Shown here one piece after another: positions 1 through 64,000 of a stretch of DNA of 64,000 bases. Each line of letters opens with the position of its first letter. Position 1 is the stretch's first letter. Origin of the DNA: Fluviicola sp. (GTDB lineage: Bacteria; Bacteroidota; Bacteroidia; Flavobacteriales_D; Crocinitomicaceae). The position numbers and the translations under genes were made by a program. The notes beneath the pieces were generated by a model, which saw nothing but the letters and a program-made list of their open reading frames with translations, had not been told where the DNA came from and made no database searches. Where the stretch lies: positions 89,060 through 153,059 of the forward strand of contig NVXV01000007.1 in the NCBI GenBank assembly GCA_002734085.1, given 5' to 3'.

Positions 1-251
1 ATGAATTTCCAAAAGTGTCTGATTTCTATATTAAAAAGGACAATTTTGAAAAGGCAAACGAAATCATGGAGTCAAAAAAGAAAAAGGATCGCACACAAGA
101 AGATGTAGATAAATTCAATAAAGCTGTGAGTGAATACAATGAGGCAGTTAATTCATTCAATGAGACAAATGAGACGTTGAACAAAAATAGGTCTGATATG
201 CTTGATGAATGGAATAAATCTGTCGAATCATTTTATAAAACACATTCATAA
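1..251 (+). CDS. C-terminal end of an unidentified helical protein (partial)
   Basis: The reading frame is open from the first bases of the window to a TAA at 249-251, so the gene begins upstream. A GTG at position 15 could be read as a start, but the frame continues through it and nothing marks it as an initiation site. The roughly 83 visible residues are rich in Lys, Glu, Asn and Asp, have no Pro after the first few residues and no hydrophobic segment, and should form long helices or a coiled coil. I do not recognise a family. A polar helical tail like this often belongs to a cytoplasmic or periplasmic lipoprotein of Bacteroidota, but that is only a guess. Confidence 0.6.
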   Translation, partial: EFPKVSDFYIKKDNFEKANEIMESKKKKDRTQEDVDKFNKAVSEYNEAVNSFNETNETLNKNRSDMLDEWNKSVESFYKTHS

Positions 252-349
252 GTTGATGGCTGGGTCAAGGTAATGCACAACTTTCTTGTTCAAATTTGAC
301 TTTGCCGTTTTCATACTTCTTTTATTTCCTAAACTTTAATTATATATCG

Positions 350-379
350 TTGGGATTAATCTAATATTACGTAACTTTG
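350..379 (+). promoter_or_regulatory. Bacteroidota-type promoter of tatA operon
   Basis: TTG at 350-352 is followed by exactly 19 bases and then TAACTTTG at 372-379. This matches the Bacteroidota sigma-ABfr pattern (TTG at -33, TAnnTTTG at -7). Transcription would start near 385, leaving a leader of about 18 bases before the tatA ATG at 403. It is the best promoter match I found in the window. Confidence 0.7.
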
Positions 380-402
380 TACGAAATTTAATTTGAATTA
401 AA

Positions 403-579
403 ATGATTTTAGGAATTCCAGGAGGATTACAAATCGTGTTGATAATCGTTGTTATCTTATTGCTCTTTGGTGGAAGAAAGATTCCAGAACTAATGAAAGG
501 ATTAGGAAAAGGAATGAAAGAATTCAAGGACGCAACAAAAAGTGACGAGCCAACAAAAGAAGACGAAAACAAAAAGTAG
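403..579 (+). CDS. tatA: Sec-independent translocase protein TatA/TatE
   Basis: A 58-residue protein with the TatA layout: a short hydrophobic N-terminal helix (residues about 9-22), the [20 protein letters not shown] hinge and amphipathic helix, and a short charged tail. TatA multimerises in the inner membrane to form the pore that exports folded, twin-arginine proteins. The FG dyad and the following Pro are the usual TatA signatures. The start ATG lies about 20 bases after a strong promoter, and gatA starts 18 bases after the stop, so the two are probably co-transcribed. No tatC is in the window. The gene is short and easily missed, but the family assignment is secure; TatA and TatE cannot be separated by sequence here. 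Confidence 0.93.
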
Positions 580-597
580 GTCATAAACCTTTAATCC

Positions 598-2007
598 ATG
601 TATAATACATTTGCTGACGTTCAGGCTGCTCTTGAAAAAGGGTTGTCGGTTCAAGATATTCTCAATACTTATCTGAAAAACATAGAAGACCGGAAAGATC
701 TAAATGCATTCTTGGAAGTGTTTGAGACATCTGCCAAAGAAAAAGCTGAAGAAGTTGATGAAAAGCTCAAAAACGGAACTGCTGGTCGTTTAGCGGGAAT
801 GATCATTGGAATTAAGGATAATATCTGTTATAAAAACCACAGGGTTTCAGCGGGATCGAAAATCTTAGAAGGTTTTGAATCTTTATACTCAGCAACTGTT
901 GTTGAACGCTTGCTCGAGGAAGATGCAATCATAATCGGACGCTTAAATTGCGATGAATTTGCAATGGGGAGTTCGTCTGAAAATTCAGCTTATGGTTCTG
1001 TTCGTAATGCCGTAAATGAAGATTATGTTCCAGGTGGTTCATCTGGAGGTAGTGCTTCGGCTGTTGCAGCTCAACTTTGTACTGTCGCACTTGGTAGCGA
1101 TACGGGAGGTTCTATTCGTCAACCCGCTTCTTTTACTGGAACAATAGGATTAAAGCCGACGTATGGTCGTGTTTCTCGATATGGGTTGATTGCCTATGCT
1201 TCATCATTTGATCAAATCGGACCATTTTCAAATTCAGTGGAGGACGCTGCACTTGTTACAGAGATTATGGCTGGAAAAGATGAGTTTGATAGTACTGTTT
1301 CGTCTAAAGAAGTAGGAAGCTTCGCGCCAGAACCACTAAAAAGAAAGTTAAAAATTGCATATATAAAGGAGACACTTGATACAGATGGAATTGATCCTGA
1401 AATCAAAGGTAGAATTGAACAATTAGTCAATTGTCTTCGCGCAGATGGACATGAATTGATTCCTGTTTCTTTTCAATATTTGGAACATATGGTTCCTACA
1501 TATTATGTGTTAACAACAGCAGAGGCTTCTTCAAACCTAGCGCGCTTTGATGGCGTACATTACGGATATAGAAGTCAGGATGCTCAGGGAGTTGAAGATA
1601 CCTACGTAAAGTCGAGAACGGAAGGGTTTGGTGTCGAAGTGAAACGACGTATCATGACTGGTACTTTTGTTTTGTCGCACGGTTATTATGACGCCTATTA
1701 TTCGAAAGGACAGAAAGTACGTCGATTGATTCAGGATAGAACGAATGAAATTTTATCTAAGAACGATGTGATTTTGCTTCCTACCGCACCCACAACGGCT
1801 TTTCAACTGAATGCAGTGAAAGACCCTATTCAAATGTATTTACAAGATATTTTTACGGTTCAAGCTAATTTATCTGGGAATCCAGCTATTTCATTGCCAA
1901 TCGGGCAGCATTCAAATGGAATGCCTTTTGGGTTGCAATTGATTGGGAGCCACTTTAAAGAAAAAGAGTTGATGGACGCGTCGTCATTTTTAATGGATTT
2001 TTGTTAG
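598..2007 (+). CDS. gatA: Asp-tRNA(Asn)/Glu-tRNA(Gln) amidotransferase subunit A
   Basis: A 469-residue amidase-signature protein. The Ser-cisSer-Lys triad is intact: K73 in GIKDNI, S148 in the GGSSGGS loop, and nucleophile S172 in GSDTGGSIRQPA. The spacing equals that of characterised GatA proteins, and the length is typical (about 470-490). GatA releases ammonia from glutamine and passes it to GatB, which amidates misacylated Glu-tRNA(Gln) or Asp-tRNA(Asn). gatB and gatC are not in the window. Their absence here argues weakly for a stand-alone amidase, but the near full-length match to GatA, including the C-terminal NLSGNPAISLP segment, favours GatA. It sits between tatA and a lytic transglycosylase gene, whose start is 3 bases after this stop. 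Confidence 0.9.
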   Translation: MYNTFADVQAALEKGLSVQDILNTYLKNIEDRKDLNAFLEVFETSAKEKAEEVDEKLKNGTAGRLAGMIIGIKDNICYKNHRVSAGSKILEGFESLYSATVVERLLEEDAIIIGRLNCDEFAMGSSSENSAYGSVRNAVNEDYVPGGSSGGSASAVAAQLCTVALGSDTGGSIRQPASFTGTIGLKPTYGRVSRYGLIAYASSFDQIGPFSNSVEDAALVTEIMAGKDEFDSTVSSKEVGSFAPEPLKRKLKIAYIKETLDTDGIDPEIKGRIEQLVNCLRADGHELIPVSFQYLEHMVPTYYVLTTAEASSNLARFDGVHYGYRSQDAQGVEDTYVKSRTEGFGVEVKRRIMTGTFVLSHGYYDAYYSKGQKVRRLIQDRTNEILSKNDVILLPTAPTTAFQLNAVKDPIQMYLQDIFTVQANLSGNPAISLPIGQHSNGMPFGLQLIGSHFKEKELMDASSFLMDFC

Positions 2008-2010
2008 CCT

Positions 2011-3492
2011 ATGATTTTATTAAGGAGTACCATAATCATTTTATTCTGCCAGGTTTCATTAGTAATCGTCGGACAAGGGGAAAATGATTCCACATCTCCA
2101 AAAGATTCTACTGTTATCGAGTATGAACATTTTTTAGAGGTAGTGGAAAACTCTCTTAACGAATTTTATAAGGAAAATACATCAACAGACAATAAAACGG
2201 ACTCTATTATTGCTGCATTAGGATATGATGAAAATGAGGTGCCTCAGTTCTCAGACTCTATTTATTGCATGCGTTTAGGTTTAATGAACGAGAAAAGTCC
2301 ATTTCACTTAGATTGCAACGAGGATGTACTGTCTGTAATCGATTACTTTGCTCGAAAAAGAAGAAGATTTACTGCAGTAACAATGGGTCGATCAGCTTTA
2401 TATTTTAACATGTTTGAGGAAAAACTAGCGAAGCATGATATGCCCATTGAGTTAAAATATCTTTCGGTAATAGAAAGTGGATTGCGACCTCAGATAAAAT
2501 CACGAGCAGGAGCTTTAGGGTTGTGGCAGTTTATGTATAGAACAGGTAAAATGTATGGACTTGAGCAAAATTCGTACATCGATGAACGCATGGATCCAGA
2601 GTTAGCTACTGAAGCCGCTTGCCGATACCTAAAGCATCTTTATAGTATGTATGGCGATTGGAATATGGCCTTAGCGTCATATAATGCTGGGCCAGGGAAT
2701 GTAAATAAAGCGATTCGGCGTTCAGGAGGGAAAATGACGTATTGGGAAATACGACCCTATTTACCAAGAGAAACACAAGGGTATGTGCCTAATTTTATCG
2801 CTATGTCGTACATGATGACTTATCATGCTGAGCACAATGTTGTACCTAGAGAACCAATGATTAATGACTTCGAAACAGATACGGTTTGTTTAAGAGATGG
2901 GCTGCACATGAAAGTTATAGATAGTTTAGTTAATTGGGATATTGAAAGTATCAAAGCATTGAATCCTATTTATAAGACATCTTATATCCCAAAAGACGAA
3001 AAGCATAGATGCATTACTATTCCGGTTAGTCTAGTAGGGAAATGGATTGAGATGGAAGACAGTATTTATGCACTTGATTCAATTATTTACGAAACACTTC
3101 CTGAAGAAGAAAAGGAGGAGGAAATGGGCTCTTCGGTAAATCATTACGTACGTTCAGGTGAGAATTTAGGTGTTATCGCTGAGCGATATGGGACTTCTGT
3201 AAGCAGGTTGATGGATTGGAATAACTTGCACTCAACAAGGTTACGCGTTGGACAAAAACTCATAATTTATGGAGCCGATGCACCAAAACAAAAACCTAAG
3301 AAAGAGAAAAAATCTGATTCAAATGACCCACCACCAACACCCACTGAAGGCACTATTTATACAATACAATCAGGTGATAATTTTTGGGCGATTGCTAAAA
3401 AGTACAACACAACCATTTCAGAGCTAGAGTCTTTGAATCCAGGTGTCGATAGTTCTGACTTGAAGGTGGGACAAAAAATCCGTGTAAAATAA
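2011..3492 (+). CDS. mltD: MltD-like lytic transglycosylase with two LysM domains
   Basis: 493 residues: an N-terminal signal peptide (about 1-21), a lytic transglycosylase domain of the SLT family (about 140-270) and two LysM peptidoglycan-binding repeats (about 377-420 and 447-492). The catalytic Glu is E155 in the VIESGLRP motif, followed by GALGLWQFM and the NAGPGNV motif typical of the family. Enzymes of this type cleave the glycan strand with formation of 1,6-anhydro-MurNAc. The two LysM modules are linked by a Lys/Pro-rich spacer. The gene starts 3 bases after gatA, so it is very likely in the same transcript. There is no lipobox, so the protein is periplasmic rather than a lipoprotein. 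Confidence 0.9.
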   Translation: MILLRSTIIILFCQVSLVIVGQGENDSTSPKDSTVIEYEHFLEVVENSLNEFYKENTSTDNKTDSIIAALGYDENEVPQFSDSIYCMRLGLMNEKSPFHLDCNEDVLSVIDYFARKRRRFTAVTMGRSALYFNMFEEKLAKHDMPIELKYLSVIESGLRPQIKSRAGALGLWQFMYRTGKMYGLEQNSYIDERMDPELATEAACRYLKHLYSMYGDWNMALASYNAGPGNVNKAIRRSGGKMTYWEIRPYLPRETQGYVPNFIAMSYMMTYHAEHNVVPREPMINDFETDTVCLRDGLHMKVIDSLVNWDIESIKALNPIYKTSYIPKDEKHRCITIPVSLVGKWIEMEDSIYALDSIIYETLPEEEKEEEMGSSVNHYVRSGENLGVIAERYGTSVSRLMDWNNLHSTRLRVGQKLIIYGADAPKQKPKKEKKSDSNDPPPTPTEGTIYTIQSGDNFWAIAKKYNTTISELESLNPGVDSSDLKVGQKIRVK

Positions 3493-3574
3493 TAGTCTTC
3501 TATTCCGTTTAGTCAAAAAATCACTCCTTTCGGAACAGTGTTTGATTGTGTGTTACGTAGAATAACATTTTCTT

Positions 3575-3582
3575 TATCTTTG
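3575..3582 (+). promoter_or_regulatory. Candidate -7 box upstream of DUF4837 gene
   Basis: TATCTTTG at 3575-3582 matches the TAnnTTTG -7 element and lies 15 bases before the ATG at 3597. No good TTG is seen 19 bases upstream, so this may be a weak internal promoter within the tatA-gatA-mltD transcript. Confidence 0.4.
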
Positions 3583-3596
3583 AAAAAAAGTAATTT

Positions 3597-4724
3597 ATGA
3601 AATACTATTTGGGGGTTACTGTTTTGATTCTATTATTGTTTTCTTGTTCGCAAAGTGAGAATAAGAAAGATGGATCAAAGGGTTCTAAGACAACTACGAC
3701 AAAAAAGTTGAAAGACGGGATGGTCCTAGATGGAAAATCCACGGCTTTATACACTGGAAAACCCGGACAACTTGTTATAGTGAGTGAAAACACAATTTAC
3801 ACCGATGAGGTAGCCGTTTTATTTGATTCTATTTTCGGTCAGTTTATTCGACCTTATTACCCGCCAGAACCAAAATTTGAGATTTTCCCAAGAACAAAGA
3901 GTGACTTTGAGAAAGGTTCTAAAAGCTTAAGAAATTTAATTTTTTTAGAACTTGATCCATCAATACCGGCCGGCGAACCAATGCTAATTATTAAAAAGAA
4001 CTATTATTCGAGAACTCAGTTAATCGCTGAGTTTAAAGCAAACAATATGAATGATTTGTATGCTTTGATCGAAGAAAGAATAGAAAAAGTGTATGATATG
4101 TTTGATACACAAGAGTGGAAAAGGGAGTACTTGAGACATAAAAAAGCGAACAATCAGGTTGTTAAAAAGAAATTAAGAAAGCAATTCGGTATCGAGTTTG
4201 AAATACAATCGAAAGCGCATTATGAAAGTAAAGATAATATGTATGCACATATCACTTTACCAGAACGCTCAAGACAAATGGAGTTAGAAGCAGGAGGTGG
4301 ATACAATAGCACTAAAGCGAATTTTATCCAAAGTGGTATTATGGTGTGGCAATATGATTTCAAAGATTCTTCTCAACTTACTCCAGCATATTTGATGCGT
4401 GCCAGAGACTCTATTTTAAAGAAGTATGCCAAACACGAGATTGACGGCATCTATATGGGGACACAGGATCACCCTGCGGTTGTACCAGTTCATGAAGAGT
4501 TCCAAATTGGAGATATCATAGGTTACCAGTTTCGTGGACTTTTTAAATTTACAGGTAGGATGGAACCTTCTGGTGGTAAGTTTTGGAGTTTCCATTTCTT
4601 GCACCCAAAAACAAACAGGATTGTTGCGGTGAGTGGTTATTTAGATGCTCCTCCAACAATGTCTGCAAGCCTTGATTTACGAAAAATTCAAGCTATTATT
4701 TATTCGTTGAAGATTGCAGAGTGA
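3597..4724 (+). CDS. DUF4837 family lipoprotein
   Basis: A 375-residue lipoprotein: a hydrophobic N-terminus ends in the lipobox LLFSC, with the lipidated Cys at residue 17, followed by a Lys/Ser/Thr-rich linker. The rest is a soluble periplasmic domain with conserved-looking segments such as YMGTQDHPAVVPVH and GLFKFTGRMEPSGG near the C-terminus. Length, the repeated pattern of Trp/Tyr and the position directly after a LysM transglycosylase gene fit DUF4837, a Bacteroidota family of unknown function. The family name is from memory of its sequence pattern and context, so it is moderately sure. An envelope role linked to the upstream peptidoglycan enzyme is an inference from gene order. Confidence 0.7.
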   Translation: MKYYLGVTVLILLLFSCSQSENKKDGSKGSKTTTTKKLKDGMVLDGKSTALYTGKPGQLVIVSENTIYTDEVAVLFDSIFGQFIRPYYPPEPKFEIFPRTKSDFEKGSKSLRNLIFLELDPSIPAGEPMLIIKKNYYSRTQLIAEFKANNMNDLYALIEERIEKVYDMFDTQEWKREYLRHKKANNQVVKKKLRKQFGIEFEIQSKAHYESKDNMYAHITLPERSRQMELEAGGGYNSTKANFIQSGIMVWQYDFKDSSQLTPAYLMRARDSILKKYAKHEIDGIYMGTQDHPAVVPVHEEFQIGDIIGYQFRGLFKFTGRMEPSGGKFWSFHFLHPKTNRIVAVSGYLDAPPTMSASLDLRKIQAIIYSLKIAE

Positions 4725-4763
4725 AGTAATACACAATCAGATTTGAAATAAATGGATTTATTC

Positions 4764-7154
4764 TTATTCCTTAACCACTTTGAAGTGTTGCGTACTTAAT
4801 TTCCCTTTAATGTTGATAAAATATGTGCCACTGGATAAGTTACTGAGGTCCACAACTGTTTTATCATCATTATTTTTCAAGTTCATTACCACTTGACCTT
4901 GCATGTTTGACAATACAATAGATGCATCTTTTGGAGCATTTTGTATTGTAACACCCCTCGATGTTGGGTTAGGAAAAATATAAATTTCTTGATTTTTGCA
5001 GTCAATTGATTCTATTCCAAGAACAGTTTTTGTACCATTAAAATTTGTTTGAGATAATCGAATGTATTTGGTATTTCCTAAACCTGTATAAATCTTTTCA
5101 TAAACTATAGGATTTATAGTAGTGCCTTGTCCAGATACCTGATCTAAGTACGTCCAAGTTTTACCATTTTCACTTTTTTCCAGAGTGAAAAAATCGTTAT
5201 TTCTTTCTGATCCTGTTTCCCAATTTACCTGGGTTGTCTTGTTTTCACAGTAAACATTAAAGTCTATAAGTTCTACAGGGAGTGGTGATGGTTCAGTAGC
5301 TGTTAACCAAATATTATGTACAACCGGACTATTATTTCTAAAAATAGCAGCTGAAACAAAAATTTCCTGTTGTGCAACACCTGAAATATCAAAGGATTGA
5401 TTGCCAGACAATCCTGCATTTCTAATAAATGGTCCCGCAACGACAGCTTGTGTAGATGCATCGTGAATGTTGTATTCTACGTAGCAATTACCACATGAAA
5501 CGGTATTATCAGTTACTTTAAGTTCATCCCAAGCACCAGCATCTGGACCATAAATATCACGATTGACTGTTGGGAAATACACCGTGTTTTTAAAATCTGA
5601 AAAAGTTCCTTCAAGTCTTGGAGAAGTCGTTGTTCCGTTATCTCGTTGCCTTAAGCACCTATTGTTGTTAGAGCCAGGAGTAAAAGCATTGTCCCACCTT
5701 GCTAAAAGGTTGAAATCATTACCATCACTCCAGCCTGCACGATCTATTACTTCTTGAAGTATAGACGTATTTGAAAGCATTGTGTATCTAGCGTTATCTG
5801 TCCAAGAAGAATTAAGAACAATGTTTTCTTGAGCAGTTGTTCTATTGGTTAGACTCGTCACATTTGTTCCGTTAAGAGCAGGGCCACTATCAAAATCATG
5901 CCCATCGAAAATTAAGGGAGTAACAACATTCTGTGTTTCACAAAAACAGGCATTTGTTGCAACAATAGAAAACTCATTTGTTAAAATAGTCGCACCTTGA
6001 GGTATATTTAATGTAAAAGGGAATCCGTTGTATATGGGGTCGTTTCCATTACAATTGTTTTGATATCCGATTGTCATATAAGTTGGAGCTGGGTACCAGG
6101 TTCCGTTTTCATAGACACCGTCGTTCGTTGTAGTATTCACGGAGTAACTCCCTTCATTGACTTGCATATAATCATCATCGGGATAAGCAGTAGTATTATC
6201 GAGAATAGATAAAAAATCATAATTAGCTTCTTGAACAACTCCAGTTAGAAACTGTTCTTCAGAAGTATAATACCAACCTTCTTCCTCATAAGTGGTTGTT
6301 GGATAATAGGAGTAGGGCCATAGTTGCGTTGACCATTCCCCCCAATTAGAGCCTCCATCTGAGGATATTCTAGTTCTTACAAAATAGGTTCGGTCTCCGG
6401 TTAAGTTTTCTGTTGTCCAAAAATCATAAGGCGTATTAGCACTATAATTGGTTCCATCATTAATTGTACTGACTAGTGCAGTACCAGTAAAATCTGAAGA
6501 TTGATTTAATTCAATTTGAACCGCATTAAAATCTTCAGATCCTTCGATTGTAAATTTTGGATTTATATTCGCTCCTCTCCTGTGTGCAAAGCCAGTTGAT
6601 AAAAGTGGGTCTTCTGAATAATTTAAAAGTGTCGCAATTCCAGCCGAGGCAACAGTTATAGAATAGTCTTCTGCTTGTCCGTAGTCATATCCTCCACAAG
6701 GGTTGGTTGGGTCGGTGTTATAATTTTTAACGACTCTCATTCGTGTAACACCCGAATTTGCAGTTCCAGGTACCGTTATATTGGTTGAGATTGGTGTGCC
6801 ACCAGTAGTGTTATTAATAGTACCAATGTAATATGTTTCATTTGCATCAGCAAAGTCATTGTCTTGATTCCAATCGAAAAAAACCCTAAAATGGTTAGTA
6901 TATGCTCCGCATGTAGTACCGTCCACAGAAATATTATAAGTGTCACCAGCATCTAAACTAGTCTGTTGTGTTGTAAAATCTTCCACCTCCAAACCACTTG
7001 CACAAGTGTTTGAAGTTGTGTTGTTGATTGTTTCTAGTTGTACTAGCGAAATGGGCTCAACGTCAATTCCAAAAGAGGGGCTACAGTATTGAGTAAGTCC
7101 AAAAAATGGAATAGCGCTAATCAAAATGCTTATAAATGTAGAATATGTTCTCAT
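4764..7154 (-). CDS. GEVED-domain T9SS type A secreted protein
   Basis: About 796 residues. I take the start at 7154 (MRTYSTF) rather than seven codons upstream, because it gives a clean signal peptide. The first 160 residues after it carry a GEVED domain (FRVFFDWNQDNDFAD, GYDYGQAEDYSI), a calcium-binding-like beta module common in secreted Bacteroidota proteins. The middle has beta-rich, Asn/Thr-rich fibronectin-like repeats. The last 75 residues form a type A T9SS sorting domain, with IFPNPTSRGV, LSNLSSGTYFI and a basic C-terminus. The protein should be exported by Sec, then moved over the outer membrane by T9SS and attached or released. No catalytic motif is recognised, so an adhesin or matrix role is likely. 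It is the last gene of the minus-strand surface block. Confidence 0.85.
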   Translation of the reverse strand: MRTYSTFISILISAIPFFGLTQYCSPSFGIDVEPISLVQLETINNTTSNTCASGLEVEDFTTQQTSLDAGDTYNISVDGTTCGAYTNHFRVFFDWNQDNDFADANETYYIGTINNTTGGTPISTNITVPGTANSGVTRMRVVKNYNTDPTNPCGGYDYGQAEDYSITVASAGIATLLNYSEDPLLSTGFAHRRGANINPKFTIEGSEDFNAVQIELNQSSDFTGTALVSTINDGTNYSANTPYDFWTTENLTGDRTYFVRTRISSDGGSNWGEWSTQLWPYSYYPTTTYEEEGWYYTSEEQFLTGVVQEANYDFLSILDNTTAYPDDDYMQVNEGSYSVNTTTNDGVYENGTWYPAPTYMTIGYQNNCNGNDPIYNGFPFTLNIPQGATILTNEFSIVATNACFCETQNVVTPLIFDGHDFDSGPALNGTNVTSLTNRTTAQENIVLNSSWTDNARYTMLSNTSILQEVIDRAGWSDGNDFNLLARWDNAFTPGSNNNRCLRQRDNGTTTSPRLEGTFSDFKNTVYFPTVNRDIYGPDAGAWDELKVTDNTVSCGNCYVEYNIHDASTQAVVAGPFIRNAGLSGNQSFDISGVAQQEIFVSAAIFRNNSPVVHNIWLTATEPSPLPVELIDFNVYCENKTTQVNWETGSERNNDFFTLEKSENGKTWTYLDQVSGQGTTINPIVYEKIYTGLGNTKYIRLSQTNFNGTKTVLGIESIDCKNQEIYIFPNPTSRGVTIQNAPKDASIVLSNMQGQVVMNLKNNDDKTVVDLSNLSSGTYFINIKGKLSTQHFKVVKE

Positions 7155-7279
7155 GTTCAATAGTTTTAGCTCCAATGAACTTAAATATCCTACCAGTACT
7201 TTTGGTCTTTTCCTGACCTATAATCTATTAAATAAGTAAAATTACTTAGGACTTTACAAGTAAATAAGTTTAGAAGTAA

Positions 7280-9697
7280 CTATGAACCTCCCAATTTAAA
7301 AGAGTACTGCAACATTATAGATCGGGGAGCTTCCATTTTTAACGGACGCAGTGAATACATATTATTCGTGATATTTGAACTGATGACTGCAATTTTGTGC
7401 ATCTCGTTGATCGCATAACTAATTCGCGCATCGAAAATCCAGTTTCCATGTTGGTGAGCTTCAAAGTAATCCATATAACGAATGTTTTGAATGGTATTGA
7501 TGGTCTCTGTACTTTCTTCAAATTCAGCTATAACACCATCTAGGTTTTCCATTTTACTAAAATATTTAACAGAGAAGCCGATAGATAGTTTCTTTTTAAA
7601 TGACCAAGAAACATCGGCTTTAATGTTGTGGAGAAAGCGGTATTTGAGAATATTATCCTCTGGATTGAGTGAAGTATTGTTATAACTGTATTCTCTAGGA
7701 TTCACGGGGTGACTATCAACTGCATAAACCAAGTTAGGATTGAGTGTTTTTGGCAAAATGTAATTATATCCTGCAATAAAAGTCATCGTATTATTCTTAT
7801 TTATTTTTGCTTTACCAGAAAAAGAAATGTCAATTCCAATTATTCTCGAACGCCCGGTATTTAAAAACTTAAAGCCTGCACCTGTAGGTGAATTTAAATC
7901 CCAAAACCCAAATAAATATTCAATGGTGTTGTCATATTCTTGCCAAAACCCAGCGATATCTAGGTACCCGAATAATTTACCGAATTTAAACCCTTGCTTA
8001 ATTCCAACTTCACTATTCGAAGAGGTTTCAGGCTTTAATTCTGGATTTGGGAAAACACCAAAATTACCTATTCCAGTCTGTATGAATCGTTCGGTAATTG
8101 TTGGAAATCTATAGCCTTGTCCATACGACATTCTCAAATAGGTTTCCTGATGTAATTTAATGTTTCCTCCTGCTCTAAATATTGGTTTAATAGCATTTAC
8201 TGTATCATTTAAGGAAAAGTACTCAATTCGACCACCTACAGAAAGGTTTACAATCTCCCAAAGCTTTTTTTCAAGTTGTCCATAACCAGAGACGTTTAAC
8301 AAAGAATTGTCAGGTGTTCCTGAACCGGCGTATAACTCGGCGTAGGAATCTGTATATGTACCTGAAACACCACCAATAAACTCAAGCGCAGCCAATTGTT
8401 TATACGATCGTTGAAACTGGTAGTCACCATAGTAAAGTAGTGAGTTGTTTGATTGATTCGCTGTTATTTCATTATCTGTATATAAAAAGCGTCCTCTTAA
8501 TTTGTGGGTAGATCCCGATTCTAAATTGACATTAACAAAAGGATCTAAATTAAAAATGGTTTGTTGTTGCAAGAATACAGCTCCTGGATATCCTTGAAAT
8601 AGGCCTGTTGTGTCATTTAACCAAGCAAAAATCATTGGTGATTCGCTAATCATACCATTTCCATTTAATCCGTAAGATAAACCTCTTAACTTCTTAGATC
8701 GTCTTCTGAGATTAAAATTAATTCTTGCTCGCTTGGAAACCATTTGAGCATTCGTAAAGTTTGAAATTGTATCTGGATAGCTTTGTTCAATAAACTCATC
8801 TTGAATAGGTGGTCCAATGTATCCCTGGTCATAATTTACATTACCGCCTATAACTAAATCCCAATTTCCAATTTTTCGAGAGTGTAAAAAATTTGCTCCT
8901 GAGATGAGTGAAGGATTATCTCTCCAAATTTGAGCCGTATCCCTTGGGTAACTGTAAAAGCCTGTGTATATATTTACTTTTGTTAAAGGTTCATTTGTGG
9001 GATATTTTGTTCGAATGTGAATTGCACCTGAAAGCGCAGAACTTCCAGCTAAAACAGATCCAGCTCCTTTTACAACCTCTATTTGTTTGATATTTTCGAC
9101 CGGAATAAAACTCCACTCAGGTCTTCCTGCATCCCCCGAAAGCAATGGCATATCGTCAACAATAACGGCAACTTTACTACCCACTCCAAAGGTAAAGCCA
9201 CTTCCTCCTCGAATTTGTGGTTCACCATCTAAAATATTTAATCCTGGGGTTTGATCTAAAATCGTTTCTACGCTCCTCGTGTTTTTATCTTCAATGAGTT
9301 CTGGTTTTATGATTTCTAATGAAACGGTTATGTCTTCTGGTCGTTTGTCAAATTTCCCAACACGAATTTCAACCTCTTCGAGCTCTAGTAAATCACCATA
9401 TGATTCCAAGGTAACATCATACTCTGTAAGTTTATTTTCCCTGATTACCACTGTAAAAGTGTCTGTCACTTTATTAGTGAAGCGACATATTAATTTCCTT
9501 TCTCCAACGGGTAATTTTAAGATGTAATTCCCTTCAGCATCTGTTGAAGCGCCTATTGTGACATCACCCCTATAAATGACTGAGGCGCCAATGAGAGGTT
9601 CTCCATTATTATCAATAACACGGCCAATCAATGTCCCTTCCTGAGAGAACATTAATGAAGGCAGAATAATAAAATAGGCGAATAAAAATAATCGCAT
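7280..9697 (-). CDS. TonB-dependent outer-membrane receptor
   Basis: 805 residues with a signal peptide (1-18), a carboxypeptidase-regulatory-like beta domain (about 22-98, with GRVIDNNGEPLIGASV), a plug domain (about 118-230, with QIRGGSGFTFG and IEVVKGAGSVLAGSSALSG) and a 22-strand type barrel ending in YSFKLGGS. Such receptors import substrates across the outer membrane with energy from TonB-ExbBD. The size and plug resemble siderophore, haem or cobalamin receptors more than the larger SusC type, and there is no SusD gene beside it. The substrate cannot be read from sequence. It starts 13 bases downstream of the PCMD protein gene, so the two are probably one operon and may work together at the surface. 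Confidence 0.88.
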   Translation of the reverse strand: MRLFLFAYFIILPSLMFSQEGTLIGRVIDNNGEPLIGASVIYRGDVTIGASTDAEGNYILKLPVGERKLICRFTNKVTDTFTVVIRENKLTEYDVTLESYGDLLELEEVEIRVGKFDKRPEDITVSLEIIKPELIEDKNTRSVETILDQTPGLNILDGEPQIRGGSGFTFGVGSKVAVIVDDMPLLSGDAGRPEWSFIPVENIKQIEVVKGAGSVLAGSSALSGAIHIRTKYPTNEPLTKVNIYTGFYSYPRDTAQIWRDNPSLISGANFLHSRKIGNWDLVIGGNVNYDQGYIGPPIQDEFIEQSYPDTISNFTNAQMVSKRARINFNLRRRSKKLRGLSYGLNGNGMISESPMIFAWLNDTTGLFQGYPGAVFLQQQTIFNLDPFVNVNLESGSTHKLRGRFLYTDNEITANQSNNSLLYYGDYQFQRSYKQLAALEFIGGVSGTYTDSYAELYAGSGTPDNSLLNVSGYGQLEKKLWEIVNLSVGGRIEYFSLNDTVNAIKPIFRAGGNIKLHQETYLRMSYGQGYRFPTITERFIQTGIGNFGVFPNPELKPETSSNSEVGIKQGFKFGKLFGYLDIAGFWQEYDNTIEYLFGFWDLNSPTGAGFKFLNTGRSRIIGIDISFSGKAKINKNNTMTFIAGYNYILPKTLNPNLVYAVDSHPVNPREYSYNNTSLNPEDNILKYRFLHNIKADVSWSFKKKLSIGFSVKYFSKMENLDGVIAEFEESTETINTIQNIRYMDYFEAHQHGNWIFDARISYAINEMHKIAVISSNITNNMYSLRPLKMEAPRSIMLQYSFKLGGS

Positions 9698-9710
9698 AGA
9701 TTAAAAATTC

Positions 9711-10622
9711 TTAATGGATATATAGTTTTTTGATGAAATTACCTTTAGCAGAATCAATTCGTATAAAATAAATGCCACTTTTGTGTTCAAACGGAACTTT
9801 TTGTGATGCTTTTCCAGATTGAATAATCTTTCCAGAGACATCAGATACTTGGTAATCTGTTGATTCATCTTCTACCTCGAAGTACAGAAATCCGTTTGAA
9901 CCATTAATGGCAAATTCATGCATTTCATTGTTTTCGATACTGTTGGTAGTATCTTGATTATAAACTAAACTTAAGTCATCAACCCATAAAGTGCTTCCTG
10001 TTTCTGAAACTGTACTGTCACCAGAAGTAACTGTAGCAAGAATGTATTCTGGATTTGCAGTACTTACATAACTGAAGGCTTTTGCAAAACGTGTCCAATT
10101 TGCTTGAGCAGCAGTAAATTCATATTTAGCTCTCGCAATCATATTATTTTCAGTTCCATTATAGGGTAAATTTCCTTGATTTACATGTAAAATGATTTCA
10201 ATTTTTCCTTTATCACCATTTTGAGGTGCATACTTGTACCATCCAACGATACTATCTGGTTGGTCAGTAAAAGCGGTATGCCAGCGAGTGTCGTTAGGAT
10301 CGGTATATACATATCCATTTTCAGGATTGAATTCAGCGTGAACACGACCATTCGTCATGATACCATTTGCTTGTATACCAAAAACCTCTTTCACTTCGAG
10401 TTTTAAGCAAAACCCTCCTGTACGACCAGCATCTTGTGATAAGACTTGAGGAGCAGATCCAGCTAGATTATCCGCAGTTTTAAGTGAACTCCAGTTAGTA
10501 GGTTCTTCTTCGGCGGTTCCAATATTGTCCCAAGATTCGAAATCTCCGTTTTGAAGTTGTTGTTGTGAAAAAGTTAGAAAAGAGGCAGTTACCCCAATCA
10601 AAAGCGTAAAAAGTGTTTTCAT
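9711..10622 (-). CDS. PCMD-like T9SS type A secreted protein
   Basis: 303 residues. A signal peptide (1-20) is followed by an LQNGDFESW start, a jelly-roll-like domain and the phrase PDSIVGWYKYAP, then LWVDDLSLVY. This series is typical of PCMD domains (putative carbohydrate-metabolism domain), which probably bind glycans. The last 75 residues are a T9SS type A sorting tail (DVSGKIIQSGK, SGIYFIRID). The gene is the first of a minus-strand pair with the TonB receptor. A function as a surface-exposed, substrate-binding partner of that receptor is plausible but not shown. The PCMD label rests on motif recall; the T9SS tail and secretion are more certain. Confidence 0.7.
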   Translation of the reverse strand: MKTLFTLLIGVTASFLTFSQQQLQNGDFESWDNIGTAEEEPTNWSSLKTADNLAGSAPQVLSQDAGRTGGFCLKLEVKEVFGIQANGIMTNGRVHAEFNPENGYVYTDPNDTRWHTAFTDQPDSIVGWYKYAPQNGDKGKIEIILHVNQGNLPYNGTENNMIARAKYEFTAAQANWTRFAKAFSYVSTANPEYILATVTSGDSTVSETGSTLWVDDLSLVYNQDTTNSIENNEMHEFAINGSNGFLYFEVEDESTDYQVSDVSGKIIQSGKASQKVPFEHKSGIYFIRIDSAKGNFIKKLYIH

Positions 10623-10685
10623 AATAGTGATTTTAAGATGTAAAGTTAGCGCTTTTTGTAATCAAAAAATTAAAAATAAAAAAAA

Positions 10686-10749
10686 GACTCAAAAAAAACT
10701 TATGATGAAGCGTTGATCCCTGCTTCGAGGTAGAAGTTTTTTCTGAGTC
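10686..10749 (-). terminator. Long hairpin with U-tract upstream of the PCMD gene
   Basis: Bases 10686-10701 (gactcaaaaaaaactt) pair over all 16 positions with 10734-10749, with one G-U pair when read as minus-strand RNA. An inner stem pairs 10707-10711 (gaagc) with 10722-10726 (gcttc). On the minus strand the hairpin is followed at once by a run of eight or more T, as in an intrinsic terminator. It lies 64 bases upstream of the PCMD-gene ATG. It may end a short RNA made from the gap, act as an attenuator in a leader, or be a small palindromic mobile repeat. Confidence 0.55.
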
Positions 10750-10948
10750 TAATATCTGCAAGATAACTAGTGCGAAGTATAATTGAACCCCTTCAACAAA
10801 CCCGACTAGCACCTTCAAGACGTATCAAAAAATAAAAAGGTTGGCTACAGATTGAAAAAAGTTGAAAATCATATTGAAGTGGTAGAGAATTCTATCGAAG
10901 TTAAAGATGTTAAGAATCGTGAAATAAATAGATTTCATGTCGTAATCG

Positions 10949-10979
10949 TTGAGTTTTTAACTCTCATTTTATAGGTTTG
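10949..10979 (+). promoter_or_regulatory. Promoter of the DUF4168 gene
   Basis: TTG at 10949-10951, a 20-base spacer and TAGGTTTG at 10972-10979 fit the Bacteroidota -33/-7 pattern. The predicted start is about 18 bases upstream of the ATG at 11004. Confidence 0.6.
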
Positions 10980-11003
10980 TGCTGAATCAAAATTTATACA
11001 ATT

Positions 11004-11456
11004 ATGTTTATAAAAAGCACATTATTATTTGCCAGCTTGGCTTTTTTCGGACTTTCAAATGGATTGTTTGCTCAAGATGAGAGTCAAAATGTTTCTGATG
11101 AAGATCTAGAGGCTTTCGTTGTAATTTACAAAGAAGTCCAAACGGAAAATAAAAAAATTCAACAGAAAATGGTTGGTACGATCCAGGCAGAAGGAATGGA
11201 AATTAAAAGATTTAACGAAATCAATCAAGCAACCGCTAATCCAAATAAAGAAGTCGAAGCGACAACTGAAGAAATGGAAGCGTATAATAAAGTAACAAAA
11301 AAAGTAAAAAAAATACGTACCGACTTTCAGGAAAAAGTAAAAGGAATGATTAATGAGGCTGAAGATATGACGCTTGAAAAATATCAAGAAATATATGCTG
11401 AACTTCAAAAAGATAAATCACTTCAAAAAAAGTTCGGTGAACTGATGAATGGATAA
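11004..11456 (+). CDS. DUF4168-like secreted helical protein
   Basis: 150 residues with a signal peptide (about 1-23, cleaved after FAQ) and an almost wholly helical, charged mature part. The pattern of a first helix, a short loop with FNEINQATANP, an EEMEAYNKV helix and a last helix fits DUF4168, a family of small periplasmic proteins of unknown role. It is monocistronic: its own promoter lies upstream, and a near-perfect terminator palindrome lies downstream at 11524-11560. The strong signals suggest high expression. No enzymatic motif is seen. Confidence 0.7.
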   Translation: MFIKSTLLFASLAFFGLSNGLFAQDESQNVSDEDLEAFVVIYKEVQTENKKIQQKMVGTIQAEGMEIKRFNEINQATANPNKEVEATTEEMEAYNKVTKKVKKIRTDFQEKVKGMINEAEDMTLEKYQEIYAELQKDKSLQKKFGELMNG

Positions 11457-11523
11457 TGTTTACCTTTAAAATTATCAAGTCCTAAATAGCGATACAGATT
11501 ATTAAAGGGTTAATTTATAAATT

Positions 11524-11560
11524 AAAGCTGAGTAATGGTACCATTACTCAGCTTTTTTGA
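11524..11560. terminator. Perfect-palindrome terminator
   Basis: Bases 11524-11539 (aaagctgagtaatggt) are followed by their exact reverse complement at 11540-11555. The plus side then continues with T, giving seven T in all, and the other side starts with AAA preceded by AT-rich sequence. It ends the DUF4168 transcript and could also work, more weakly, for transcripts entering from the minus side. The next gene on the right (minus strand) ends at 11657, so this is a convergent gap. Confidence 0.85.
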
Positions 11561-11656
11561 TTTGTATTGTTTTTTACAGTTGAGTTATGATTATTTCAAA
11601 CTATTACATGACATGAAAATTTTGAGTTTAAAGACAAGTGACCCTAATTTATTGTA

Positions 11657-14203
11657 TTAGCGCACAAGTGTCACATGACCAACTCTTTCATGTCTTTTGT
11701 CTGTTCTATTCTCTTTGAACTTTAATTTCCAGACATAAGTTCCCGCATCTGCTTTTCTACTACTTGCCACCCCATAAGTTCCATCCCATCCAATCAAGTG
11801 GTTTTTAGATTCAAATACAATTTCGCCCCAGCGATTAAAAATTACTAACTCATAATCAAGTGGGGTAAATTCATCTGGGAAAATAGGCACAAAAACTTCA
11901 TTGAACTCATCTCCGTCTGGGGTGAATGAATTCGGTACATGAAGCAATATTTCATTACTTAATTCTATGATTTCATAAATTGAATCTCGACATCCTTCAT
12001 CAGTCATCACTAATAGACCAACAACATATTCTCCAGCAACAGCAGGGAATTCTAACTCTATAAAGTCTTCCGATGAAGTTTGAAAGTTTCCAAAAGTCCA
12101 AAATATAGAATCTTCATATTGAGATGTATTTGTAAACTCTGCTTCTGGTAAAATTACATCTAAGTAATTAGGAGAATAGTCAAAATCGGCAACAGGGTTG
12201 TGGTATACTGTCAAATAATCGTCGATAGCTAGATTGTTATCGCACCCTTCATTACTCTCAACAACTAATTCGACATCGTAGAGAACTGTTTGACTAGTAG
12301 TGTTTGTAATACAGTCACTATAGGTCTCATTGTTACTACTTTGAACTTCTTGACCATTCAAATACCACGTGTTAGTTGCGATAGTAGAAGGATTGTTAAT
12401 TGTGGATAGAGAACTTAATGTCATACACAGTGGAGAACACGAAACTGAAGTATCAGCAGTGAAGTTAACATTTGGTCTAGGGTGAATAACCGTTTCTATA
12501 ATGGTGTCTTGTGTACAACCATGGTTTGTCGTTAACTCAAGTTCTACATTATATGTACCATCTGATGAATATGTGTGAACTGGATTGATATCAGACGATG
12601 TATTGCCATCACCAAAGTCCCATTGCCAGTCAGTTATATTGTTTTGTGTTGCTGCATTACTGACAGATGAGTTATCTGTAAAAATACTTTCCAAATTCAA
12701 ACAAACATTGGGTACAGAAAACGTTGGGTTAGGAAGTGGATAAACTGCTGTTTGTGTATTTGTAGTATCGCTACAACCATTATTTGTTTCAATAATTAAT
12801 TGAACATCGTAAACGTTTTCAGATGAATATGTGTGATTTGGATTTTCTACTGTTGATGTATTTCCATCTCCAAAACTCCAAAACCATGAATTGATAACAT
12901 CGCCGTCAGACTCATCTAACAATGAATTGTCCTCAAAACTTGTGCTTGTTGAGTAACATACACTATCAACTATAATTTGCGCTTCAGGTTGTCTATTTAC
13001 TATTATTGTTGCGGTGTCTTCTGCCTCACAACCGTCAACCATGTAATGGACAATATAGTCACTAGTATTGTTGGGGGATAGTCCGGTTAATGACGAATTC
13101 GTTGAATTGTCAACCTCCCATAAGTAATCTCCACCTGTTTCTGAAACAGTCGTTTGAATATCAACAACTTCTCCTTCACATATCGAAGTGTCTGTGGCTT
13201 CAATAACTGGTATATCTTGTCCGATAATACATACTTCATTTGAATAAGAAGGTGTACCACAATCTCCAACTTCAGCTCTGAAACAAGTGTTATTAAGAGC
13301 TATAGGAGGTGATGTAATTGTGTCACTATTTGCACCTTGGATATCAGTCCAAGGTCCTGATGAGTTAGGGGCTGATTGCCATTGAATATTGTCATCTTCA
13401 TTATTGACTAATGTAAGTAAGACAGTTTCACCAATACACACATCATTATCGTCCGCTGAGGCTGTCCCTGCATCAGGCGAGGGTTCAACATAAATTGTGA
13501 TAGATTCTGTCGTGGTTAACTGACTACATACCTCTGTAATATCAACTGTAAATGTTGAATCTTGAGTGGGACAAACATTTATTTGTGCGTTCGATGAACC
13601 GGTACTCCAGGCGAATGAGGCCGATAGACCACATCCACCACTAACACCTGCAGAAAGAACGGTGCATTCGCCTTCACAAACGGTATCACTGACAGCGTTT
13701 ATAAAGCCTGTTATAGGAGTTGAATTACCAGGGGCGGTAAATACAAATGCTGTTGTCCAGGCTCCAATTTCTGAATTATGATTTTCCCTAAACCTAATTT
13801 GATAGTCAACCCCGGGACATAAGGATGAGAATGGAATTGTTGTTGTGGGATAGGCTTGCAAAACACAGTTCGGTTTTTGCATCTGAGTAGATTGGAAAAA
13901 TGGATATGTATTTAACGGACCGTAAAAACCTGGATTAAACGGTGCTCCATTAAAGTTCTCATTTACACACCTCACTTCAATATCAAGCCAATAAGCTGAG
14001 TTATTACAACCAGTACCACAAGTAGCAGGGTCAGAAGAGGCGTCAACTTCAACTCCATTAGCAGTAACTGTAATTGAAGGGTTAACTAATGCTAATGCAT
14101 GACATGCTCTGTAAGAATTAGACATTAAAATATACGTAAAACAGCCTAAAAGTAGTAGTAATTTTAAGTTTAGTGTATAGTTTAATTTTCTAAAGTTTGA
14201 CAT
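11657..14203 (-). CDS. PKD-domain protein with gliding/T9SS type B sorting tail
   Basis: About 848 residues from the start at 14203 (MSNFRKLNY), chosen because it directly precedes a hydrophobic signal segment; an ATG 28 codons earlier is in frame but gives a poor leader. The order is: signal peptide, a Cys-rich beta domain, Ig-like SprB-type repeats with VCEGE and ICEGEVV phrases, then two clear PKD domains (each with WxFGDGNTSS and NPxHTYSS), two more degenerate beta modules, and a C-terminal domain of about 90 residues beginning HVPNSFTPDGDEFNEVF, with FNRWGEIVF and GTYVWKLKFKE. That last part is the gliding motility-associated, type B T9SS signal. The protein is probably a large surface adhesin. 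No partner PorP/SprF gene lies beside it, unlike many type B cargoes. Confidence 0.87.
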   Translation of the reverse strand: MSNFRKLNYTLNLKLLLLLGCFTYILMSNSYRACHALALVNPSITVTANGVEVDASSDPATCGTGCNNSAYWLDIEVRCVNENFNGAPFNPGFYGPLNTYPFFQSTQMQKPNCVLQAYPTTTIPFSSLCPGVDYQIRFRENHNSEIGAWTTAFVFTAPGNSTPITGFINAVSDTVCEGECTVLSAGVSGGCGLSASFAWSTGSSNAQINVCPTQDSTFTVDITEVCSQLTTTESITIYVEPSPDAGTASADDNDVCIGETVLLTLVNNEDDNIQWQSAPNSSGPWTDIQGANSDTITSPPIALNNTCFRAEVGDCGTPSYSNEVCIIGQDIPVIEATDTSICEGEVVDIQTTVSETGGDYLWEVDNSTNSSLTGLSPNNTSDYIVHYMVDGCEAEDTATIIVNRQPEAQIIVDSVCYSTSTSFEDNSLLDESDGDVINSWFWSFGDGNTSTVENPNHTYSSENVYDVQLIIETNNGCSDTTNTQTAVYPLPNPTFSVPNVCLNLESIFTDNSSVSNAATQNNITDWQWDFGDGNTSSDINPVHTYSSDGTYNVELELTTNHGCTQDTIIETVIHPRPNVNFTADTSVSCSPLCMTLSSLSTINNPSTIATNTWYLNGQEVQSSNNETYSDCITNTTSQTVLYDVELVVESNEGCDNNLAIDDYLTVYHNPVADFDYSPNYLDVILPEAEFTNTSQYEDSIFWTFGNFQTSSEDFIELEFPAVAGEYVVGLLVMTDEGCRDSIYEIIELSNEILLHVPNSFTPDGDEFNEVFVPIFPDEFTPLDYELVIFNRWGEIVFESKNHLIGWDGTYGVASSRKADAGTYVWKLKFKENRTDKRHERVGHVTLVR

Positions 14204-14648
14204 AAATATGTTTCTTTTAACCAACAAAGCAAAAATTTCTTTGTTTATTTTACTAGTTTCAATGTTAAAACGCTTTAACGGCGGCAAAAGTTGTTATAAA
14301 AAATAGAATTCATGAGCGGTTTATTTATTTTTAACGCCTAAATCATTTTTTGTTTTATATTTAACAAATAGTCAGATCAAAATTGATATTAACCATTCAT
14401 GTTCATCACTAATAATGAGGGGTGTAGAAGTTTTGCAAATTTGTGTTAGGATTTTATTTTGCTTGAAAATTATGATTTACATGGTGTTACAGTTCTTAAC
14501 AATATTTTCTTGTAAAAAGTTATATTTCAATTAAACGTTAGTTATAGAATAAAATTTTTTTTGATGAAAAACAATAGTAATTATAAGATTTTGATGTTAT
14601 CTTTCTTATTTAATACGATGAGGGTTCCTTTCGTATAACTTTTTTAAG
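14204..14648. other. Intergenic gap, AT-rich
   Basis: About 445 bases between the minus-strand PKD gene start and the end of mfd. It is very AT-rich with no ORF of note. It should hold the promoter of the PKD gene (near 14205-14290) and the end of the mfd transcript. I see no hairpin with a T-run and no RNA gene. Confidence 0.5.
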
Positions 14649-17600
14649 TTAAAGAATTTGCTTCAGCTTCATCAATGCAACATCCACATTTTTAACTTCC
14701 GTAAATATCAACCTTAATTTATCATTCTTCTCACTCATCTTTACTCCAGTCGGATTTGTTTGAATGAAATTTAAAACTTGTGTAAAAATTGCACTTTCGT
14801 AATAAGGATGTTCAGGATTTGTTATAAAATATCCAATCATTTTTTCAGATTTGATAACCAATTTAATAAATCCAATTTCTTGTGCCTTCCATCTTAACTC
14901 AATCGACTGCATCAATTCTTCAACGACTTCTGGAATGGGACCGAATCGATCGATTAAATGATTTTTAAATTCTGTAAGTCCTTGTTGATCTTCTAAATTA
15001 TCTAGATCCTGATACAGCGCAAGTCGCTCCGATACGTTGTTGACATAATCATCGGGAATTCGAATTTCTAAATCTGTTTCTAAAATACATTCCTGAACAT
15101 ATTGCTGGAAATTATCTGTATTTCGATTTTCAAATACTTCTTTGAATTGGGTTTGCCTTAACTCTTCAATGGCTTCATTTAGGATTTTTTGATACATGTC
15201 AAAACCAATATCAGCAATAAATCCACTTTGTTCACCACCTAGTAAATTACCAGCTCCACGTATGTCCAAATCTTTCATGGCGATATTAAAACCAGCCCCT
15301 AAATCAGAAAACTGTACCAGAGCATTCAATCTCTTTTTGGCTTCTGAAGTCAGCATGTTGAACCTTGGTGCTATCAAATAACAAAAGCCTTTTTTTGTGG
15401 ACCGACCAACTCTTCCGCGCAATTGGTGTAAATCGCTTAGCCCAAAGTTGTTTGCATTGTTAATGATGATTGTATTCGCATTTGAAATATCAATTCCAGA
15501 TTCAATTATTGTTGTTGCAAGTAAAACATCATACTGGTGATTGATAAAATCCATCATCAACTTTTCGAGTTTACTTCCTTCCATTTGACCGTGGCCTATC
15601 GCAACACGAACACCGGGGCACAAACGTTGAATCATTCCAGCAACTTCCTTGATGTTTTCTAATCTATTATGGACAAAATAGACCTGTCCACCTCGTGTTA
15701 CTTCGTAGGAAATTGCATCTCGTATGATTTCCTCATTAAACTCGATGATTTCAGTTAAAACGGGTTGTCTATTTGGTGGAGGAGTATTGATAATACTTAA
15801 ATCTCTAGCGCCCATCAACGAAAATTGCAGTGTTCTCGGAATTGGAGTTGCTGTTAAAGTCAACGTATCGACAGTAGCTTTGAGTGTTTTTAATTTGTCT
15901 TTTACCGAAACACCAAATTTCTGCTCTTCGTCAATAATGATTAGTCCTAAATCTTTAAACTTAACTGATTTTCCTACAATTTTATGCGTACCGATTAAAA
16001 TATCAATCTTACCTTCTTCTAATCTTTTAAGCGTATCGGTAACTTGTTTTGCAGATTTAAATCGATTAATGTAATCCACATTTACTGGGAAGTCTTTTAG
16101 TCTTTCTTTGAAAGAACGAGCATGCTGAAGAGAAAGGATTGTTGTAGGAACTAAAACAGCTACTTGTTTTCCATCCGTAGCAGCTTTAAATGCTGCGCGA
16201 ATGGCAATTTCTGTTTTTCCAAATCCAACATCACCACAGATTAAACGATCCATGGGTGTGTCTTTTTCCATGTCTTCCTTTACCGCTTCAGTGGCTTTTA
16301 GCTGATCTGGCGTGTCTTCATAAATGAAAGATGCTTCTAATTCATTTTGCAAATAAGTATCTGGCGTAAATGCAAACCCTGGTCGACTTTTCCGTTTGGC
16401 ATAAAGTTCAATGAGATCAAAAGCAATCTCTTTGATTTTTTTCTTTGTTTTATTTTTGAGTTTTGTCCATGTCTGTGTTCCCAGTTTATTCATTTTGGGA
16501 ATGCTTCCATCTTTTCCTGTAAATTTTGAAATTCTATGTAAAGAGTGAATGGAAACATAAAGCACATCGTTGTCTTTATAGATCAATCGGATTGCCTCTT
16601 GAGGCTTTCCATTGACATCAATCGTTTGTAAACCGCTAAACTGTCCAACTCCATGATCGATGTGTGTAACATAATCTCCTTTTTGAAGGTTGTAAATCTC
16701 TTTTAATGTTAACGCTTGTTTTGCCTGTCTAAACCCTTCTTTAAGTCTGAATCGATGATAGCGCTCAAAAATTTGGTGATCAGTATAACAAACTATCTTG
16801 AGTTCATCCGAAATAAAACCTTCGTGCAGTGCACAGTTGATAGAAGAAAATTCTACATCAGCTCCAATGTCTTGAAAAATATCGTGTAAGCGCTCAATTT
16901 GTTTGGGCTGATTGGAAAAGATTAGATTATCAAACTTGTTTTTCCTACGCTCGCGTAAATCTTCGGTTAGTAATTCGAAGTTTTTATTAAATGCTGGTTG
17001 AGGTTTAAAATTAAAAGTGATAGTCTCCGTTGCTTTATTTGAGTAATCTGGCCCCCACTCAATTTGTGTGAATAGATCAACTTGTTTCAACCATTCATTG
17101 GGGTGAAAATACAATTCTGAAGGCAAACTCCTTTTAACTGGCGTTTCCTCCAATTGACTGTGTATTTTAACTGCTTTTTGATATTCTTTATCTAATCTGG
17201 CCTCAATCTCTTTATGAGAGCTAACCCAAACGGTTGAATTCGCACCAATAAAAGCCAAGAAAGAACCATTTTCAGATTGGTCTAGTGAATGTTGCACGTC
17301 TGGCACAATATGAAAAAACTCATGTTGCTTTATCGAAAGCTGACTAACAGGATCGAATGTCCGAATAGAGTCAATTTCATCACCAAAAAATTCAAGACGA
17401 AAAGGTTGGTCGTTGGAATACGAAAAGATATCCATGATTCCACCTCTGATTGCAAACTGACCGGGTTCATAAACAAAATCAACTACTGTAAAACCATATT
17501 CTTGTAATAATTCATTTAGAAAATCTTGAGAATACTCTTTCCCTTTTTCAATGCGAAAAGTATGTGATTCTAATCGTTGTTTCGTTGGAACTAACTCAAA

Positions 17601-17984
17601 CAGCGCTTCAGGATAAGTGACAATCCATGTATTAGGCGATTTTGAAATTTTCTCAAGTGTTTCGGCACGACTCACCACATTTGCATTATCTGTTTCTTCA
17701 ACTTTATAAGGTGTTTTATACGATGCCGGATAAAAAACAATTCGCTTGTCTTCAGGGTAAAGTCCTTGTAAATCATTTAAAAAGTAAGCAGCATCCTCTT
17801 TGTCTTGTAAGATAAACAGATGGTGATTGGGTACTTGCTCAGCCACTGCAGCAGATGTAAGCGCTCGACTAGCACCCACAATTCCTTTCCATTGAATTTT
17901 AGCTTGGTCATATTGAAGTTTGTCAATGGTTTGATCTACCCCTTCTAATTGCTGAAACTTACCTTTTAACTGTTTTATATCCAT
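14649..17984 (-). CDS. mfd: Transcription-repair coupling factor
   Basis: 1111 residues in the usual Mfd order: a UvrB-like N-terminal part (about 1-400, with FVYEPGQFAIRGGIMDIFSY), the RNA polymerase-interacting domain (about 430-510, with GDYVTHIDHGVGQF), an SF2 translocase with Walker A GDVGFGKTE near 581 and DEEQ near 686, the second helicase lobe (TTIIESGIDI, QLRGRVGRS) and the C-terminal TRCF domain. Mfd moves RNA polymerase stalled at DNA damage and recruits UvrA. The DEEQ box, rather than DEAD or DECH, is as expected for Mfd. The length is a little below the 1150 of E. coli, as is common in Bacteroidota. The gene stands alone, with a TATCTTTG box about 30 bases before its start. Confidence 0.97.
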   Translation of the reverse strand: MDIKQLKGKFQQLEGVDQTIDKLQYDQAKIQWKGIVGASRALTSAAVAEQVPNHHLFILQDKEDAAYFLNDLQGLYPEDKRIVFYPASYKTPYKVEETDNANVVSRAETLEKISKSPNTWIVTYPEALFELVPTKQRLESHTFRIEKGKEYSQDFLNELLQEYGFTVVDFVYEPGQFAIRGGIMDIFSYSNDQPFRLEFFGDEIDSIRTFDPVSQLSIKQHEFFHIVPDVQHSLDQSENGSFLAFIGANSTVWVSSHKEIEARLDKEYQKAVKIHSQLEETPVKRSLPSELYFHPNEWLKQVDLFTQIEWGPDYSNKATETITFNFKPQPAFNKNFELLTEDLRERRKNKFDNLIFSNQPKQIERLHDIFQDIGADVEFSSINCALHEGFISDELKIVCYTDHQIFERYHRFRLKEGFRQAKQALTLKEIYNLQKGDYVTHIDHGVGQFSGLQTIDVNGKPQEAIRLIYKDNDVLYVSIHSLHRISKFTGKDGSIPKMNKLGTQTWTKLKNKTKKKIKEIAFDLIELYAKRKSRPGFAFTPDTYLQNELEASFIYEDTPDQLKATEAVKEDMEKDTPMDRLICGDVGFGKTEIAIRAAFKAATDGKQVAVLVPTTILSLQHARSFKERLKDFPVNVDYINRFKSAKQVTDTLKRLEEGKIDILIGTHKIVGKSVKFKDLGLIIIDEEQKFGVSVKDKLKTLKATVDTLTLTATPIPRTLQFSLMGARDLSIINTPPPNRQPVLTEIIEFNEEIIRDAISYEVTRGGQVYFVHNRLENIKEVAGMIQRLCPGVRVAIGHGQMEGSKLEKLMMDFINHQYDVLLATTIIESGIDISNANTIIINNANNFGLSDLHQLRGRVGRSTKKGFCYLIAPRFNMLTSEAKKRLNALVQFSDLGAGFNIAMKDLDIRGAGNLLGGEQSGFIADIGFDMYQKILNEAIEELRQTQFKEVFENRNTDNFQQYVQECILETDLEIRIPDDYVNNVSERLALYQDLDNLEDQQGLTEFKNHLIDRFGPIPEVVEELMQSIELRWKAQEIGFIKLVIKSEKMIGYFITNPEHPYYESAIFTQVLNFIQTNPTGVKMSEKNDKLRLIFTEVKNVDVALMKLKQIL

Positions 17985-18015
17985 GAATATTTTCCTCTGT
18001 CTATATAATGCTTGG

Positions 18016-18023
18016 CAAAGATA
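18016..18023 (-). promoter_or_regulatory. -7 box of mfd promoter
   Basis: TATCTTTG on the minus strand matches TAnnTTTG and lies 31 bases before the mfd ATG (17984). The expected -33 position reads TTC rather than TTG, so it is an imperfect but plausible promoter. Confidence 0.45.
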
Positions 18024-18136
18024 ATTGTTCTAGGTTAGAGTTCGAACACATTTGAAAACTAACTATGCTTTGCAGTGTTGTATTGTGAAATATTTTTATC
18101 CTTACTTTTACAGAAATCAAAAGGATTTAATTTCCA

Positions 18137-20026
18137 ATGAAACTGAAGAATGGTCATATTCTAGCGTTTATACTAATTGTAGCAACAATTCTTAGAACGT
18201 ATGATCTATTCAATATTCCCTTTACACACGATGAGTTCAGTGCATTATTCCGTTTGCAATTTGACAACTTTAGTGAATTAATTGCAAATGGGGTTAGAAT
18301 TGATGGTCACCCTGCTGGGATCCATGTTTTTCTTTATTACTGGACTGCGCTTTTTGGTCAAGCGGAGTGGGCAGTGAAGCTTCCTTTTATTTTATTTGGC
18401 ATTGTTTCCATTTGGTTTGTATTTAAAATTGGAAAGCTATGGAAAAATGAGACCGTAGGATTAATTGCAGGGTCCTTTATGGCTGTATCTCAATTTACTG
18501 TGATGTATAGCTTAATTGCACGGCCGTATATCAGTGGTTTGTTTTTTAGTTTGTTGATGGTTTTTTTCTGGTCGAAATTGGTTTTACATCCCACTAAACG
18601 ATTTTATCGAAATCTTGCTGGATTTGTTCTTGGCGCTTCACTTTGTACTTACAACCATCATTTCAGCATGCTCTTTGCGGTAATTGTTGGTCTTTCAGGA
18701 TTGTTTTTAATCGAGAGGAAATTCCTTTTACGCTACATTTTAGCAGGTTTGGCTGTTTTCATATTGTATTTACCACATTTGGAAATCCTACTTTACCAAA
18801 TGAAAATGGGTGGCGTAGAAGGTTGGTTGGCAAAGCCCTCAAATGATTTCTTGTGGCGATTTATCCAGTTTATGTTCAATTACTCCTGGTGGTTCTTGTC
18901 GTTAACATTGGTTTTAATAGTGTACGGCTTTTGGAAAGGTAAGAGGAAGGTCGAGGTTAAAACCTACCTGATATTTGGCGCTTTTTTTCTAATACCTTTC
19001 TTTGTAGGGTTCTTTTACTCAAAATATGTAAATGCTGTTTTGCAATTTTCAGTATTAATTTTCAGCGCTCCGTATCTCTATTTTTTAATCTTTGGTCACT
19101 TAAAAACCCAGAAATTTCAGAAAAACGTCGTAATTGTTCTTTCAGTTTTAACATTTGGAATAGTTAGTCTTGTTTTTGAACGACAGCACTATAAATTGTT
19201 TTACGAAAACTATTATAGATATAGTTTATTAGATTATGAAAAATTTCTTCCCGAAGAAGAACAAGTTCCAATGGTGATTGATGCCAGACAAGACATAGTT
19301 GAGTATTATGCAAAAGAGCAGGAGTTTACAAAAGAGTTCATTTGGTATAGTGATTTTCAATCTAAAAATGAGTTTGTCAAGTTCCTTGAAGATAACACTA
19401 AAGAGAAAAATTTTTTCTATCTAAGTTTAGATGTGGCGAGTGATCCATCAATAATACCTTTAGTACAAAATTACTATCCAAATATTGTCAAATTAGAAAA
19501 CTATTTTAATGGAACCAACTACCTTTTTTCTGCGAAAGAAGTAGCCTCTCCAATAGAGAATAGAGAACTTATATCTGAAATAGATTTTTCAGGTGAAATA
19601 AACATAGGATGGTCAGGGTTTACGAATGATTTTATTAAAAATCAGACACTTATATTTGACAAAAGTGTTGAGTGGGGCCCTGTTTTTGAACGTGACATAA
19701 AGTTAATAGTAAAATCAAAAAATGACTTTGTGGACGTTGTTGTTAGTTTCGGAAACAACGATGATATTGAAGATGTTATGTTGGTAATGGAAATAACGAA
19801 CGATAATGAAGAAAATCATTGGACAGGGGTTCCTTTAACAAAACTGGAAGGGATATCAAATATTTTTGGTAGCTTAAAACTAGCAGATATCAAAACACCT
19901 CTGAATGGAAAATTAAAAGTTTACGTTTGGAATAAGAGCAAGGAATCTTTTTCAATAGAAAGTATTAAAATTTTTTGGCGTAAAGGTAATCCGTTTATTT
20001 ATGGTTTGTTTTATCCGATTCATTAA
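18137..20026 (+). CDS. GT39/PMT-type membrane glycosyltransferase
   Basis: 629 residues. There are about ten transmembrane segments in the first 370 residues, then a soluble C-terminal domain of about 260 residues. The first outer loop carries FTHDEFSAL, matching the acidic Asp-Glu motif used by GT39-like, polyprenyl-phosphate-sugar-dependent enzymes such as ArnT and PMT; HPAGIHVFLYYW follows, as in that family. These enzymes transfer a sugar from a lipid carrier to lipid A, protein or glycan on the outer face of the inner membrane. The acceptor is unknown, and the beta-rich soluble tail resembles no domain I can name. It is a single gene, ending in a convergent terminator. Confidence 0.75.
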   Translation: MKLKNGHILAFILIVATILRTYDLFNIPFTHDEFSALFRLQFDNFSELIANGVRIDGHPAGIHVFLYYWTALFGQAEWAVKLPFILFGIVSIWFVFKIGKLWKNETVGLIAGSFMAVSQFTVMYSLIARPYISGLFFSLLMVFFWSKLVLHPTKRFYRNLAGFVLGASLCTYNHHFSMLFAVIVGLSGLFLIERKFLLRYILAGLAVFILYLPHLEILLYQMKMGGVEGWLAKPSNDFLWRFIQFMFNYSWWFLSLTLVLIVYGFWKGKRKVEVKTYLIFGAFFLIPFFVGFFYSKYVNAVLQFSVLIFSAPYLYFLIFGHLKTQKFQKNVVIVLSVLTFGIVSLVFERQHYKLFYENYYRYSLLDYEKFLPEEEQVPMVIDARQDIVEYYAKEQEFTKEFIWYSDFQSKNEFVKFLEDNTKEKNFFYLSLDVASDPSIIPLVQNYYPNIVKLENYFNGTNYLFSAKEVASPIENRELISEIDFSGEINIGWSGFTNDFIKNQTLIFDKSVEWGPVFERDIKLIVKSKNDFVDVVVSFGNNDDIEDVMLVMEITNDNEENHWTGVPLTKLEGISNIFGSLKLADIKTPLNGKLKVYVWNKSKESFSIESIKIFWRKGNPFIYGLFYPIH

Positions 20027-20033
20027 ATAGAAA

Positions 20034-20066
20034 AACCCACAACCTACCAAAGATAGATTGTGGGTT
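20034..20066. terminator. Convergent terminator hairpin
   Basis: AACCCACAA at 20034-20042 pairs with TTGTGGGTT at 20058-20066. A-rich sequence on the left and T-rich sequence on the right make it a likely bidirectional terminator between the glycosyltransferase gene and the oppositely oriented TonB receptor gene. Confidence 0.75.
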
Positions 20067-20084
20067 ATTTTAATCAAACAAAAA

Positions 20085-22556
20085 CTACAACTTAATTAAC
20101 AGTCTAATTAAGAAATTTCTTCCTGCTTGCGGATAATAAAAATTCTCTTGTGTTCTGTCTCCTGCAACTAAATAGCTAAATGTATATCCATTGTTTTCAT
20201 ACATTTCATCAAAAACATTATTCACTCTAACGCCAATCGTCATTTCTTTGAAAAGAACATCTTCCAATGTGTAAGAAATATTGAAATGCGCTACATAGTA
20301 AGCATCCAATGTTCTTGTTTCATTTGAAGTATTGTCAAGGTATTGCTCACCTACATACTTGTTAAGTAAGCTCAAACGTAAGTTCTTAACAGGCTCAAAA
20401 TTGATATTGATTCCACTAATGATAGAAGGAGAAAACGCTAAATCAGTTGTTGCATGAATAATTTCCTCTTGTCCTACGTAATTAAAAGAACCATCATAAG
20501 CATCAACGTATTCTGTGAAGTTTTCTATTTTATTCTGACTCAAGGTTACATTTCCTGTAACACCGAGATTATCGAATATTTTATAGCCTCCTTCAAGTTC
20601 AATTCCCATACGGTAACTATCTTCCACATTTGTTCTGGTGTATCCACCAACGTCATTGATTTCTCCTGTTAACACCAACTGGTTATCGTAGTCCATGTGG
20701 TAAATATTCGCATTTAAAAATGCTTTTTTCGTTTCTAATCGATATCCAACTTCAAGGTTGTTCAATGTTTCGTGCTGTGGTCTGTTTTCTGGAGTACTTT
20801 CTCTAAAGTCTCTTCTTACAGGCTCGCGATTTGCTATTGCGTAAGAAGCATACAAAGATTGCTTATTATTGATTTTATACATCAAACCTACCTTCGGGTT
20901 TAGGAAATTAAACTGAACATTTTGTTCAATATTTTCAAGACTTCCACTCACTTCGTCAACACCGAGGAAAGTATAATCTATATATCTGTATTGAACATCC
21001 CCAAACAATGTAAAGTCATTCCATTGATACGTCGCTTTCAAGTAACTGTTTGCATCAACTTTGAATCCGTTGTTTTCATAATAACGATCTCTGATAGAAT
21101 TGTCAGGCGTATATTCTGCCCAAATAACTTCTCCAAAGTGGTCTCCATCATACGCATTTGCTCCACCACCTAAAGTAAGTTCAAGGCCTTTTTTGGAGTT
21201 ATAGTTGAAATTAAATATTCCTCCATAAAAATGATTATCCAACCATCTTCTGCGAATTACATCCATACTTGTAACAGTATCTCCTCCAACTTGAATGGGA
21301 TCGTAATCATAAGTTGAGAAGTCATCATCTTCACGAAATTGCTCGTAGTAACCACGACCGTATGTGTAATGTCCCGCCAGTTTCATATTTAACTTATCGT
21401 TAAATTGATGTGCGAAGTGCAGCTGATAATGATCTTGCTGGTAATTGTCTGTTTCATTTTCGTATGTGTAGTAATTATACGTTCTACCTGAATTCAACAA
21501 ATTATCAGTTTCTTCAGCAGAAAGTCCATTTCGGACAGCATAAGCCATCATTTCTTCTTCATCCCCATCGATTCTACTTTCTGGAGTTCCATACCACGCT
21601 TGGTACGTTTTTTCTTTTCCACTGAAAACGTTTAATCGAAGTGTAGATTTCTCACCATGGTAGGCTCCAGAAAGATAAAAGGACTTCAAGTTTGATGAAG
21701 CGCGATCAATATAACCGTCGGATACAATTCTAGACAAACGCGTATCCACTGTGAATTTACCATTGAGTAAACCCGTTCCAGCACGAACAGAATTTCTTAA
21801 AGTATTAAATGACCCACCAGAGTTGTCGATTTCAGCGTAAGCTTCTTCTCTTTGTTGGTGTGTACTGATGTTAATACTTGCTCCAAAAGCACCCGCACCA
21901 TTTGAAGATGTACCTACTCCACGCTGAACTTGCATGCTTTCTACTGAAGAGGCAAAGTCGGGCATGTTTACCCAAAATACACCTTGCGATTCAGCGTCGT
22001 TCATTGGAATACCGTTTACTGTTACGTTTGTTCGCGTAGGATCAACACCGCGAATTCGAACCCCAGTATATCCAACTCCAGCTCCTGCATCAGATGTTAC
22101 TACTGTTGACGGAGTAGATTGAAGTAAGAACGGTAAATCCTGACCGTAGTTTTTCTTTTCAATATCCTCTTCACTTATATTCGTGTAAGTAGTAGGTGTT
22201 TTTTCATCTGCACGAATACCGTGTACTTCAATTCCTTCTTGCATGAAGAAAGTGGTTTCAAGGCTAATATTCAATGTTACATCTGCATTTGAGATTGTAA
22301 CTGTTTTCATCGTTTCTTTGTAACCAAAGAACCTAAATTTTAATTCATATTCACCGTTTGGCAAATCTTTCAAAGTATACTCACCGTTTTTGTTAGTTGT
22401 GACTCCTCGTTGTTGGTCTTTTAGTTGCACAACAGCTCCGGTCAGCGAACCACCCTGTTCGTCGGTAACTTTACCAGAAATTTGATACTGTGAATAAGCA
22501 CTCGATGACAGCAATAAGGCCGCTGCCAGGCTCTGTAAAACTTTTCTTGTTTTCAT
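20085..22556 (-). CDS. TonB-dependent receptor, predicted thiamin/thiamin-precursor uptake
   Basis: 823 residues from the start at 22556 (MKTRKVLQSL); an ATG four codons upstream is also possible. After the signal peptide comes a carboxypeptidase-regulatory-like domain (GKVTDEQGGSLTGAVV), a plug domain (GAGVGYTGVRIRGVDPTRTN, VQRGVGTSSNGAGAFGASI) and the barrel, ending NFLIRLLIKL. The leader carries a TPP riboswitch. In Bacteroidota, TPP riboswitches are known upstream of outer-membrane receptors thought to carry thiamin, pyrithiamin-like or HMP/thiazole precursors, so such a cargo is the best inference. No inner-membrane PnuT or thi biosynthesis gene is beside it. It is a single-gene transcript with its own promoter and a shared terminator. 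Confidence 0.88.
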   Translation of the reverse strand: MKTRKVLQSLAAALLLSSSAYSQYQISGKVTDEQGGSLTGAVVQLKDQQRGVTTNKNGEYTLKDLPNGEYELKFRFFGYKETMKTVTISNADVTLNISLETTFFMQEGIEVHGIRADEKTPTTYTNISEEDIEKKNYGQDLPFLLQSTPSTVVTSDAGAGVGYTGVRIRGVDPTRTNVTVNGIPMNDAESQGVFWVNMPDFASSVESMQVQRGVGTSSNGAGAFGASINISTHQQREEAYAEIDNSGGSFNTLRNSVRAGTGLLNGKFTVDTRLSRIVSDGYIDRASSNLKSFYLSGAYHGEKSTLRLNVFSGKEKTYQAWYGTPESRIDGDEEEMMAYAVRNGLSAEETDNLLNSGRTYNYYTYENETDNYQQDHYQLHFAHQFNDKLNMKLAGHYTYGRGYYEQFREDDDFSTYDYDPIQVGGDTVTSMDVIRRRWLDNHFYGGIFNFNYNSKKGLELTLGGGANAYDGDHFGEVIWAEYTPDNSIRDRYYENNGFKVDANSYLKATYQWNDFTLFGDVQYRYIDYTFLGVDEVSGSLENIEQNVQFNFLNPKVGLMYKINNKQSLYASYAIANREPVRRDFRESTPENRPQHETLNNLEVGYRLETKKAFLNANIYHMDYDNQLVLTGEINDVGGYTRTNVEDSYRMGIELEGGYKIFDNLGVTGNVTLSQNKIENFTEYVDAYDGSFNYVGQEEIIHATTDLAFSPSIISGININFEPVKNLRLSLLNKYVGEQYLDNTSNETRTLDAYYVAHFNISYTLEDVLFKEMTIGVRVNNVFDEMYENNGYTFSYLVAGDRTQENFYYPQAGRNFLIRLLIKL

Positions 22557-22572
22557 GTCTTTAAACATTTAA

Positions 22573-22595
22573 CAAGAATCAGGGGCTAATTCTTG
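22573..22595 (-). promoter_or_regulatory. Candidate expression-platform hairpin of the TPP leader
   Basis: CAAGAAT at 22589-22595 (read on the minus strand) pairs with ATTCTTG at 22573-22579, closing a loop that contains GCCCCT. That loop is complementary to the AGGGG of the riboswitch 5' end. It lies 17 bases before the ATG at 22556 and has no T-run, so control of translation rather than termination seems more likely. Confidence 0.4.
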
Positions 22596-22629
22596 GAATT
22601 AATAATTAATTAGAATTAACGCAATTGTT

Positions 22630-22722
22630 ATGTCAGTCATCTTCCCGCCGCAGGTACAAACCTGATCCGGTTCAATGGGTATAATCTCAGTCCCGATTCT
22701 TACGTCAGGACACCCCTTAGAG
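22630..22722 (-). promoter_or_regulatory. TPP riboswitch (THI element)
   Basis: Read on the minus strand, the leader shows the THI-box order: AGGGGTGTCCTGACG, then GGGACTGAGATTATACCC, then GAACCGGATCAGGTTTGTAC, then CTGCGGCGGGAAG. The invariant CTGAGA, ATACCC, GAAC, TGATC-like and GCGGGA elements are all present, with one change (CGGATC for CTGATC). It binds thiamin pyrophosphate and lowers expression of the downstream gene. It begins about 7 bases after a TACATTTG promoter box and ends about 75 bases before the receptor start codon. Confidence 0.95.
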
Positions 22723-22728
22723 ACGGTG

Positions 22729-22736
22729 CAAATGTA
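22729..22736 (-). promoter_or_regulatory. -7 box for the TPP-controlled receptor gene
   Basis: TACATTTG on the minus strand fits TAnnTTTG and ends 7 bases before the 5' edge of the riboswitch, where the transcript should start. The -33 element is weak. Confidence 0.55.
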
Positions 22737-22925
22737 GTGTGAAAATTAGAATTGTAAAATAAAAAAGGATAAATTTTATTATAAATTTCCGAAGAAAGAG
22801 AGATATACCTCTCGCTATGCTCAAGGTGATGGGAATTAGAGTTTTTTTTCGAGTCTTCGGGAAATGAAATGAGAGGTCTCAAATGATCTAGGCCAATAGT
22901 TAGTTTTAATAGAAATATTTCGCAA

Positions 22926-22960
22926 CAAAAAAACGACAACCTAATGAAAGATTGTCGTTC
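22926..22960 (-). terminator. Terminator of the sdhCAB operon
   Basis: On the minus strand AACGACAA (22952-22959) pairs with TTGTCGTT (22932-22939), then a run of T follows. It lies 23 bases after the sdhB stop codon, so it ends the succinate dehydrogenase transcript just before the TPP-controlled gene's promoter. Confidence 0.85.
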
Positions 22961-22982
22961 AGTTATTTAGTAAACTTATATT

Positions 22983-23735
22983 CTATTTCTTCGTTGCTGT
23001 AGTTGCTTTTGCATATTCGCGGATCTGACGCGCAATATTTTCTAAGGAAATTCCTTTTGGACATTCAACTTCACAAGCCCCAGTATTTGAACAGTTTCCA
23101 AAACCTTCTTTGTCCATTTGTTCAGTCATATTAAGAACTCTTGTTTTCGCTTCTATTTGTCCCTGAGGTAATAGCGCCATTTGAGAAACTTTTGCTGAAA
23201 CGAACAGGCGAGCAGAACTATTTTTACACGCTGCTACACAAGCTCCACAACCAATACAAGTCGCTGAATCAAATGCCGTATCTGCATTTTCTTTTGGAAT
23301 AGGAATGTTGTTTGCGTCTTGCGTATTTCCAGACGTGTTAACAGAAACATATCCGCCTGCATGTTGAATTCTATCAAACGCGCTTCTATCTACCGCTAAA
23401 TCTTTTATCACAGGAAAGGCTCTTGCGCGGAAAGGCTCTATATAAATAGTGTCTCCATCTTTAAATTTTCTCATGTGTAACTGACAAGTAGCAATACCTG
23501 TATCAGGTCCATGAGCACGACCGTTGATGAATAACGAACAAGATCCACAGATTCCTTCACGACAATCATGATCAAAAGCAACAGGAGTTTCCCCTTTGTT
23601 GATTAACTCATCATTGAGTACATCCAACATTTCAAGAAAAGACATATCTGGCTCTATATCACTTATAGCATAGTCCACTATTTTCCCCTTATCGTTGGAA
23701 TTTTTCTGTCTCCATATTTTAAGTTTCAAATTCAT
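22983..23735 (-). CDS. sdhB: Succinate dehydrogenase/fumarate reductase iron-sulfur subunit
   Basis: 250 residues. The N-terminal ferredoxin-like domain holds the 2Fe-2S ligands C58, C63, C66 and C84 ([15 protein letters not shown]). The C-terminal domain has [11 protein letters not shown] and [14 protein letters not shown] for the 4Fe-4S and 3Fe-4S clusters. It passes electrons from the flavoprotein to the quinone site in complex II. It is the last gene of sdhCAB, 63 bases after sdhA. The pattern fits the class B, single cytochrome b type of complex II seen in Bacteroidota, which may work as succinate dehydrogenase or fumarate reductase. Confidence 0.96.
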
Positions 23736-23798
23736 TTGTCTAAATTTTGGTTATTCAACGATTAGTGATTAAGCACACTTCACGTTTTTTATATTTTC

Positions 23799-25802
23799 CT
23801 ATTTATAACTTCTAGTTTTCAACTCAATGTTCTCATATACGAGGTCTTCCTTATGAAGTTGAGCTTTTTCATTGTCCCCTTTATATTCCCAAGCAGCAAC
23901 ATATTTGAAGTTTTCGTCATCCCGTTTTGCTTCACCATCTTCAGTTTGAGATTCTTCACGATAATGCCCTCCACAAGACTCTTTTCTCTCAAGTGCATCG
24001 ATAGCGAACAATTCAGCTAATTCCATAAAGTCAGCAACGCGTCCTGCTTTCGCTAACTCTTCGTTGAATTCTTTAGAAGTGCCAGGAACTCTTACTCCTT
24101 TCCAGAATTCTTCTCTTAATTTCTTTATATCTTCAATTGCTGATTTTAAATCATTTTCGTTTCTAGACATTCCGCATTTGTTCCACATGATTTTACCCAA
24201 CTGCTTGTGGTAGTAATCTACAGAGTGTTCTCCTTTGTTATTCACGAAATATTCGATTCTTTCCGAAACTTCTTTTTCAGCTTGATCAAATTCCTTTGTA
24301 TCCGTTGGAATTTCTCCCGTTCTAATATCATCGGATAAATAATCACCAATCGTATATGGTAATACAAAATAACCGTCTGCCAATCCTTGCATCAATGCAG
24401 AAGCACCTAGTCTATTTGCTCCGTGATCAGAGAAGTTTGCTTCACCAATCGCAAATAATCCTGGGACGGTAGTCATTAAATTGTAATCTACCCAGACACC
24501 TCCCATTGTGTAGTGAACGGCTGGATAAATCATCATTGGCGTTTCGTATGGATTTTGATCAACGATCTTTTCATACATCTCAAATAAATTACCGTATTTA
24601 TTAGCAACGGCTTCTTTACCAAGTTTGGTGATTAGTTCTTTATCATTTTCGTCTAAACCTTTGGTGTACGCTTGTTCTTTTCCATAGCGTTGAATGGCAG
24701 AAGAAAAGTCCAAGTATACAGCTTCACCAGTCTTGTTTACACCGAATCCAGCATCACAACGTTCTTTGGCAGCTCTTGATGCCACGTCACGTGGAACCAA
24801 GTTACCAAACGCAGGGTATCTTCTTTCTAAATAATAATCTCTATCTTCTTGAGCAATTTGCGTAGGCTTTAGTTTGCCATTTCGAATAGCTTCAGCATCT
24901 TCTTTCTTTTTTGGTACCCAAATACGACCGTCATTTCTTAAAGATTCAGACATCAAAGTCAATTTCGCTTGAAGTTCACCAGTAACTGGAATACAGGTTG
25001 GGTGAATTTGAGTAAAACATGGGTTAGCAAAGAAAGCACCTTTTTTATACATTTTCCATGCTGCAGAAGCGTTACTTCCCATTGCATTTGTTGAAAGGAA
25101 AAAGATGTTTCCATATCCACCAGACCCCACTACAACAGCATGAGCACTGTGTCTTTCAATCTCCCCAGTAACCAAGTTTCTTGCGATGATACCTCTCGCT
25201 TTTCCATCAACGATAACAACATCCATCATTTCGTGACGGTTGTACATCTTAATTTTACCGCGACTTATTTGACGATTCATTGCTGAATAAGCACCCAATA
25301 ATAATTGTTGCCCTGTTTGTCCTTTCGCGTAAAATGTTCTCGAAACAAGCACTCCACCAAAAGAACGGTTATCTAGAAGACCGCCGTAATCACGAGCAAA
25401 AGGAACACCTTGCGCTACACATTGGTCAATAATATTTGCAGAAACTTCAGCTAAACGATAAACGTTTGCTTCTCTTGAACGGTAATCACCACCTTTTACT
25501 GTATCGTAAAACAATCTGTAAATGGAATCACCATCTCCCTGATAGTTTTTTGCTGCATTGATACCACCTTGTGCTGCAATTGAGTGTGCACGTCTTGGAG
25601 AGTCCTGGAAGCAAAAAGCCTTTACATTATATCCTAGTTCAGCCAAAGAAGCGGCAGCGGAACCACCTGCTAAACCAGTACCGATAACAATGACATCAAT
25701 TAGACGCTTGTTTGCTGGGTTTACCAAATTGATATTATTCTTATGGTTGGTCCATTTATCTTTTAAAGGACCTGCTGGTATTTTTGAATCTAAAGTTGCC
25801 AT
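23799..25802 (-). CDS. sdhA: Succinate dehydrogenase/fumarate reductase flavoprotein subunit
   Basis: 667 residues. It has an N-terminal dinucleotide fold ([19 protein letters not shown]), the [15 protein letters not shown] segment whose His carries the covalent FAD, active-site segments HPTCIPV and [10 protein letters not shown], and [17 protein letters not shown]. It oxidises succinate to fumarate in the cytoplasm, or the reverse. The length is above the 588 of E. coli SdhA and matches the longer Bacteroidota and Bacillus-type enzymes. It sits in the middle of the sdhCAB operon, 12 bases after sdhC. Confidence 0.97.
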
Positions 25803-25814
25803 AATATCCTAATA

Positions 25815-26480
25815 TTAATGTTGTAAATAAAGTGCGATTGCTGTGATGATGAACCCTAAAGGAACAACAATGGAGTAGAACACACCGAATTTTTTTAAAC
25901 TGTCAATGTACTTATTGTTTTGCCCCATCGATTGAAAAGCAGAACCAAATCCGTGTAGTAAGTGCAATGCTAATAAAATGAATGCTACAACATAAGCAAT
26001 TACACGAGCAGGATGAGCAAATTTATGAAGCAGTTCTTCGTAATATCGATTAGGATCCGCAGCGTTCATTTCAATATACTTATAATTCATCTCTGGCAGC
26101 CAAAAATCAATAAAGTGCAAAACAAGAAATGCTAGTATCACTAACCCTGAGTAAATCATATTACGAGACATCCAAGTAGAGTTTGCCGCACCGTTATTTT
26201 TTGCGTAATTAATAGGGCGCGCCTTTCTGTTTCGTATTTCTAAAATAAAACCCATTACAAAATGGAATACCACAGCAAAAATCAATATAGGCTGCGCAAA
26301 GAATTGAATAACGGGATTGGTTCCCATAAAATGCGACAACTCATTAAATGTATCTGGGCTCACAACTGCACTAAAGTTAATAGTTAAGTGTTGCAACAAA
26401 AATATCATTAAGAAAAGTGCAGATAATGCCATAGCTATCTTCCTGCCTATAGTCAATCTGAATAAACCTGATTTGCTCAT
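25815..26480 (-). CDS. sdhC: Succinate dehydrogenase cytochrome b subunit (class B)
   Basis: 221 residues with five hydrophobic segments, the layout of single-subunit, dihaem cytochrome b anchors. Candidate haem ligand His residues sit in LLQHLTINF, FHFVMGFI, VLHFIDFW and LHLLHGFGS. It anchors SdhAB to the inner membrane and reduces menaquinone. It is the first gene of the operon, with a TAATTTTG promoter box about 30 bases upstream. Confidence 0.95.
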   Translation of the reverse strand: MSKSGLFRLTIGRKIAMALSALFLMIFLLQHLTINFSAVVSPDTFNELSHFMGTNPVIQFFAQPILIFAVVFHFVMGFILEIRNRKARPINYAKNNGAANSTWMSRNMIYSGLVILAFLVLHFIDFWLPEMNYKYIEMNAADPNRYYEELLHKFAHPARVIAYVVAFILLALHLLHGFGSAFQSMGQNNKYIDSLKKFGVFYSIVVPLGFIITAIALYLQH

Positions 26481-26511
26481 AATTTTATATAAAATTTCAA
26501 TTATTTAACAA

Positions 26512-26519
26512 CAAAATTA
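26512..26519 (-). promoter_or_regulatory. -7 box of sdhCAB promoter
   Basis: TAATTTTG on the minus strand fits TAnnTTTG, about 32 bases before the sdhC ATG. There is no clear -33 TTG. Confidence 0.45.
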
Positions 26520-26666
26520 AGATATAGTTTGAGTTTTTGAATCTCTCCAGCTTATTTAGAATGTTTTTAGATAGGAGCTAAAAATATATTTCCCCGCTCT
26601 ATTATACTTCTAAAAAAGTATATCTTTAGACTTTATGTTTCAATTGTAATCTAATTTTAAATAGGT

Positions 26667-29654
26667 ATGAAATATTTTTTGATTATTGCTGTATTTGTAT
26701 TTATTTCTTTATCAGTGTTTTCTCAAGAATACTGGCAACAAGAAGTTAATTACAAAATAGAGGTTGAACTGGACGATGAAAATCACTTTTTGAGAGGAAA
26801 TGAAACTTTTGAATATGTGAATAATTCTCCGGATGAATTGACATTTATTTATGTACATGTTTGGCCAAATGCTTATAAGGATGATCAAACAGCACTTGCA
26901 AAGCAGCTCTATATAGGAGGAAACGATTTACTCAAGTTCGGAGCAGATAGTTTGAAAGGATATATTGACTCTTTAGATTTTACGAGTAATGGAGCTAAGC
27001 TTTCTTGGGCGTATGATGAAGAGCATATTGATATCGTTAAAATTGAGCTTCCAACTCCTCTAGCTCCAAATGAATCAATCGAAATATCTACACCGTTTAA
27101 AGTGAAACTACCAAGTGGTCGAATTTCCAGATTAGGTCATATCGGACAATCGTATCAAATTACTCAATGGTATCCGAAACCAGCGGTTTATGATAAAGAT
27201 GGATGGCATCAAATGCCCTACCTAAACCAGGGGGAATTCTACTCGGAGTTTGGTGGTTATGACGTTAGAATTACTTTACCTGAAAACTATGTGGTTGGAT
27301 CAACAGGTGATTTACAAACAGAGGAAGAATTGGCTTTTTTGGAAGGAAAAGTGAAAATAACAGAAGAAAAAATTGCAAGCCTTCAAGCAAGAAAAAAACT
27401 GAATAAAGAAAAAACACCGTTTCCAGCATCGTCTAAAAAAATGAAAACCATCCGATATGTTCAGGATAATGTACATGATTTTGCTTGGTTTGCTGACAAA
27501 CGATATGAAGTTTTGAAAGGTGAGGTTGTACTCCCAAACACTATGAAAGCAGTAACTACTTGGGCAATGTTTGTGCCGCAGAATATTCAATTATGGCAAA
27601 ATGCAATTGAATATATCAACGATGGAGCTTACTACTATTCTAAATGGAATGGAGATTACCCATACAATCAAATCACAGCGGTTGATGGTACAATAAGCGC
27701 TGGTGGTGGCATGGAATATCCGAACGTTACCGTAATTGGAAATACTGGAGACGCATTATCTCTGGAAGTAGTCATTGTTCACGAAGTGGGGCACAACTGG
27801 TTTTATGGAATTCTGGGCTCCAACGAACGTGTTCACGGTTGGATGGATGAAGGGTTGAATACCTTGAATGAAGTTCGATATATTATGACGAAATATCCTG
27901 AAAACGATTATTTAGCAGATATGATTATGAACGGAAAGTTCAATTTTCATGGCTTACATTACCATGATTTTAATGATGTGTTAACTAGATCGTTAACGAA
28001 TCTAGGATTAGATCAACCGATTGAAACGCATTCAGCGGAATTTAAAAGTATCAATTATGGTGTAACCATGTATCAAAAAACAGGACTTGTATTTGATTAT
28101 CTACGGTATTACCTAGGAGATGAACTTTTTGATAAGTCCATGCATGCGTATTATGAACGGTTTGAATTTAAGCATCCTCAACCTGAAGATGTTCAAACGG
28201 TATTTGAAGAAGTGACGGGACAAAATTTAAACTGGTTTTTTGGAGGTCTAATAAAAACAAGCGACAATCTGGATTTCAGATTAGGTCATGTAAAGGCGAA
28301 AGATGGTAAGACCAGTGTTGATGTTTGTAATATCGGTAGTATTAAAGCTCCAATTCCTGTCTCAGCAATGATCGGAGATAGTGTTGTGGAAACAAAATGG
28401 GTGCAACCTTGTCAAAATAAAGCAAGCCTGGAGTTTGATAAAGAGTATGATAAAATAATGATTGATCCGTTGCGGAAAATACCAGAAACTAACAGACAAA
28501 ATAATCTTTGGAGAAAAAGCGGTTTTCTCAATAAAGTGGAGCCATTAAAAGTGAGTTTTCTTACGAGTTACAACAGGGCGGAACAAACCAACCTAAATAT
28601 CATACCTGCTATGGGCTGGAATGCAAACGATAAATTTATGTTAGGTTTAGGCTTCCATAATTTTTCTCTAGCTCCAAATCCTTTTAGATATTTTGTTGCA
28701 CCTATGTACTCTTTCGGAAGAAAAAGTGTTTCGGGTATTGGGGAGTTTAGTTATACTTTCTTTCCAAGAAAACTCAAACTTACTACTTTAGGATTATCAA
28801 TTAAATCGTTTAAAGACGAACAATTTTATCCGAGAAACTTGTCATATTTTGTTTCGTTATCTCCATACTTAAAACTAGATTTTACAGATGAATCGAAACG
28901 ACATGCTTTTCAACACAGAGTATTAATTCAAGGGTTAGCGAAAAACACGAGAAGAGGATTCCTCGATATTTTCGAGTATGGTGGATTTTTAAACTGGGAG
29001 GCTTACTTTAATAAAGCAGATCATACTTTTGAAAGTAATGTAAGAACGGATTTTATTTTTAATGACAACAACAATGATCAGGTTGGAAGAATATTTGGTT
29101 CCGCCGATTATAGTTATCAGTATATTAAAAGAAAATGGGAAAGTAATATTGACATCCGAATCTTTGCGGGGTATAACTATTTGTTTGATGTAAACGGCGC
29201 TGGTAACAATTATAGATATGGTTTACCATTATCTGGAAATTCTGGTTATCAAGATGTTTTTGTTGAGGATTACTTTTTTAATAGAGGAGGAAGTAGCAGT
29301 GCGTTTTATACCCAAAGGGTCGAAAATAGAGGTGGGTTCTTGTCTGCCAGTGATTTTGGTTATGCGACAACTTGGATGTTAACTTCTAATCTTTATGTAG
29401 ATATTCCATTGCCAATTAAAGGGTTTGGACTGTTTGGTGATATTGGATCTTTCGAGCAAAACGGTGTTTTCCATACAGTCTATAACGCAGGTGTTGGTTT
29501 TCGAATTGCTGATATTTTCGGGATCTACTATCCTTTAGTTGAGTCGCAAGACTTAAAAGACGGCTACCTTGGAAATAGATTCGTTGATAAACTAAGGCTT
29601 ACAATAAATATCAATCCAGTAAATACAGGATTCATCAAGAAATTAATAAAATAA
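26667..29654 (+). CDS. M1-family metallopeptidase with large C-terminal extension
   Basis: 995 residues with a signal peptide (1-19). The first 530 residues form an M1 aminopeptidase-like fold with a GGGMEYPN exopeptidase-type motif and the zinc site HEVGHNWF near residue 372, with the third ligand Glu in WMDEGLN about 20 residues later. The last 350 residues are beta-rich with alternating aromatic residues and may form a membrane-associated barrel-like part. The family cleaves N-terminal residues from peptides; with the leader it should act in the periplasm or at the outer membrane. The gene stands alone, convergent with the SPOR protein gene 14 bases away. The C-terminal half is common in Bacteroidota M1 proteins and has no named function that I know. 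Confidence 0.85.
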   Translation: MKYFLIIAVFVFISLSVFSQEYWQQEVNYKIEVELDDENHFLRGNETFEYVNNSPDELTFIYVHVWPNAYKDDQTALAKQLYIGGNDLLKFGADSLKGYIDSLDFTSNGAKLSWAYDEEHIDIVKIELPTPLAPNESIEISTPFKVKLPSGRISRLGHIGQSYQITQWYPKPAVYDKDGWHQMPYLNQGEFYSEFGGYDVRITLPENYVVGSTGDLQTEEELAFLEGKVKITEEKIASLQARKKLNKEKTPFPASSKKMKTIRYVQDNVHDFAWFADKRYEVLKGEVVLPNTMKAVTTWAMFVPQNIQLWQNAIEYINDGAYYYSKWNGDYPYNQITAVDGTISAGGGMEYPNVTVIGNTGDALSLEVVIVHEVGHNWFYGILGSNERVHGWMDEGLNTLNEVRYIMTKYPENDYLADMIMNGKFNFHGLHYHDFNDVLTRSLTNLGLDQPIETHSAEFKSINYGVTMYQKTGLVFDYLRYYLGDELFDKSMHAYYERFEFKHPQPEDVQTVFEEVTGQNLNWFFGGLIKTSDNLDFRLGHVKAKDGKTSVDVCNIGSIKAPIPVSAMIGDSVVETKWVQPCQNKASLEFDKEYDKIMIDPLRKIPETNRQNNLWRKSGFLNKVEPLKVSFLTSYNRAEQTNLNIIPAMGWNANDKFMLGLGFHNFSLAPNPFRYFVAPMYSFGRKSVSGIGEFSYTFFPRKLKLTTLGLSIKSFKDEQFYPRNLSYFVSLSPYLKLDFTDESKRHAFQHRVLIQGLAKNTRRGFLDIFEYGGFLNWEAYFNKADHTFESNVRTDFIFNDNNNDQVGRIFGSADYSYQYIKRKWESNIDIRIFAGYNYLFDVNGAGNNYRYGLPLSGNSGYQDVFVEDYFFNRGGSSSAFYTQRVENRGGFLSASDFGYATTWMLTSNLYVDIPLPIKGFGLFGDIGSFEQNGVFHTVYNAGVGFRIADIFGIYYPLVESQDLKDGYLGNRFVDKLRLTININPVNTGFIKKLIK

Positions 29655-29668
29655 CAGGTTGGAATCGC

Positions 29669-30997
29669 TTAGTAATTCTTGAGTCGCTTCATCATCCAAG
29701 CGGTTTCAATGATTTCTTCACGTGCTTTCTTCAGCATTTCACGAGCCTCTGTTATTTCATTGTATGATCCAACAGAAACAACTTTAAAGCCTTTACTTAT
29801 TCCAACGATGTTTGCGTTAAATCCTTTGATTCTCAATTGTTCAACGTAGTTATCTGCGTTTAGTTTACTCTTAAACATGCCCACAACAATGTGTAGTTCT
29901 TGATAATCGTACAACTCGTATATCTCAACTTCTGTTGGAACAGGATCGTCTCCTGTTCTGTCCGTATTGAGAACTTCTGTAGACGTAGAATCAGTAGTTT
30001 CAGCAACTGTATCTAAATCCTCCATGAACATCTCTATAGGGTGATCCCATTTTTGTGGACAACCATCTAAGGAAATAATACCTGCAGAGTCTGGACATTT
30101 GTCAAACTGATTTGGGATTCCATCTTCATCGCTATCCACAGCTCTACCTTTAGAATCAACTACAGCTCCTGAAGGGGTGTCTTTTTCTTCGTCAATAGTG
30201 TTTGGAATACCGTCGTTGTCATCATCACGCATTTTTTTCTCCACCATCATCATACGGTTTTCGTATTCTTTGTTGGTCAATTCATCTTCAGACCCACCAA
30301 GTTCTTTTGGAATCCAGTCCGCATGTTCTTTTTTATTTCCAATGTAATAAGAAACCCCAACTGTTAGATTTGTCATTAAGCCATCGAATCCTCGACGATT
30401 AACTTTTTCTGTAAGATCCCAAGTTCTTTGCTGATATATGTGGTTTACTAGAGCAATATCCGCATTAATAGACCATTTGCTATTCAATTTAAATTGCGGC
30501 GTTAAACCAACAATAAAGTTGATCATATTATCTTTGTCAGGACTATCCCAGCTACCAAACAATGGGGCGGTTGAGTTTTTATTTGTTGAATAACCTGCGC
30601 CTCCGTGAATAATCAACCCAAAACGTGGAGCAAAATTCTCGAAATGCATAAAACGACTTAAGTTGGCTACTAATTGAAATGAAGTTCTAAGATATTGCGA
30701 GCTAAATTCCAATGAGTTACTGTTTACACCAAACTCGTCATTTTTTAATCTATCAAATCCAAAGTCTAATTTAATCCCGAAACTGTTGTTGAACATGTAT
30801 CGTGCACCTAAATTGGTATGAAATAATCCAATTGAATTGGACCAGTAATTCGTAGCATAAGGTCTGATTGCGTTGGTTCCTCCAATATTAGCATCAATGG
30901 ATAACCTATTCATTTCCTTAACTTCCTGTGCGTTAACAGAACTCGAAAGCGAGAAAATGATTAAAAAAAATGATATTATTGCCGTTAGTCTGTACAT
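29669..30997 (-). CDS. Outer-membrane beta-barrel protein with TSP3 and SPOR domains
   Basis: 442 residues: a signal peptide (1-23), an eight-strand OmpA-like barrel (about 30-215), an acidic linker with calcium-binding thrombospondin type 3 repeats (DDDNDGIPNTIDEEKD, DSDEDGIPNQFDKCPDS, about 258-302) and a C-terminal SPOR domain (about 365-440, LHIVVGMFKSKLNADNYVEQ). SPOR domains bind peptidoglycan stripped of stem peptides. So the protein probably ties outer membrane to cell wall, as OmpA does, but with SPOR instead of the usual OmpA peptidoglycan domain. A TATATTTG box lies about 20 bases upstream. Confidence 0.85.
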   Translation of the reverse strand: MYRLTAIISFFLIIFSLSSSVNAQEVKEMNRLSIDANIGGTNAIRPYATNYWSNSIGLFHTNLGARYMFNNSFGIKLDFGFDRLKNDEFGVNSNSLEFSSQYLRTSFQLVANLSRFMHFENFAPRFGLIIHGGAGYSTNKNSTAPLFGSWDSPDKDNMINFIVGLTPQFKLNSKWSINADIALVNHIYQQRTWDLTEKVNRRGFDGLMTNLTVGVSYYIGNKKEHADWIPKELGGSEDELTNKEYENRMMMVEKKMRDDDNDGIPNTIDEEKDTPSGAVVDSKGRAVDSDEDGIPNQFDKCPDSAGIISLDGCPQKWDHPIEMFMEDLDTVAETTDSTSTEVLNTDRTGDDPVPTEVEIYELYDYQELHIVVGMFKSKLNADNYVEQLRIKGFNANIVGISKGFKVVSVGSYNEITEAREMLKKAREEIIETAWMMKRLKNY

Positions 30998-31016
30998 TTA
31001 TAGCGTTTATAACTCG

Positions 31017-31024
31017 CAAATATA
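31017..31024 (-). promoter_or_regulatory. -7 box of the OmpA/SPOR gene
   Basis: TATATTTG on the minus strand, 19 bases before the ATG. The position 19 bases further up reads TTTC, close to the -33 TTTG. Confidence 0.5.
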
Positions 31025-31115
31025 CCTAAAAATTTGTACTAGCGAAACTTAGGGTTTGTTTTCCCTTAATTTTCATCTGAATTAATGAGTGATAATTTGA
31101 GAAATTACCCAGCTT

Positions 31116-32255
31116 TTAGTCTTGTTTTTGTTTTGTTTTGATTTCATGCGGAACATGTAAAGTTCTCTGGGGGAATGGAATTGTGATTCCGTGTTGTCTG
31201 AAAAGTCTATCTATTTCAAAGCGAATATCTGACTTGTGAAGTTCAACTTCCCAAGACTGGTCAGCCCAAAATAATAGCTCCATGATTAAAGCACTTTCAC
31301 CAAAGTCTAACATACGCACTATTACGGGTTCTGTTTTTTTAACTTCTGGATGCGAAAGAGCTGCTTGTTTCATTAACTCTTTAACGAGTTCTGTGTCAGA
31401 ACCATAAGCCACACCCACTTTAATTTTGAATCTCGCGAGTTCTGAGCTAATACTCCAGTTCTCGATATGTTCCTGAGTTAGTGTTGAATTTGGGATGATT
31501 AAAGTATTTCCATCACGATTTTCAATTTTGGTTGTTCTTACGTTAATTTTAAGAACTCTCGCAATCATCTCTTCTCCTGATGAAGGCTCAATAACACGGA
31601 TAATATCTCCTACTTTTATAGTGCCCTCGAATAAGAGCACAATTCCAGAGACCATATCCCTGAAAATATTTTGCAAACCTAATCCAAGAGAGACAAAGAA
31701 AGCCGCTGAACTGGCTATAATCACACTGAGATTTTCAAATAGAAACTGTAGTGAAATTATAATGGCAAAAGTATAGACGATATACTTTGCTAACTGAACA
31801 TAGACAAATCGCGCTCCTTCATCAAAATCTTCATTATCTTTAAATCGTTGCTCAATAAATATGCGAAATAAATTTATCGCAAATCGACTAATTGCAAAAA
31901 TGATTAGGATTGTTATGACATCAATAAAACTCAAGGAGAATCCACCCTCAGTGACAGGAGGAATAATATCATGACTCAAAAACTTACTTAATGAGATCTC
32001 ATCTTCCTCAATCCGAAATGCTTGAAATGCAACTATAAAAGAAGAAATAACGAGTATCTGATTCAGTAGCCTTAATAAAGTAATTCGCGTTCCTTTGATT
32101 TTTAATTTTTTCTTCTTTAGATGCCTCTTCAGATATTTCTGAATAAGTTTGTGAAGAATAATAGTCAATACTAAAACACCCAGCCAAACTAGAATCACCC
32201 ACAAAGAAGCGGTGTAAGGGCCTACTGGAAATTCTAGAAATAATGTCGTCATCAA
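31116..32255 (-). CDS. MscS-family mechanosensitive ion channel
   Basis: 379 residues with four to five predicted transmembrane helices, then the MscS core: the Gly/Ala-rich pore helix region (ASSAAFFVSLGLGLQNIFRD), the beta domain (EGTIKVGDIIRV, NRDGNTLIIPNSTLTQE) and an alpha/beta C-terminal domain. Channels of this family open under membrane tension and release solutes on osmotic downshock. It starts 38 bases after dnaG and is probably in the same transcript, though a functional tie to replication is unlikely. Confidence 0.9.
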   Translation of the reverse strand: MMTTLFLEFPVGPYTASLWVILVWLGVLVLTIILHKLIQKYLKRHLKKKKLKIKGTRITLLRLLNQILVISSFIVAFQAFRIEEDEISLSKFLSHDIIPPVTEGGFSLSFIDVITILIIFAISRFAINLFRIFIEQRFKDNEDFDEGARFVYVQLAKYIVYTFAIIISLQFLFENLSVIIASSAAFFVSLGLGLQNIFRDMVSGIVLLFEGTIKVGDIIRVIEPSSGEEMIARVLKINVRTTKIENRDGNTLIIPNSTLTQEHIENWSISSELARFKIKVGVAYGSDTELVKELMKQAALSHPEVKKTEPVIVRMLDFGESALIMELLFWADQSWEVELHKSDIRFEIDRLFRQHGITIPFPQRTLHVPHEIKTKQKQD

Positions 32256-32293
32256 TGTTTTTTAGAAATCTAAAATTAAAAAATATGTCGGAC

Positions 32294-34258
32294 TTAAATA
32301 ATAATCCTTCCTAATTGCTGGGCGAAAGTACCTTTAATTTTTTCAAGTTGAATTTGTTCGCGCAACAAATCATTCACTTGCTCATCTTGCAATGCATTTT
32401 CAGTGGGTCTGAGTTGTTCTCTTATCTCGCCAATTCGAGCTAATATTTTAGCGTTTTTAAATGCGTATAAAGACTCTTTAACGGCTTGAGGTAACTTATG
32501 TACCTCCTCATTTGTATCAATTTTAAAGCTGAGAAGCCAGTTTCTACTCAACTCGTATTTGGGCGAAAGTAAATCGCTCACAAATTTCACGATTTCTTGG
32601 TCTTCGTGCCGTAAAAAGAAGCTGGGTTCATACAGTAAGTTTTCTTCAACGCCCGCTTTGCAAATCTCAAAAATGCGTTTAAAAATGGGGATGTCAAAAT
32701 CCAATTCGTCCCGATTTAACTCATGACAAATCAATTCGGCAGCACTGACCTCTATTACTTCTGTATCCTTATTTTTTTGTTTTTGCTCTATTTCTAATGC
32801 CCTTGAACCATAAAGTAAGAGTATGCGAATCAAATCAAACTCTTGATCATAAAAATCTCTTGTCTCTTCACTTTCTCCTTTCTGAGATACGGGAACAGAA
32901 TCGATTTCATCAACCTCATCCGGATAAGAAGGTTTTCCTCCACTCGTGTTCTTACGTCTGATTTTATTCAGTTCGTTCACAAGTGTCTGTTCTTTCATCT
33001 GAAACTGTTCTGCCGTTTCTTTGATGTAAATAGAACGCGTAATACTATCTGGAATCAAAGCAATTGAAGATACAATTTCTTTAATCAGATTAGCTCTTTT
33101 TATTGGATCGTCTCCCGTGCTTTCAAGAAGGACTTGCGTTTTGAAATTAACAAAGTCCTTTTCGTTTTCATCAATGTATTTTTGAAGCTCATCTGACCCG
33201 ACTTTCTTTGCGTAAGAATCTGGATCCTCTCCATCTGGGAAGAGTAAAACTTTTACGTTCATACCTGCTTCCAGAATCAAATCAATCCCACGAAATGAAG
33301 CTTTAATTCCTGCCGCATCACCATCGTAAAGGACAGTTATGTTTTGGGTATAGCGCTGAATTAATTTTATTTGATCTTTTGTAAGTGCCGTTCCCGAACT
33401 TGCCACAACATTTTCAACTCCCGCTTGAGCCAAACTAATCACATCGGTATATCCTTCAACCAAATAACAGTTGTCGTGTTTGATGATTTCACTTTTGGCA
33501 AAATAGATCCCATAAAGAATTTTACTCTTATTGTAAAGAATACTCTCCGGAGAGTTGAAATACTTAGCCGTTTTTGAATTCGTTTGTAAGGTTCGTCCAC
33601 CAAAACCAAGCACTTTACCAGAAACACTGTGAATTGGAAACATTACGCGACCACTAAAAAAGTCAAACTTTCTATCGTCTCTCGCTTTGGTGAGACCAAG
33701 TTTCTCTAGATACTCTTGTTTGTACCCTTCTTTTAAGGCTGTCTCAGTAAGTGAAGTTTCATTTTTAGGACAATATCCCAATTGAAATTTCTCAATGATG
33801 TCCTTTCTGAAACCTCTTTCGGTAAAATAAGAAAGACCAATCGCTTTCCCTTCATCTGTTTCGTGAATTGTCTTCACAAAGAAATCACGCGCGTAGTCGT
33901 TTATGATTTGTAAACTTTCACGTTCCGTAAGCGCCTCTTGCTCTTCTGCTGTTAACGGCTTTTCTTCCGGAAGCTCAATGTTATATCTTTCGGCCAGCCA
34001 TTTTAGAGCTTCTGGATAACTGAATTGCTCCATTTCCATCAAGAATGTCACAACCGTTCCCCCCTTACTACTGGAAAAGCATTTAAAGATTTGTTTGGCC
34101 GGGCTCACCATAAATGAAGGCGTTCGTTCCTCGGTAAAAGGACTCAATCCTTTGTAATTTGACCCCGATTTTTTTAACTGAACATAATCGCCAATCACCT
34201 CCTCAATACGGGCGGTATTCATAATTTCATCGATGATATGTTGAGGAATTCTATTCAT
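32294..34258 (-). CDS. dnaG: DNA primase, zinc-site residues replaced
   Basis: 654 residues: a CHC2-type N-terminal domain (1-95), the TOPRIM catalytic core with LVEGYTDVISL near 268 and YDGDAAG near 311, and the DnaB-interacting C-terminal part. It makes RNA primers at the replication fork. Of the four canonical zinc ligands, three are replaced: S39 for Cys, T42 for His and S63 for the last Cys; only C60 remains. The fold pattern (SPFTEERTPSF, KGGTVVTFLME) is otherwise kept. Loss of zinc ligands is, to my knowledge, usual in flavobacterial DnaG, so this is a lineage trait rather than decay. The gene starts directly at the stop of the upstream lipoprotein gene. Confidence 0.95.
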   Translation of the reverse strand: MNRIPQHIIDEIMNTARIEEVIGDYVQLKKSGSNYKGLSPFTEERTPSFMVSPAKQIFKCFSSSKGGTVVTFLMEMEQFSYPEALKWLAERYNIELPEEKPLTAEEQEALTERESLQIINDYARDFFVKTIHETDEGKAIGLSYFTERGFRKDIIEKFQLGYCPKNETSLTETALKEGYKQEYLEKLGLTKARDDRKFDFFSGRVMFPIHSVSGKVLGFGGRTLQTNSKTAKYFNSPESILYNKSKILYGIYFAKSEIIKHDNCYLVEGYTDVISLAQAGVENVVASSGTALTKDQIKLIQRYTQNITVLYDGDAAGIKASFRGIDLILEAGMNVKVLLFPDGEDPDSYAKKVGSDELQKYIDENEKDFVNFKTQVLLESTGDDPIKRANLIKEIVSSIALIPDSITRSIYIKETAEQFQMKEQTLVNELNKIRRKNTSGGKPSYPDEVDEIDSVPVSQKGESEETRDFYDQEFDLIRILLLYGSRALEIEQKQKNKDTEVIEVSAAELICHELNRDELDFDIPIFKRIFEICKAGVEENLLYEPSFFLRHEDQEIVKFVSDLLSPKYELSRNWLLSFKIDTNEEVHKLPQAVKESLYAFKNAKILARIGEIREQLRPTENALQDEQVNDLLREQIQLEKIKGTFAQQLGRIII

Positions 34259-34681
34259 TTATTCCTCGTCGTAAAACTTACGTTCAATTAATTGACCTTG
34301 TTCGTCGTAAAATTTCCATACACCTACAGGTTCGTCCATTTCGTACTTTCCCTTATAATAGATGGCTCCAGTTGGATGTCGAACAATTATAATTCCGTCT
34401 TTCTTGCCTTCTTTGTATTCTGTGATTGACTGTTCAACACCACGTTGCGTATACAACTTCCAGATCCCAACTTTTCTTCCCTGATCGTCTTTCGTTCCTT
34501 TCATTTTGACCTGCTCACGATCAGGATACCATTCTGTGTACCTTCCGTTTTCGTCTTCTACAATAAGCGGTAATTCAGCTTTAAATTGTTCCGTATCCAC
34601 ACCTTCATCTGATTTCTTTTCTTTTTCAGAGCAGCTAAACATGAGTAGCACGAGTGATAAATAAATGAGCTTATTAAACAT
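34259..34681 (-). CDS. Lipoprotein with MORN-like repeats
   Basis: 140 residues. The leader ends in the lipobox LLMFSC (Cys 17). The mature part has a Lys/Glu-rich linker, then three MORN_2-type repeats (GIWKLYTQRGVEQS, DGIIIVRHPTGAIYYKGKYE, GVWKFYDEQGQLIE). This layout is often labelled YwqK-like, but a toxin-antitoxin role is unproven and unlikely for a lipoprotein. It is the first gene of a lipoprotein-dnaG-mscS transcript: the stop abuts the dnaG ATG with no gap. The reason for linking an envelope lipoprotein to primase is not evident. Confidence 0.75.
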   Translation of the reverse strand: MFNKLIYLSLVLLMFSCSEKEKKSDEGVDTEQFKAELPLIVEDENGRYTEWYPDREQVKMKGTKDDQGRKVGIWKLYTQRGVEQSITEYKEGKKDGIIIVRHPTGAIYYKGKYEMDEPVGVWKFYDEQGQLIERKFYDEE

Positions 34682-34716
34682 GTTATCCGTAAATTTTTAG
34701 CGTTTAATTCTACTTA

Positions 34717-34724
34717 CAAAGATA
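34717..34724 (-). promoter_or_regulatory. -7 box of the lipoprotein-dnaG-mscS operon
   Basis: TATCTTTG on the minus strand, 35 bases before the lipoprotein ATG. There is no clear -33 TTG. Confidence 0.4.
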
Positions 34725-34881
34725 ATTAATTATTTGTGAGCTGTGTTAGTATAAATTAAGATGTTTGATTCGTTTATTTAAGAGGTCAAGTGTATATTTT
34801 AAGTTTGTTGCTAGTATAAAGTACGATTCCGAGTACAGTGAGGAATCTTTCCGATGAGATTAGAATGCCGATTAAAGTTAA

Positions 34882-36207
34882 TTACGTATCAAAAATTAAA
34901 TCCTTCAACCTTGCTTTTTCCTGTTGAAGATCGCTCATCGTGTCTTTCCTGTCTACCATTAAAAACATGTACTGCCACTTGTAGCTGATGTGTCTCAGGT
35001 ATTTAAAGAACCAATAAGCGAACAGTCCTGAGATCGGCATAATGAATAGATAAATCATCAACCCGAAAAACCGTAAATCAAAAAGGTAATGACCTAAGAA
35101 CAGAAAGCTTGTGTAGGACAGCGGATAGATAACTAATCCAACGAGTACGGCCAGCGGGGCGTAATACTCAACATCTGTTGAAAGTTTGGGGATTAACCAA
35201 TCTGATAATAGATACTGGAGGATATTATGAATGATTCCAAAAAATGCAATTGGAAGCGCAATTAATATAAATATCACAGATGAAAAGAGTTGTCTAAAAA
35301 ACATGGCAGATCTAAACTTTCTATCTAAAAAGTCTGCTCGAATGTGCATTTTTTCCAGCTTCCAGTTGATAGATTTTATTTTGATCCTTATCTCTTCGAT
35401 AATCCAGGGTTGAAGTATTTTAATTTCATCTATTCTGTTTTTTATCTCTTTCATTTGAGTTACTTCGCCCTGCACTCCTTTTTTGCGATCTTTTGATTTG
35501 ACATATCTGGAGTTGATGACTTTATAAATGGATTCGACTAACTCTTCCTCTTCGGTGGTTTCGGTGGTAAGTAGAACTTTTTCCAATCGAGTTCTAAACT
35601 GGGAAGTTAACTTTCTCGAGGCTGTGATGCTATCCTTTTTGTATTCTTCAAGGTAATCGGTAACACCTCTCGGTTTATCTATATCAATTAAAATATTACT
35701 TCTAAATTTTTCTTGGGCTGAATAGTTTAATCCAATGGCAACCACTTTCAACCCTAACTTACCTTCATTTCTTTTTTCAGTTTCTAAAGCGATTCGAGCA
35801 GTTCCCGTTTTTAATTTCCTAAGCACACGTTCTTTATAACTCGTTCCTTCAGGAAAAATTAAGAGTGTTTTTCCTTCAGACAACACTTTATAGCACTCAC
35901 TTAACGAATCATCATTGTCAACCCCTTCAATTTTCCCTTCTCCCTGACGATTGATAGGAATCATGTTTAATCCTCGAAGCAATTTTAATTTTAATTTGGA
36001 ATCAAATAAAGTGGCCTTCGCCATGTAGTAAATCGGCTGCTTGCAAATCATCCCAACTACCCAAGCATCCATCAAGGTATTTGGATGATTCAAAATGATA
36101 ATCAAAGGTCCATTAGAAGGAAGGTTGTGCTTGTTTTTAACGCGAATCTCCCCATAATACAGGCGAATTCCAATAGCTATAAGAAATTTTAAAATGCGAT
36201 AAATCAT
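34882..36207 (-). CDS. PlsC-type 1-acylglycerol-3-phosphate acyltransferase with membrane tail
   Basis: 441 residues. The first 230 residues form the acyltransferase domain: NHPNTLMDAWVVG with H41 and D47, and FPEGTSYKERV with the conserved Glu near 119. The remainder has a charged helical linker and three to four transmembrane segments (about 300-415). Members transfer acyl chains to lysophosphatidate or similar glycerolipids at the inner membrane. The HPN-type motif with five residues between His and Asp is a sub-type seen in Bacteroidota. The substrate is therefore not certain. It is a single gene. Confidence 0.8.
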   Translation of the reverse strand: MIYRILKFLIAIGIRLYYGEIRVKNKHNLPSNGPLIIILNHPNTLMDAWVVGMICKQPIYYMAKATLFDSKLKLKLLRGLNMIPINRQGEGKIEGVDNDDSLSECYKVLSEGKTLLIFPEGTSYKERVLRKLKTGTARIALETEKRNEGKLGLKVVAIGLNYSAQEKFRSNILIDIDKPRGVTDYLEEYKKDSITASRKLTSQFRTRLEKVLLTTETTEEEELVESIYKVINSRYVKSKDRKKGVQGEVTQMKEIKNRIDEIKILQPWIIEEIRIKIKSINWKLEKMHIRADFLDRKFRSAMFFRQLFSSVIFILIALPIAFFGIIHNILQYLLSDWLIPKLSTDVEYYAPLAVLVGLVIYPLSYTSFLFLGHYLFDLRFFGLMIYLFIMPISGLFAYWFFKYLRHISYKWQYMFLMVDRKDTMSDLQQEKARLKDLIFDT

Positions 36208-36359
36208 TTATTTCTTTTTTACAAGATAATCAAATTTATGATTTTTATTTTTTTTGCTTCGATTTGACCTTCCGTATTGTCAGATTTCTCACAGTTGCTC
36301 GAAATCCTAAACTCTCTTTGGAAGAAACCACCAGCAAAACCTCTTTTTAACAAATTCTT

Positions 36360-37007
36360 TTATCCTCCAATTTTATAACTCAAAAACAACATCAACGTCG
36401 TAAAATACTGCCCTTTATCCAGTTGCTTTTGATGCCATTCTCCCAATACAAAATTTGAAGCAGGGTAGGCCAACTGAGACTCGTGTGGTCGTGCCGGAAG
36501 TATAGAGTTTTGAAATGCAAGTGATAACTTGAAGCGCTCTTTTAGCTGATAACTCACTTGCGCTTGAATACCAAAATCAAATAACTCAAATTGTCTTGGA
36601 TCCTCAATTACTCCAAATTGTGTTTGTTCTTTTTGGTTAATTTTAACGCCTAAGTAAGGTCCGAGTTGACCACTAAATTTTTGATATTTGTAGTCGAGTA
36701 GTATTGGAACTTCAATATAATTGACTCGAAGTCGATAGGTGTTAATGCTGTTACTGGACTTGTAAACTCGCGCTCCTTTTTGATTGAACATTAAGTTTCC
36801 GTGCAAAGACCAAGTATCATTAATTGTAGCTTCCGCTCCAATTCCAGCGTAGACACCAAATTGCACAAATCCCTCCGTACCATCTCCACTGATTTGGCTG
36901 GATGAAATACCACCGATTAGGTTGCCTTGAAAGGTTTGCGCACTTATTTGTATAGTAAACAAAAGAATAAGGGCACACCCTAAAAAACATTTGTATTGTG
37001 ACTGCAT
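36360..37007 (-). CDS. PorT-like outer-membrane beta-barrel protein
   Basis: 215 residues with a signal peptide (1-23) and alternating hydrophobic strands that suggest an eight-strand barrel (GNLIGGISSSQISGDG, GVYAGIGAEATI, YIEVPILLDYKY, GPYLGVKINQK). The YIEVPILLDYK phrase is typical of the PorT/outer-membrane beta-barrel family 13-type proteins. Some members take part in T9SS assembly, but most have no known role, and I do not claim PorT itself. The gene lies just downstream of a terminator that ends the neighbouring lipoprotein gene. Confidence 0.75.
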   Translation of the reverse strand: MQSQYKCFLGCALILLFTIQISAQTFQGNLIGGISSSQISGDGTEGFVQFGVYAGIGAEATINDTWSLHGNLMFNQKGARVYKSSNSINTYRLRVNYIEVPILLDYKYQKFSGQLGPYLGVKINQKEQTQFGVIEDPRQFELFDFGIQAQVSYQLKERFKLSLAFQNSILPARPHESQLAYPASNFVLGEWHQKQLDKGQYFTTLMLFLSYKIGG

Positions 37008-37040
37008 GGTTTTTATTTTAACTCGAATTTCACTTAAATT

Positions 37041-37072
37041 AAAAAAAAGCCGCTAGAAGATCCAACGGCTTT
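37041..37072 (-). terminator. Terminator after the 37.1-37.4 kb lipoprotein gene
   Basis: On the minus strand AAAGCCG (37066-37072) pairs with CGGCTTT (37046-37052) around a 13-base loop, followed by five more T (eight T in all). It separates the lipoprotein gene from the PorT-like gene. Confidence 0.85.
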
Positions 37073-37094
37073 CAAAAAATCGATATCGTAGTGA

Positions 37095-37448
37095 TTATTG
37101 TTGCTTCACTTCTTCCATTCTTTGTTCATAAAGTTCTTCCATACGATCTATCGCATCACAACCTTCTAGTTCTTTTTCTTGAGCAGCTTTTCTATCTTCT
37201 CTACTTGCGTCTTTGTGCTTTTCCTCAAACGCTTTTCCTAATTTCTCACAAACTTCTTGTTGCGCCTTATATTGATCTTGCACCGCTTGAAGTCCTTCAG
37301 AATCGTCCATTGGAATATCCATTGATTTTTCCATGATCTCCACTTGTACCTCCATACATTCACACATCGTTGATGGCATTCCATCTCCGCAAGATGATAG
37401 TCCTAATCCTAAAGCAGCAGCTCCAATAACTATTGATTTTTTTAACAT
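37095..37448 (-). CDS. Small helical lipoprotein, unknown function
   Basis: 117 residues from the start at 37448; the longer frame adds 31 codons without a plausible leader. The leader ends in LGLSSC (lipidated Cys about 20), followed by GDGMPSTMCECM and a strongly helical, Glu/Lys/Gln-rich body. Three further Cys (in MCECM, VCEKL and GCD) could make disulfides or bind a metal. The layout recalls small Bacteroidota lipoproteins of unknown role. It is monocistronic, with a strong terminator. Confidence 0.75.
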   Translation of the reverse strand: MLKKSIVIGAAALGLGLSSCGDGMPSTMCECMEVQVEIMEKSMDIPMDDSEGLQAVQDQYKAQQEVCEKLGKAFEEKHKDASREDRKAAQEKELEGCDAIDRMEELYEQRMEEVKQQ

Positions 37449-37548
37449 AGGTTTCTTTTTTTGTTTGCCCAAAGATGTGAAAAATATTTGAATTGGATGG
37501 CTTTGAAAGGGGATATGTGTTCGATGGGCGTTGTGTTTCACAATCTGG

Positions 37549-37600
37549 ACGGTTCCTCGCTCCGCTCGGAATGACAGATCTGAGCGGAGCGAGGAACCGT
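37549..37600. repeat. GC-rich REP-like inverted repeat
   Basis: acggttcctcgctccgctc at 37549-37567 is followed, after a 14-base loop, by its exact reverse complement at 37582-37600. The 19-base arms are much richer in GC than the surrounding genome. There is no T-run, so it is not a typical terminator. Palindromes of this kind occur as dispersed repeats in Bacteroidota genomes. Confidence 0.8.
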
Positions 37601-37667
37601 TCGTTTCAATTTAGACGCCAAAAATGAAACTAAAATGCCTTTATGCGTGTTTCTCTACTTAATGTCG

Positions 37668-37675
37668 TACCTTTG
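37668..37675 (+). promoter_or_regulatory. -7 box of the DEAD-box helicase gene
   Basis: TACCTTTG fits TAnnTTTG and lies 23 bases before the ATG at 37699. Confidence 0.5.
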
Positions 37676-37698
37676 CACTCAATTTTTTAAAATAAAGT

Positions 37699-39441
37699 AT
37701 GACCTTTAATGATTTAGGGCTGAGAAGCCAAGTGGTCAAAGCTGTAACAGACATGGGGTTTGAACAGCCAACGCCAATCCAGGAGCAAGCTATTCCTCAC
37801 TTATTAAAATCAAACAGTGATTTTGTGGGACTTGCACAAACCGGAACAGGGAAAACAGCCGCTTTTGGTTTACCATTAGTGCATAGAATAACGTCTAGCC
37901 AACGGTTTCCAAAAGGCTTAATTATTTGCCCAACACGCGAACTTTGTTTGCAGATTACAAATGATTTAAAAGACTATTCGAAATACGAAAAGTCAGCAAA
38001 AACAGTAGCCGTTTACGGAGGATCAGATATTCGCAGTCAAATGCGTTCGATTAAAGATGGTGTCGCAATTATTGTGGCAACGCCTGGTCGTTTATGTGAT
38101 CTTATCAAAAGAAAAGCAATCAACCTCGCTGAGGTGGAAGCTGTAGTTCTTGACGAAGCGGATGAAATGTTAAATATGGGATTCAAAGAAGATTTGGATT
38201 TTATATTGAATGAAACACCAAAAGAGAAAAGTACTTGGTTGTTTTCTGCAACGATGCCAAAAGATGTGGCGCGTATCGCGAAAACTTACATGACAGATCC
38301 TTTAGAGGTTTCTATCGGTAACAAAAACGAAGCAAACGTAAATATAGATCATATCTATTTTGCTGTAAAGGAACGTGATCGTTACGCAGCATTAAAAAGA
38401 TTGATCGATTTCAATCCAAAAATATTTGGTTTGGTTTTCTGTAGAACGCGTCGTGAAACACAACAAGTTGCAGAAAAATTAGGAAAAGAAGGGTATAGTG
38501 CAGAAGCACTTCACGGTGATTTGTCTCAAGCACAACGTGACCGTGTAATGAACATGTTTAGAGGAAGAAGCATTCAGCTATTAGTTGCAACAGATGTTGC
38601 GGCACGTGGTATTGATGTGGATGATATTACACATGTAATCAACTATAATCTTCCTGATGAGGTGGAGAACTATACACACCGAAGTGGTCGTACAGCGCGT
38701 GCGGGTCGTAAAGGTGAATCTTTGGTATTGATTAATACAAGAGAAAAGTACAAGATCAATCAAATCGAAAAAATTATCAATCAGAAATTTACATTTGCTG
38801 AAATACCAACAGCAGAAGTAATTTGTGCGGTTCAGTTGGAATCGATGATTGAAAAAGTGAAAGACACGAAAGTGAACGAGAAAGAAATCGCTCCTTTTAT
38901 TCCACATATCGTGGAAGATTTTGCGGACTTATCGAAAGAAGAAGTGATCAAGAAATTCGTTTCTGCAGAATTCAACCGTTTCTTAGATTATTACAACAAA
39001 GCCGGAGACTTAAACGCGAAGGTAAGTGATCGTCCTGGAGACGACAGAGAACGTGGTAGAGGGAAAGGTAGAGATCGTGGTCGTTCAAGAGGTGGTGATG
39101 AAAACAAACAACGTTTCTTCGTTTCTCTTGGTGAAAAAGACGGATTGAACCCAGGTGGTTTACTACGTGTGATTTGCGATGCAACAGGATTAAAGTCGGA
39201 TACCATCGGAAGAATCGATATCATGCCTGCTTTTTCATTCTTTGATGCTGAAAAATCTGACGCTGACAAAATTTTAAAAGATGTAAAAGGCGCTGATTTT
39301 GAAGGGAAAACAATGAACATTGAAAAAACCGAAAACAAAAGCTCGAAAGGTGGTCGTGGCGGAGGTCATGGAAACCGAAGAGGCGGCGGAGGCGCTCGTA
39401 AATCTCACCGTGGAGGTGGTGGCGGAGGTCGCAGAAGATAA
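37699..39441 (+). CDS. DEAD-box RNA helicase with DbpA-type RNA-binding domain and RGG tail
   Basis: 580 residues. Helicase motifs in order: Q motif (FNDLGL, PTPIQEQAIP), Walker A AQTGTGKT near 50, PTRELCLQ, DEAD near 152, SAT, and HRSGRTARAG near 325. A DbpA/CsdA-type RNA-binding fold (about 470-545, RFFVSLGEKDGLNPGGLLR) and a Gly/Arg-rich tail (553-580) follow, plus a second Arg/Gly stretch before the RNA-binding domain. Proteins of this build unwind rRNA or mRNA duplexes during ribosome assembly and cold growth. The typA gene starts 27 bases later, so both are likely one transcript for ribosome function at low temperature. Confidence 0.93.
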   Translation: MTFNDLGLRSQVVKAVTDMGFEQPTPIQEQAIPHLLKSNSDFVGLAQTGTGKTAAFGLPLVHRITSSQRFPKGLIICPTRELCLQITNDLKDYSKYEKSAKTVAVYGGSDIRSQMRSIKDGVAIIVATPGRLCDLIKRKAINLAEVEAVVLDEADEMLNMGFKEDLDFILNETPKEKSTWLFSATMPKDVARIAKTYMTDPLEVSIGNKNEANVNIDHIYFAVKERDRYAALKRLIDFNPKIFGLVFCRTRRETQQVAEKLGKEGYSAEALHGDLSQAQRDRVMNMFRGRSIQLLVATDVAARGIDVDDITHVINYNLPDEVENYTHRSGRTARAGRKGESLVLINTREKYKINQIEKIINQKFTFAEIPTAEVICAVQLESMIEKVKDTKVNEKEIAPFIPHIVEDFADLSKEEVIKKFVSAEFNRFLDYYNKAGDLNAKVSDRPGDDRERGRGKGRDRGRSRGGDENKQRFFVSLGEKDGLNPGGLLRVICDATGLKSDTIGRIDIMPAFSFFDAEKSDADKILKDVKGADFEGKTMNIEKTENKSSKGGRGGGHGNRRGGGGARKSHRGGGGGGRRR

Positions 39442-39468
39442 TTAGAGAATTTAGATTTAGAATAATAT

Positions 39469-41268
39469 ATGGAAATTAGAAATATTGCAATTATTGCACA
39501 CGTTGACCACGGTAAAACAACCTTGGTAGACAGAATGATTGAATCGGGCGATTCGTATAGCGATCGTGACCGTGAAAATGCAGGTGAATTAATGATGGAT
39601 AACAATGATCTTGAGCGTGAGCGTGGGATTACGATTGTATCTAAAAACGTATCTGTAATGTATAAGGATACGAAGATTAACATCATCGATACTCCTGGTC
39701 ACGCCGATTTTGGTGGTGAAGTAGAGCGTGTTTTGAACATGGCGGATGGGGTTTGTCTTTTAGTAGATGCCTTTGAGGGACCAATGCCGCAAACGCGTTT
39801 TGTATTGCAAAAAGCATTGCAGTTGGGATTAAAACCACTTTTGGTAATTAACAAAGTGGATAAGCCAAACTGTACGCCAGATGAGGTACACGAAAAAGTA
39901 TTTGATTTGATGTTCGAGTTGGACGCAAATGAAGACCAGTTAGAATTTGAAACGGTTTACGGTTCCGCGAAGAACGGTTGGATGTCGAAAGACTGGAAAA
40001 AGGAAACGGATTCTATCGAGCCATTATTGGCTACGATTCTTGAATATTTCCCACCTGTTGAAATTCCAGAAGGAAATACACAGATGTTGATCACTTCTTT
40101 GGATTACTCTTCTTTCGTAGGACGTATCGGGATTGGTCGTTTACAACGTGGAACATTGAAACCAAACATGCCGATTATTTTGAGTAAGCATGACGGTTCG
40201 CAAGAAAAGCACCGTATCAAAGAAGTTTTTGTTTATGCAGGAACGGAACGTATCAAGGTAGAAGAAGTTCAGCCAGGTGATATTTGTGCGGTAACTGGGT
40301 TGGAAGGATTTGAAATTGGCGATTCAATTTGTGACGCTGAAAATCCTGAGCCTTTGGAAACAATTGCAATTGATGAACCTACGATGAGTATGATGTTCTC
40401 AATTAACGATTCACCATTTTTCGGACAAGAAGGAAAATTTGTTACTTCTCGTCAGATTGATGACCGTTTGAAGAAAGAGTTAGAGAAAAACTTAGCACTA
40501 CGTGTTGAGGCAACCGACAAAGCGGATAAATGGATGGTTTTCGGACGTGGTGTAATGCACTTGTCTGTATTGATTGAAACGATGCGTCGTGAAGGATACG
40601 AATTGCAAGTAGGACAGCCACAGGTAATCATTAAGGAAATTGATGGTAAGAAATGTGAGCCGGTTGAGGAATTGACAATCGATTTACCAGAACAATATTC
40701 AGGAACTGCCGTGGAAGCAGTAACGAAAAGAAAAGGAGAAATGTTGAATATGGAAGCTAGAGGTGAACGTATGAACATTACTTTCAATATTCCATCGAGA
40801 GGTATTATCGGTTTACGTAACTATTTGTTGACGCAAACTGCAGGTGAGGCAATCATGAATCACCGTTTTATCGAATTCCAACCGTACAAAGGAGATATTC
40901 CTGGACGTATGAATGGTTCTTTGATCTCCATGGAAAAAGGTTTAGCGATTCCTTACTCTTTAAATAACTTACAAGACCGTGGAAAATTCTTCGTGGATCC
41001 AAACGAGTCTATTTACGGAGGACAGGTAATTGGAGAAAACTCTCGTCAAGGAGATTTGGTAGTAAACATTACCAAAACGAAAAAGATGAGTAACATGCGT
41101 TCTTCAGGAGCTGATGATAAAGTACGTATCGCACCCGCACTAAAAATGTCGTTGGAAGAAGCGTTAGAATACATCCAATCTGATGAGTACGTAGAGGTAA
41201 CTCCAGAATCATTGAGAGTGAGAAAGATTTTACTTTCTGAGAATGAGCGTAAGCGCGCTGGGAAGTAA
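39469..41268 (+). CDS. typA: Translational GTPase TypA/BipA
   Basis: 599 residues. The G domain has AHVDHGKTTLVDRM (P-loop), RGITI, DTPGHADFGGEV and NKVDKP. Domains II, III and V follow, and the TypA-specific C-terminal domain contains RGIIGLRNYLLTQT and GEAIMNHRF. Length and motifs are typical. TypA binds the ribosome and aids assembly of the large subunit and growth under stress or cold, which matches the helicase gene before it. A terminator follows at 41348. It is the last clearly conserved backbone gene before the accessory region. Confidence 0.97.
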   Translation: MEIRNIAIIAHVDHGKTTLVDRMIESGDSYSDRDRENAGELMMDNNDLERERGITIVSKNVSVMYKDTKINIIDTPGHADFGGEVERVLNMADGVCLLVDAFEGPMPQTRFVLQKALQLGLKPLLVINKVDKPNCTPDEVHEKVFDLMFELDANEDQLEFETVYGSAKNGWMSKDWKKETDSIEPLLATILEYFPPVEIPEGNTQMLITSLDYSSFVGRIGIGRLQRGTLKPNMPIILSKHDGSQEKHRIKEVFVYAGTERIKVEEVQPGDICAVTGLEGFEIGDSICDAENPEPLETIAIDEPTMSMMFSINDSPFFGQEGKFVTSRQIDDRLKKELEKNLALRVEATDKADKWMVFGRGVMHLSVLIETMRREGYELQVGQPQVIIKEIDGKKCEPVEELTIDLPEQYSGTAVEAVTKRKGEMLNMEARGERMNITFNIPSRGIIGLRNYLLTQTAGEAIMNHRFIEFQPYKGDIPGRMNGSLISMEKGLAIPYSLNNLQDRGKFFVDPNESIYGGQVIGENSRQGDLVVNITKTKKMSNMRSSGADDKVRIAPALKMSLEEALEYIQSDEYVEVTPESLRVRKILLSENERKRAGK

Positions 41269-41347
41269 GAGAGATGTTAGATTTTAGACATTAGATGTTA
41301 GACGGGGTCTAATTTCTAATTCAAAATTCTACTAATTCATAATTATA

Positions 41348-41376
41348 AAAGGCTGTTCGAAAGAATGGCCTTTTTT
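41348..41376 (+). terminator. Terminator of the helicase-typA transcript
   Basis: AAAGGC (41348-41353) pairs with GCCTTT (41368-41373), followed by more T, about 80 bases after the typA stop. Confidence 0.75.
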
Positions 41377-41680
41377 TGTTTCTGCACCCTACATAACTCT
41401 AAAATCTAAACTCAGAACTCTACACTCAAATAGGGCGGTCTTTTTTTTTTTTGTTAGCTGGGAGTAAACGGTTTTTGTCGGATAAATGTTTTTTGTTGGG
41501 ATGGGTTGTTGGGAGTGGGGTTTTGTGGTTGTTTTGGATTTGGAGATGTTGGGGTAGAGGTAAGAGGATATGTTTTTGTGTTTTGGAATTGTTATATTTG
41601 GTAGTTGACTTTGACGTTGTTTGTACCTGAAAATAGATTTTTGGTATGTGTGGTTTTATAGCGTGTTTTAATTAGAAAAA
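41377..41680 (+). other. C-depleted, G/T-rich gap at the edge of the accessory region
   Basis: From about 41440 to 41620 the plus strand has very few C and is made of runs such as gggttgttgggag and ggggttttgtggttg. The same kind of sequence appears at the 3' end of the small membrane-protein gene at 45.1 kb and in its decayed copies, so part of this gap may be an old copy. There is no coding potential. A TATATTTG-containing element lies at 41572-41608. Confidence 0.45.
41572..41608 (+). repeat. Recurring TATATTTG element, copy 1
   Basis: The stretch has a TTTTGG block followed by GGAATTGTTATATTTGG. Close relatives are at 50703, 56793 and 59527, each a short way upstream of a gene. TATATTTG fits the -7 box, so the repeat may carry a promoter. 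Confidence 0.5.
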
Positions 41681-42628
41681 ATGAATTTAGATATATCGAT
41701 AATAATAGGAATTATTGGACTAGTATTAACAGCTTATTCTATTTACTTATTTGTCAAGAAAAAAAAATATCCAGGAAAATTAACCCTTATAAAGGAAAAT
41801 TCAGTCGGATTATTTAACGAATTAGCTAATACCTTTGAAGAAATAAAAATAGAGTTTAAAGACAGCCCTATTGATAAGAACATTATTTACATAAAGGGCA
41901 GCCTAATTAACAATGGAGAAAACGATTTAAACTTTAATAACTCTGAAGTGCCAGTAGGGTTACATTTAAAAGAAAATTTAAAATGGATAAAATCTAAAAT
42001 TACAAAGTCAAGTGAAAACGTTAATTGTACAACTGAAATTGAAACGGATAGAGTATTAAATTTCAAGTGTGGTTATTTAAAAATCAATGAATTTTTTCAA
42101 TTTGAAGCATTGATTGAAACAAATGATTCGAAATTTGATTCAGGAAATATATTTGACCAATTTGACCCAAAACATAGGTTGATTAATACTCAAAGAATAG
42201 GAATTACAAGTTACCTTGATGAAAGACAAAGACAAAAAAAACAAAGCAGTGTAAAAAGTTACTTAGCTATGTTGGGGTTAATGGTTTTATTATATGGTGG
42301 AAGTGCAGCATATCAGACATATTTCGATGCTTCAACAAAATTTGAATATGTTTCAGAGGGGGAAAAGTTTGAGGTAACACCTTTAACGAATAACAAAGTT
42401 GAAATTAATGGAATTGGGAATGACGTTGAAAAAACAATAACAATTAATGAATTTAAAGAGAACTATAAGCCAATAATTCCCCAAAAAAACTTTTGGGAAA
42501 ATCTTGTAGATTTCATTTGGGTTTTTGTTATTATGTTATTTTTTTACTCTTTATCTATCATTTGGGACTTTTTTCAACTAAGGAAATCTAGACAACTTAG
42601 CAACATAATTGATAAAGAAAAAAACTAA
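41681..42628 (+). CDS. Membrane protein of unknown function next to nuclease-peptidase fusion
   Basis: 315 residues. There is one transmembrane helix at the N-terminus (about 5-24), a soluble middle domain rich in beta-type sequence (about 30-175), then two more transmembrane helices (about 190-210 and 275-298). Between the last two is a small domain of about 60 residues with VEINGIGNDVEKTITI. I do not recognise a family. Its stop codon abuts a palindromic element at 42629, and the next gene is a PD-(D/E)XK/peptidase fusion. A membrane protein beside such a gene could be an effector or sensor, but that is speculation. Confidence 0.7.
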   Translation: MNLDISIIIGIIGLVLTAYSIYLFVKKKKYPGKLTLIKENSVGLFNELANTFEEIKIEFKDSPIDKNIIYIKGSLINNGENDLNFNNSEVPVGLHLKENLKWIKSKITKSSENVNCTTEIETDRVLNFKCGYLKINEFFQFEALIETNDSKFDSGNIFDQFDPKHRLINTQRIGITSYLDERQRQKKQSSVKSYLAMLGLMVLLYGGSAAYQTYFDASTKFEYVSEGEKFEVTPLTNNKVEINGIGNDVEKTITINEFKENYKPIIPQKNFWENLVDFIWVFVIMLFFYSLSIIWDFFQLRKSRQLSNIIDKEKN

Positions 42629-42681
42629 GCAAAACAATGGCTATTAAACATGTGGCGGACATTGCTTTTCATAAGTTTTGC
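42629..42681. other. attC-like imperfect palindrome after the 42.6 kb stop codon
   Basis: GCAAAAC at 42629-42635 pairs with GTTTTGC at 42675-42681, and CAATG at 42635-42639 pairs with CATTG at 42660-42664. It begins at the base after the TAA stop of the upstream gene. Outer boxes, inner boxes and an asymmetric bulge recall integron attC sites. The outer boxes only partly match the RYYYAAC/GTTRRRY consensus, and no other copy is seen, so it may also be a simple weak terminator-like hairpin. Confidence 0.35.
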
Positions 42682-42756
42682 CTGTTTAGAAATACAGAAT
42701 TCTTATTAAGTTTATAAAGGTTTTTATGATTTATTAATAATTAAATTAATTAGAAT

Positions 42757-44040
42757 TTGAAAGACAATCCTTCGACAGTTGAAAAAGGCGATGATTTTGA
42801 GACAAGGGCACTTGGGATAATTTTACGATTAATTGAAAGCTCCCAAATAAGTCACCTTTCAGAACATATTAAAGTCTATACGAGGAAAGATAAAGGCTAT
42901 TATTCTAGTTTTAGAGATAGCAATATATACTTCGATATTACTCTTGAAGTGTGGCCACCAAATTCAACACGAAGTAGTTTTAATTATTTTATTGAATGTA
43001 AAAATTATGGAGGGCCTATACCTGTTGGACAGATTTCAAAATTTGTTGAAGACGTAAGGGAAGTTGGAGGTCTTAATTGTAAAGCAATTTTTATTTCTAA
43101 TACAAGACTACAGAAAGGAGGATATAATATCGCCAAGAATCTGGGGCTAATGTTAATTCAAGGTGAGTCAGCTGAAGATTTTAAAATTGTTTTAAATAAA
43201 TCATCACAACCTAATTTTAAGGATGAAATTCCAATACTTAAACCTACATTAGATACATCTGTAATTGATGATACAGTATCGCCGATTATAAAGTTGATCG
43301 ATGATGTAATTCGAAGTGCATTTAAAGAGTTAGAAGAAACTAGAAGCTCTAGTTACAATATTGATAAGCTAAGTAAAAAAGAGATTATTCTTAAAGCCGA
43401 AACAGAGTTAAAGAAATTTGATCCTGAAATGTTTACTTTAGGACGAGCAGTTAATATTAATAGTCTAAAAGAGTATCTCAAGGATACATACGACATAGAT
43501 ATAAAACAATTCTCTTCACCAATTAATTTGCTTGGAAACTGTGATTTTGATGCAAATACAATTGGGTTAAATACGTCTATTGTTGATACAAAAAGGGAAT
43601 TGTTCGTTCTATGTCACGAATTAGGTCATTTCTTGTTACATTCTAGTCTTAGAATTGGTCAAGTTACTTATCAAGGATTTGAAGATTCTAAGAAGAACTT
43701 TAGAACTGGAAAAAGAGACCTAGAGAATCCTAAGAATTGGATTGAGTGGCAAGCTAACCAGTTTTCCTCTTCATTTATATTACCAAGGGCGGTTTTTTTA
43801 GCACGTTTATGGCTTTACCAAGATAGTTTAGGTTTAAGTAGAGGAAAAATTTACCTAGATGATCAACAAGATAACCAAAAGAGATTTTCGAACTTCGTTC
43901 ATCGTCTATCTCTATATTTTAATGTGACAAAAACTTCTGTTATATATAAACTCAACGATATGGATTTAATAAATGATAACTCTAGAATCAAATCAGTTGG
44001 TCAGATTCTAGATCAACACTCAGATGAATTTGGATTTTGA
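42757..44040 (+). CDS. PD-(D/E)XK nuclease fused to ImmA/IrrE-type metallopeptidase
   Basis: 427 residues, read from a TTG start because there is no ATG nearby. Residues 1-140 match a restriction-endonuclease-like (Mrr-type) fold: D60 in IYFDITLEV, E80 and K82 in FIECKNYGG, followed by GQISKFVEDV and the AIFISN strand. Residues about 210-390 match the ImmA/IrrE peptidase family, with LCHELGHFLLHSS near 286 as zinc site and FEDSKKNFRTGKRDLENPKNW and EWQANQFSSSFILP after it, the usual third-ligand region. IrrE-type peptidases cleave repressors after a stress signal; the nuclease cuts DNA. The two together in one chain suggest a self-contained damage or phage response unit. There is no HTH domain to bind DNA. 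Confidence 0.8.
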   Translation: MKDNPSTVEKGDDFETRALGIILRLIESSQISHLSEHIKVYTRKDKGYYSSFRDSNIYFDITLEVWPPNSTRSSFNYFIECKNYGGPIPVGQISKFVEDVREVGGLNCKAIFISNTRLQKGGYNIAKNLGLMLIQGESAEDFKIVLNKSSQPNFKDEIPILKPTLDTSVIDDTVSPIIKLIDDVIRSAFKELEETRSSSYNIDKLSKKEIILKAETELKKFDPEMFTLGRAVNINSLKEYLKDTYDIDIKQFSSPINLLGNCDFDANTIGLNTSIVDTKRELFVLCHELGHFLLHSSLRIGQVTYQGFEDSKKNFRTGKRDLENPKNWIEWQANQFSSSFILPRAVFLARLWLYQDSLGLSRGKIYLDDQQDNQKRFSNFVHRLSLYFNVTKTSVIYKLNDMDLINDNSRIKSVGQILDQHSDEFGF

Positions 44041-44138
44041 AAAGAATGTAAATCTTTTGAGTATGTTAGTCCAAAAGGTTTGTTTATATTTAATTTTTAG
44101 AGTAAGGCAATTAATCTAGGTTCAAATAAAATAAAAAA

Positions 44139-44735
44139 ATGTGTGATTCAATTCAGGGAATTATAGACACTCATCAATTACTGGATACAGTTTGTATAAC
44201 ATTACCAAATTCAGTCTATTTAAACATAAATGAAACTCAAAATTCAGATAATTCATCTTTTGGAGCTGAGTTATTAAAAAACTCAATTACTATACTTATT
44301 GCATTACTTGCTGGATTTATAGCTCTGCTTCAAGTCAAGTCAAATATCATTTCATCCGCAAGAATTAAATGGTTAGAAACTCTTAGAGTTGACTTGAGTG
44401 AATTATACTCATCATCTCTGAATACTGTTCATTATTTTCAAAGAGCGAATGAAAATACTGGCGATATAAAGAATGAAGCTAATGTCAAATATGAAAACAA
44501 TCACTCAAGGTGTAATATTCTGGTTCATAAAATAATAATGAATTTGAATCCAAAAGAACGAGAACATAAAAAACTTATTGACCTAGTAAATAAAATTGAT
44601 GAGATTATAGATTCAGATAGTATTGAAAATTCTTCTCAAACCGAATTAGAAAAAATACTTAAAGAAATTGTTACTCAAAGTCGATTAGTGTTCAAACCAG
44701 AATGGGATAAATCAAAAAGGTTATTTAAAAGATAG
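44139..44735 (+). CDS. Single-pass membrane protein, unknown
   Basis: 198 residues. A soluble N-terminal stretch of about 45 residues is followed by one transmembrane helix (about 48-66, LLKNSITILIALLAGFIAL) and a helical cytoplasmic part with SARIKWLETLRVDLSEL and NLNPKEREHKKLI. Proteins of this general build (a helix, then an SxxxxWxxxLR motif) are common near defence or conflict genes, but I do not know a function. It starts about 100 bases after the nuclease-peptidase gene and could share its transcript. Confidence 0.65.
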   Translation: MCDSIQGIIDTHQLLDTVCITLPNSVYLNINETQNSDNSSFGAELLKNSITILIALLAGFIALLQVKSNIISSARIKWLETLRVDLSELYSSSLNTVHYFQRANENTGDIKNEANVKYENNHSRCNILVHKIIMNLNPKEREHKKLIDLVNKIDEIIDSDSIENSSQTELEKILKEIVTQSRLVFKPEWDKSKRLFKR

Positions 44736-44825
44736 AGCATATGAACTCAACTGGATAAGAGTGTCTATCTATGACAACTGAAATATGATGTATATTAGTT
44801 GAAATTTCTTGCGATCCCCAAAAAA

Positions 44826-45149
44826 ATGAAAAACCCAAACCTCCCCCTCCCAAAAGCAGCACTAATCCAGCTCATCCTTTTCGTAATCCTCTTTTTCCTA
44901 AACATATACTCCTTTTTCAGTGAAGACGGTTTAGAGAATGTCACAATAATAATCACCGTGATTGTGGTCGTTTCAATGCTTTTGGGGCTTGCTGCTTTCT
45001 GGATAAATAGAAAACAACTGTTTAAAGATAAAAAAGTGAACACGCTGGAAATTGTTTCACTGGTTTCGTTGGGGCTGCTTACTTTGATTTCGATACTGAG
45101 TTCTTTTTCTGCGTTGGTGGTTTGGGTTGTTGTTGGGGGATTGGGGTGA
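44826..45149 (+). CDS. Small membrane protein, parent of the scattered repeats
   Basis: 107 residues from the ATG at 44826 (MKNPNLPLPKAALIQL); a TTG nine codons earlier is less likely. There are three hydrophobic segments (about 10-31, 38-55, 77-106) separated by short charged loops (FSEDGLENV, NRKQLFKDKKVN). No family is recognised. Parts of this gene recur as decayed copies at 46190, 50614, 54778 with 56580, and 59430. It is the only copy with an intact frame, so it is either still in use or the youngest. Confidence 0.6.
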   Translation: MKNPNLPLPKAALIQLILFVILFFLNIYSFFSEDGLENVTIIITVIVVVSMLLGLAAFWINRKQLFKDKKVNTLEIVSLVSLGLLTLISILSSFSALVVWVVVGGLG

Positions 45150-45224
45150 ATTGAGTCTGGCTTTGGTGTAGAATGTTTATAAACAGTATATTTATGCTTA
45201 AGTAGAGAATTTTAACATACTGAT

Positions 45225-46142
45225 ATGAAAACATTCGCCTTAATCCTATCGTTACTCATTTTTTTTACAATTGAACTAAGGGCACAGAATTCTGATACGC
45301 TTAGCATAAAAGATCACTTAAATAAAATAATAAATACTGAAAAGCCGAGAAATCATCGAAATATTGAATCACTCAACTATGTAGCTGATTATATCTTTAA
45401 TGAATTTAATAGATATGCTGATACTGTTTATTATCAGCCTTATATGGTTGGGAATAAGGAATACAAGAACGTTATATGTGTATTTGGTAAAAAGAATGCC
45501 AAAACTGTTGTTGTTGGCGCTCATTATGACGTTTGTGGAGATCAAGATGGTGCAGATGATAATGCCAGCGGAGTTGTAGGACTACTAGAATTAGCGAAAC
45601 TGCTAAAGGGAGAAAAGTTAAAACACAGGATAGAAATTGTTGCTTATACCTTGGAAGAGCCTCCCTATTTTCGAACAGAAAACATGGGCAGTTATATTCA
45701 CGCAAAATCCTTGTATGAGAACGGTGCGGATGTATACGGAATGTTTTGTTTAGAAATGATTGGTTATTATGATGATTCCAAAAAGTCTCAGGATTACCCT
45801 CTAGGTATACTTTCTTTATTTTATGGAAACAGAGGCAACTATATCACTTTGGTGAATAAATTTTCTAAAGGTAAATTCTCTCGAAAATTTAATAAACGTT
45901 TTAAACGTCAAAAATTAATTAGAACGAAAAAGTTTACGGCTCCAGCTAAACTGCCCGGTATCGACTTTTCAGACCATTTGAATTATTGGGCATTCGACTT
46001 TAGCGCTTTAATGATAACTGATACAGCATTTTATCGAAATAAAAATTATCACCAAACTACAGATACGATTGAAACGCTTGATTTATTGAGAATGAGTAAA
46101 GTGATAGATTCTGTTTTCCACGCACTTATTTCAATGAAATAA
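45225..46142 (+). CDS. M28-family zinc peptidase
   Basis: 305 residues with a signal peptide (1-20). The M28 site is clear: GAHYDVCGDQDGADDNASG (His and Asp ligands), YTLEEPPYF with the catalytic Glu pair near 145, and IDFSDHLNYW with the late His ligand. Such enzymes are aminopeptidases or glutaminyl cyclase-like; without further domains the substrate is open. The export signal places it in the periplasm or outside. It is a single gene, with its start about 75 bases after the small membrane-protein gene. Confidence 0.88.
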   Translation: MKTFALILSLLIFFTIELRAQNSDTLSIKDHLNKIINTEKPRNHRNIESLNYVADYIFNEFNRYADTVYYQPYMVGNKEYKNVICVFGKKNAKTVVVGAHYDVCGDQDGADDNASGVVGLLELAKLLKGEKLKHRIEIVAYTLEEPPYFRTENMGSYIHAKSLYENGADVYGMFCLEMIGYYDDSKKSQDYPLGILSLFYGNRGNYITLVNKFSKGKFSRKFNKRFKRQKLIRTKKFTAPAKLPGIDFSDHLNYWAFDFSALMITDTAFYRNKNYHQTTDTIETLDLLRMSKVIDSVFHALISMK

Positions 46143-46189
46143 TACGTTATCAGGATAGAAAATTTTCTATCTCTAAAGCGATATTACTC

Positions 46190-46240
46190 CAGATCTTCCT
46201 TTTCGGCGTTGATGGTTTGGATTATTGTTGGGGAAGGATA
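46190..46240 (+). pseudogene. Decayed 3' fragment of the small membrane-protein gene
   Basis: About 40 bases (around 46196-46236) match the 3' end of the 44826-45149 gene (ending ILSSFSALVVWVVVGG) with only a few changes. No start or frame is left. It lies in the spacer after the M28 gene. Confidence 0.65.
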
Positions 46241-46288
46241 ACTTTGTTTAAGTAAATATAACATACTAACAAATCAAAAATTCATATT

Positions 46289-46626
46289 ATGAAAAAAATC
46301 ACTAATATAATCTTAGTTCCTTTCCTTTTTATTTTGATGAGTTGCACCAATAGGTCATTTGATTCTGAGAAATGGAAAGAGTGGAGCTATAAAGGTTCAG
46401 ATAGCTTTTTAAGATGGGATATGGCAGATGATTTAGTTGATAACTATGACCTAATGGGTAAAACCAAAAAACAAATTATTGAATTGTTGGTAAGCCAGAC
46501 AGTGAAGATTCTTCATTGGGTTTCCATTATGATTTAGGGCCTTGTCGAAGAGGTATTGATTTTGGTAGTTTATATTTGAAATTTGAGCACGGTAGGGTTA
46601 GACATATTGACAAGCTCTGCAGTTAA
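46289..46626 (+). pseudogene. Lipoprotein gene split by one-base deletion
   Basis: The first frame gives a lipoprotein leader with MSC lipobox and WDMADDLVDNYDLMGKTKKQIIELL, then runs out of phase and stops at about 46537. From 46489 another frame continues without a break as GKPDSEDSSLGFHYDLG and ends at 46626 (YLKFEHGRVRHIDKLCS). The joined text (IIELLGKPDSE) is a BamE/SmpA-like pattern, with the GxTKxxIxxLLGxPD motif of small periplasmic lipoproteins. Adding one G near 46489 restores one frame of about 112 codons. This is either a true pseudogene or a sequencing error. Confidence 0.75.
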
Positions 46627-46712
46627 ACATTAATAATTAAAAAGTGCACTTCAAGTCTTTTGCGTATATTCGTTGCAACAACTAAAGCTTAGCTAAAAAC
46701 CTTTCTTAAATA

Positions 46713-47399
46713 ATGAAACAAACGCTGTACATACTTTTATTGTTAATGGTTGTGAGTTGTTCGACTACTGAAACTATTCACAACTGTGATTTGCGGAGTT
46801 ATTTTTATTCACCAGAACAATTCTCCCAACCAAAAATTCACGTTTTTAAAAAGGATAGTTTAGGATATAAATCAACTGAATATTGGAAATTTGAAAGAAT
46901 TGAACCCAATAAGATTCAAATAACCATGTATAACAATGAAGGAATAAAGACTTCCCAGTTGATTGATAAGTTTGAAGATAATCAAGTAGTTTTAGATTAT
47001 ATAGATATTGCTCCTCAGAACGGTAAAACTACTAAAGTAAATATCGAATCAGGAACTATTTTCAATTTTGACAATAATAAACCAGAGTATGGATATAAAG
47101 TAAATTATTCCGGTGAATATCCACAAAGGTTTGATTTAACAGACTCGACTTTACTGAAAAGAGTTGAATTGGTGCAGAAAGAAATCAATGGTAATATGGT
47201 TAATACTATTGTTTCTAAAGGATATACACATTTTTCAGAAGAATATAGTAAATCTAGTTTTAAAGTCCCTCTAACCATATGGTATTCCAAAGGCATTGGT
47301 GTAACTTTTATGAAGGAGGACTATAATTCAGAATCAGTGATTTATAAGTATGTAGAAACAATAGATAGCACTGACCTTGAAGTGAAACTAAAACAATAA
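46713..47399 (+). CDS. Lipoprotein of unknown function
   Basis: 228 residues. A hydrophobic leader ends in the lipobox MVVSC (Cys 16). The mature part is mostly beta-type and repeatedly alternates polar and aromatic residues, with no known motif. Its family is unknown to me. It has its own spacer upstream and is followed 29 bases later by the MreB-like gene, so it may be first in a small group of co-transcribed genes reaching about 49.8 kb. Confidence 0.65.
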   Translation: MKQTLYILLLLMVVSCSTTETIHNCDLRSYFYSPEQFSQPKIHVFKKDSLGYKSTEYWKFERIEPNKIQITMYNNEGIKTSQLIDKFEDNQVVLDYIDIAPQNGKTTKVNIESGTIFNFDNNKPEYGYKVNYSGEYPQRFDLTDSTLLKRVELVQKEINGNMVNTIVSKGYTHFSEEYSKSSFKVPLTIWYSKGIGVTFMKEDYNSESVIYKYVETIDSTDLEVKLKQ

Positions 47400-47428
47400 C
47401 TCTAATCAAAACAAACGATTGTTCAACC

Positions 47429-47809
47429 ATGCTTAATCCATTTAAAAAAGAAATAATTTACATCCGCTTATTTGAGAATAAGGTTGAGTTAAGGCACTTA
47501 GAAAAAGACCAGAATATAACTAGAACATCCCATGATAAATTCTCTAATGAAAGACTTCTTGTTGCCACAGTTAGCGTTGCTATTAAATTCATAAAAGAAA
47601 TATTGTTCGAAATAAAAGGTGATCAATTAATTAAACCGCGCCTTGTAGTATTGATACAGCCAATGGAAAAAGTGGAAGGAGGAGTTTCAGAAGTTGAGAA
47701 AATGATACTACGCGATTTGATAGAACAAATTGGTGGAAATTATGCCTTTATTCAAGACACAAAGGGGAAATTATCAGATAATGATATTCGAAAAATAACT
47801 AGGATATGA
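47429..47809 (+). CDS. Small protein with MreB-like motif
   Basis: 126 residues, no leader. The early KEIIYIRLFENKVELRHLE and the later GGVSEVEKMILRDLIEQIGG resemble the first strand and the GVTEVEKRAVRDSAE motif of the actin-like MreB fold. But it is only about a third of the length of MreB and has no ATP phosphate loops. It could be an isolated subdomain of a cell-shape protein or a protein that mimics MreB. The similarity is a motif-level impression only. The stop overlaps the next start (ATGA at 47806), so the two are translationally coupled. Confidence 0.45.
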   Translation: MLNPFKKEIIYIRLFENKVELRHLEKDQNITRTSHDKFSNERLLVATVSVAIKFIKEILFEIKGDQLIKPRLVVLIQPMEKVEGGVSEVEKMILRDLIEQIGGNYAFIQDTKGKLSDNDIRKITRI

Positions 47810-48471
47810 CAACAAAGAAAATAATTACAATATTGCTTCTTTCATTTTCAAGTTTGAGCATTGCCCAAATTGGAAACATCCGTATCTACAATGGGAATGA
47901 ATATAAATGTCATCTTCATCAAATAAATGACAGTTTGGTTTATTTAACCTTTGAAGAGTTTAATGGCTTTTCAAGCTATTACTTAGGTCGATTTGAAATA
48001 AAAGAAGATTCACTAATTATTAAAGAAGTTTCGGACAGAATTGTAATTCAAACGGATATCTATTATCGAAAAAATGAGAATGTTCATAGTGACTCACTAC
48101 AAATAGAATACTTAAACCATGACTTCATTATTCCTAACTGCTCTCATTATGAATGTGACAGTGCTTTTTTTCAGATAGATAATGAAGCTTATATGGCCAG
48201 TAAGGGTATTTTGGAAGGTTCTATAAAAGTTGTTGTGAGCAGGCCTTTGTCAGAGAATATTGATATAAAAATATCTGATAAATATGGCTTACTTTGTGAC
48301 ACTAACATCCAAGTGCCTAAAGACGTAAACAATATACTGATTAAGGCATTCTCAGTATTTTCTCTTGTTGTATATCACACAGAGACTTTTCAAGAACTTA
48401 TTCCACCAGAAATAGAAATTCAAGGAAAGAAACTCAAACTGGGAATTTACTTGTGGAGTGAAGCAAATTGA
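47806..48471 (+). CDS. Secreted protein of unknown function
   Basis: 221 residues, starting inside the stop of the previous gene. A signal peptide (about 1-20, cleaved after SIAQ) precedes a beta-rich mature part with YNGNEYKCHLHQIND and NHDFIIPNCSHYECDS. Six Cys are present, of which NCSHYEC and CD could form disulfides. No family is recognised. Its coupling to the MreB-like gene suggests linked expression. Confidence 0.6.
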   Translation: MTTKKIITILLLSFSSLSIAQIGNIRIYNGNEYKCHLHQINDSLVYLTFEEFNGFSSYYLGRFEIKEDSLIIKEVSDRIVIQTDIYYRKNENVHSDSLQIEYLNHDFIIPNCSHYECDSAFFQIDNEAYMASKGILEGSIKVVVSRPLSENIDIKISDKYGLLCDTNIQVPKDVNNILIKAFSVFSLVVYHTETFQELIPPEIEIQGKKLKLGIYLWSEAN

Positions 48472-48546
48472 ATCCTAGCTTGATTTATTAATCTTCAAGC
48501 CTTTTAAGTATATTTGAGTTATCATTTTAGAAACTTTAACCGTTCT

Positions 48547-49221
48547 ATGAAAAAGATAATCTATATAATTCTCACCTTTTCGTTTTTGGTAAGTTGTCAA
48601 ACAGAAACAGCTAAAAATGAAAAGTCAGATAAAACTGAAATAGTTAAAAGCAATGACTCTTTAGGCAGTAAAACGGACAGTTTGACAACCGAGAATAGGA
48701 CAGAAAGCAATACGATTTATATTAAGGACAGTTCTGATTATTCAACGCGTTTTTTAAAAGAAATGGCAAAGTCAGGAATGAGTAATGTATCACTTATTGA
48801 TAGCTTTATGATTTTTGGACAAACAGATACTGTAACATTTCCTGAAGTCCCAAGAGTTGGCCGCAGGACCATTTTGACAGCTAAGAAAGATCACCTCGCC
48901 ATTGCTTTGACCGTTGAAAGAATAAACCAAACGACTATTGACTACAAAATTGAAATGGTTGAGTTTGGAAATGCTGGTTACACCTATGAAGGACAAGCTG
49001 ATTTATATCACCGATTTCATCTTGGGGCTGAAGTAGATGAAAATGATATGACTGGAGGTGCTTATTTGTCTTATGAGTTTTCGGATTTAAGTGATACTTG
49101 CAAAACTGTAATAAGACTTGGGGAAGACGAACACTATTTGCTCGGAAAAATAATAAAGAATTGTAATGGAAAGATAAGGGATATTGAACTTGACAATTTT
49201 CGGATGTTGATTGAAAAATGA
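48547..49221 (+). CDS. Lipoprotein of unknown function
   Basis: 224 residues from the start at 48547, chosen because it begins the leader MKKIIYIILTFSFLVSC directly; an ATG 11 codons upstream is less suited. After the lipidated Cys there is a Thr/Glu/Lys/Ser-rich linker and a beta-type domain with VPRVGRRTILTAKKDHLAI. No family is recognised. The stop overlaps an in-frame ATG for the next lipoprotein gene. Confidence 0.6.
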   Translation: MKKIIYIILTFSFLVSCQTETAKNEKSDKTEIVKSNDSLGSKTDSLTTENRTESNTIYIKDSSDYSTRFLKEMAKSGMSNVSLIDSFMIFGQTDTVTFPEVPRVGRRTILTAKKDHLAIALTVERINQTTIDYKIEMVEFGNAGYTYEGQADLYHRFHLGAEVDENDMTGGAYLSYEFSDLSDTCKTVIRLGEDEHYLLGKIIKNCNGKIRDIELDNFRMLIEK

Positions 49222-49250
49222 ATTTTATATTAATAATATCTCTGATAAAA

Positions 49251-49778
49251 ATGAAACAAATCATATACATACTTTTTACCTCAGTGATTGTAGGTTGTTG
49301 TCAAAACTCAAAACAAACTAAGCAAAGTAATCAAGATGAATCGACCATTTCTCCTAGAAAAAATTCCTTTGATTTTTATAGCAATAGTGTTTTAACCGTT
49401 ATTGATGCTGAAGAGTTATGTGAATTTAATTTTGATTTCTTTTTACCTATGTTAAATCAAAAATTAGCGAATTATGGTATAAAACTAGAAGTTGAAACTG
49501 TAGATAATTATCAAAGTTCTTTTGAAATTTTGATCAATGAACAGAAAGTCAAACTCTATAGTGAAAGTGAGCTGTCAGATGGAACTTTTTGGGATTCTGG
49601 ACCCCGAAATTTTTTCAGAAAGGTCAACGAAATACTGGAAGAAAAGGATATAAACAAGAAGTTCTATTTACTTTATACTGGAAATGATTTAAACGCGTTA
49701 TTTCTTACGGAAAAGCAATTTAAAACAATGTCTAAGTTGAATGAAGGTGAAGCAAAAGAAATACCATTTTTGCCATAG
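49251..49778 (+). CDS. Lipoprotein of unknown function
   Basis: 175 residues from the ATG at 49251, which begins a proper leader (MKQIIYILFTSVIVGC). An ATG at 49218 overlaps the previous stop in the ATGA manner and would add 11 residues, so translational coupling could use that start. The mature part has a Gln/Ser/Asn linker and a mixed alpha/beta domain ending FYLLYTGNDLNALFLTEKQF. No family is recognised. Confidence 0.6.
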   Translation: MKQIIYILFTSVIVGCCQNSKQTKQSNQDESTISPRKNSFDFYSNSVLTVIDAEELCEFNFDFFLPMLNQKLANYGIKLEVETVDNYQSSFEILINEQKVKLYSESELSDGTFWDSGPRNFFRKVNEILEEKDINKKFYLLYTGNDLNALFLTEKQFKTMSKLNEGEAKEIPFLP

Positions 49779-49834
49779 TTTGATAAACTATAATATCCTA
49801 TAATCGTTGATAAGAATCTCAATAAATAACTAGA

Positions 49835-50519
49835 ATGAAAAAAGAATACAAGATTGAAATCCACTCGATAGTCAGGTTCATTGTAGCGATGATTGTAATC
49901 TTGGTTTCAAGTACTTTTCTGATTCTTGATAATCTGCCAAAACCAAATAGTGAGATTATTTCGGTGATTCAGTTTTTCGCTGTTTTTGCGATTTCATTTT
50001 ACCTTGCTTATGAGGTTGGAAAGGGAAAGGCTAAAGTAGTATTTACAAAAGAAGGAATTCAGCATATATGGCAGCGAAGATTCTTTTTGAGTTGGGAAAA
50101 GAATTATACTATTCCATGGAATTTAGTAGACAATTACGTATTTCAGGAGGATAGAACATTTGATAGTTTTATTATTAACCTGACTAAATAAAACACGCTA
50201 CAAAATTAATCGAATGAATGTACTACCAATTAAAGATGATTTTAAACAACTAGTAAAAGAGTTTCCAAGATTATCAAATGAATTCAAGAAAAGACTTGTT
50301 TCAGATTCAGAGGTTCAACCGATTAGAGAAGGAGAAAGTATTTATGCAAGTAAATCTTTTCGCCGGTTTTTCTATTTCTTATTGATTGGATTTCTAATTT
50401 TGCTACTGACAAAACTATTTACTTCGGATTCTGGAACAACCTGGGGTTTCTTGGGAATTATTGCCAGTGCAGTACTATTTTATGGAATGATGGTATTTAG
50501 ACAAAAAAAGAAGAATTAA
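49835..50519 (+). pseudogene. Membrane protein gene split by a frameshift
   Basis: Two frames form one protein. The first (49835-50191) has two transmembrane helices and ends IINLTK. The second runs from 50187 as NKTRYKINRMNV, then has LPIKDDFKQLVKEFPRLSN and two more hydrophobic segments to 50519. Read across the overlap, the text is continuous (IINLT, then NKTRYKIN), and the first stop TAA at 50189-50191 is reached only because the phase changed. A gain or loss of one base near 50186 explains it. The intact product would have about 228 residues with a PH-domain-like middle. Alternatively both parts are translated as two proteins, the second from the ATG at 50214. Confidence 0.7.
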
Positions 50520-50613
50520 TTTTGAGTCGTATCAACTAACCTATCAAAAAATACATTTTTCTCCACGTTATCACACTTCGAAATGACCTAGTTTCAGACT
50601 TTGGTTATTACTT

Positions 50614-50691
50614 GATGGTCTGCTAACATTGATTTCAATTTTAAGTTCCTTTTCGGCGTTGATGGTTTGGGTTGTTGTTGGGGAACTATAG
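50614..50691 (+). pseudogene. Decayed 3' fragment of the small membrane-protein gene
   Basis: Seventy-eight bases read in one frame as GLLTLISILSSF, then SALMVWVVVGE and a stop at 50689-50691. They match residues about 82-105 of the 44826-45149 product (LLTLISILSSFSALVVWVVV). There is no start. It shares more bases with the 46190 fragment than with the intact gene. Confidence 0.75.
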
Positions 50692-50702
50692 TGAATTGAC
50701 TA

Positions 50703-50733
50703 CTTTGGTGAGGAATAGTTATATTTGGTTGTT
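50703..50733 (+). repeat. Recurring TATATTTG element, copy 2
   Basis: CTTTGGTGAGGAATAGTTAT precedes ATTTGGTTGTT, close to the copies at 41572, 56793 and 59527. It sits about 20 bases before the likely ATG at 50753 and directly after the decayed fragment. Confidence 0.55.
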
Positions 50734-50752
50734 ATTTCTAACTGATTCACCC

Positions 50753-51232
50753 ATGGAAGGTTTTGCAGATTTTATGGATAATTACTTTGTATACATCTGG
50801 TTAACAGTAATTACTGTGATAATCTCAATATTCATCGTTAAAGGAAAAAAGGCGATTCAAATATTCTCAGATATTGACAAAACCAAATTGATTTACGCTG
50901 AAAAATTTGCTTCAGGTTATTCTACAAAATCACTCAGAACAAAATACGGAGGAGCAAGTAAAACACTTCATATTATGATTTCTGATAAAGAATTAATTAT
51001 TAAAACTTATTTATTCGGAGCTCATATTGCAAAAATGCATGACATGTTACACAGAATCCCGTTCGAAAACCTAATTAGTACTGAACTTAAAAAAGGGCGG
51101 CTGTTTTCTAAATTATTTGTGCGTTTTAAAAACGAAAAGGGAAATCAGAAAGAAATTGTACTAATGTCAAATAATAATAAAGAGATAAAAGAAATACTTG
51201 ATAACTGCATGAAGCAACAAAAAAGTAACTAA
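50753..51232 (+). CDS. Single-pass membrane protein of unknown function
   Basis: 159 residues from the ATG at 50753 (MEGFADFM), which follows the TATATTTG element by about 20 bases; the open frame begins further upstream inside the decayed fragment. One transmembrane helix (about 11-31) anchors a basic, mostly beta-type cytoplasmic domain (HIMISDKELIIKTYLF, LFVRFKNEKGNQKEIVLMSN). This recalls PH-like membrane-associated domains, but the match is only by pattern. Confidence 0.6.
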   Translation: MEGFADFMDNYFVYIWLTVITVIISIFIVKGKKAIQIFSDIDKTKLIYAEKFASGYSTKSLRTKYGGASKTLHIMISDKELIIKTYLFGAHIAKMHDMLHRIPFENLISTELKKGRLFSKLFVRFKNEKGNQKEIVLMSNNNKEIKEILDNCMKQQKSN

Positions 51233-51262
51233 ATCAGCGAACGTTAAAGCAAATCAATAAAA

Positions 51263-52084
51263 ATGCCTAAGCAGAAAAAATTATTATCACAAAGACATCC
51301 AATCTTTTACTTTTTATCTGTTTGGGAAAAAAGAATAAGAAGAAGGTTAGTTTGGAAGTTCGATGACAAGAAATACACTTCTTTAAAACAACCGGAAAAA
51401 TTAGATTATAGAGTAAAAAAGCATCAATCCAAATTATTGAAAAAACTGGGCGAAACTGATATGTTACTCCAGTATAATAAAATTGATAATTTAAAAATTG
51501 TTGTAGAAAGGATTAGCGGAACGATAATTAGACCCGGCGAGACTTTTTCATTTTGTAAAACAGTTGGGCTTCCGACAAAAAGAAAAGGATACAAGCTCGG
51601 GATGGAGTTGTCATTCGGAGAAGCAAAGGCTGGTATAGGAGGAGGGATTTGTCAAAGTTCTAATTTAATGCATTGGTTAGCACTCCATTCTCCTTTGACT
51701 ATAAATGAACGGCACCACCATAGTTTTGACCCGTTCCCAGATGATGGTAGAGTGTTGCCCTTTGCGAGTGGAGCAACAGTTTTTTATAATTATTTAGATT
51801 TTCAATTAACAAATAATACTGAATGGACTTTTCAAATAAACTTATGGTTGACGGATAAATTGCTGGAAGGAGAAATAAGAGTGAATAAAGAACTTGATTT
51901 TAATTATCATGTAATTGAGAAAAATCATAAGTTTATAAAAAAAGAAAATGAATTTTTCCGCACAAATGAAATTTGGAGAACTAAAAACGCCAAATTTAGA
52001 AGTGGTGCTTTACTTGGAGAAGAAATGATGTTTAAAAATTTTGGGAAAGTAAAATATGAACCCAAGGAATATGAAATTGAATAA
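51263..52084 (+). CDS. VanW-family protein
   Basis: 273 residues with no leader. The VanW core is clear: IRPGETFSFCKTVG, AGIGGGICQSSNLM, HHHSFDPFPDDGRVLPFASG and FYNYLDFQLTNNT. VanW occurs in vancomycin resistance clusters but is not required for resistance, and many bacteria carry relatives with YoaR-like peptidoglycan-binding context. In a Gram-negative, it cannot be called a resistance gene. It lies 31 bases after a membrane-protein gene and 8 bases before another, so the three are probably co-transcribed. Confidence 0.85.
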   Translation: MPKQKKLLSQRHPIFYFLSVWEKRIRRRLVWKFDDKKYTSLKQPEKLDYRVKKHQSKLLKKLGETDMLLQYNKIDNLKIVVERISGTIIRPGETFSFCKTVGLPTKRKGYKLGMELSFGEAKAGIGGGICQSSNLMHWLALHSPLTINERHHHSFDPFPDDGRVLPFASGATVFYNYLDFQLTNNTEWTFQINLWLTDKLLEGEIRVNKELDFNYHVIEKNHKFIKKENEFFRTNEIWRTKNAKFRSGALLGEEMMFKNFGKVKYEPKEYEIE

Positions 52085-52092
52085 TCAAAGAC

Positions 52093-52500
52093 TTGACGCA
52101 AGACAAGGACATATTAGATGATCATAACACCAATTATTCGAGTATAGACAATAATATATTATCGGCTAAAGGTGTAATCATTTGGTGGGAAAAAAAGCGC
52201 ATTTTATATACGGCAATTCTCATTTTTACTTCGACATATTTCATTTTTGATTATAGGCATCACCCACTTCATCAAATCCTAGGGTTGAGATCAATTTTAT
52301 ATGACACTCTAATTTTAATAGTTATTCTTAATTTGTTTTATACATTAGGTTGGATAGTTGAAATTTCAATTGTAAAGCTTTTTAAAACTAAATATAACAT
52401 CTCTTTCAGATGGACGCTATTTATATTAGGTTCATTGATATCAATATTTCTAACCTTCTTTCAATTTTTAATTATGTATGATTTTCTAACATCTGATTAG
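52093..52500 (+). CDS. Small multi-pass membrane protein
   Basis: 135 residues from a TTG start 8 bases after the VanW-gene stop (no ATG is near). It has three hydrophobic segments (about 40-58, 70-90, 105-130) and a short polar N-terminus. No family is recognised. The close spacing suggests co-transcription with the VanW gene. Confidence 0.5.
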   Translation: MTQDKDILDDHNTNYSSIDNNILSAKGVIIWWEKKRILYTAILIFTSTYFIFDYRHHPLHQILGLRSILYDTLILIVILNLFYTLGWIVEISIVKLFKTKYNISFRWTLFILGSLISIFLTFFQFLIMYDFLTSD

Positions 52501-52535
52501 AGGGTTTGAAGACCAACTAAAATAACTTTATAGTT

Positions 52536-53372
52536 ATGAAAAAACTTATTTTCTTACTCGGACTTTTATTATTTAGTTGCAACCCATCAGGTCCAGATCA
52601 TGAAGTTAACGAACAGAAGCCTACTCAGACTGAGCATTCAAATTATAAATCTAAGAGAACAGAAGAATTTGAAGTTGAAGAAGTAGAGGTTTGTAATTGT
52701 ACTTTAAAAGAGGATTTTGACGATTTTCATAAAGCTGATATATCCTTTATTAAAAGAAAGTGGGAATTTGATAAACTGAAATTTCTAAAACTAGACATAG
52801 ATAGTCTGAATAAAGTTACTCGGTCAATCCGCCTTATTGGGTTTGATACGATCCCAAAGGAGTTAGGGTCTTTAGAAAATATTAATACAGCCCTTGTTAG
52901 CACAATGGATGGGATAACAGGACTTGATGTTTTTCCAAAATTGAAGGTTGTTCGATTTTGGGGCTCTTCAAAAGTGTCTTTCGATGAAAATGAAACTTGG
53001 TTAAGAAGGATAGAGGCACTAAGGTTAGAAAAAACACAAATCACGAACCTTTCGTCGATATCATTATTTGAGAATTTAAAACAGTTAGAAGTTTTTCATT
53101 CGGGATTTGAAGACTTGGCCCCTGATTTTGATGAATTAAAGTGTTTAAATAAACTATATGTTCGAGCTTATATAGGAGATGTGATACAATTAGATAAAAT
53201 TGATTTAAGAAAGATGCCTTGCTTAAAAGAATTGTATCTGTTAGACGTGTATCGTACATTAAAAGGAGTACCAAAAAACATTAAAAAAAGCAATTTAATT
53301 GATGTATATGTTAAGAATGAAAGTATGACAGATTTAGATAAACAGTTAATAGAAGATTTTCAAAGTAGATAA
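52536..53372 (+). CDS. Lipoprotein with leucine-rich-repeat-like domain
   Basis: 278 residues. The leader ends in the lipobox LLFSC (Cys 15). A polar linker and a Glu/Val-rich segment follow. The rest repeats the pattern of Leu, Ile and Asn spaced about 20-24 residues (LEKTQITNLSSISLFENLKQL, LDELKCLNKLYV-like pattern, DLRKMPCLKELYL). This is typical of leucine-rich repeats, so a protein-binding role at the surface or in the periplasm is likely. The precise partner is unknown. Confidence 0.65.
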   Translation: MKKLIFLLGLLLFSCNPSGPDHEVNEQKPTQTEHSNYKSKRTEEFEVEEVEVCNCTLKEDFDDFHKADISFIKRKWEFDKLKFLKLDIDSLNKVTRSIRLIGFDTIPKELGSLENINTALVSTMDGITGLDVFPKLKVVRFWGSSKVSFDENETWLRRIEALRLEKTQITNLSSISLFENLKQLEVFHSGFEDLAPDFDELKCLNKLYVRAYIGDVIQLDKIDLRKMPCLKELYLLDVYRTLKGVPKNIKKSNLIDVYVKNESMTDLDKQLIEDFQSR

Positions 53373-53455
53373 CATAATTTAAAGAAAATGCTACCGTTAT
53401 TACTTTTAATAAAGCACTGTATTACCTGCAACTGAACAGTTCTCATTTTTATGAT

Positions 53456-54010
53456 ATGACCAAAAAACAAATAAATAGAATAGGTTACGTCTGTGCTGCG
53501 TTAACATTCCTTATTGCAACCTTTATCTTGATTGGTGATTTTTTAGGACTAAAAGGGGATTTTGAAAGGTGGGGTATAAAATTCATTGGAATCGCTTTTG
53601 TGTTAAACATATTGGTGATTATAATCATGTATGTTTTTGCCTCAATATATAAAATCAAAGGTTACTTTCGTTCCATCAACTATATGTTAGGAAACATTCC
53701 AGTTTCAATTCTCTACTTATTCTTAGCTATTTGGTTAATGGGATTTTTTCGAATTACTATAATTAATGATACAAAACATACTATTTCTGATATCAAGTTA
53801 TATGGATGTGAGAGTGAATTTATTGATCAGTTAGAGCCAGGAGATAGCGAAAAAGTATGGATTAATATAACTGGTGATTGTTCAATACATATTAAGTATT
53901 TAGACGCAAAGGGTAATAAGAAAGATGATGTTGTTATAGGATACCTATCTTCTTTAATGGGAGGAGCTGATGATTATCATTTGAGTGGGAAGAATAATCC
54001 AAAATATTGA
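53456..54010 (+). CDS. Four-helix membrane protein of unknown function
   Basis: 184 residues. Three hydrophobic helices (about 10-30, 42-63, 76-103) precede a small soluble C-terminal domain of 80 residues with NDTKHTISDIKLYGCESEFI and EPGDSEKVWINITGDCSIHI, a beta-sandwich-like pattern. No family is recognised. It has its own spacer on each side. Confidence 0.55.
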   Translation: MTKKQINRIGYVCAALTFLIATFILIGDFLGLKGDFERWGIKFIGIAFVLNILVIIIMYVFASIYKIKGYFRSINYMLGNIPVSILYLFLAIWLMGFFRITIINDTKHTISDIKLYGCESEFIDQLEPGDSEKVWINITGDCSIHIKYLDAKGNKKDDVVIGYLSSLMGGADDYHLSGKNNPKY

Positions 54011-54097
54011 TAAAACAACTAGTTTAAATATTATCGCTAAATTTAAAGAGTAGCGACCAGAGCATAGTTGTCCACCATAATTAATTTATCATAATAC

Positions 54098-54766
54098 ATG
54101 AAATATTTCAATTACTTTCTAATGTCCATTGCTGTTTTAACTTCATGCAAACAAGAAAATCAAAGTATTAAAAAGTTAAACTATTCTGCGACAGAATTAT
54201 TTGATAGTGCCATGCTAGAGAGTTTAAGAGGAAATCATAAAAAAGCGATAAAGTTATTTGATCAAGCAATTAATATAAATCCTACCTATGAAGATGCCTA
54301 TTTTTGCCGAAGTGGAGAGAAATTTCAACTAGGGGATTATTTAGGTGTTATCAAAGACTGTTCGAAAGTAATCGAGTTAAATCCCAAACGAGATGCTGCC
54401 TATCAAAATAGAGGAGCAAGCAAACTTGGACTTGGAGATAATAAAGGTGCAATTCAAGATTATAGTATAGTGATTTCTCTAAATCCTAATAGACATGAGG
54501 TGTATTATGACAGAGGTAAGGCTTATGGTAATATTGGTGATTATGAGTCCGCACTGAATGATTATACAAAAGCGATAGAACTTAATCCAGAAATTGGAGC
54601 GTATTACGACTTGAGAGGAGCTTCAAAACTAGAGATGGGTGATTTTGAAAGCGGCTGTGAAGATTTTAGAAAAGCTGGAGAACTTGGTTTTGAATGTGGT
54701 TATGATCACATGAAGGAATATTGTGATAATTATGAGAATGGCAGTTTAGAAAAGGTTAAAGAGTAA
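54098..54766 (+). CDS. TPR-repeat lipoprotein
   Basis: 222 residues. The leader ends in a lipobox-like VLTSC (Cys 17). Five TPR units of 34 residues follow, with the usual pattern (AIKLFDQAININPTYEDAYF, AIQDYSIVISLNPNRHEVYY, ALNDYTKAIELNPEIGAYYD). TPRs form protein-binding superhelices; exported TPR lipoproteins in Bacteroidota often act in envelope complexes, but the partner here is unknown. Confidence 0.8.
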   Translation: MKYFNYFLMSIAVLTSCKQENQSIKKLNYSATELFDSAMLESLRGNHKKAIKLFDQAININPTYEDAYFCRSGEKFQLGDYLGVIKDCSKVIELNPKRDAAYQNRGASKLGLGDNKGAIQDYSIVISLNPNRHEVYYDRGKAYGNIGDYESALNDYTKAIELNPEIGAYYDLRGASKLEMGDFESGCEDFRKAGELGFECGYDHMKEYCDNYENGSLEKVKE

Positions 54767-54777
54767 AAACCGAAAAA

Positions 54778-54874
54778 ATGAAAAAAATCCAAATTCTCCC
54801 TCCCAAAAGAAGCATTAATCCAACTCATAATTCCCATCGCTATCATAGCCGTAATTCTTGTATTTAATATCTAG
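54778..54874 (+). pseudogene. 5' part of an interrupted small membrane-protein gene copy
   Basis: From ATG 54778 about fifty bases closely match the start of the 44826-45149 gene (MKKIQILP, then after a frameshift PKEALIQLI against MKNPNLPLPKAALIQLI). After about 54826 the likeness fades. The rest of the copy appears 1.7 kb away at 56580-56652, with the WG-repeat gene between. Confidence 0.7.
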
Positions 54875-56545
54875 AATGATTTTTCCATACTCATCAATGA
54901 GACCGAATTTCCCGTTGAGTTGAACCACTGCTCGATTGTTTCGATACGCATGCACCTTCTCAAATTTGGCTGAAATCAAGAGGTTACCTTGGTCATCCAC
55001 CAAGCCATACTTCTCCTCTTCTTTATAGAATGACAAACCGTTTTCTTGTGGCGTCAAATAGCCAAAGTTGTGTTTGTACTTCTCTCCAGATTGTAAATTG
55101 TAAATAAAATATTCGTCTTGATCATTTCCATAATGTATCATCGAATCTATCCAATTGACATAGGTATGTTTCGGTTCGAGTATAACTTTACCTGATCGAT
55201 CTACCAATCCCCGTTTGTTATCTTGGATGATTTCGACAAAGTTTCTCTTTAAATATCCCACGTTGTCGTAAATAATGGGACACACTATTTTTCCTGACTC
55301 GTTGATTAACCCCCACTTGTTGTCTTTTTGAATACGAGCAAGCCCTTTGTTAAAATGATCTATTTTCCAATAAACGGGAGGTAATAAAATATTTCCCGCC
55401 TTATCAATTAAACCCTCGCACAGCATTTTTCCATTCTGTACTTCGACGTATTGGGTATAAACGATAAAACTATCCCGCCTGTAATCGATCGTCTTGGAAT
55501 CAAGTTCAAAAGGAACGACTTGTTCCCCCTGTAAATTCAAGTATCCATTTCGTTGTTGACGATCTCTTACCATAATACCATGTTGAAATGGTTGAACGGA
55601 TGAAAAGATGGCAGGGGTGACTTCTTCGAGTTGGCGTGAAAGAAGCCCATGAAGTAGTTTGTTGTTTTCATAAACCGAATAAAGTATCAAGTCAGTGTAG
55701 TTTAGTTGGTGAATAGAATGATAGTTGTTTGGGTGTAAAGGATTTCCATATCGATCAATGAAGGAAACATCCCCTTGTTTTATGATTGCATAACAATTCT
55801 TGCCAAGGCGTTGTAATGGACCATCTGCCCCTTCCATGGTTAATTGAAATGTGCTATCGTAGATGGCGAAAGGCTTTTGTGGTTCTATGTACCTCTCCTG
55901 AGGCTCTGCTTTGCTAATGCGATATATCCCTTGATTATTGTGAAGGCCTGTAAATCGATGAACTAAATACTCACCATGGGCGTAATCAATACTTATGTTG
56001 TCCATGGGAATGGCAATATTTCCTAAGGTATCCATAACTCCATAGAGCTCGACTCCCATTTCAGGCATTTCAGTACGTTGTTCTGGAACAAAAAATCTCG
56101 AAATCGGATAACCATAACCGCTCAGTTCGTGTATTGCTTTTTCATACTGGTGGTGTCCACTATTTCGAATTGAATTCATCCGTTTGAGATGGGGGATTGT
56201 TTCGCAAGAGTCTGGAGAAGAGAGTTCCAACCCTTTTAGATTCATGACGCCATAATTGGCAACGATTTCACCCGATCGGTTTCGAATGAGATATCCATTC
56301 GGACGGTTGAACCTCATCGCATCATGTAAGTAAGAACCGCCGCGCGGATAACGCATATCATTCAACGCTCCCTGCTTCACGGACTGTGAATAGTAGTCTA
56401 CCTCAATGATTTGGAGACTATCGTAAAATGGAAAGTAGTAAATTGGCAGTGAAATTTCTCTGTTATATAATGGTTTTTGACCAAGCTGAATCTCTTGCGC
56501 AGTAAAGCTTAACGATAAGAAAAGAAAGAAAAATAGTGTTTTCAT
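54815..56545 (-). CDS. WG-repeat secreted protein
   Basis: 576 residues with a signal peptide (1-17) and no lipobox. The body carries at least ten WG-type repeats, each about 25-50 residues (GLINESGKIVCPIIYDNVGY, GLVDRSGKVILEPKHTY, GLVDDQGNLLISAKFEKVHA, GLIDEYGKIILDIKYKNYGY). WG-repeat proteins form beta-propeller-like binding domains and their ligands are mostly unknown. It is the only minus-strand gene between 41.3 kb and the end, and its last few codons lie in sequence belonging to a copy of the plus-strand small membrane-protein gene (54778-54826). This indicates that it was inserted there. Confidence 0.85.
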   Translation of the reverse strand: MKTLFFFLFLSLSFTAQEIQLGQKPLYNREISLPIYYFPFYDSLQIIEVDYYSQSVKQGALNDMRYPRGGSYLHDAMRFNRPNGYLIRNRSGEIVANYGVMNLKGLELSSPDSCETIPHLKRMNSIRNSGHHQYEKAIHELSGYGYPISRFFVPEQRTEMPEMGVELYGVMDTLGNIAIPMDNISIDYAHGEYLVHRFTGLHNNQGIYRISKAEPQERYIEPQKPFAIYDSTFQLTMEGADGPLQRLGKNCYAIIKQGDVSFIDRYGNPLHPNNYHSIHQLNYTDLILYSVYENNKLLHGLLSRQLEEVTPAIFSSVQPFQHGIMVRDRQQRNGYLNLQGEQVVPFELDSKTIDYRRDSFIVYTQYVEVQNGKMLCEGLIDKAGNILLPPVYWKIDHFNKGLARIQKDNKWGLINESGKIVCPIIYDNVGYLKRNFVEIIQDNKRGLVDRSGKVILEPKHTYVNWIDSMIHYGNDQDEYFIYNLQSGEKYKHNFGYLTPQENGLSFYKEEEKYGLVDDQGNLLISAKFEKVHAYRNNRAVVQLNGKFGLIDEYGKIILDIKYKNYGYDSDGNYELD

Positions 56546-56579
56546 TTATTGGAGTACAATTCTTTAGAAGTTTGGTTCA

Positions 56580-56652
56580 ATGCTTTGAGTGTATTACAAG
56601 GATAATAACCGTGATTGTAGTCGTTTCAATAATTTTGGGGATTGTTTTTTGA
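56580..56652 (+). pseudogene. 3' part of the interrupted small membrane-protein gene copy
   Basis: About 60 bases read as RIITVIVVVSIILGIVF and then stop at 56650-56652, matching residues about 37-54 of the 44826-45149 product (IIITVIVVVSMLLGLAAF). With the fragment at 54778-54874 it forms one old gene copy that is interrupted by the WG-repeat gene, with about 50 bases of the parent missing. Confidence 0.7.
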
Positions 56653-56950
56653 TTAGCATTGCATTTGAACTCGTATCATAGAAGTCGAACAGTCGCAAAA
56701 TAAATTTGAGCAGTGATGATTTGTACTACAACAGTCCTGATTTTATCTCCGAAACCTATGGGGTTTAGTTATTGAATGGTAAGATGTGGGGTGCTTTGGT
56801 GTGGAATGGTTACATTTGGAATTATCTGTAAACCGTTGTAGATATAAAAGTAGATGTATATATAATAATAGGTGGTTTATGGTGTTTAGAAGTAAGTTCA
56901 AATCAACACAGCACAGCACAACAAAATAGTTCCATTAAAAACAAATTAGA
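56653..56950 (+). other. Gap before DUF6503-like gene
   Basis: About 300 bases without an ORF. It holds the TATATTTG-type element at 56793-56824 and AT-rich sequence before the ATG at 56951. No RNA gene or terminator is seen. Confidence 0.45.
56793..56824 (+). repeat. Recurring TATATTTG element, copy 3
   Basis: CTTTGGTGTGGAATGGTTAC precedes ATTTGGAATT, matching the copies at 41572, 50703 and 59527, with TACATTTG at the -7-like position. Confidence 0.55.
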
Positions 56951-57787
56951 ATGAAGGTTAATTTAGTAGCAATCGTAATCTTAGTTTTTCTTATTACTTC
57001 ATGTAAAAATGAACAGAAGTCAACTGATGAAAAATCACAAGAAAAACAGATAAAAGAAGAGGTTCAACAAAAATTTCAAAATAAAGGACACGAGCTAGTT
57101 CATACTATGGTGAAAAAAGTAGGAGATTACAGCAAGTTTCTTAATAAGGAAGATGTTATATACACCTACACGTATAAAACACCAGATGGAAAAACAGACA
57201 TATCGACAGAAAAATATATGTTTAATGGAGAGCTATCCTATGGTGCTTATGAAACGCATGAGCGAACGCTGTCAAACCTAGAAGGATTCATGGAGCAAGG
57301 TTATGACGGGAATGAATATTGGCTTAAAATTGATGGAACAATTATAAAAGATGAAGCGTCTTTAGAAAAGGTAGCGTTTAATAGACCGACCAATTTTTAT
57401 TGGTTTGCAATGATGCCCAAGCTTTTAGATCCAGGGTTGAGATATGAATATCTTGGAGAAGAAGTAATGGATGAGCCTAAATTTGACGTAGTAAAAGTCT
57501 CTTTTGAATCAAAGGATGATAAGCCAAAGGATATTTATCAAGTTTACATTAATAAAGAAACACAGTTGGTTGACCAATTCTTGTTTACGGTAATGGACTA
57601 TGGAAAAACAGAGCCGTTTTTAATGAAAGTTGAATACGAAAATGTTGAGGGCTTATTAATACCTACAAAACGTAAGTATAAAGCTTCAAATTGGGATGCA
57701 GAAGCAACTGATGAAGAGTGGACTTTAGTAAATTGGACTGATATTAAGTTTAATAATGGCTTGACAAAAGCTGATTTTAAGCAATAA
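56951..57787 (+). CDS. DUF6503-like lipoprotein
   Basis: 278 residues. The leader ends in the lipobox LITSC (Cys 18). A Glu/Lys/Gln-rich segment follows, then a beta-rich domain with TYKTPDGKTDISTEKYM and LVDQFLFTVMDYGK, and the end WTLVNWTDIKFNNGL. This pattern fits the Bacteroidota lipoprotein family DUF6503, related to outer-membrane lipoprotein carrier folds (LolA/LolB-like half-barrel). The family name comes from pattern recall and is uncertain. It is a single gene. Confidence 0.55.
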   Translation: MKVNLVAIVILVFLITSCKNEQKSTDEKSQEKQIKEEVQQKFQNKGHELVHTMVKKVGDYSKFLNKEDVIYTYTYKTPDGKTDISTEKYMFNGELSYGAYETHERTLSNLEGFMEQGYDGNEYWLKIDGTIIKDEASLEKVAFNRPTNFYWFAMMPKLLDPGLRYEYLGEEVMDEPKFDVVKVSFESKDDKPKDIYQVYINKETQLVDQFLFTVMDYGKTEPFLMKVEYENVEGLLIPTKRKYKASNWDAEATDEEWTLVNWTDIKFNNGLTKADFKQ

Positions 57788-58032
57788 AATGATACCATTG
57801 GAAATATAATACTTGTTTTTTCTCATTACTCTTTGAATCAAATAATTATAGCGCATTAGCTCCTATATTAAAAAGCTAAAAGCATAAAGTTTAACACCGC
57901 TGATTTGCATTATGATGAAGATGATTTAGGGGGTATGGGTGATGTTCAATTACATTAAATCGTTGAAATCCATCTAATTGTAATTAATTTGTAGTATTTT
58001 GACGCTGAATAGCCGCCGATATTTGTATTGGA

Positions 58033-58407
58033 ATGGAAAAAGTTTCACATGATAAGTTCACAATTAAACGAATCGAGGATAATTTCTTGTCTCTGGAAAT
58101 TCATGAAAATGAAATTATTGAAATTGATGATATTCATTTAATTTATCAAGGCTATGATGAGTTAGTAGGTAATAGCGAATATGTTGTTGCTGTTTATGCC
58201 AATCTATTTTCTTCTATTTCAGCTAAAGCACAGAAAATAGCGGCCACACAATATGCTTCAGAAAAAAGAAAAAGGGTAGCTCTTATAACGGACAACGTTG
58301 CGCATGTCATGATTGTGAGGTTCTTTATAACCTGGAACAAGCCTAAAACTCCTATAAAAATTTTTAAATCTGAAGAAAAGGCATTTAGGTGGTTAAAGTC
58401 TGACTAG
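58033..58407 (+). CDS. Small STAS/DUF7793-like cytoplasmic protein
   Basis: 124 residues without a leader. The alternating strand-helix order, with IEIDDIHLIYQGYDELVGNS, YVVAVYANLFSSIS, RVALITDNVAHVMIVRFF and KIFKSEEKAFRWLKSD at the end, fits the STAS-like DUF7793 family of Bacteroidota. Function unknown. It has an isolated position with spacers of 245 and 120 bases. Confidence 0.6.
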   Translation: MEKVSHDKFTIKRIEDNFLSLEIHENEIIEIDDIHLIYQGYDELVGNSEYVVAVYANLFSSISAKAQKIAATQYASEKRKRVALITDNVAHVMIVRFFITWNKPKTPIKIFKSEEKAFRWLKSD

Positions 58408-58527
58408 TATGTGCTTGCAATGTAAACCAATTTGGCTCAAACAACCACATTTCAAATTAATTTTTAATTTTAAGGTGAAATATACGAGCTAAAGATATTA
58501 GAAGCGAATACAATACAAATAATCTCA

Positions 58528-58881
58528 ATGAAAAAATACGAAAACGCAGAAGTTCAAAAATTTTTGGACGAAATAAGCATGGTCGATGCTGAAAAAACGG
58601 ATACCCTTATTGAAATGCGTGAAATCATATTTGAGACTTTTCCAGAAACGAAAGAAAGAATAATGTATGGCGGAATTGTGTTCTTTTTTGATGATGAAAT
58701 GTTCAGTGGGTTATTCTTAAATAAAAACCATGTCACACTTGAGTTTTCTAAAGGATTTTTAATGAAAGATCCAAATGATTTTCTTGACGGCAAGGGCAAA
58801 TACAGAAGACATTTGAAAATCAGCGCAAAGGAGGAAATAGTAAATAAAAAAGTTAGCTTTTTTGTGCAACAAGCTTTATAA
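58528..58881 (+). CDS. DUF1801-family protein
   Basis: 117 residues. The family pattern is present: MREIIFETFPETKERIMYGG, VFFFDDEMFSGLFLNKNHV and LDGKGKYRRHLKI. DUF1801 (YdhG/YjbR-like fold) proteins are small, cytoplasmic and of unknown biochemical role. It is followed 13 bases later by the RDD gene, so both may be one transcript. Confidence 0.85.
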   Translation: MKKYENAEVQKFLDEISMVDAEKTDTLIEMREIIFETFPETKERIMYGGIVFFFDDEMFSGLFLNKNHVTLEFSKGFLMKDPNDFLDGKGKYRRHLKISAKEEIVNKKVSFFVQQAL

Positions 58882-58894
58882 ATAACGCAATGCC

Positions 58895-59413
58895 ATGAAA
58901 TATTTCATTGGAAGAACATTCGCATACATTATTGATTGCCTTATCGCATTCGCACTAGTGATGTTAGTTATTCAATGGGGAATATTAAGCCACTTAAGAG
59001 AGTCAATTGGAATAAAAGACGCGTGGTTTCAAAGCAGTATGAACATGCAGCTTTATGTCCTGACTACCATTTCAATCCCGGTTTGGATGTACTTCGCTTA
59101 TTTTGACTCTAAAAAATCGAAAGGAACATTCGGAAAGAGGCTTTTTAAATTGAAAGTAAAAGACAATAAGAATCAAAAAATAAAATTTGGCAAATCTCTT
59201 CTTAGAACAATTTTAAAATTGTTGCCGTGGGAAATAGCGCATATAGGAGTAATATTTCCAACACCTTTGTATTACATGAATGAACCAGATTTTCGAATCT
59301 TGCCCATTGTTGGACTTACTCTTTTTGCGATTTATGTTATTAGTATTTGGACAGATTCACGGAATCGTACCCTTTATGATAGAATGATTGAAACCATAGT
59401 AGAAAAAGAATAA
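58895..59413 (+). CDS. RDD-family membrane protein
   Basis: 172 residues with three to four transmembrane helices. The first holds the family start FAYIIDCLIAFALV (Arg then Asp, as in RDD), the second and third flank KGTFGKRLFKLKVKD, and the end has WTDSRNRTLYDRMIETIVE. The family is of unknown function, with some members proposed as ion antiporters. Only 13 bases separate it from the DUF1801 gene. Confidence 0.85.
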   Translation: MKYFIGRTFAYIIDCLIAFALVMLVIQWGILSHLRESIGIKDAWFQSSMNMQLYVLTTISIPVWMYFAYFDSKKSKGTFGKRLFKLKVKDNKNQKIKFGKSLLRTILKLLPWEIAHIGVIFPTPLYYMNEPDFRILPIVGLTLFAIYVISIWTDSRNRTLYDRMIETIVEKE

Positions 59414-59429
59414 GTGCGAAATACACTAA

Positions 59430-59491
59430 TTTATTTCAATATAAATGCTGCCTCTGCACTTATGATTTGGTTTGTGATGGGAGTGATTTAC
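59430..59491 (+). pseudogene. Decayed 3' fragment of the small membrane-protein gene
   Basis: Reads as FNINAASALMIWFVMGV, comparable to ISILSSFSALVVWVVVGG of the 44826-45149 product. It is the most diverged copy. The 61-codon frame running through it (59414-59599) is not likely to be a real gene. Confidence 0.45.
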
Positions 59492-59526
59492 AGATGTGCT
59501 GGTGTTGTTTGGGGCGAGTTGAAGGG

Positions 59527-59560
59527 GTTTTGGTGTAGATTGGTTATATTTGGTTGTTGG
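59527..59560 (+). repeat. Recurring TATATTTG element, copy 4
   Basis: TTTTGGTGTAGATTGGTTAT precedes ATTTGGTTGTTGG. It lies about 100 bases before the esterase gene start and directly after a decayed fragment, as does the copy at 50703. Confidence 0.55.
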
Positions 59561-59651
59561 CTTTGTACTTTCTTATATACAGCAACGCATGTAGAATAAG
59601 AGAAATTTTAGTCCAGTTATAAGTAAGTTGCCGCCAATTAAAAAAACGATT

Positions 59652-60482
59652 ATGATTCTTAGGGTTTTAAGTTTGATATTAATATTCACTACTCATTTAT
59701 TAGTTGGTCAGGAATTACCCGAAAAAATAGATGAAGCAGACTTTTCAATTGGAAAATCAATTGGAATTAAATCGAAAGTATTGGATGAAGATAGAAGGCT
59801 AAATATTTATTTGCCTTCAAGTTATTCAGAAGATAGCTTGAAAACGTATCCAGTGATTTATTTACTGGATGGTTCCAAAGATGAAGATTTTATACATATT
59901 TCTGGGATTGTTCAATTTGGTTCTTTTTCCTGGATTAATATGGTTCCAGAATCCATTGTTGTCGGAATAGAAAATATCGACAGAAAAAGAGATTTTACAT
60001 ATCCTTCTCAAAATGAACTTGATCAAAAAGAGTTTCCTTCATCTGGGAAATCCGAAACATTCATTACCTTTTTAGAAAAAGAACTTCAACCATTTATTGA
60101 TTCTACATACAGAACGACTGAACTGAAAACAATTATTGGACAATCATTAGGCGGACTACTGGCAACAGAAATTCTATTCAAAAAACCTGATTTATTTGAT
60201 AACTACATTATTGTGAGTCCAAGTTTATGGTGGGATGATGAAAAATTATTAGATGAACAACCCGTTCCGTATGATTCAAATAAATCGATTTACATAGCTG
60301 GAGGAAAGGAGGGTGAAATAATGGAACGAACCACAAAAAAACTGTTTGACAAGCTTAAGGGGAATCAAAAACAAAGCATGTATTTGTTTTACGAATTTTT
60401 AGAGGATAAAACGCACGGAGATGCACTTCATATTGCGGTTTATAATGCATTTGAAAAAATATTTAATCCGAATAAGAAATAA
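59652..60482 (+). CDS. Secreted alpha/beta-hydrolase esterase (Fes/IroE-like)
   Basis: 276 residues from the ATG at 59652 (MILRVLSLIL); a TTG eight codons upstream is possible but gives no better leader. A signal peptide is followed by the esterase D fold: YLPSSYSEDSLKTYPVIYLL, the nucleophile elbow GQSLGGLL, an acidic pair near DDEKLLDEQ, and the late His in DKTHGDALH. Such proteins hydrolyse siderophore or acyl esters in the periplasm. The substrate is not given by sequence, and no siderophore gene lies nearby. Confidence 0.82.
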   Translation: MILRVLSLILIFTTHLLVGQELPEKIDEADFSIGKSIGIKSKVLDEDRRLNIYLPSSYSEDSLKTYPVIYLLDGSKDEDFIHISGIVQFGSFSWINMVPESIVVGIENIDRKRDFTYPSQNELDQKEFPSSGKSETFITFLEKELQPFIDSTYRTTELKTIIGQSLGGLLATEILFKKPDLFDNYIIVSPSLWWDDEKLLDEQPVPYDSNKSIYIAGGKEGEIMERTTKKLFDKLKGNQKQSMYLFYEFLEDKTHGDALHIAVYNAFEKIFNPNKK

Positions 60483-60537
60483 AAACGGGCTACAATGATT
60501 ATACATTATTCAGGTTGAATAAAACAAGAAAAAAAAT

Positions 60538-60933
60538 ATGAAATTTCAACACATAATCATTTTGCTGTGCTTTGTTGGGGTGTGTAAATTGAGCTTTGCC
60601 CAAAATGAGGAATACAAAACACTAATTCAAGGTACTTGGGTATTCATGGAGTCAGAAGGTGGATTACTGCTTAAAAAGGCAGAAGAATTTGAGGCAGAGA
60701 ATTACGGTATGACTTTCTTTGAAGACGGAACATTAACCCGAAGAAGTTCAAAAGGACTATTTGATATAAACTGGTTTGACCATTCTGGCAAGTGGCATTT
60801 CGAAGATAGCACGCTGGTTCTACTTTACATTTTTGATGAAAAACAAAAGGCTCGTGAAAAAGTTATTATCAAACAACTGGATGACCAGTACATGAGATTG
60901 GAACGAATTGACTGGATAGAGATCAGAGAATAA
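60538..60933 (+). CDS. Small secreted lipocalin-like protein
   Basis: 131 residues with a signal peptide (1-21, cleaved after FAQ). The mature part begins LIQGTWVFMESEGG and continues with GMTFFEDGTLTRRSS and SGKWHFEDSTLVLLY. This pattern of GTW, a beta hairpin and KW.F is typical of lipocalin-like DUF-type proteins in Bacteroidota. Ligand unknown. Confidence 0.6.
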   Translation: MKFQHIIILLCFVGVCKLSFAQNEEYKTLIQGTWVFMESEGGLLLKKAEEFEAENYGMTFFEDGTLTRRSSKGLFDINWFDHSGKWHFEDSTLVLLYIFDEKQKAREKVIIKQLDDQYMRLERIDWIEIRE

Positions 60934-61057
60934 ACTTGAGCCACTTACAGAGGTAAAATAAAGTTGAGCTCTATTATTTAACCTATACCTCCAATGATTG
61001 ACTTTGTGATTGGAATGGTTATTGAAGTAGGTTGATAATACTTAAAAAATCATTAAA

Positions 61058-61663
61058 ATGCACAGAAAAAAATTTATCCTTAGTTCAGTAATGTCCGCTA
61101 TTGCATTGACAACTTTTGGTTCTGTAATTAGAGAAAGCAATGGTGAATTCAAGGGCGACTGTGAAACAACTAATGATATACTGGGTCCTTTTTACAGGCC
61201 AAACGCGCCTATTCGTTCAGACTTGACGTATGATGGACTTAAGGGAAACAGAATAATTCTAAAAGGAAGTGTTTTTAAATCTGATTGTGTCACTCCATTA
61301 AAAAATGCGCTTGTGGAAATATGGCATTGCAATACAGAGGGTGAATATGATAATGAATCTAAGGATTTTAGACAAAGAGCCTCTTTGAAAACCAACGAAA
61401 ACGGAGAGTACGTGTTTAAAACAATTTTACCTGGAAAATATTTAAACGGAGAATTATACAGACCTTCACACATTCACTATAGAGTCACTAAAAGTAACTG
61501 TAAGGAATTAATTTCTCAAATTTATTTTAAAGGAGATCCACATATTACAAAAGACCCCTGGGCATCAGACAAAAGGGCAAAACAAAGAGTTTTACAAATT
61601 ACTCCAGAAGATATCAATGGGAATCTAACAATTAATTTCGATATTTACCTTTCAGAGAAATAG
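61058..61663 (+). CDS. Intradiol dioxygenase-fold protein
   Basis: 201 residues. It has an N-terminal leader with a RKKF pair and hydrophobic stretch, then the dioxygenase C-type fold: ILGPFYRPNAPI, LKNALVEIWHCNTEGEYDN, GEYVFKTILPGKYLNGE and YRPSHIHYRV. The latter holds the iron-ligand His residues, with Tyr candidates in GEYDN and GKYLNGELY. Ring-cleaving enzymes of this type open catechols or protocatechuate, but many exported members have no known substrate. The leader could be read as a weak Tat signal (RK rather than RR), which fits the tatA gene only by chance. It is a single gene. Confidence 0.8.
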   Translation: MHRKKFILSSVMSAIALTTFGSVIRESNGEFKGDCETTNDILGPFYRPNAPIRSDLTYDGLKGNRIILKGSVFKSDCVTPLKNALVEIWHCNTEGEYDNESKDFRQRASLKTNENGEYVFKTILPGKYLNGELYRPSHIHYRVTKSNCKELISQIYFKGDPHITKDPWASDKRAKQRVLQITPEDINGNLTINFDIYLSEK

Positions 61664-61707
61664 AAAAGTACCTGTTAGCAGTACTTGAGTATAAGCGTAA
61701 TTTAAAA

Positions 61708-62268
61708 ATGAATCAATCCAACAAGAATGATATTATAAACATACTCACCGATTCATTCCAGAATAATAAGTCTACTAATTTTGTTGTACAACAAGACAGT
61801 AAACGTGCAAAAAGATTTCGATCACTTATTGAATACTCTATTTTTCACGGTGAAAAATTTGGCGAAGTTTTTTTATCAGAAGATAAGACTTCGTGTTACA
61901 TTATACTAGATACTGAGAAAAAGAAGCTTACATGGAGCAGCTTGATTTGGGATTTACGTTTGGTGTTAAAATGCATTGGTATTGCTCGTGTCATTAAGGT
62001 CATGAAAAGAGAGGCACTCATCAAATCCCACCACCCAAAAAAAGACTTTATTCATTTGTGGTACATTGGTGTTAGTCCTGCAAAACAAGGAGAGGGGAAG
62101 GGCACAAAATTGATGCAGAAAATCATCGATAAAGCACAATCACAAAACAAAAAAATATTCTTAGAGACTTCCACCCAAAGAAACTTTAAGTTCTATGAAT
62201 CTTTTGGGTTTACAGAAGTGGTGACATTGGATCAGCTGGGGTATTCATTGAAGATGTTTTCGTTATAG
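61708..62268 (+). CDS. GNAT-family N-acetyltransferase
   Basis: 186 residues. The acetyl-CoA site is clear: LWYIGVSPAKQGEGKGTKLM (motif A, QGEGKG), KIFLETSTQRNFKFYESFGF (motif B) in the C-terminal half. Substrate unknown. The first half has LIEYSIFHGEKFGEVFLSED, typical of small GNATs. The gene follows 44 bases after the dioxygenase gene. Confidence 0.87.
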   Translation: MNQSNKNDIINILTDSFQNNKSTNFVVQQDSKRAKRFRSLIEYSIFHGEKFGEVFLSEDKTSCYIILDTEKKKLTWSSLIWDLRLVLKCIGIARVIKVMKREALIKSHHPKKDFIHLWYIGVSPAKQGEGKGTKLMQKIIDKAQSQNKKIFLETSTQRNFKFYESFGFTEVVTLDQLGYSLKMFSL

Positions 62269-62353
62269 TGAATTGGAGGCTGTTGTTTTTTTCGTAAATT
62301 AGTAGTAATCGTACTGAAGTCCTGACTGTGAATCATTCTGTAACTATGGTTTT

Positions 62354-62695
62354 ATGAAACAATTATTGATATTACTTTTCCTGTTGTTCAGCTTTTCTTG
62401 CTTTCCACAAGATAGTAGTGGCAAAAAGATCTCCAAAAACAAAGTTTTAGTTAAAGAATATTATGAAAACGGACAACTGAAAGCTAAAGGGAAAAAGAAA
62501 CGTTGCTTCAAAGTGCATTCTGTTGATGGTAGGTCATGCGGGATCATGTCTTTCTTTAAACATGGAAGGTGGACGCATTATTATGCCAATGGTCAGAAAA
62601 AAAGTGTGGAGAAATATAAAAAAGGAGAATTTATAAAACTCATGAGAAGTTGGAATGAAGACGGAACGAGAAATAAGGAGCTACAGGATAGTTAA
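62354..62695 (+). CDS. MORN-like repeat secreted protein
   Basis: 113 residues. The leader ends in FSFSCFP; the Cys suggests a lipobox but is not followed by the usual residues, so it may be a normal signal peptide or a lipoprotein. Two MORN_2-type repeats are visible (KEYYENGQLKAKGKKK and GRWTHYYANGQKKS). No toxin gene is beside it, so an antitoxin role is not supported. Confidence 0.6.
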   Translation: MKQLLILLFLLFSFSCFPQDSSGKKISKNKVLVKEYYENGQLKAKGKKKRCFKVHSVDGRSCGIMSFFKHGRWTHYYANGQKKSVEKYKKGEFIKLMRSWNEDGTRNKELQDS

Positions 62696-62833
62696 TAAGC
62701 AGCAGTGAGAAAAGAAAAATCAATCAAAAGGATTTTTAAGGTGGCTGATACATACTCGATGGCTCGTCCCTTTCCAAATTAATGCTTAATTTTAATGTTC
62801 AATCTGACTATCAATAGTTAACATTTAATCCTT

Positions 62834-63226
62834 ATGAAGATTTTTATTCTTACTGTACTTTTATTTCTCACCTCGTCAATAAAGCAGCGGGGATCAGGGA
62901 GCATTCATGTTGATGTTTTTCAAAATAAAGATTGTAATCTAAATTCGAACAAACAATTAGATAGTGCTAGGGTTATAGTTAACAATTATAGATTAGATGC
63001 ACCTATTGAGTATACTATTTTTAATGCGGCAAAACATGTTGAACCAAGCTTAGAGTCTGGAAAATACGATGTAACTTATATAAACCCTTACGGAGAAAAC
63101 ATCATTATAAAAGATGTGTCAGTTTCAGCTGAACGAATAACATTTGTTGAAATACTATTAGAGCCAAATTGTGATCTTAATTTTTTTGAGAAAAGAAAAA
63201 GAAAAATAAACTATTCTAATTATTAG
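62834..63226 (+). CDS. Small secreted beta-type protein, unknown
   Basis: 130 residues with a signal peptide of about 17 residues. The mature part has a beta pattern (VDVFQNKDCNLNSNKQLDSA, SGKYDVTYINPYGENIIIKD). It resembles the carboxypeptidase-regulatory-like or Big-type modules often fused to receptors, here alone. The C-terminus is very basic (FFEKRKRKINYSN). No family is recognised. Confidence 0.5.
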   Translation: MKIFILTVLLFLTSSIKQRGSGSIHVDVFQNKDCNLNSNKQLDSARVIVNNYRLDAPIEYTIFNAAKHVEPSLESGKYDVTYINPYGENIIIKDVSVSAERITFVEILLEPNCDLNFFEKRKRKINYSNY

Positions 63227-63386
63227 GGATAAATACTTCTAACTTTTTTGCCTATAAAATACTGCATGATTGTACTTCGAATGATAAGTCATCCATAGTT
63301 CAATCATTGCTTTCAAAAATTATGGTTAACTTTATGGATAGTAGTGGTTTAATAGAAACGGAGCTTTAATTAGAATTCAGACTATT

Positions 63387-63995
63387 ATGTATTTTATACT
63401 TCTAATACCCTTTTGCTTTTTATTAAGCAATTCGTCTTTTGGTCAATCTGATACGACTGAAGTAGAGGGAAAGTGGATTCTTTTTGGACATGAGTCATCT
63501 GACAGTTTAGTAGATCACAAATCATATACGGGTTATCATATTAGTTATTATAGGGATAGTTTAAAACATTCTGAGGGATACTATTTCGACGATCAAAGAA
63601 CAGGCGTTTGGATCTATTATTTTGAGGAGGGCGAAACAAAAGCAATGATTACATACAGAAATAATAAACCCTATGGATTATATAAAGAATATTATCAAAA
63701 TGGCTACTTGAAAGACTCGTCCTATTTAGATGGATCATTGAATAAAATCATCAATAGTTGTGTTAGATATTATGAAAACGGTGGAGTTGCTTTTCAGGCA
63801 TCCTACAACAATAATCACAAAGAGGAAGGTACGGTTCTGTATTATTATGAAAATGGCCAAATAGAAGTCGATTATAACGCCAAAAACGGAATACCTGTTG
63901 GGAAAATGACACGATTTTCTGAAAATGGAGAAATTAAAGAAATAGTCATTTTCAATGAAAAGGGTGAAGTTATCAAGAGTATAGTAGACCCATAA
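63387..63995 (+). CDS. MORN-like repeat protein
   Basis: 202 residues with a signal peptide (1-19). The body is made of five or six MORN_2-type repeats (GVWIYYFEEGETKAMITYRN, GLYKEYYQNGYLKDSSYL, VRYYENGGVAFQASYNN, VLYYYENGQIEVDYNAKN, GKMTRFSENGEIKEIVIFN), each starting with a G.W/Y pattern. It is a longer relative of the proteins at 34.3 and 62.4 kb. A surface or periplasmic role is likely; an antitoxin label is not supported. It is complete and ends 5 bases before the window end. Confidence 0.7.
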   Translation: MYFILLIPFCFLLSNSSFGQSDTTEVEGKWILFGHESSDSLVDHKSYTGYHISYYRDSLKHSEGYYFDDQRTGVWIYYFEEGETKAMITYRNNKPYGLYKEYYQNGYLKDSSYLDGSLNKIINSCVRYYENGGVAFQASYNNNHKEEGTVLYYYENGQIEVDYNAKNGIPVGKMTRFSENGEIKEIVIFNEKGEVIKSIVDP

Positions 63996-64000
63996 TACGA

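Follow-up and report, generated by a model that had tools for sequence, protein, structure and literature searches.

A PD-(D/E)XK nuclease domain joined to an ImmA/IrrE-type metallopeptidase: a sometimes mobile gene family with a possible role in immunity or stress response

The fusion gene and its surroundings

The window analyzed here, a stretch of 64,000 nucleotides from Fluviicola sp. (GCA_002734085.1, contig NVXV01000007.1, positions 89,060 to 153,059), contains a gene whose product had been described in a first-pass annotation as a PD-(D/E)XK nuclease fused to an ImmA/IrrE-type metallopeptidase. This arrangement in one chain was borne out, as the ORF is intact and both folds are predicted (Table 1). 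The residues D60, E80, and K82 stand exactly at the positions named there for the nuclease core, and the HELGH motif, which had been placed near residue 286, occupies residues 287-291. The AlphaFold2 (AF2) model of the whole chain, predicted from an alignment of 52 rows, had a pLDDT of 83.1 and a pTM of 0.65, with dips in confidence at residues 148-154 and 194-198. When the whole chain was searched against the PDB with Foldseek, two matches were obtained at E<=0.001 (3dti and 1y88), and a PDB sequence search with the window protein alone gave no match. Among the models of PADLOC-DB 2.0.0 and NCBIfam, none spanned both halves, and only partial matches were found at E<=0.5. Pfam revealed no HTH family, no CARF domain, and no modified-base-binding domain in the window protein.

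Table 1. Features of the fusion gene, with positions counted from the first letter of the window
Feature	Position	Strand	Basis
Fusion gene	42757-44040	+	Intact ORF, TTG start, 427 aa; M78 and Mrr_cat matches; full-length homologues
PD-(D/E)XK nuclease domain (predicted), residues 1-147	42757-43197	+	AF2 model of residues 4-147; fold matches
Catalytic D60...E80-C81-K82 (predicted)	42934-43002	+	Conservation in 59 aligned rows
Interdomain linker, residues 148-204	43198-43368	+	pLDDT dips; dN; L053/L055 split near its 3' end
M78 (ImmA/IrrE-type) metallopeptidase domain, residues 205-425	43369-44031	+	Pfam; CapP and IrrE fold matches
HELGHFLLH, residues 287-295	43615-43641	+	H287, E288, H291, and H295, each in 59/59 rows
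E330 of the ExQAN motif, likely third metal ligand	43744-43746	+	59/59 rows; part of the search pattern

The gene had also been placed at the start of an accessory region, and this agrees with a comparison of eight genomes of the same genus, in which none of the 31 predicted window ORFs between 41681 and 63992 had a counterpart within the 20 kb that follow typA (tblastn, E<=1e-8, at least half of the query covered). This part of the window, approximately 22 kb, consists mostly of small genes following typA, many of them of unknown or lipoprotein-like character by eye. The description of the two flanking genes as belonging to no assigned family stood up as well, since neither reached a Pfam cut-off, and no HTH family was detected in either of them by Pfam. 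As candidate partners they were rejected: none of the 919 neighbor ORFs at 60 homologous loci was similar to them at E<0.01, and they are probably not partners of the fusion.

A family spread over six phyla

Scanning contigs with a profile built from a five-sequence alignment found 82 relatives, of which 80 loci were kept. A fusion was called when one ORF matched the query from residue 80 or before to residue 345 or beyond, with frameshifted copies counted apart, and 51 of the 80 loci carried both halves in one frame (L014, L034, and L074 being short at the start and L051 at the end). The remaining loci comprised six frameshifted copies (L028, L029, L033, L035, L056, and L064), two divergent two-gene forms (L053 and L055), one copy truncated at the end of its contig (L067), and 20 loci matching in the M78 part only, including L077 and L078. 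Residue conservation was counted over 59 aligned rows. Two of them, L033 and L035, are identical copies from a single contig. L077/L078 were excluded, as were the window itself (L001), L002 (identical to L013), and L007 (the same as L006 in 427 of 430 residues).

The tree spans Bacteroidota, Pseudomonadota, Ignavibacteriota, Chlorobiota, Campylobacterota, and Planctomycetota; the placement of some of its long branches is uncertain. The window protein pairs with a Marivirga protein (L008; 51% identity, branch support 100/100), and its relative on a Fluviicola MAG contig of the same family (L013/G012; about 48% identity) is not its nearest neighbor, which suggests horizontal transfer. The distribution is patchy. 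In genomes of the same family, 4 of 240 were matched, three holding the fusion and the fourth (G008) the peptidase part only, and phylum-wide the fusion was present in 4 of 395 genomes. Among viruses, 11 related loci came from IMG/VR, and of these only L088 has both halves; virus scans with the nuclease domains of the window and of L053 confirmed no further fusion.

Several individual copies deserve comment. Algoriphagus resistens holds two divergent fusion copies in one genome (L012 and L015). The contig of L006 (CAKLQH020000007.1) is labelled as an Acinetobacter phage contig and looks chromosomal, with housekeeping genes around the match; that of L007 (NZ_CP104448.1) is labelled as a plasmid of 4.09 Mb and looks chromosomal by record size. 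The nuclease half is disrupted in L033/L035, L056, L064, and L028/L029, which may reflect either sequencing error or inactivation. In L051 the disruption is in the peptidase half, so the bias of breaks toward the nuclease half is weak. The Aquimarina longa pair L028/L029 was considered as a two-gene form, rejected, and treated as frameshifted copies.

The C-terminal half is an M78 zinc peptidase

The Pfam family Peptidase_M78 (PF06114) matched residues 255-399 above its cut-off (E=5e-11), and at E<=0.01 the same profile matched all 52 family members, the window included. The residues H287, E288, H291, H295, and E330 were each present in every one of the 59 rows. Structural comparison with VIA-align gave CapP (7t5t) as a match to residues 205-424 (Z 13.3, rmsd 5.1, 170 aligned), IrrE (3dti) to residues 202-424 (Z 12.8, rmsd 5.5, 174 aligned), and single-stranded DNA (ssDNA)-bound PprI (8sln) to the peptidase part (Z 12.8, rmsd 5.2, 171 aligned). 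CapP was also the top PDB profile match of this half (E=1.9e-10). In PADLOC, the capP model came first, followed by models of RmrA, the antitoxin of RosmerTA (RmrTA); the best of these (E=3.8e-7) covered residues 277-352 only. The NCBIfam match was to a repressor/antitoxin family of the spr1629 type, far under its cut-off, and HTH_22 was found by Pfam in one of 52 family members. With the HExxH motif, the downstream Glu, the profile, and the fold all in place, the C-terminal half is an ImmA/IrrE-type (M78) zinc peptidase.

Two further residues bear on DNA sensing. In PprI, R85 belongs to patch 1 and F88 is a stacking residue; by an inferred numbering offset, their apparent counterparts in the window protein are R280 and F283. 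Arginine is found at position 280 in 46 of 59 rows, and phenylalanine at position 283 in all 59. These residues may be general features of M78 proteins and are only suggestive of ssDNA sensing.

The N-terminal half is a predicted Mrr-like nuclease domain

The Mrr_cat family of Pfam matched window residues 75-137 with E=0.009 and 16.5 bits, under its cut-off of 21. At E<=0.01, the same family was matched by 48 of the 52 members (window included; best 1.1e-9), so the low score obtained with the window copy reflects divergence and not loss of the domain. E80 and K82 were present in all 59 aligned rows, and D60 and E64 in all 56 rows with a residue at those positions, the three gaps being ORFs that start after a frameshift. 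The search patterns contained D60, E64, and E330, and E80/K82 and HExxH lay outside them, so the conservation of the latter is no artefact of the search.

The nuclease domain alone (residues 4-147) was modelled by AF2 with a pLDDT of 94.7 and a pTM of 0.88. VIA-align placed it closest to AF1548 (Z 12.4, rmsd 2.5, 110 aligned), followed by 2vld (Z 10.8, rmsd 3.3, 108 aligned), EndoMS (Z 10.1, rmsd 4.0, 113 aligned), VC1899 (Z 9.9, rmsd 3.5, 126 aligned), Cdn1 (Z 9.9, rmsd 3.4, 125 aligned), Can2 (8bao; Z 9.6, rmsd 3.5, 121 aligned), MspJI (Z 8.2, rmsd 4.0, 119 aligned), and AspBHI (Z 7.8, rmsd 4.3, 116 aligned); rows below Z 8 also contain non-nucleases (an RNA polymerase subunit and SfsA). Card1 aligned over 120 residues with an rmsd of 3.2 and a Z within the range of 8.9-9.9 found for Can2, Card1, and Cdn1. 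We take AF1548 and VC1899 to be PD-(D/E)XK folds. In the whole-chain model, the N-terminal part gave Z 11.0 with AF1548 (rmsd 3.1, 117 aligned) and Z 10.1 with Can2 (7bdv; rmsd 3.0, 130 aligned). Foldseek was less sharp than VIA-align and returned one match for the domain at E<=0.001 (1y88), and a PDB sequence search with the nuclease profile matched only the Can2-type 8bao, weakly (E=0.03). Thus a nuclease fold in residues 1-140, on which the earlier reading depended, is supported by both the model confidence and the AF1548 match. The N-terminal half is, as modelled, a PD-(D/E)XK, Mrr-like nuclease domain, and it is predicted to cleave DNA.

The window copy carries D99 and E102, at which relatives have K in 50 of 59 rows and Q in 50 of 59 rows, respectively. 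Both residues sit on the helix after the catalytic strand, and since they are unlike those of most relatives, the activity of the window copy may differ.

Coupling of the two halves

In a scan of 395 genomes of the phylum with a nuclease-only profile, in which at most 10 candidates per genome were scored, matches were found in 11 genomes. In the four genomes with E<1e-20, the matched ORF always also encodes HExxH; the other seven matches were weaker and are Mrr-like proteins that lack it. Substitution rates were estimated by the Nei-Gojobori method for eight homologue pairs, which are not all independent, L046 entering two of them. The dN/dS of the nuclease half was 0.02-0.20 in seven pairs, the eighth being saturated, and that of the peptidase half was 0.06-0.19 in all eight. 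For the linker, it was 0-0.57 in seven of the eight pairs, and the linker had the highest dN of the three segments in six of eight. Purifying selection maintains both halves and mostly constrains the linker less. A conserved cleavage site was not obvious in the linker.

At the Bacteroidota loci L053 and L055, the halves are divergent neighboring genes whose start regions adjoin. The first M78 helix follows directly after the break, and a linker-like tail remains on the split nuclease. The two loci form the sister group of the main Bacteroidota clade in the tree, and under a midpoint root, fission of a fused ancestor would be the simplest reading. No further split pairs were found in the 395 genomes.

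The Bacteroidaceae loci L077 and L078 join an M78 peptidase to a degenerate domain that hhalign matches to the nuclease of the family (probability 94.5, E=7.8e-8) and that has lost the Asp and Lys, with the peptidase ligands kept. Nuclease activity is thus not retained in every branch, and the conservation of Lys, Glu, and Asp expected by the annotation holds across the 59 aligned rows but not in these two proteins. The ORFs (L077, 6600-8534, 645 aa; L078, 6705-8390, 562 aa) have an extra N-terminal region. The same 395 genomes contained no more such forms at E<=1e-12; the sole match in that scan was rejected as an ordinary fusion matched via its M78 part.

Two Acinetobacter copies (L046, 7992-9287; L047, 7971-9290) differ unevenly along the gene. 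The dS is 0.75 over the first ~450 bp, which is the nuclease half, and only 0.11-0.12 over the linker and peptidase half, as if the nuclease half had been swapped through recombination.

Genomic context and mobility

No recurrent partner gene was found among the 919 neighbor ORFs at 60 loci, and no repressor-type or toxin gene family recurred beside the fusion in this set. The largest neighbor clusters, present at nine and six loci, consisted of generic signalling and transporter genes by eye. Several homologues sit among housekeeping-type genes, and the Acinetobacter copies L006, L046, and L047 share their position.

The clearest evidence for mobility came from a pair of loci. The gene of Photobacterium aquimaris (L062) is 93.5% identical to that on an IMG/VR contig (L088), and the identity runs from 20 bp before the start codon through the stop codon, with no similarity of the flanks even in a sensitive search. 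Two defence genes lie upstream of the fusion at L062: one for a HamB-like helicase (E=2.5e-34) at a distance of 0.3 kb, and a PtuB-like gene (1.9e-66) roughly 7 kb away. Neither HamA nor PtuA was identified at this locus. At L088, the fusion is part of a prophage, where it has an integrase gene on one side and CI/Cox/CII-like genes on the other; the gene of an origin-nicking protein comes next, and we read this order as P2-like. Hence the gene can move alone into defence-type and prophage cargo positions, which suggests a self-contained, mobile, probably anti-phage unit.

Known defence genes also lie near some other copies, here given as selected cases. KwaA, KwaB, and GajA are located downstream of L012, and AbiEi and AbiEii upstream of L037. 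On a Spirosoma plasmid (L005), the distance to AbiEi/AbiEii is about 9 kb, and a recombinase gene is close by. A strong match to a DpdF/PsyrT-type helicase is near L043, and neighbors of L027 and L042 match candidate systems. In a matched comparison, 143 neighbor proteins from 20 loci were set against 123 proteins from 20 control stretches of the same contigs. At E<=1e-10, the neighbors matched 127 PADLOC models and the controls 60, many of the models overlapping. Cas1/Cas4, DpdE, and ZorD, with strong PADLOC scores, were among the control matches listed. Single proteins were resolved for 29 of the 143 neighbors, chosen by hand, and for the first member of each tally, and on the control side for the first member only, which gave no match. 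Given that the controls also match PADLOC and that few proteins were resolved, we claim no enrichment of defence genes. The suggestion of a compact defence unit made in the annotation gains from the single-gene move and from the defence genes at some loci, and the comparison with control regions speaks neither for nor against it.

Genes that are CoiA-like by eye were seen directly downstream of the fusion at L023 (9345-10940) and L031 (1763-3430), separated from it by 16 and 7 bp, respectively; the two are related to each other (25% identity, E=1e-23). A CoiA-annotated gene at L005 (15877-17514), ~2.6 kb from the fusion, shows no similarity to that of L031.

Discussion

The presence of both domains and their active sites, the purifying selection on each, one lone move of the gene, and the coupling of the halves as a fusion or a divergent pair are the computed results to be explained. 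For a gene without partners, the most economical reading is that the nuclease is switched on by the M78 domain of its chain once the latter senses DNA. We therefore tentatively favor, at somewhat less than an even chance, a single-gene switch in immunity or stress in which an M78 sensor and trigger controls the nuclease on its own chain. By analogy with PprI and CapP, the zinc peptidase would be activated by single-stranded or damaged DNA, which could arise during phage replication. CapP is activated by ssDNA (PMC13373217), as is PprI (PMC10904395). The activated peptidase would then control the PD-(D/E)XK nuclease, most likely by cutting the linker in its own or a neighboring copy, or alternatively through a rearrangement of the linker. 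Cleavage would release or unmask the nuclease, and the freed enzyme may cut phage DNA, or phage and host DNA together. The DNA trigger, the activation step, the cleavage target, and the anti-phage outcome are all proposed here from the domains and their relatives. A bolder version, which we consider doubtful, is that the protein would be a complete immune pathway: a DNA-sensing metalloprotease that activates its own pro-nuclease, can be split into a divergent pair, and forms a single-chain bacterial counterpart of caspase-activated DNase.

The order of events may also be reversed, with the nuclease-fold domain serving mainly as a DNA-binding sensor and the peptidase as the output that cuts a repressor or a host or phage protein. 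The peptidase ligands are intact in all 59 rows, and PprI and CapP are described as repressor-cleaving proteases (PMC10904395). L077/L078, which keep these ligands beside a degenerate nuclease domain, give the best evidence for this reading, in which the nuclease fold can have a binding role. However, the invariance of E80/K82 in the 59 rows and the strong purifying selection seemingly go beyond the needs of DNA binding, and no repressor-type family recurs near the fusion at the 60 loci. We consider this order unlikely.

A toxin-antitoxin-like protein, in which the M78 domain restrains a toxic nuclease that is freed by degradation or cleavage, seems improbable. The RmrA models that follow capP in PADLOC and the NCBIfam repressor/antitoxin match far below its cut-off would fit it, but the best RmrA match covers only a short part of the peptidase domain. 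The divergent two-gene forms and the copies broken in the nuclease half would fit as well; the break of L051 in the peptidase half weakens that bias, and the strictly conserved metal ligands imply catalysis in addition to binding. Next in rank, and quite improbable in our judgment, is a chromosomal DNA-repair or stress factor that combines an IrrE-like regulator with a NucS-like repair nuclease and has no defence role. The fold likeness to EndoMS and IrrE agrees with it, as do the many loci among housekeeping-type genes and the shared Acinetobacter position. Against it stand the patchy spread (3 of 240 family genomes and 4 of 395 phylum genomes) and the copies in a prophage (L088), on a plasmid (L005), and beside defence genes. 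The least probable reading, a modification-dependent (type IV-like) restriction enzyme with the peptidase as a structural or targeting domain only, draws on the likeness to MspJI and AspBHI, the Mrr_cat profile, and single-gene mobility, but conflicts with the invariant peptidase ligands and with the Pfam result for modified-base-binding domains.

The two modules are known, and their combination as a widespread single-gene family is apparently undescribed within the literature searched, which lay mostly outside subscription journals and contained no description of a nuclease-M78 fusion; the available parts of PMC3506569 and PMC12255303 hold nothing bearing on it. As a compact single-gene family in six phyla, with a natural prophage copy and two-gene forms, it lends itself to tests of mechanism.

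Comparison with known systems

CapP is the best profile and fold match of the peptidase half. It is, however, a protein of its own, with the HTH repressor CapH as its cleavage target, whereas the fusion has a nuclease on the same chain and neither an HTH domain nor a recurrent repressor gene. The pairing with a fused or adjacent HTH repressor that marks CapP/CapH, ImmA/ImmR, and IrrE/DdrO was found neither by Pfam in the window protein and its two direct neighbors nor as a recurrent gene family at the 60 loci. Deinococcus IrrE/PprI shares the M78 fold, HExxH, and seemingly the counterparts of R85/F88, but PprI has a GAF domain where the fusion has the nuclease domain (PMC10904395), and no DdrO-like partner recurs near the fusion at the 60 loci.

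Models of RmrA and of the spr1629 repressor/antitoxins match the M78-type peptidase domain of the fusion. PD-lambda-2B is presented in PMC9519451 as a phage-defence toxin-antitoxin system in which an Xre-HTH domain is joined to a peptidase. The fusion differs from these systems in having a nuclease as the joined domain and in lacking a recurrent toxin gene nearby. The nuclease half resembles Can2, Card1, and Cdn1 in fold, with a weak sequence match to 8bao, and the CARF_PDDEXK models of PADLOC match this part of the fusion only. In contrast to those proteins, the fusion has no CARF domain, and its M78 peptidase sits C-terminal to the nuclease.

A parallel in logic is the action of protease-activated pro-nucleases in Hachiman, AVAST, and Canu immunity, as reported in PMC12799240 (2025). 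A protease and a nuclease are likewise coupled in HamMAB, AVAST, and Canu, where immunity was demonstrated, whereas for the fusion we infer it. In those systems, an MBL-fold nuclease is served by a trypsin-like or caspase protease from another gene, according to the same paper; the fusion lies outside them, as it pairs a PD-(D/E)XK nuclease with a zinc peptidase, mostly in one chain. Relatives of its protease are activated directly by ssDNA. If our preferred reading is true, the logic of protease-activated nucleases would extend to another type of nuclease and of protease, united in a single polypeptide.
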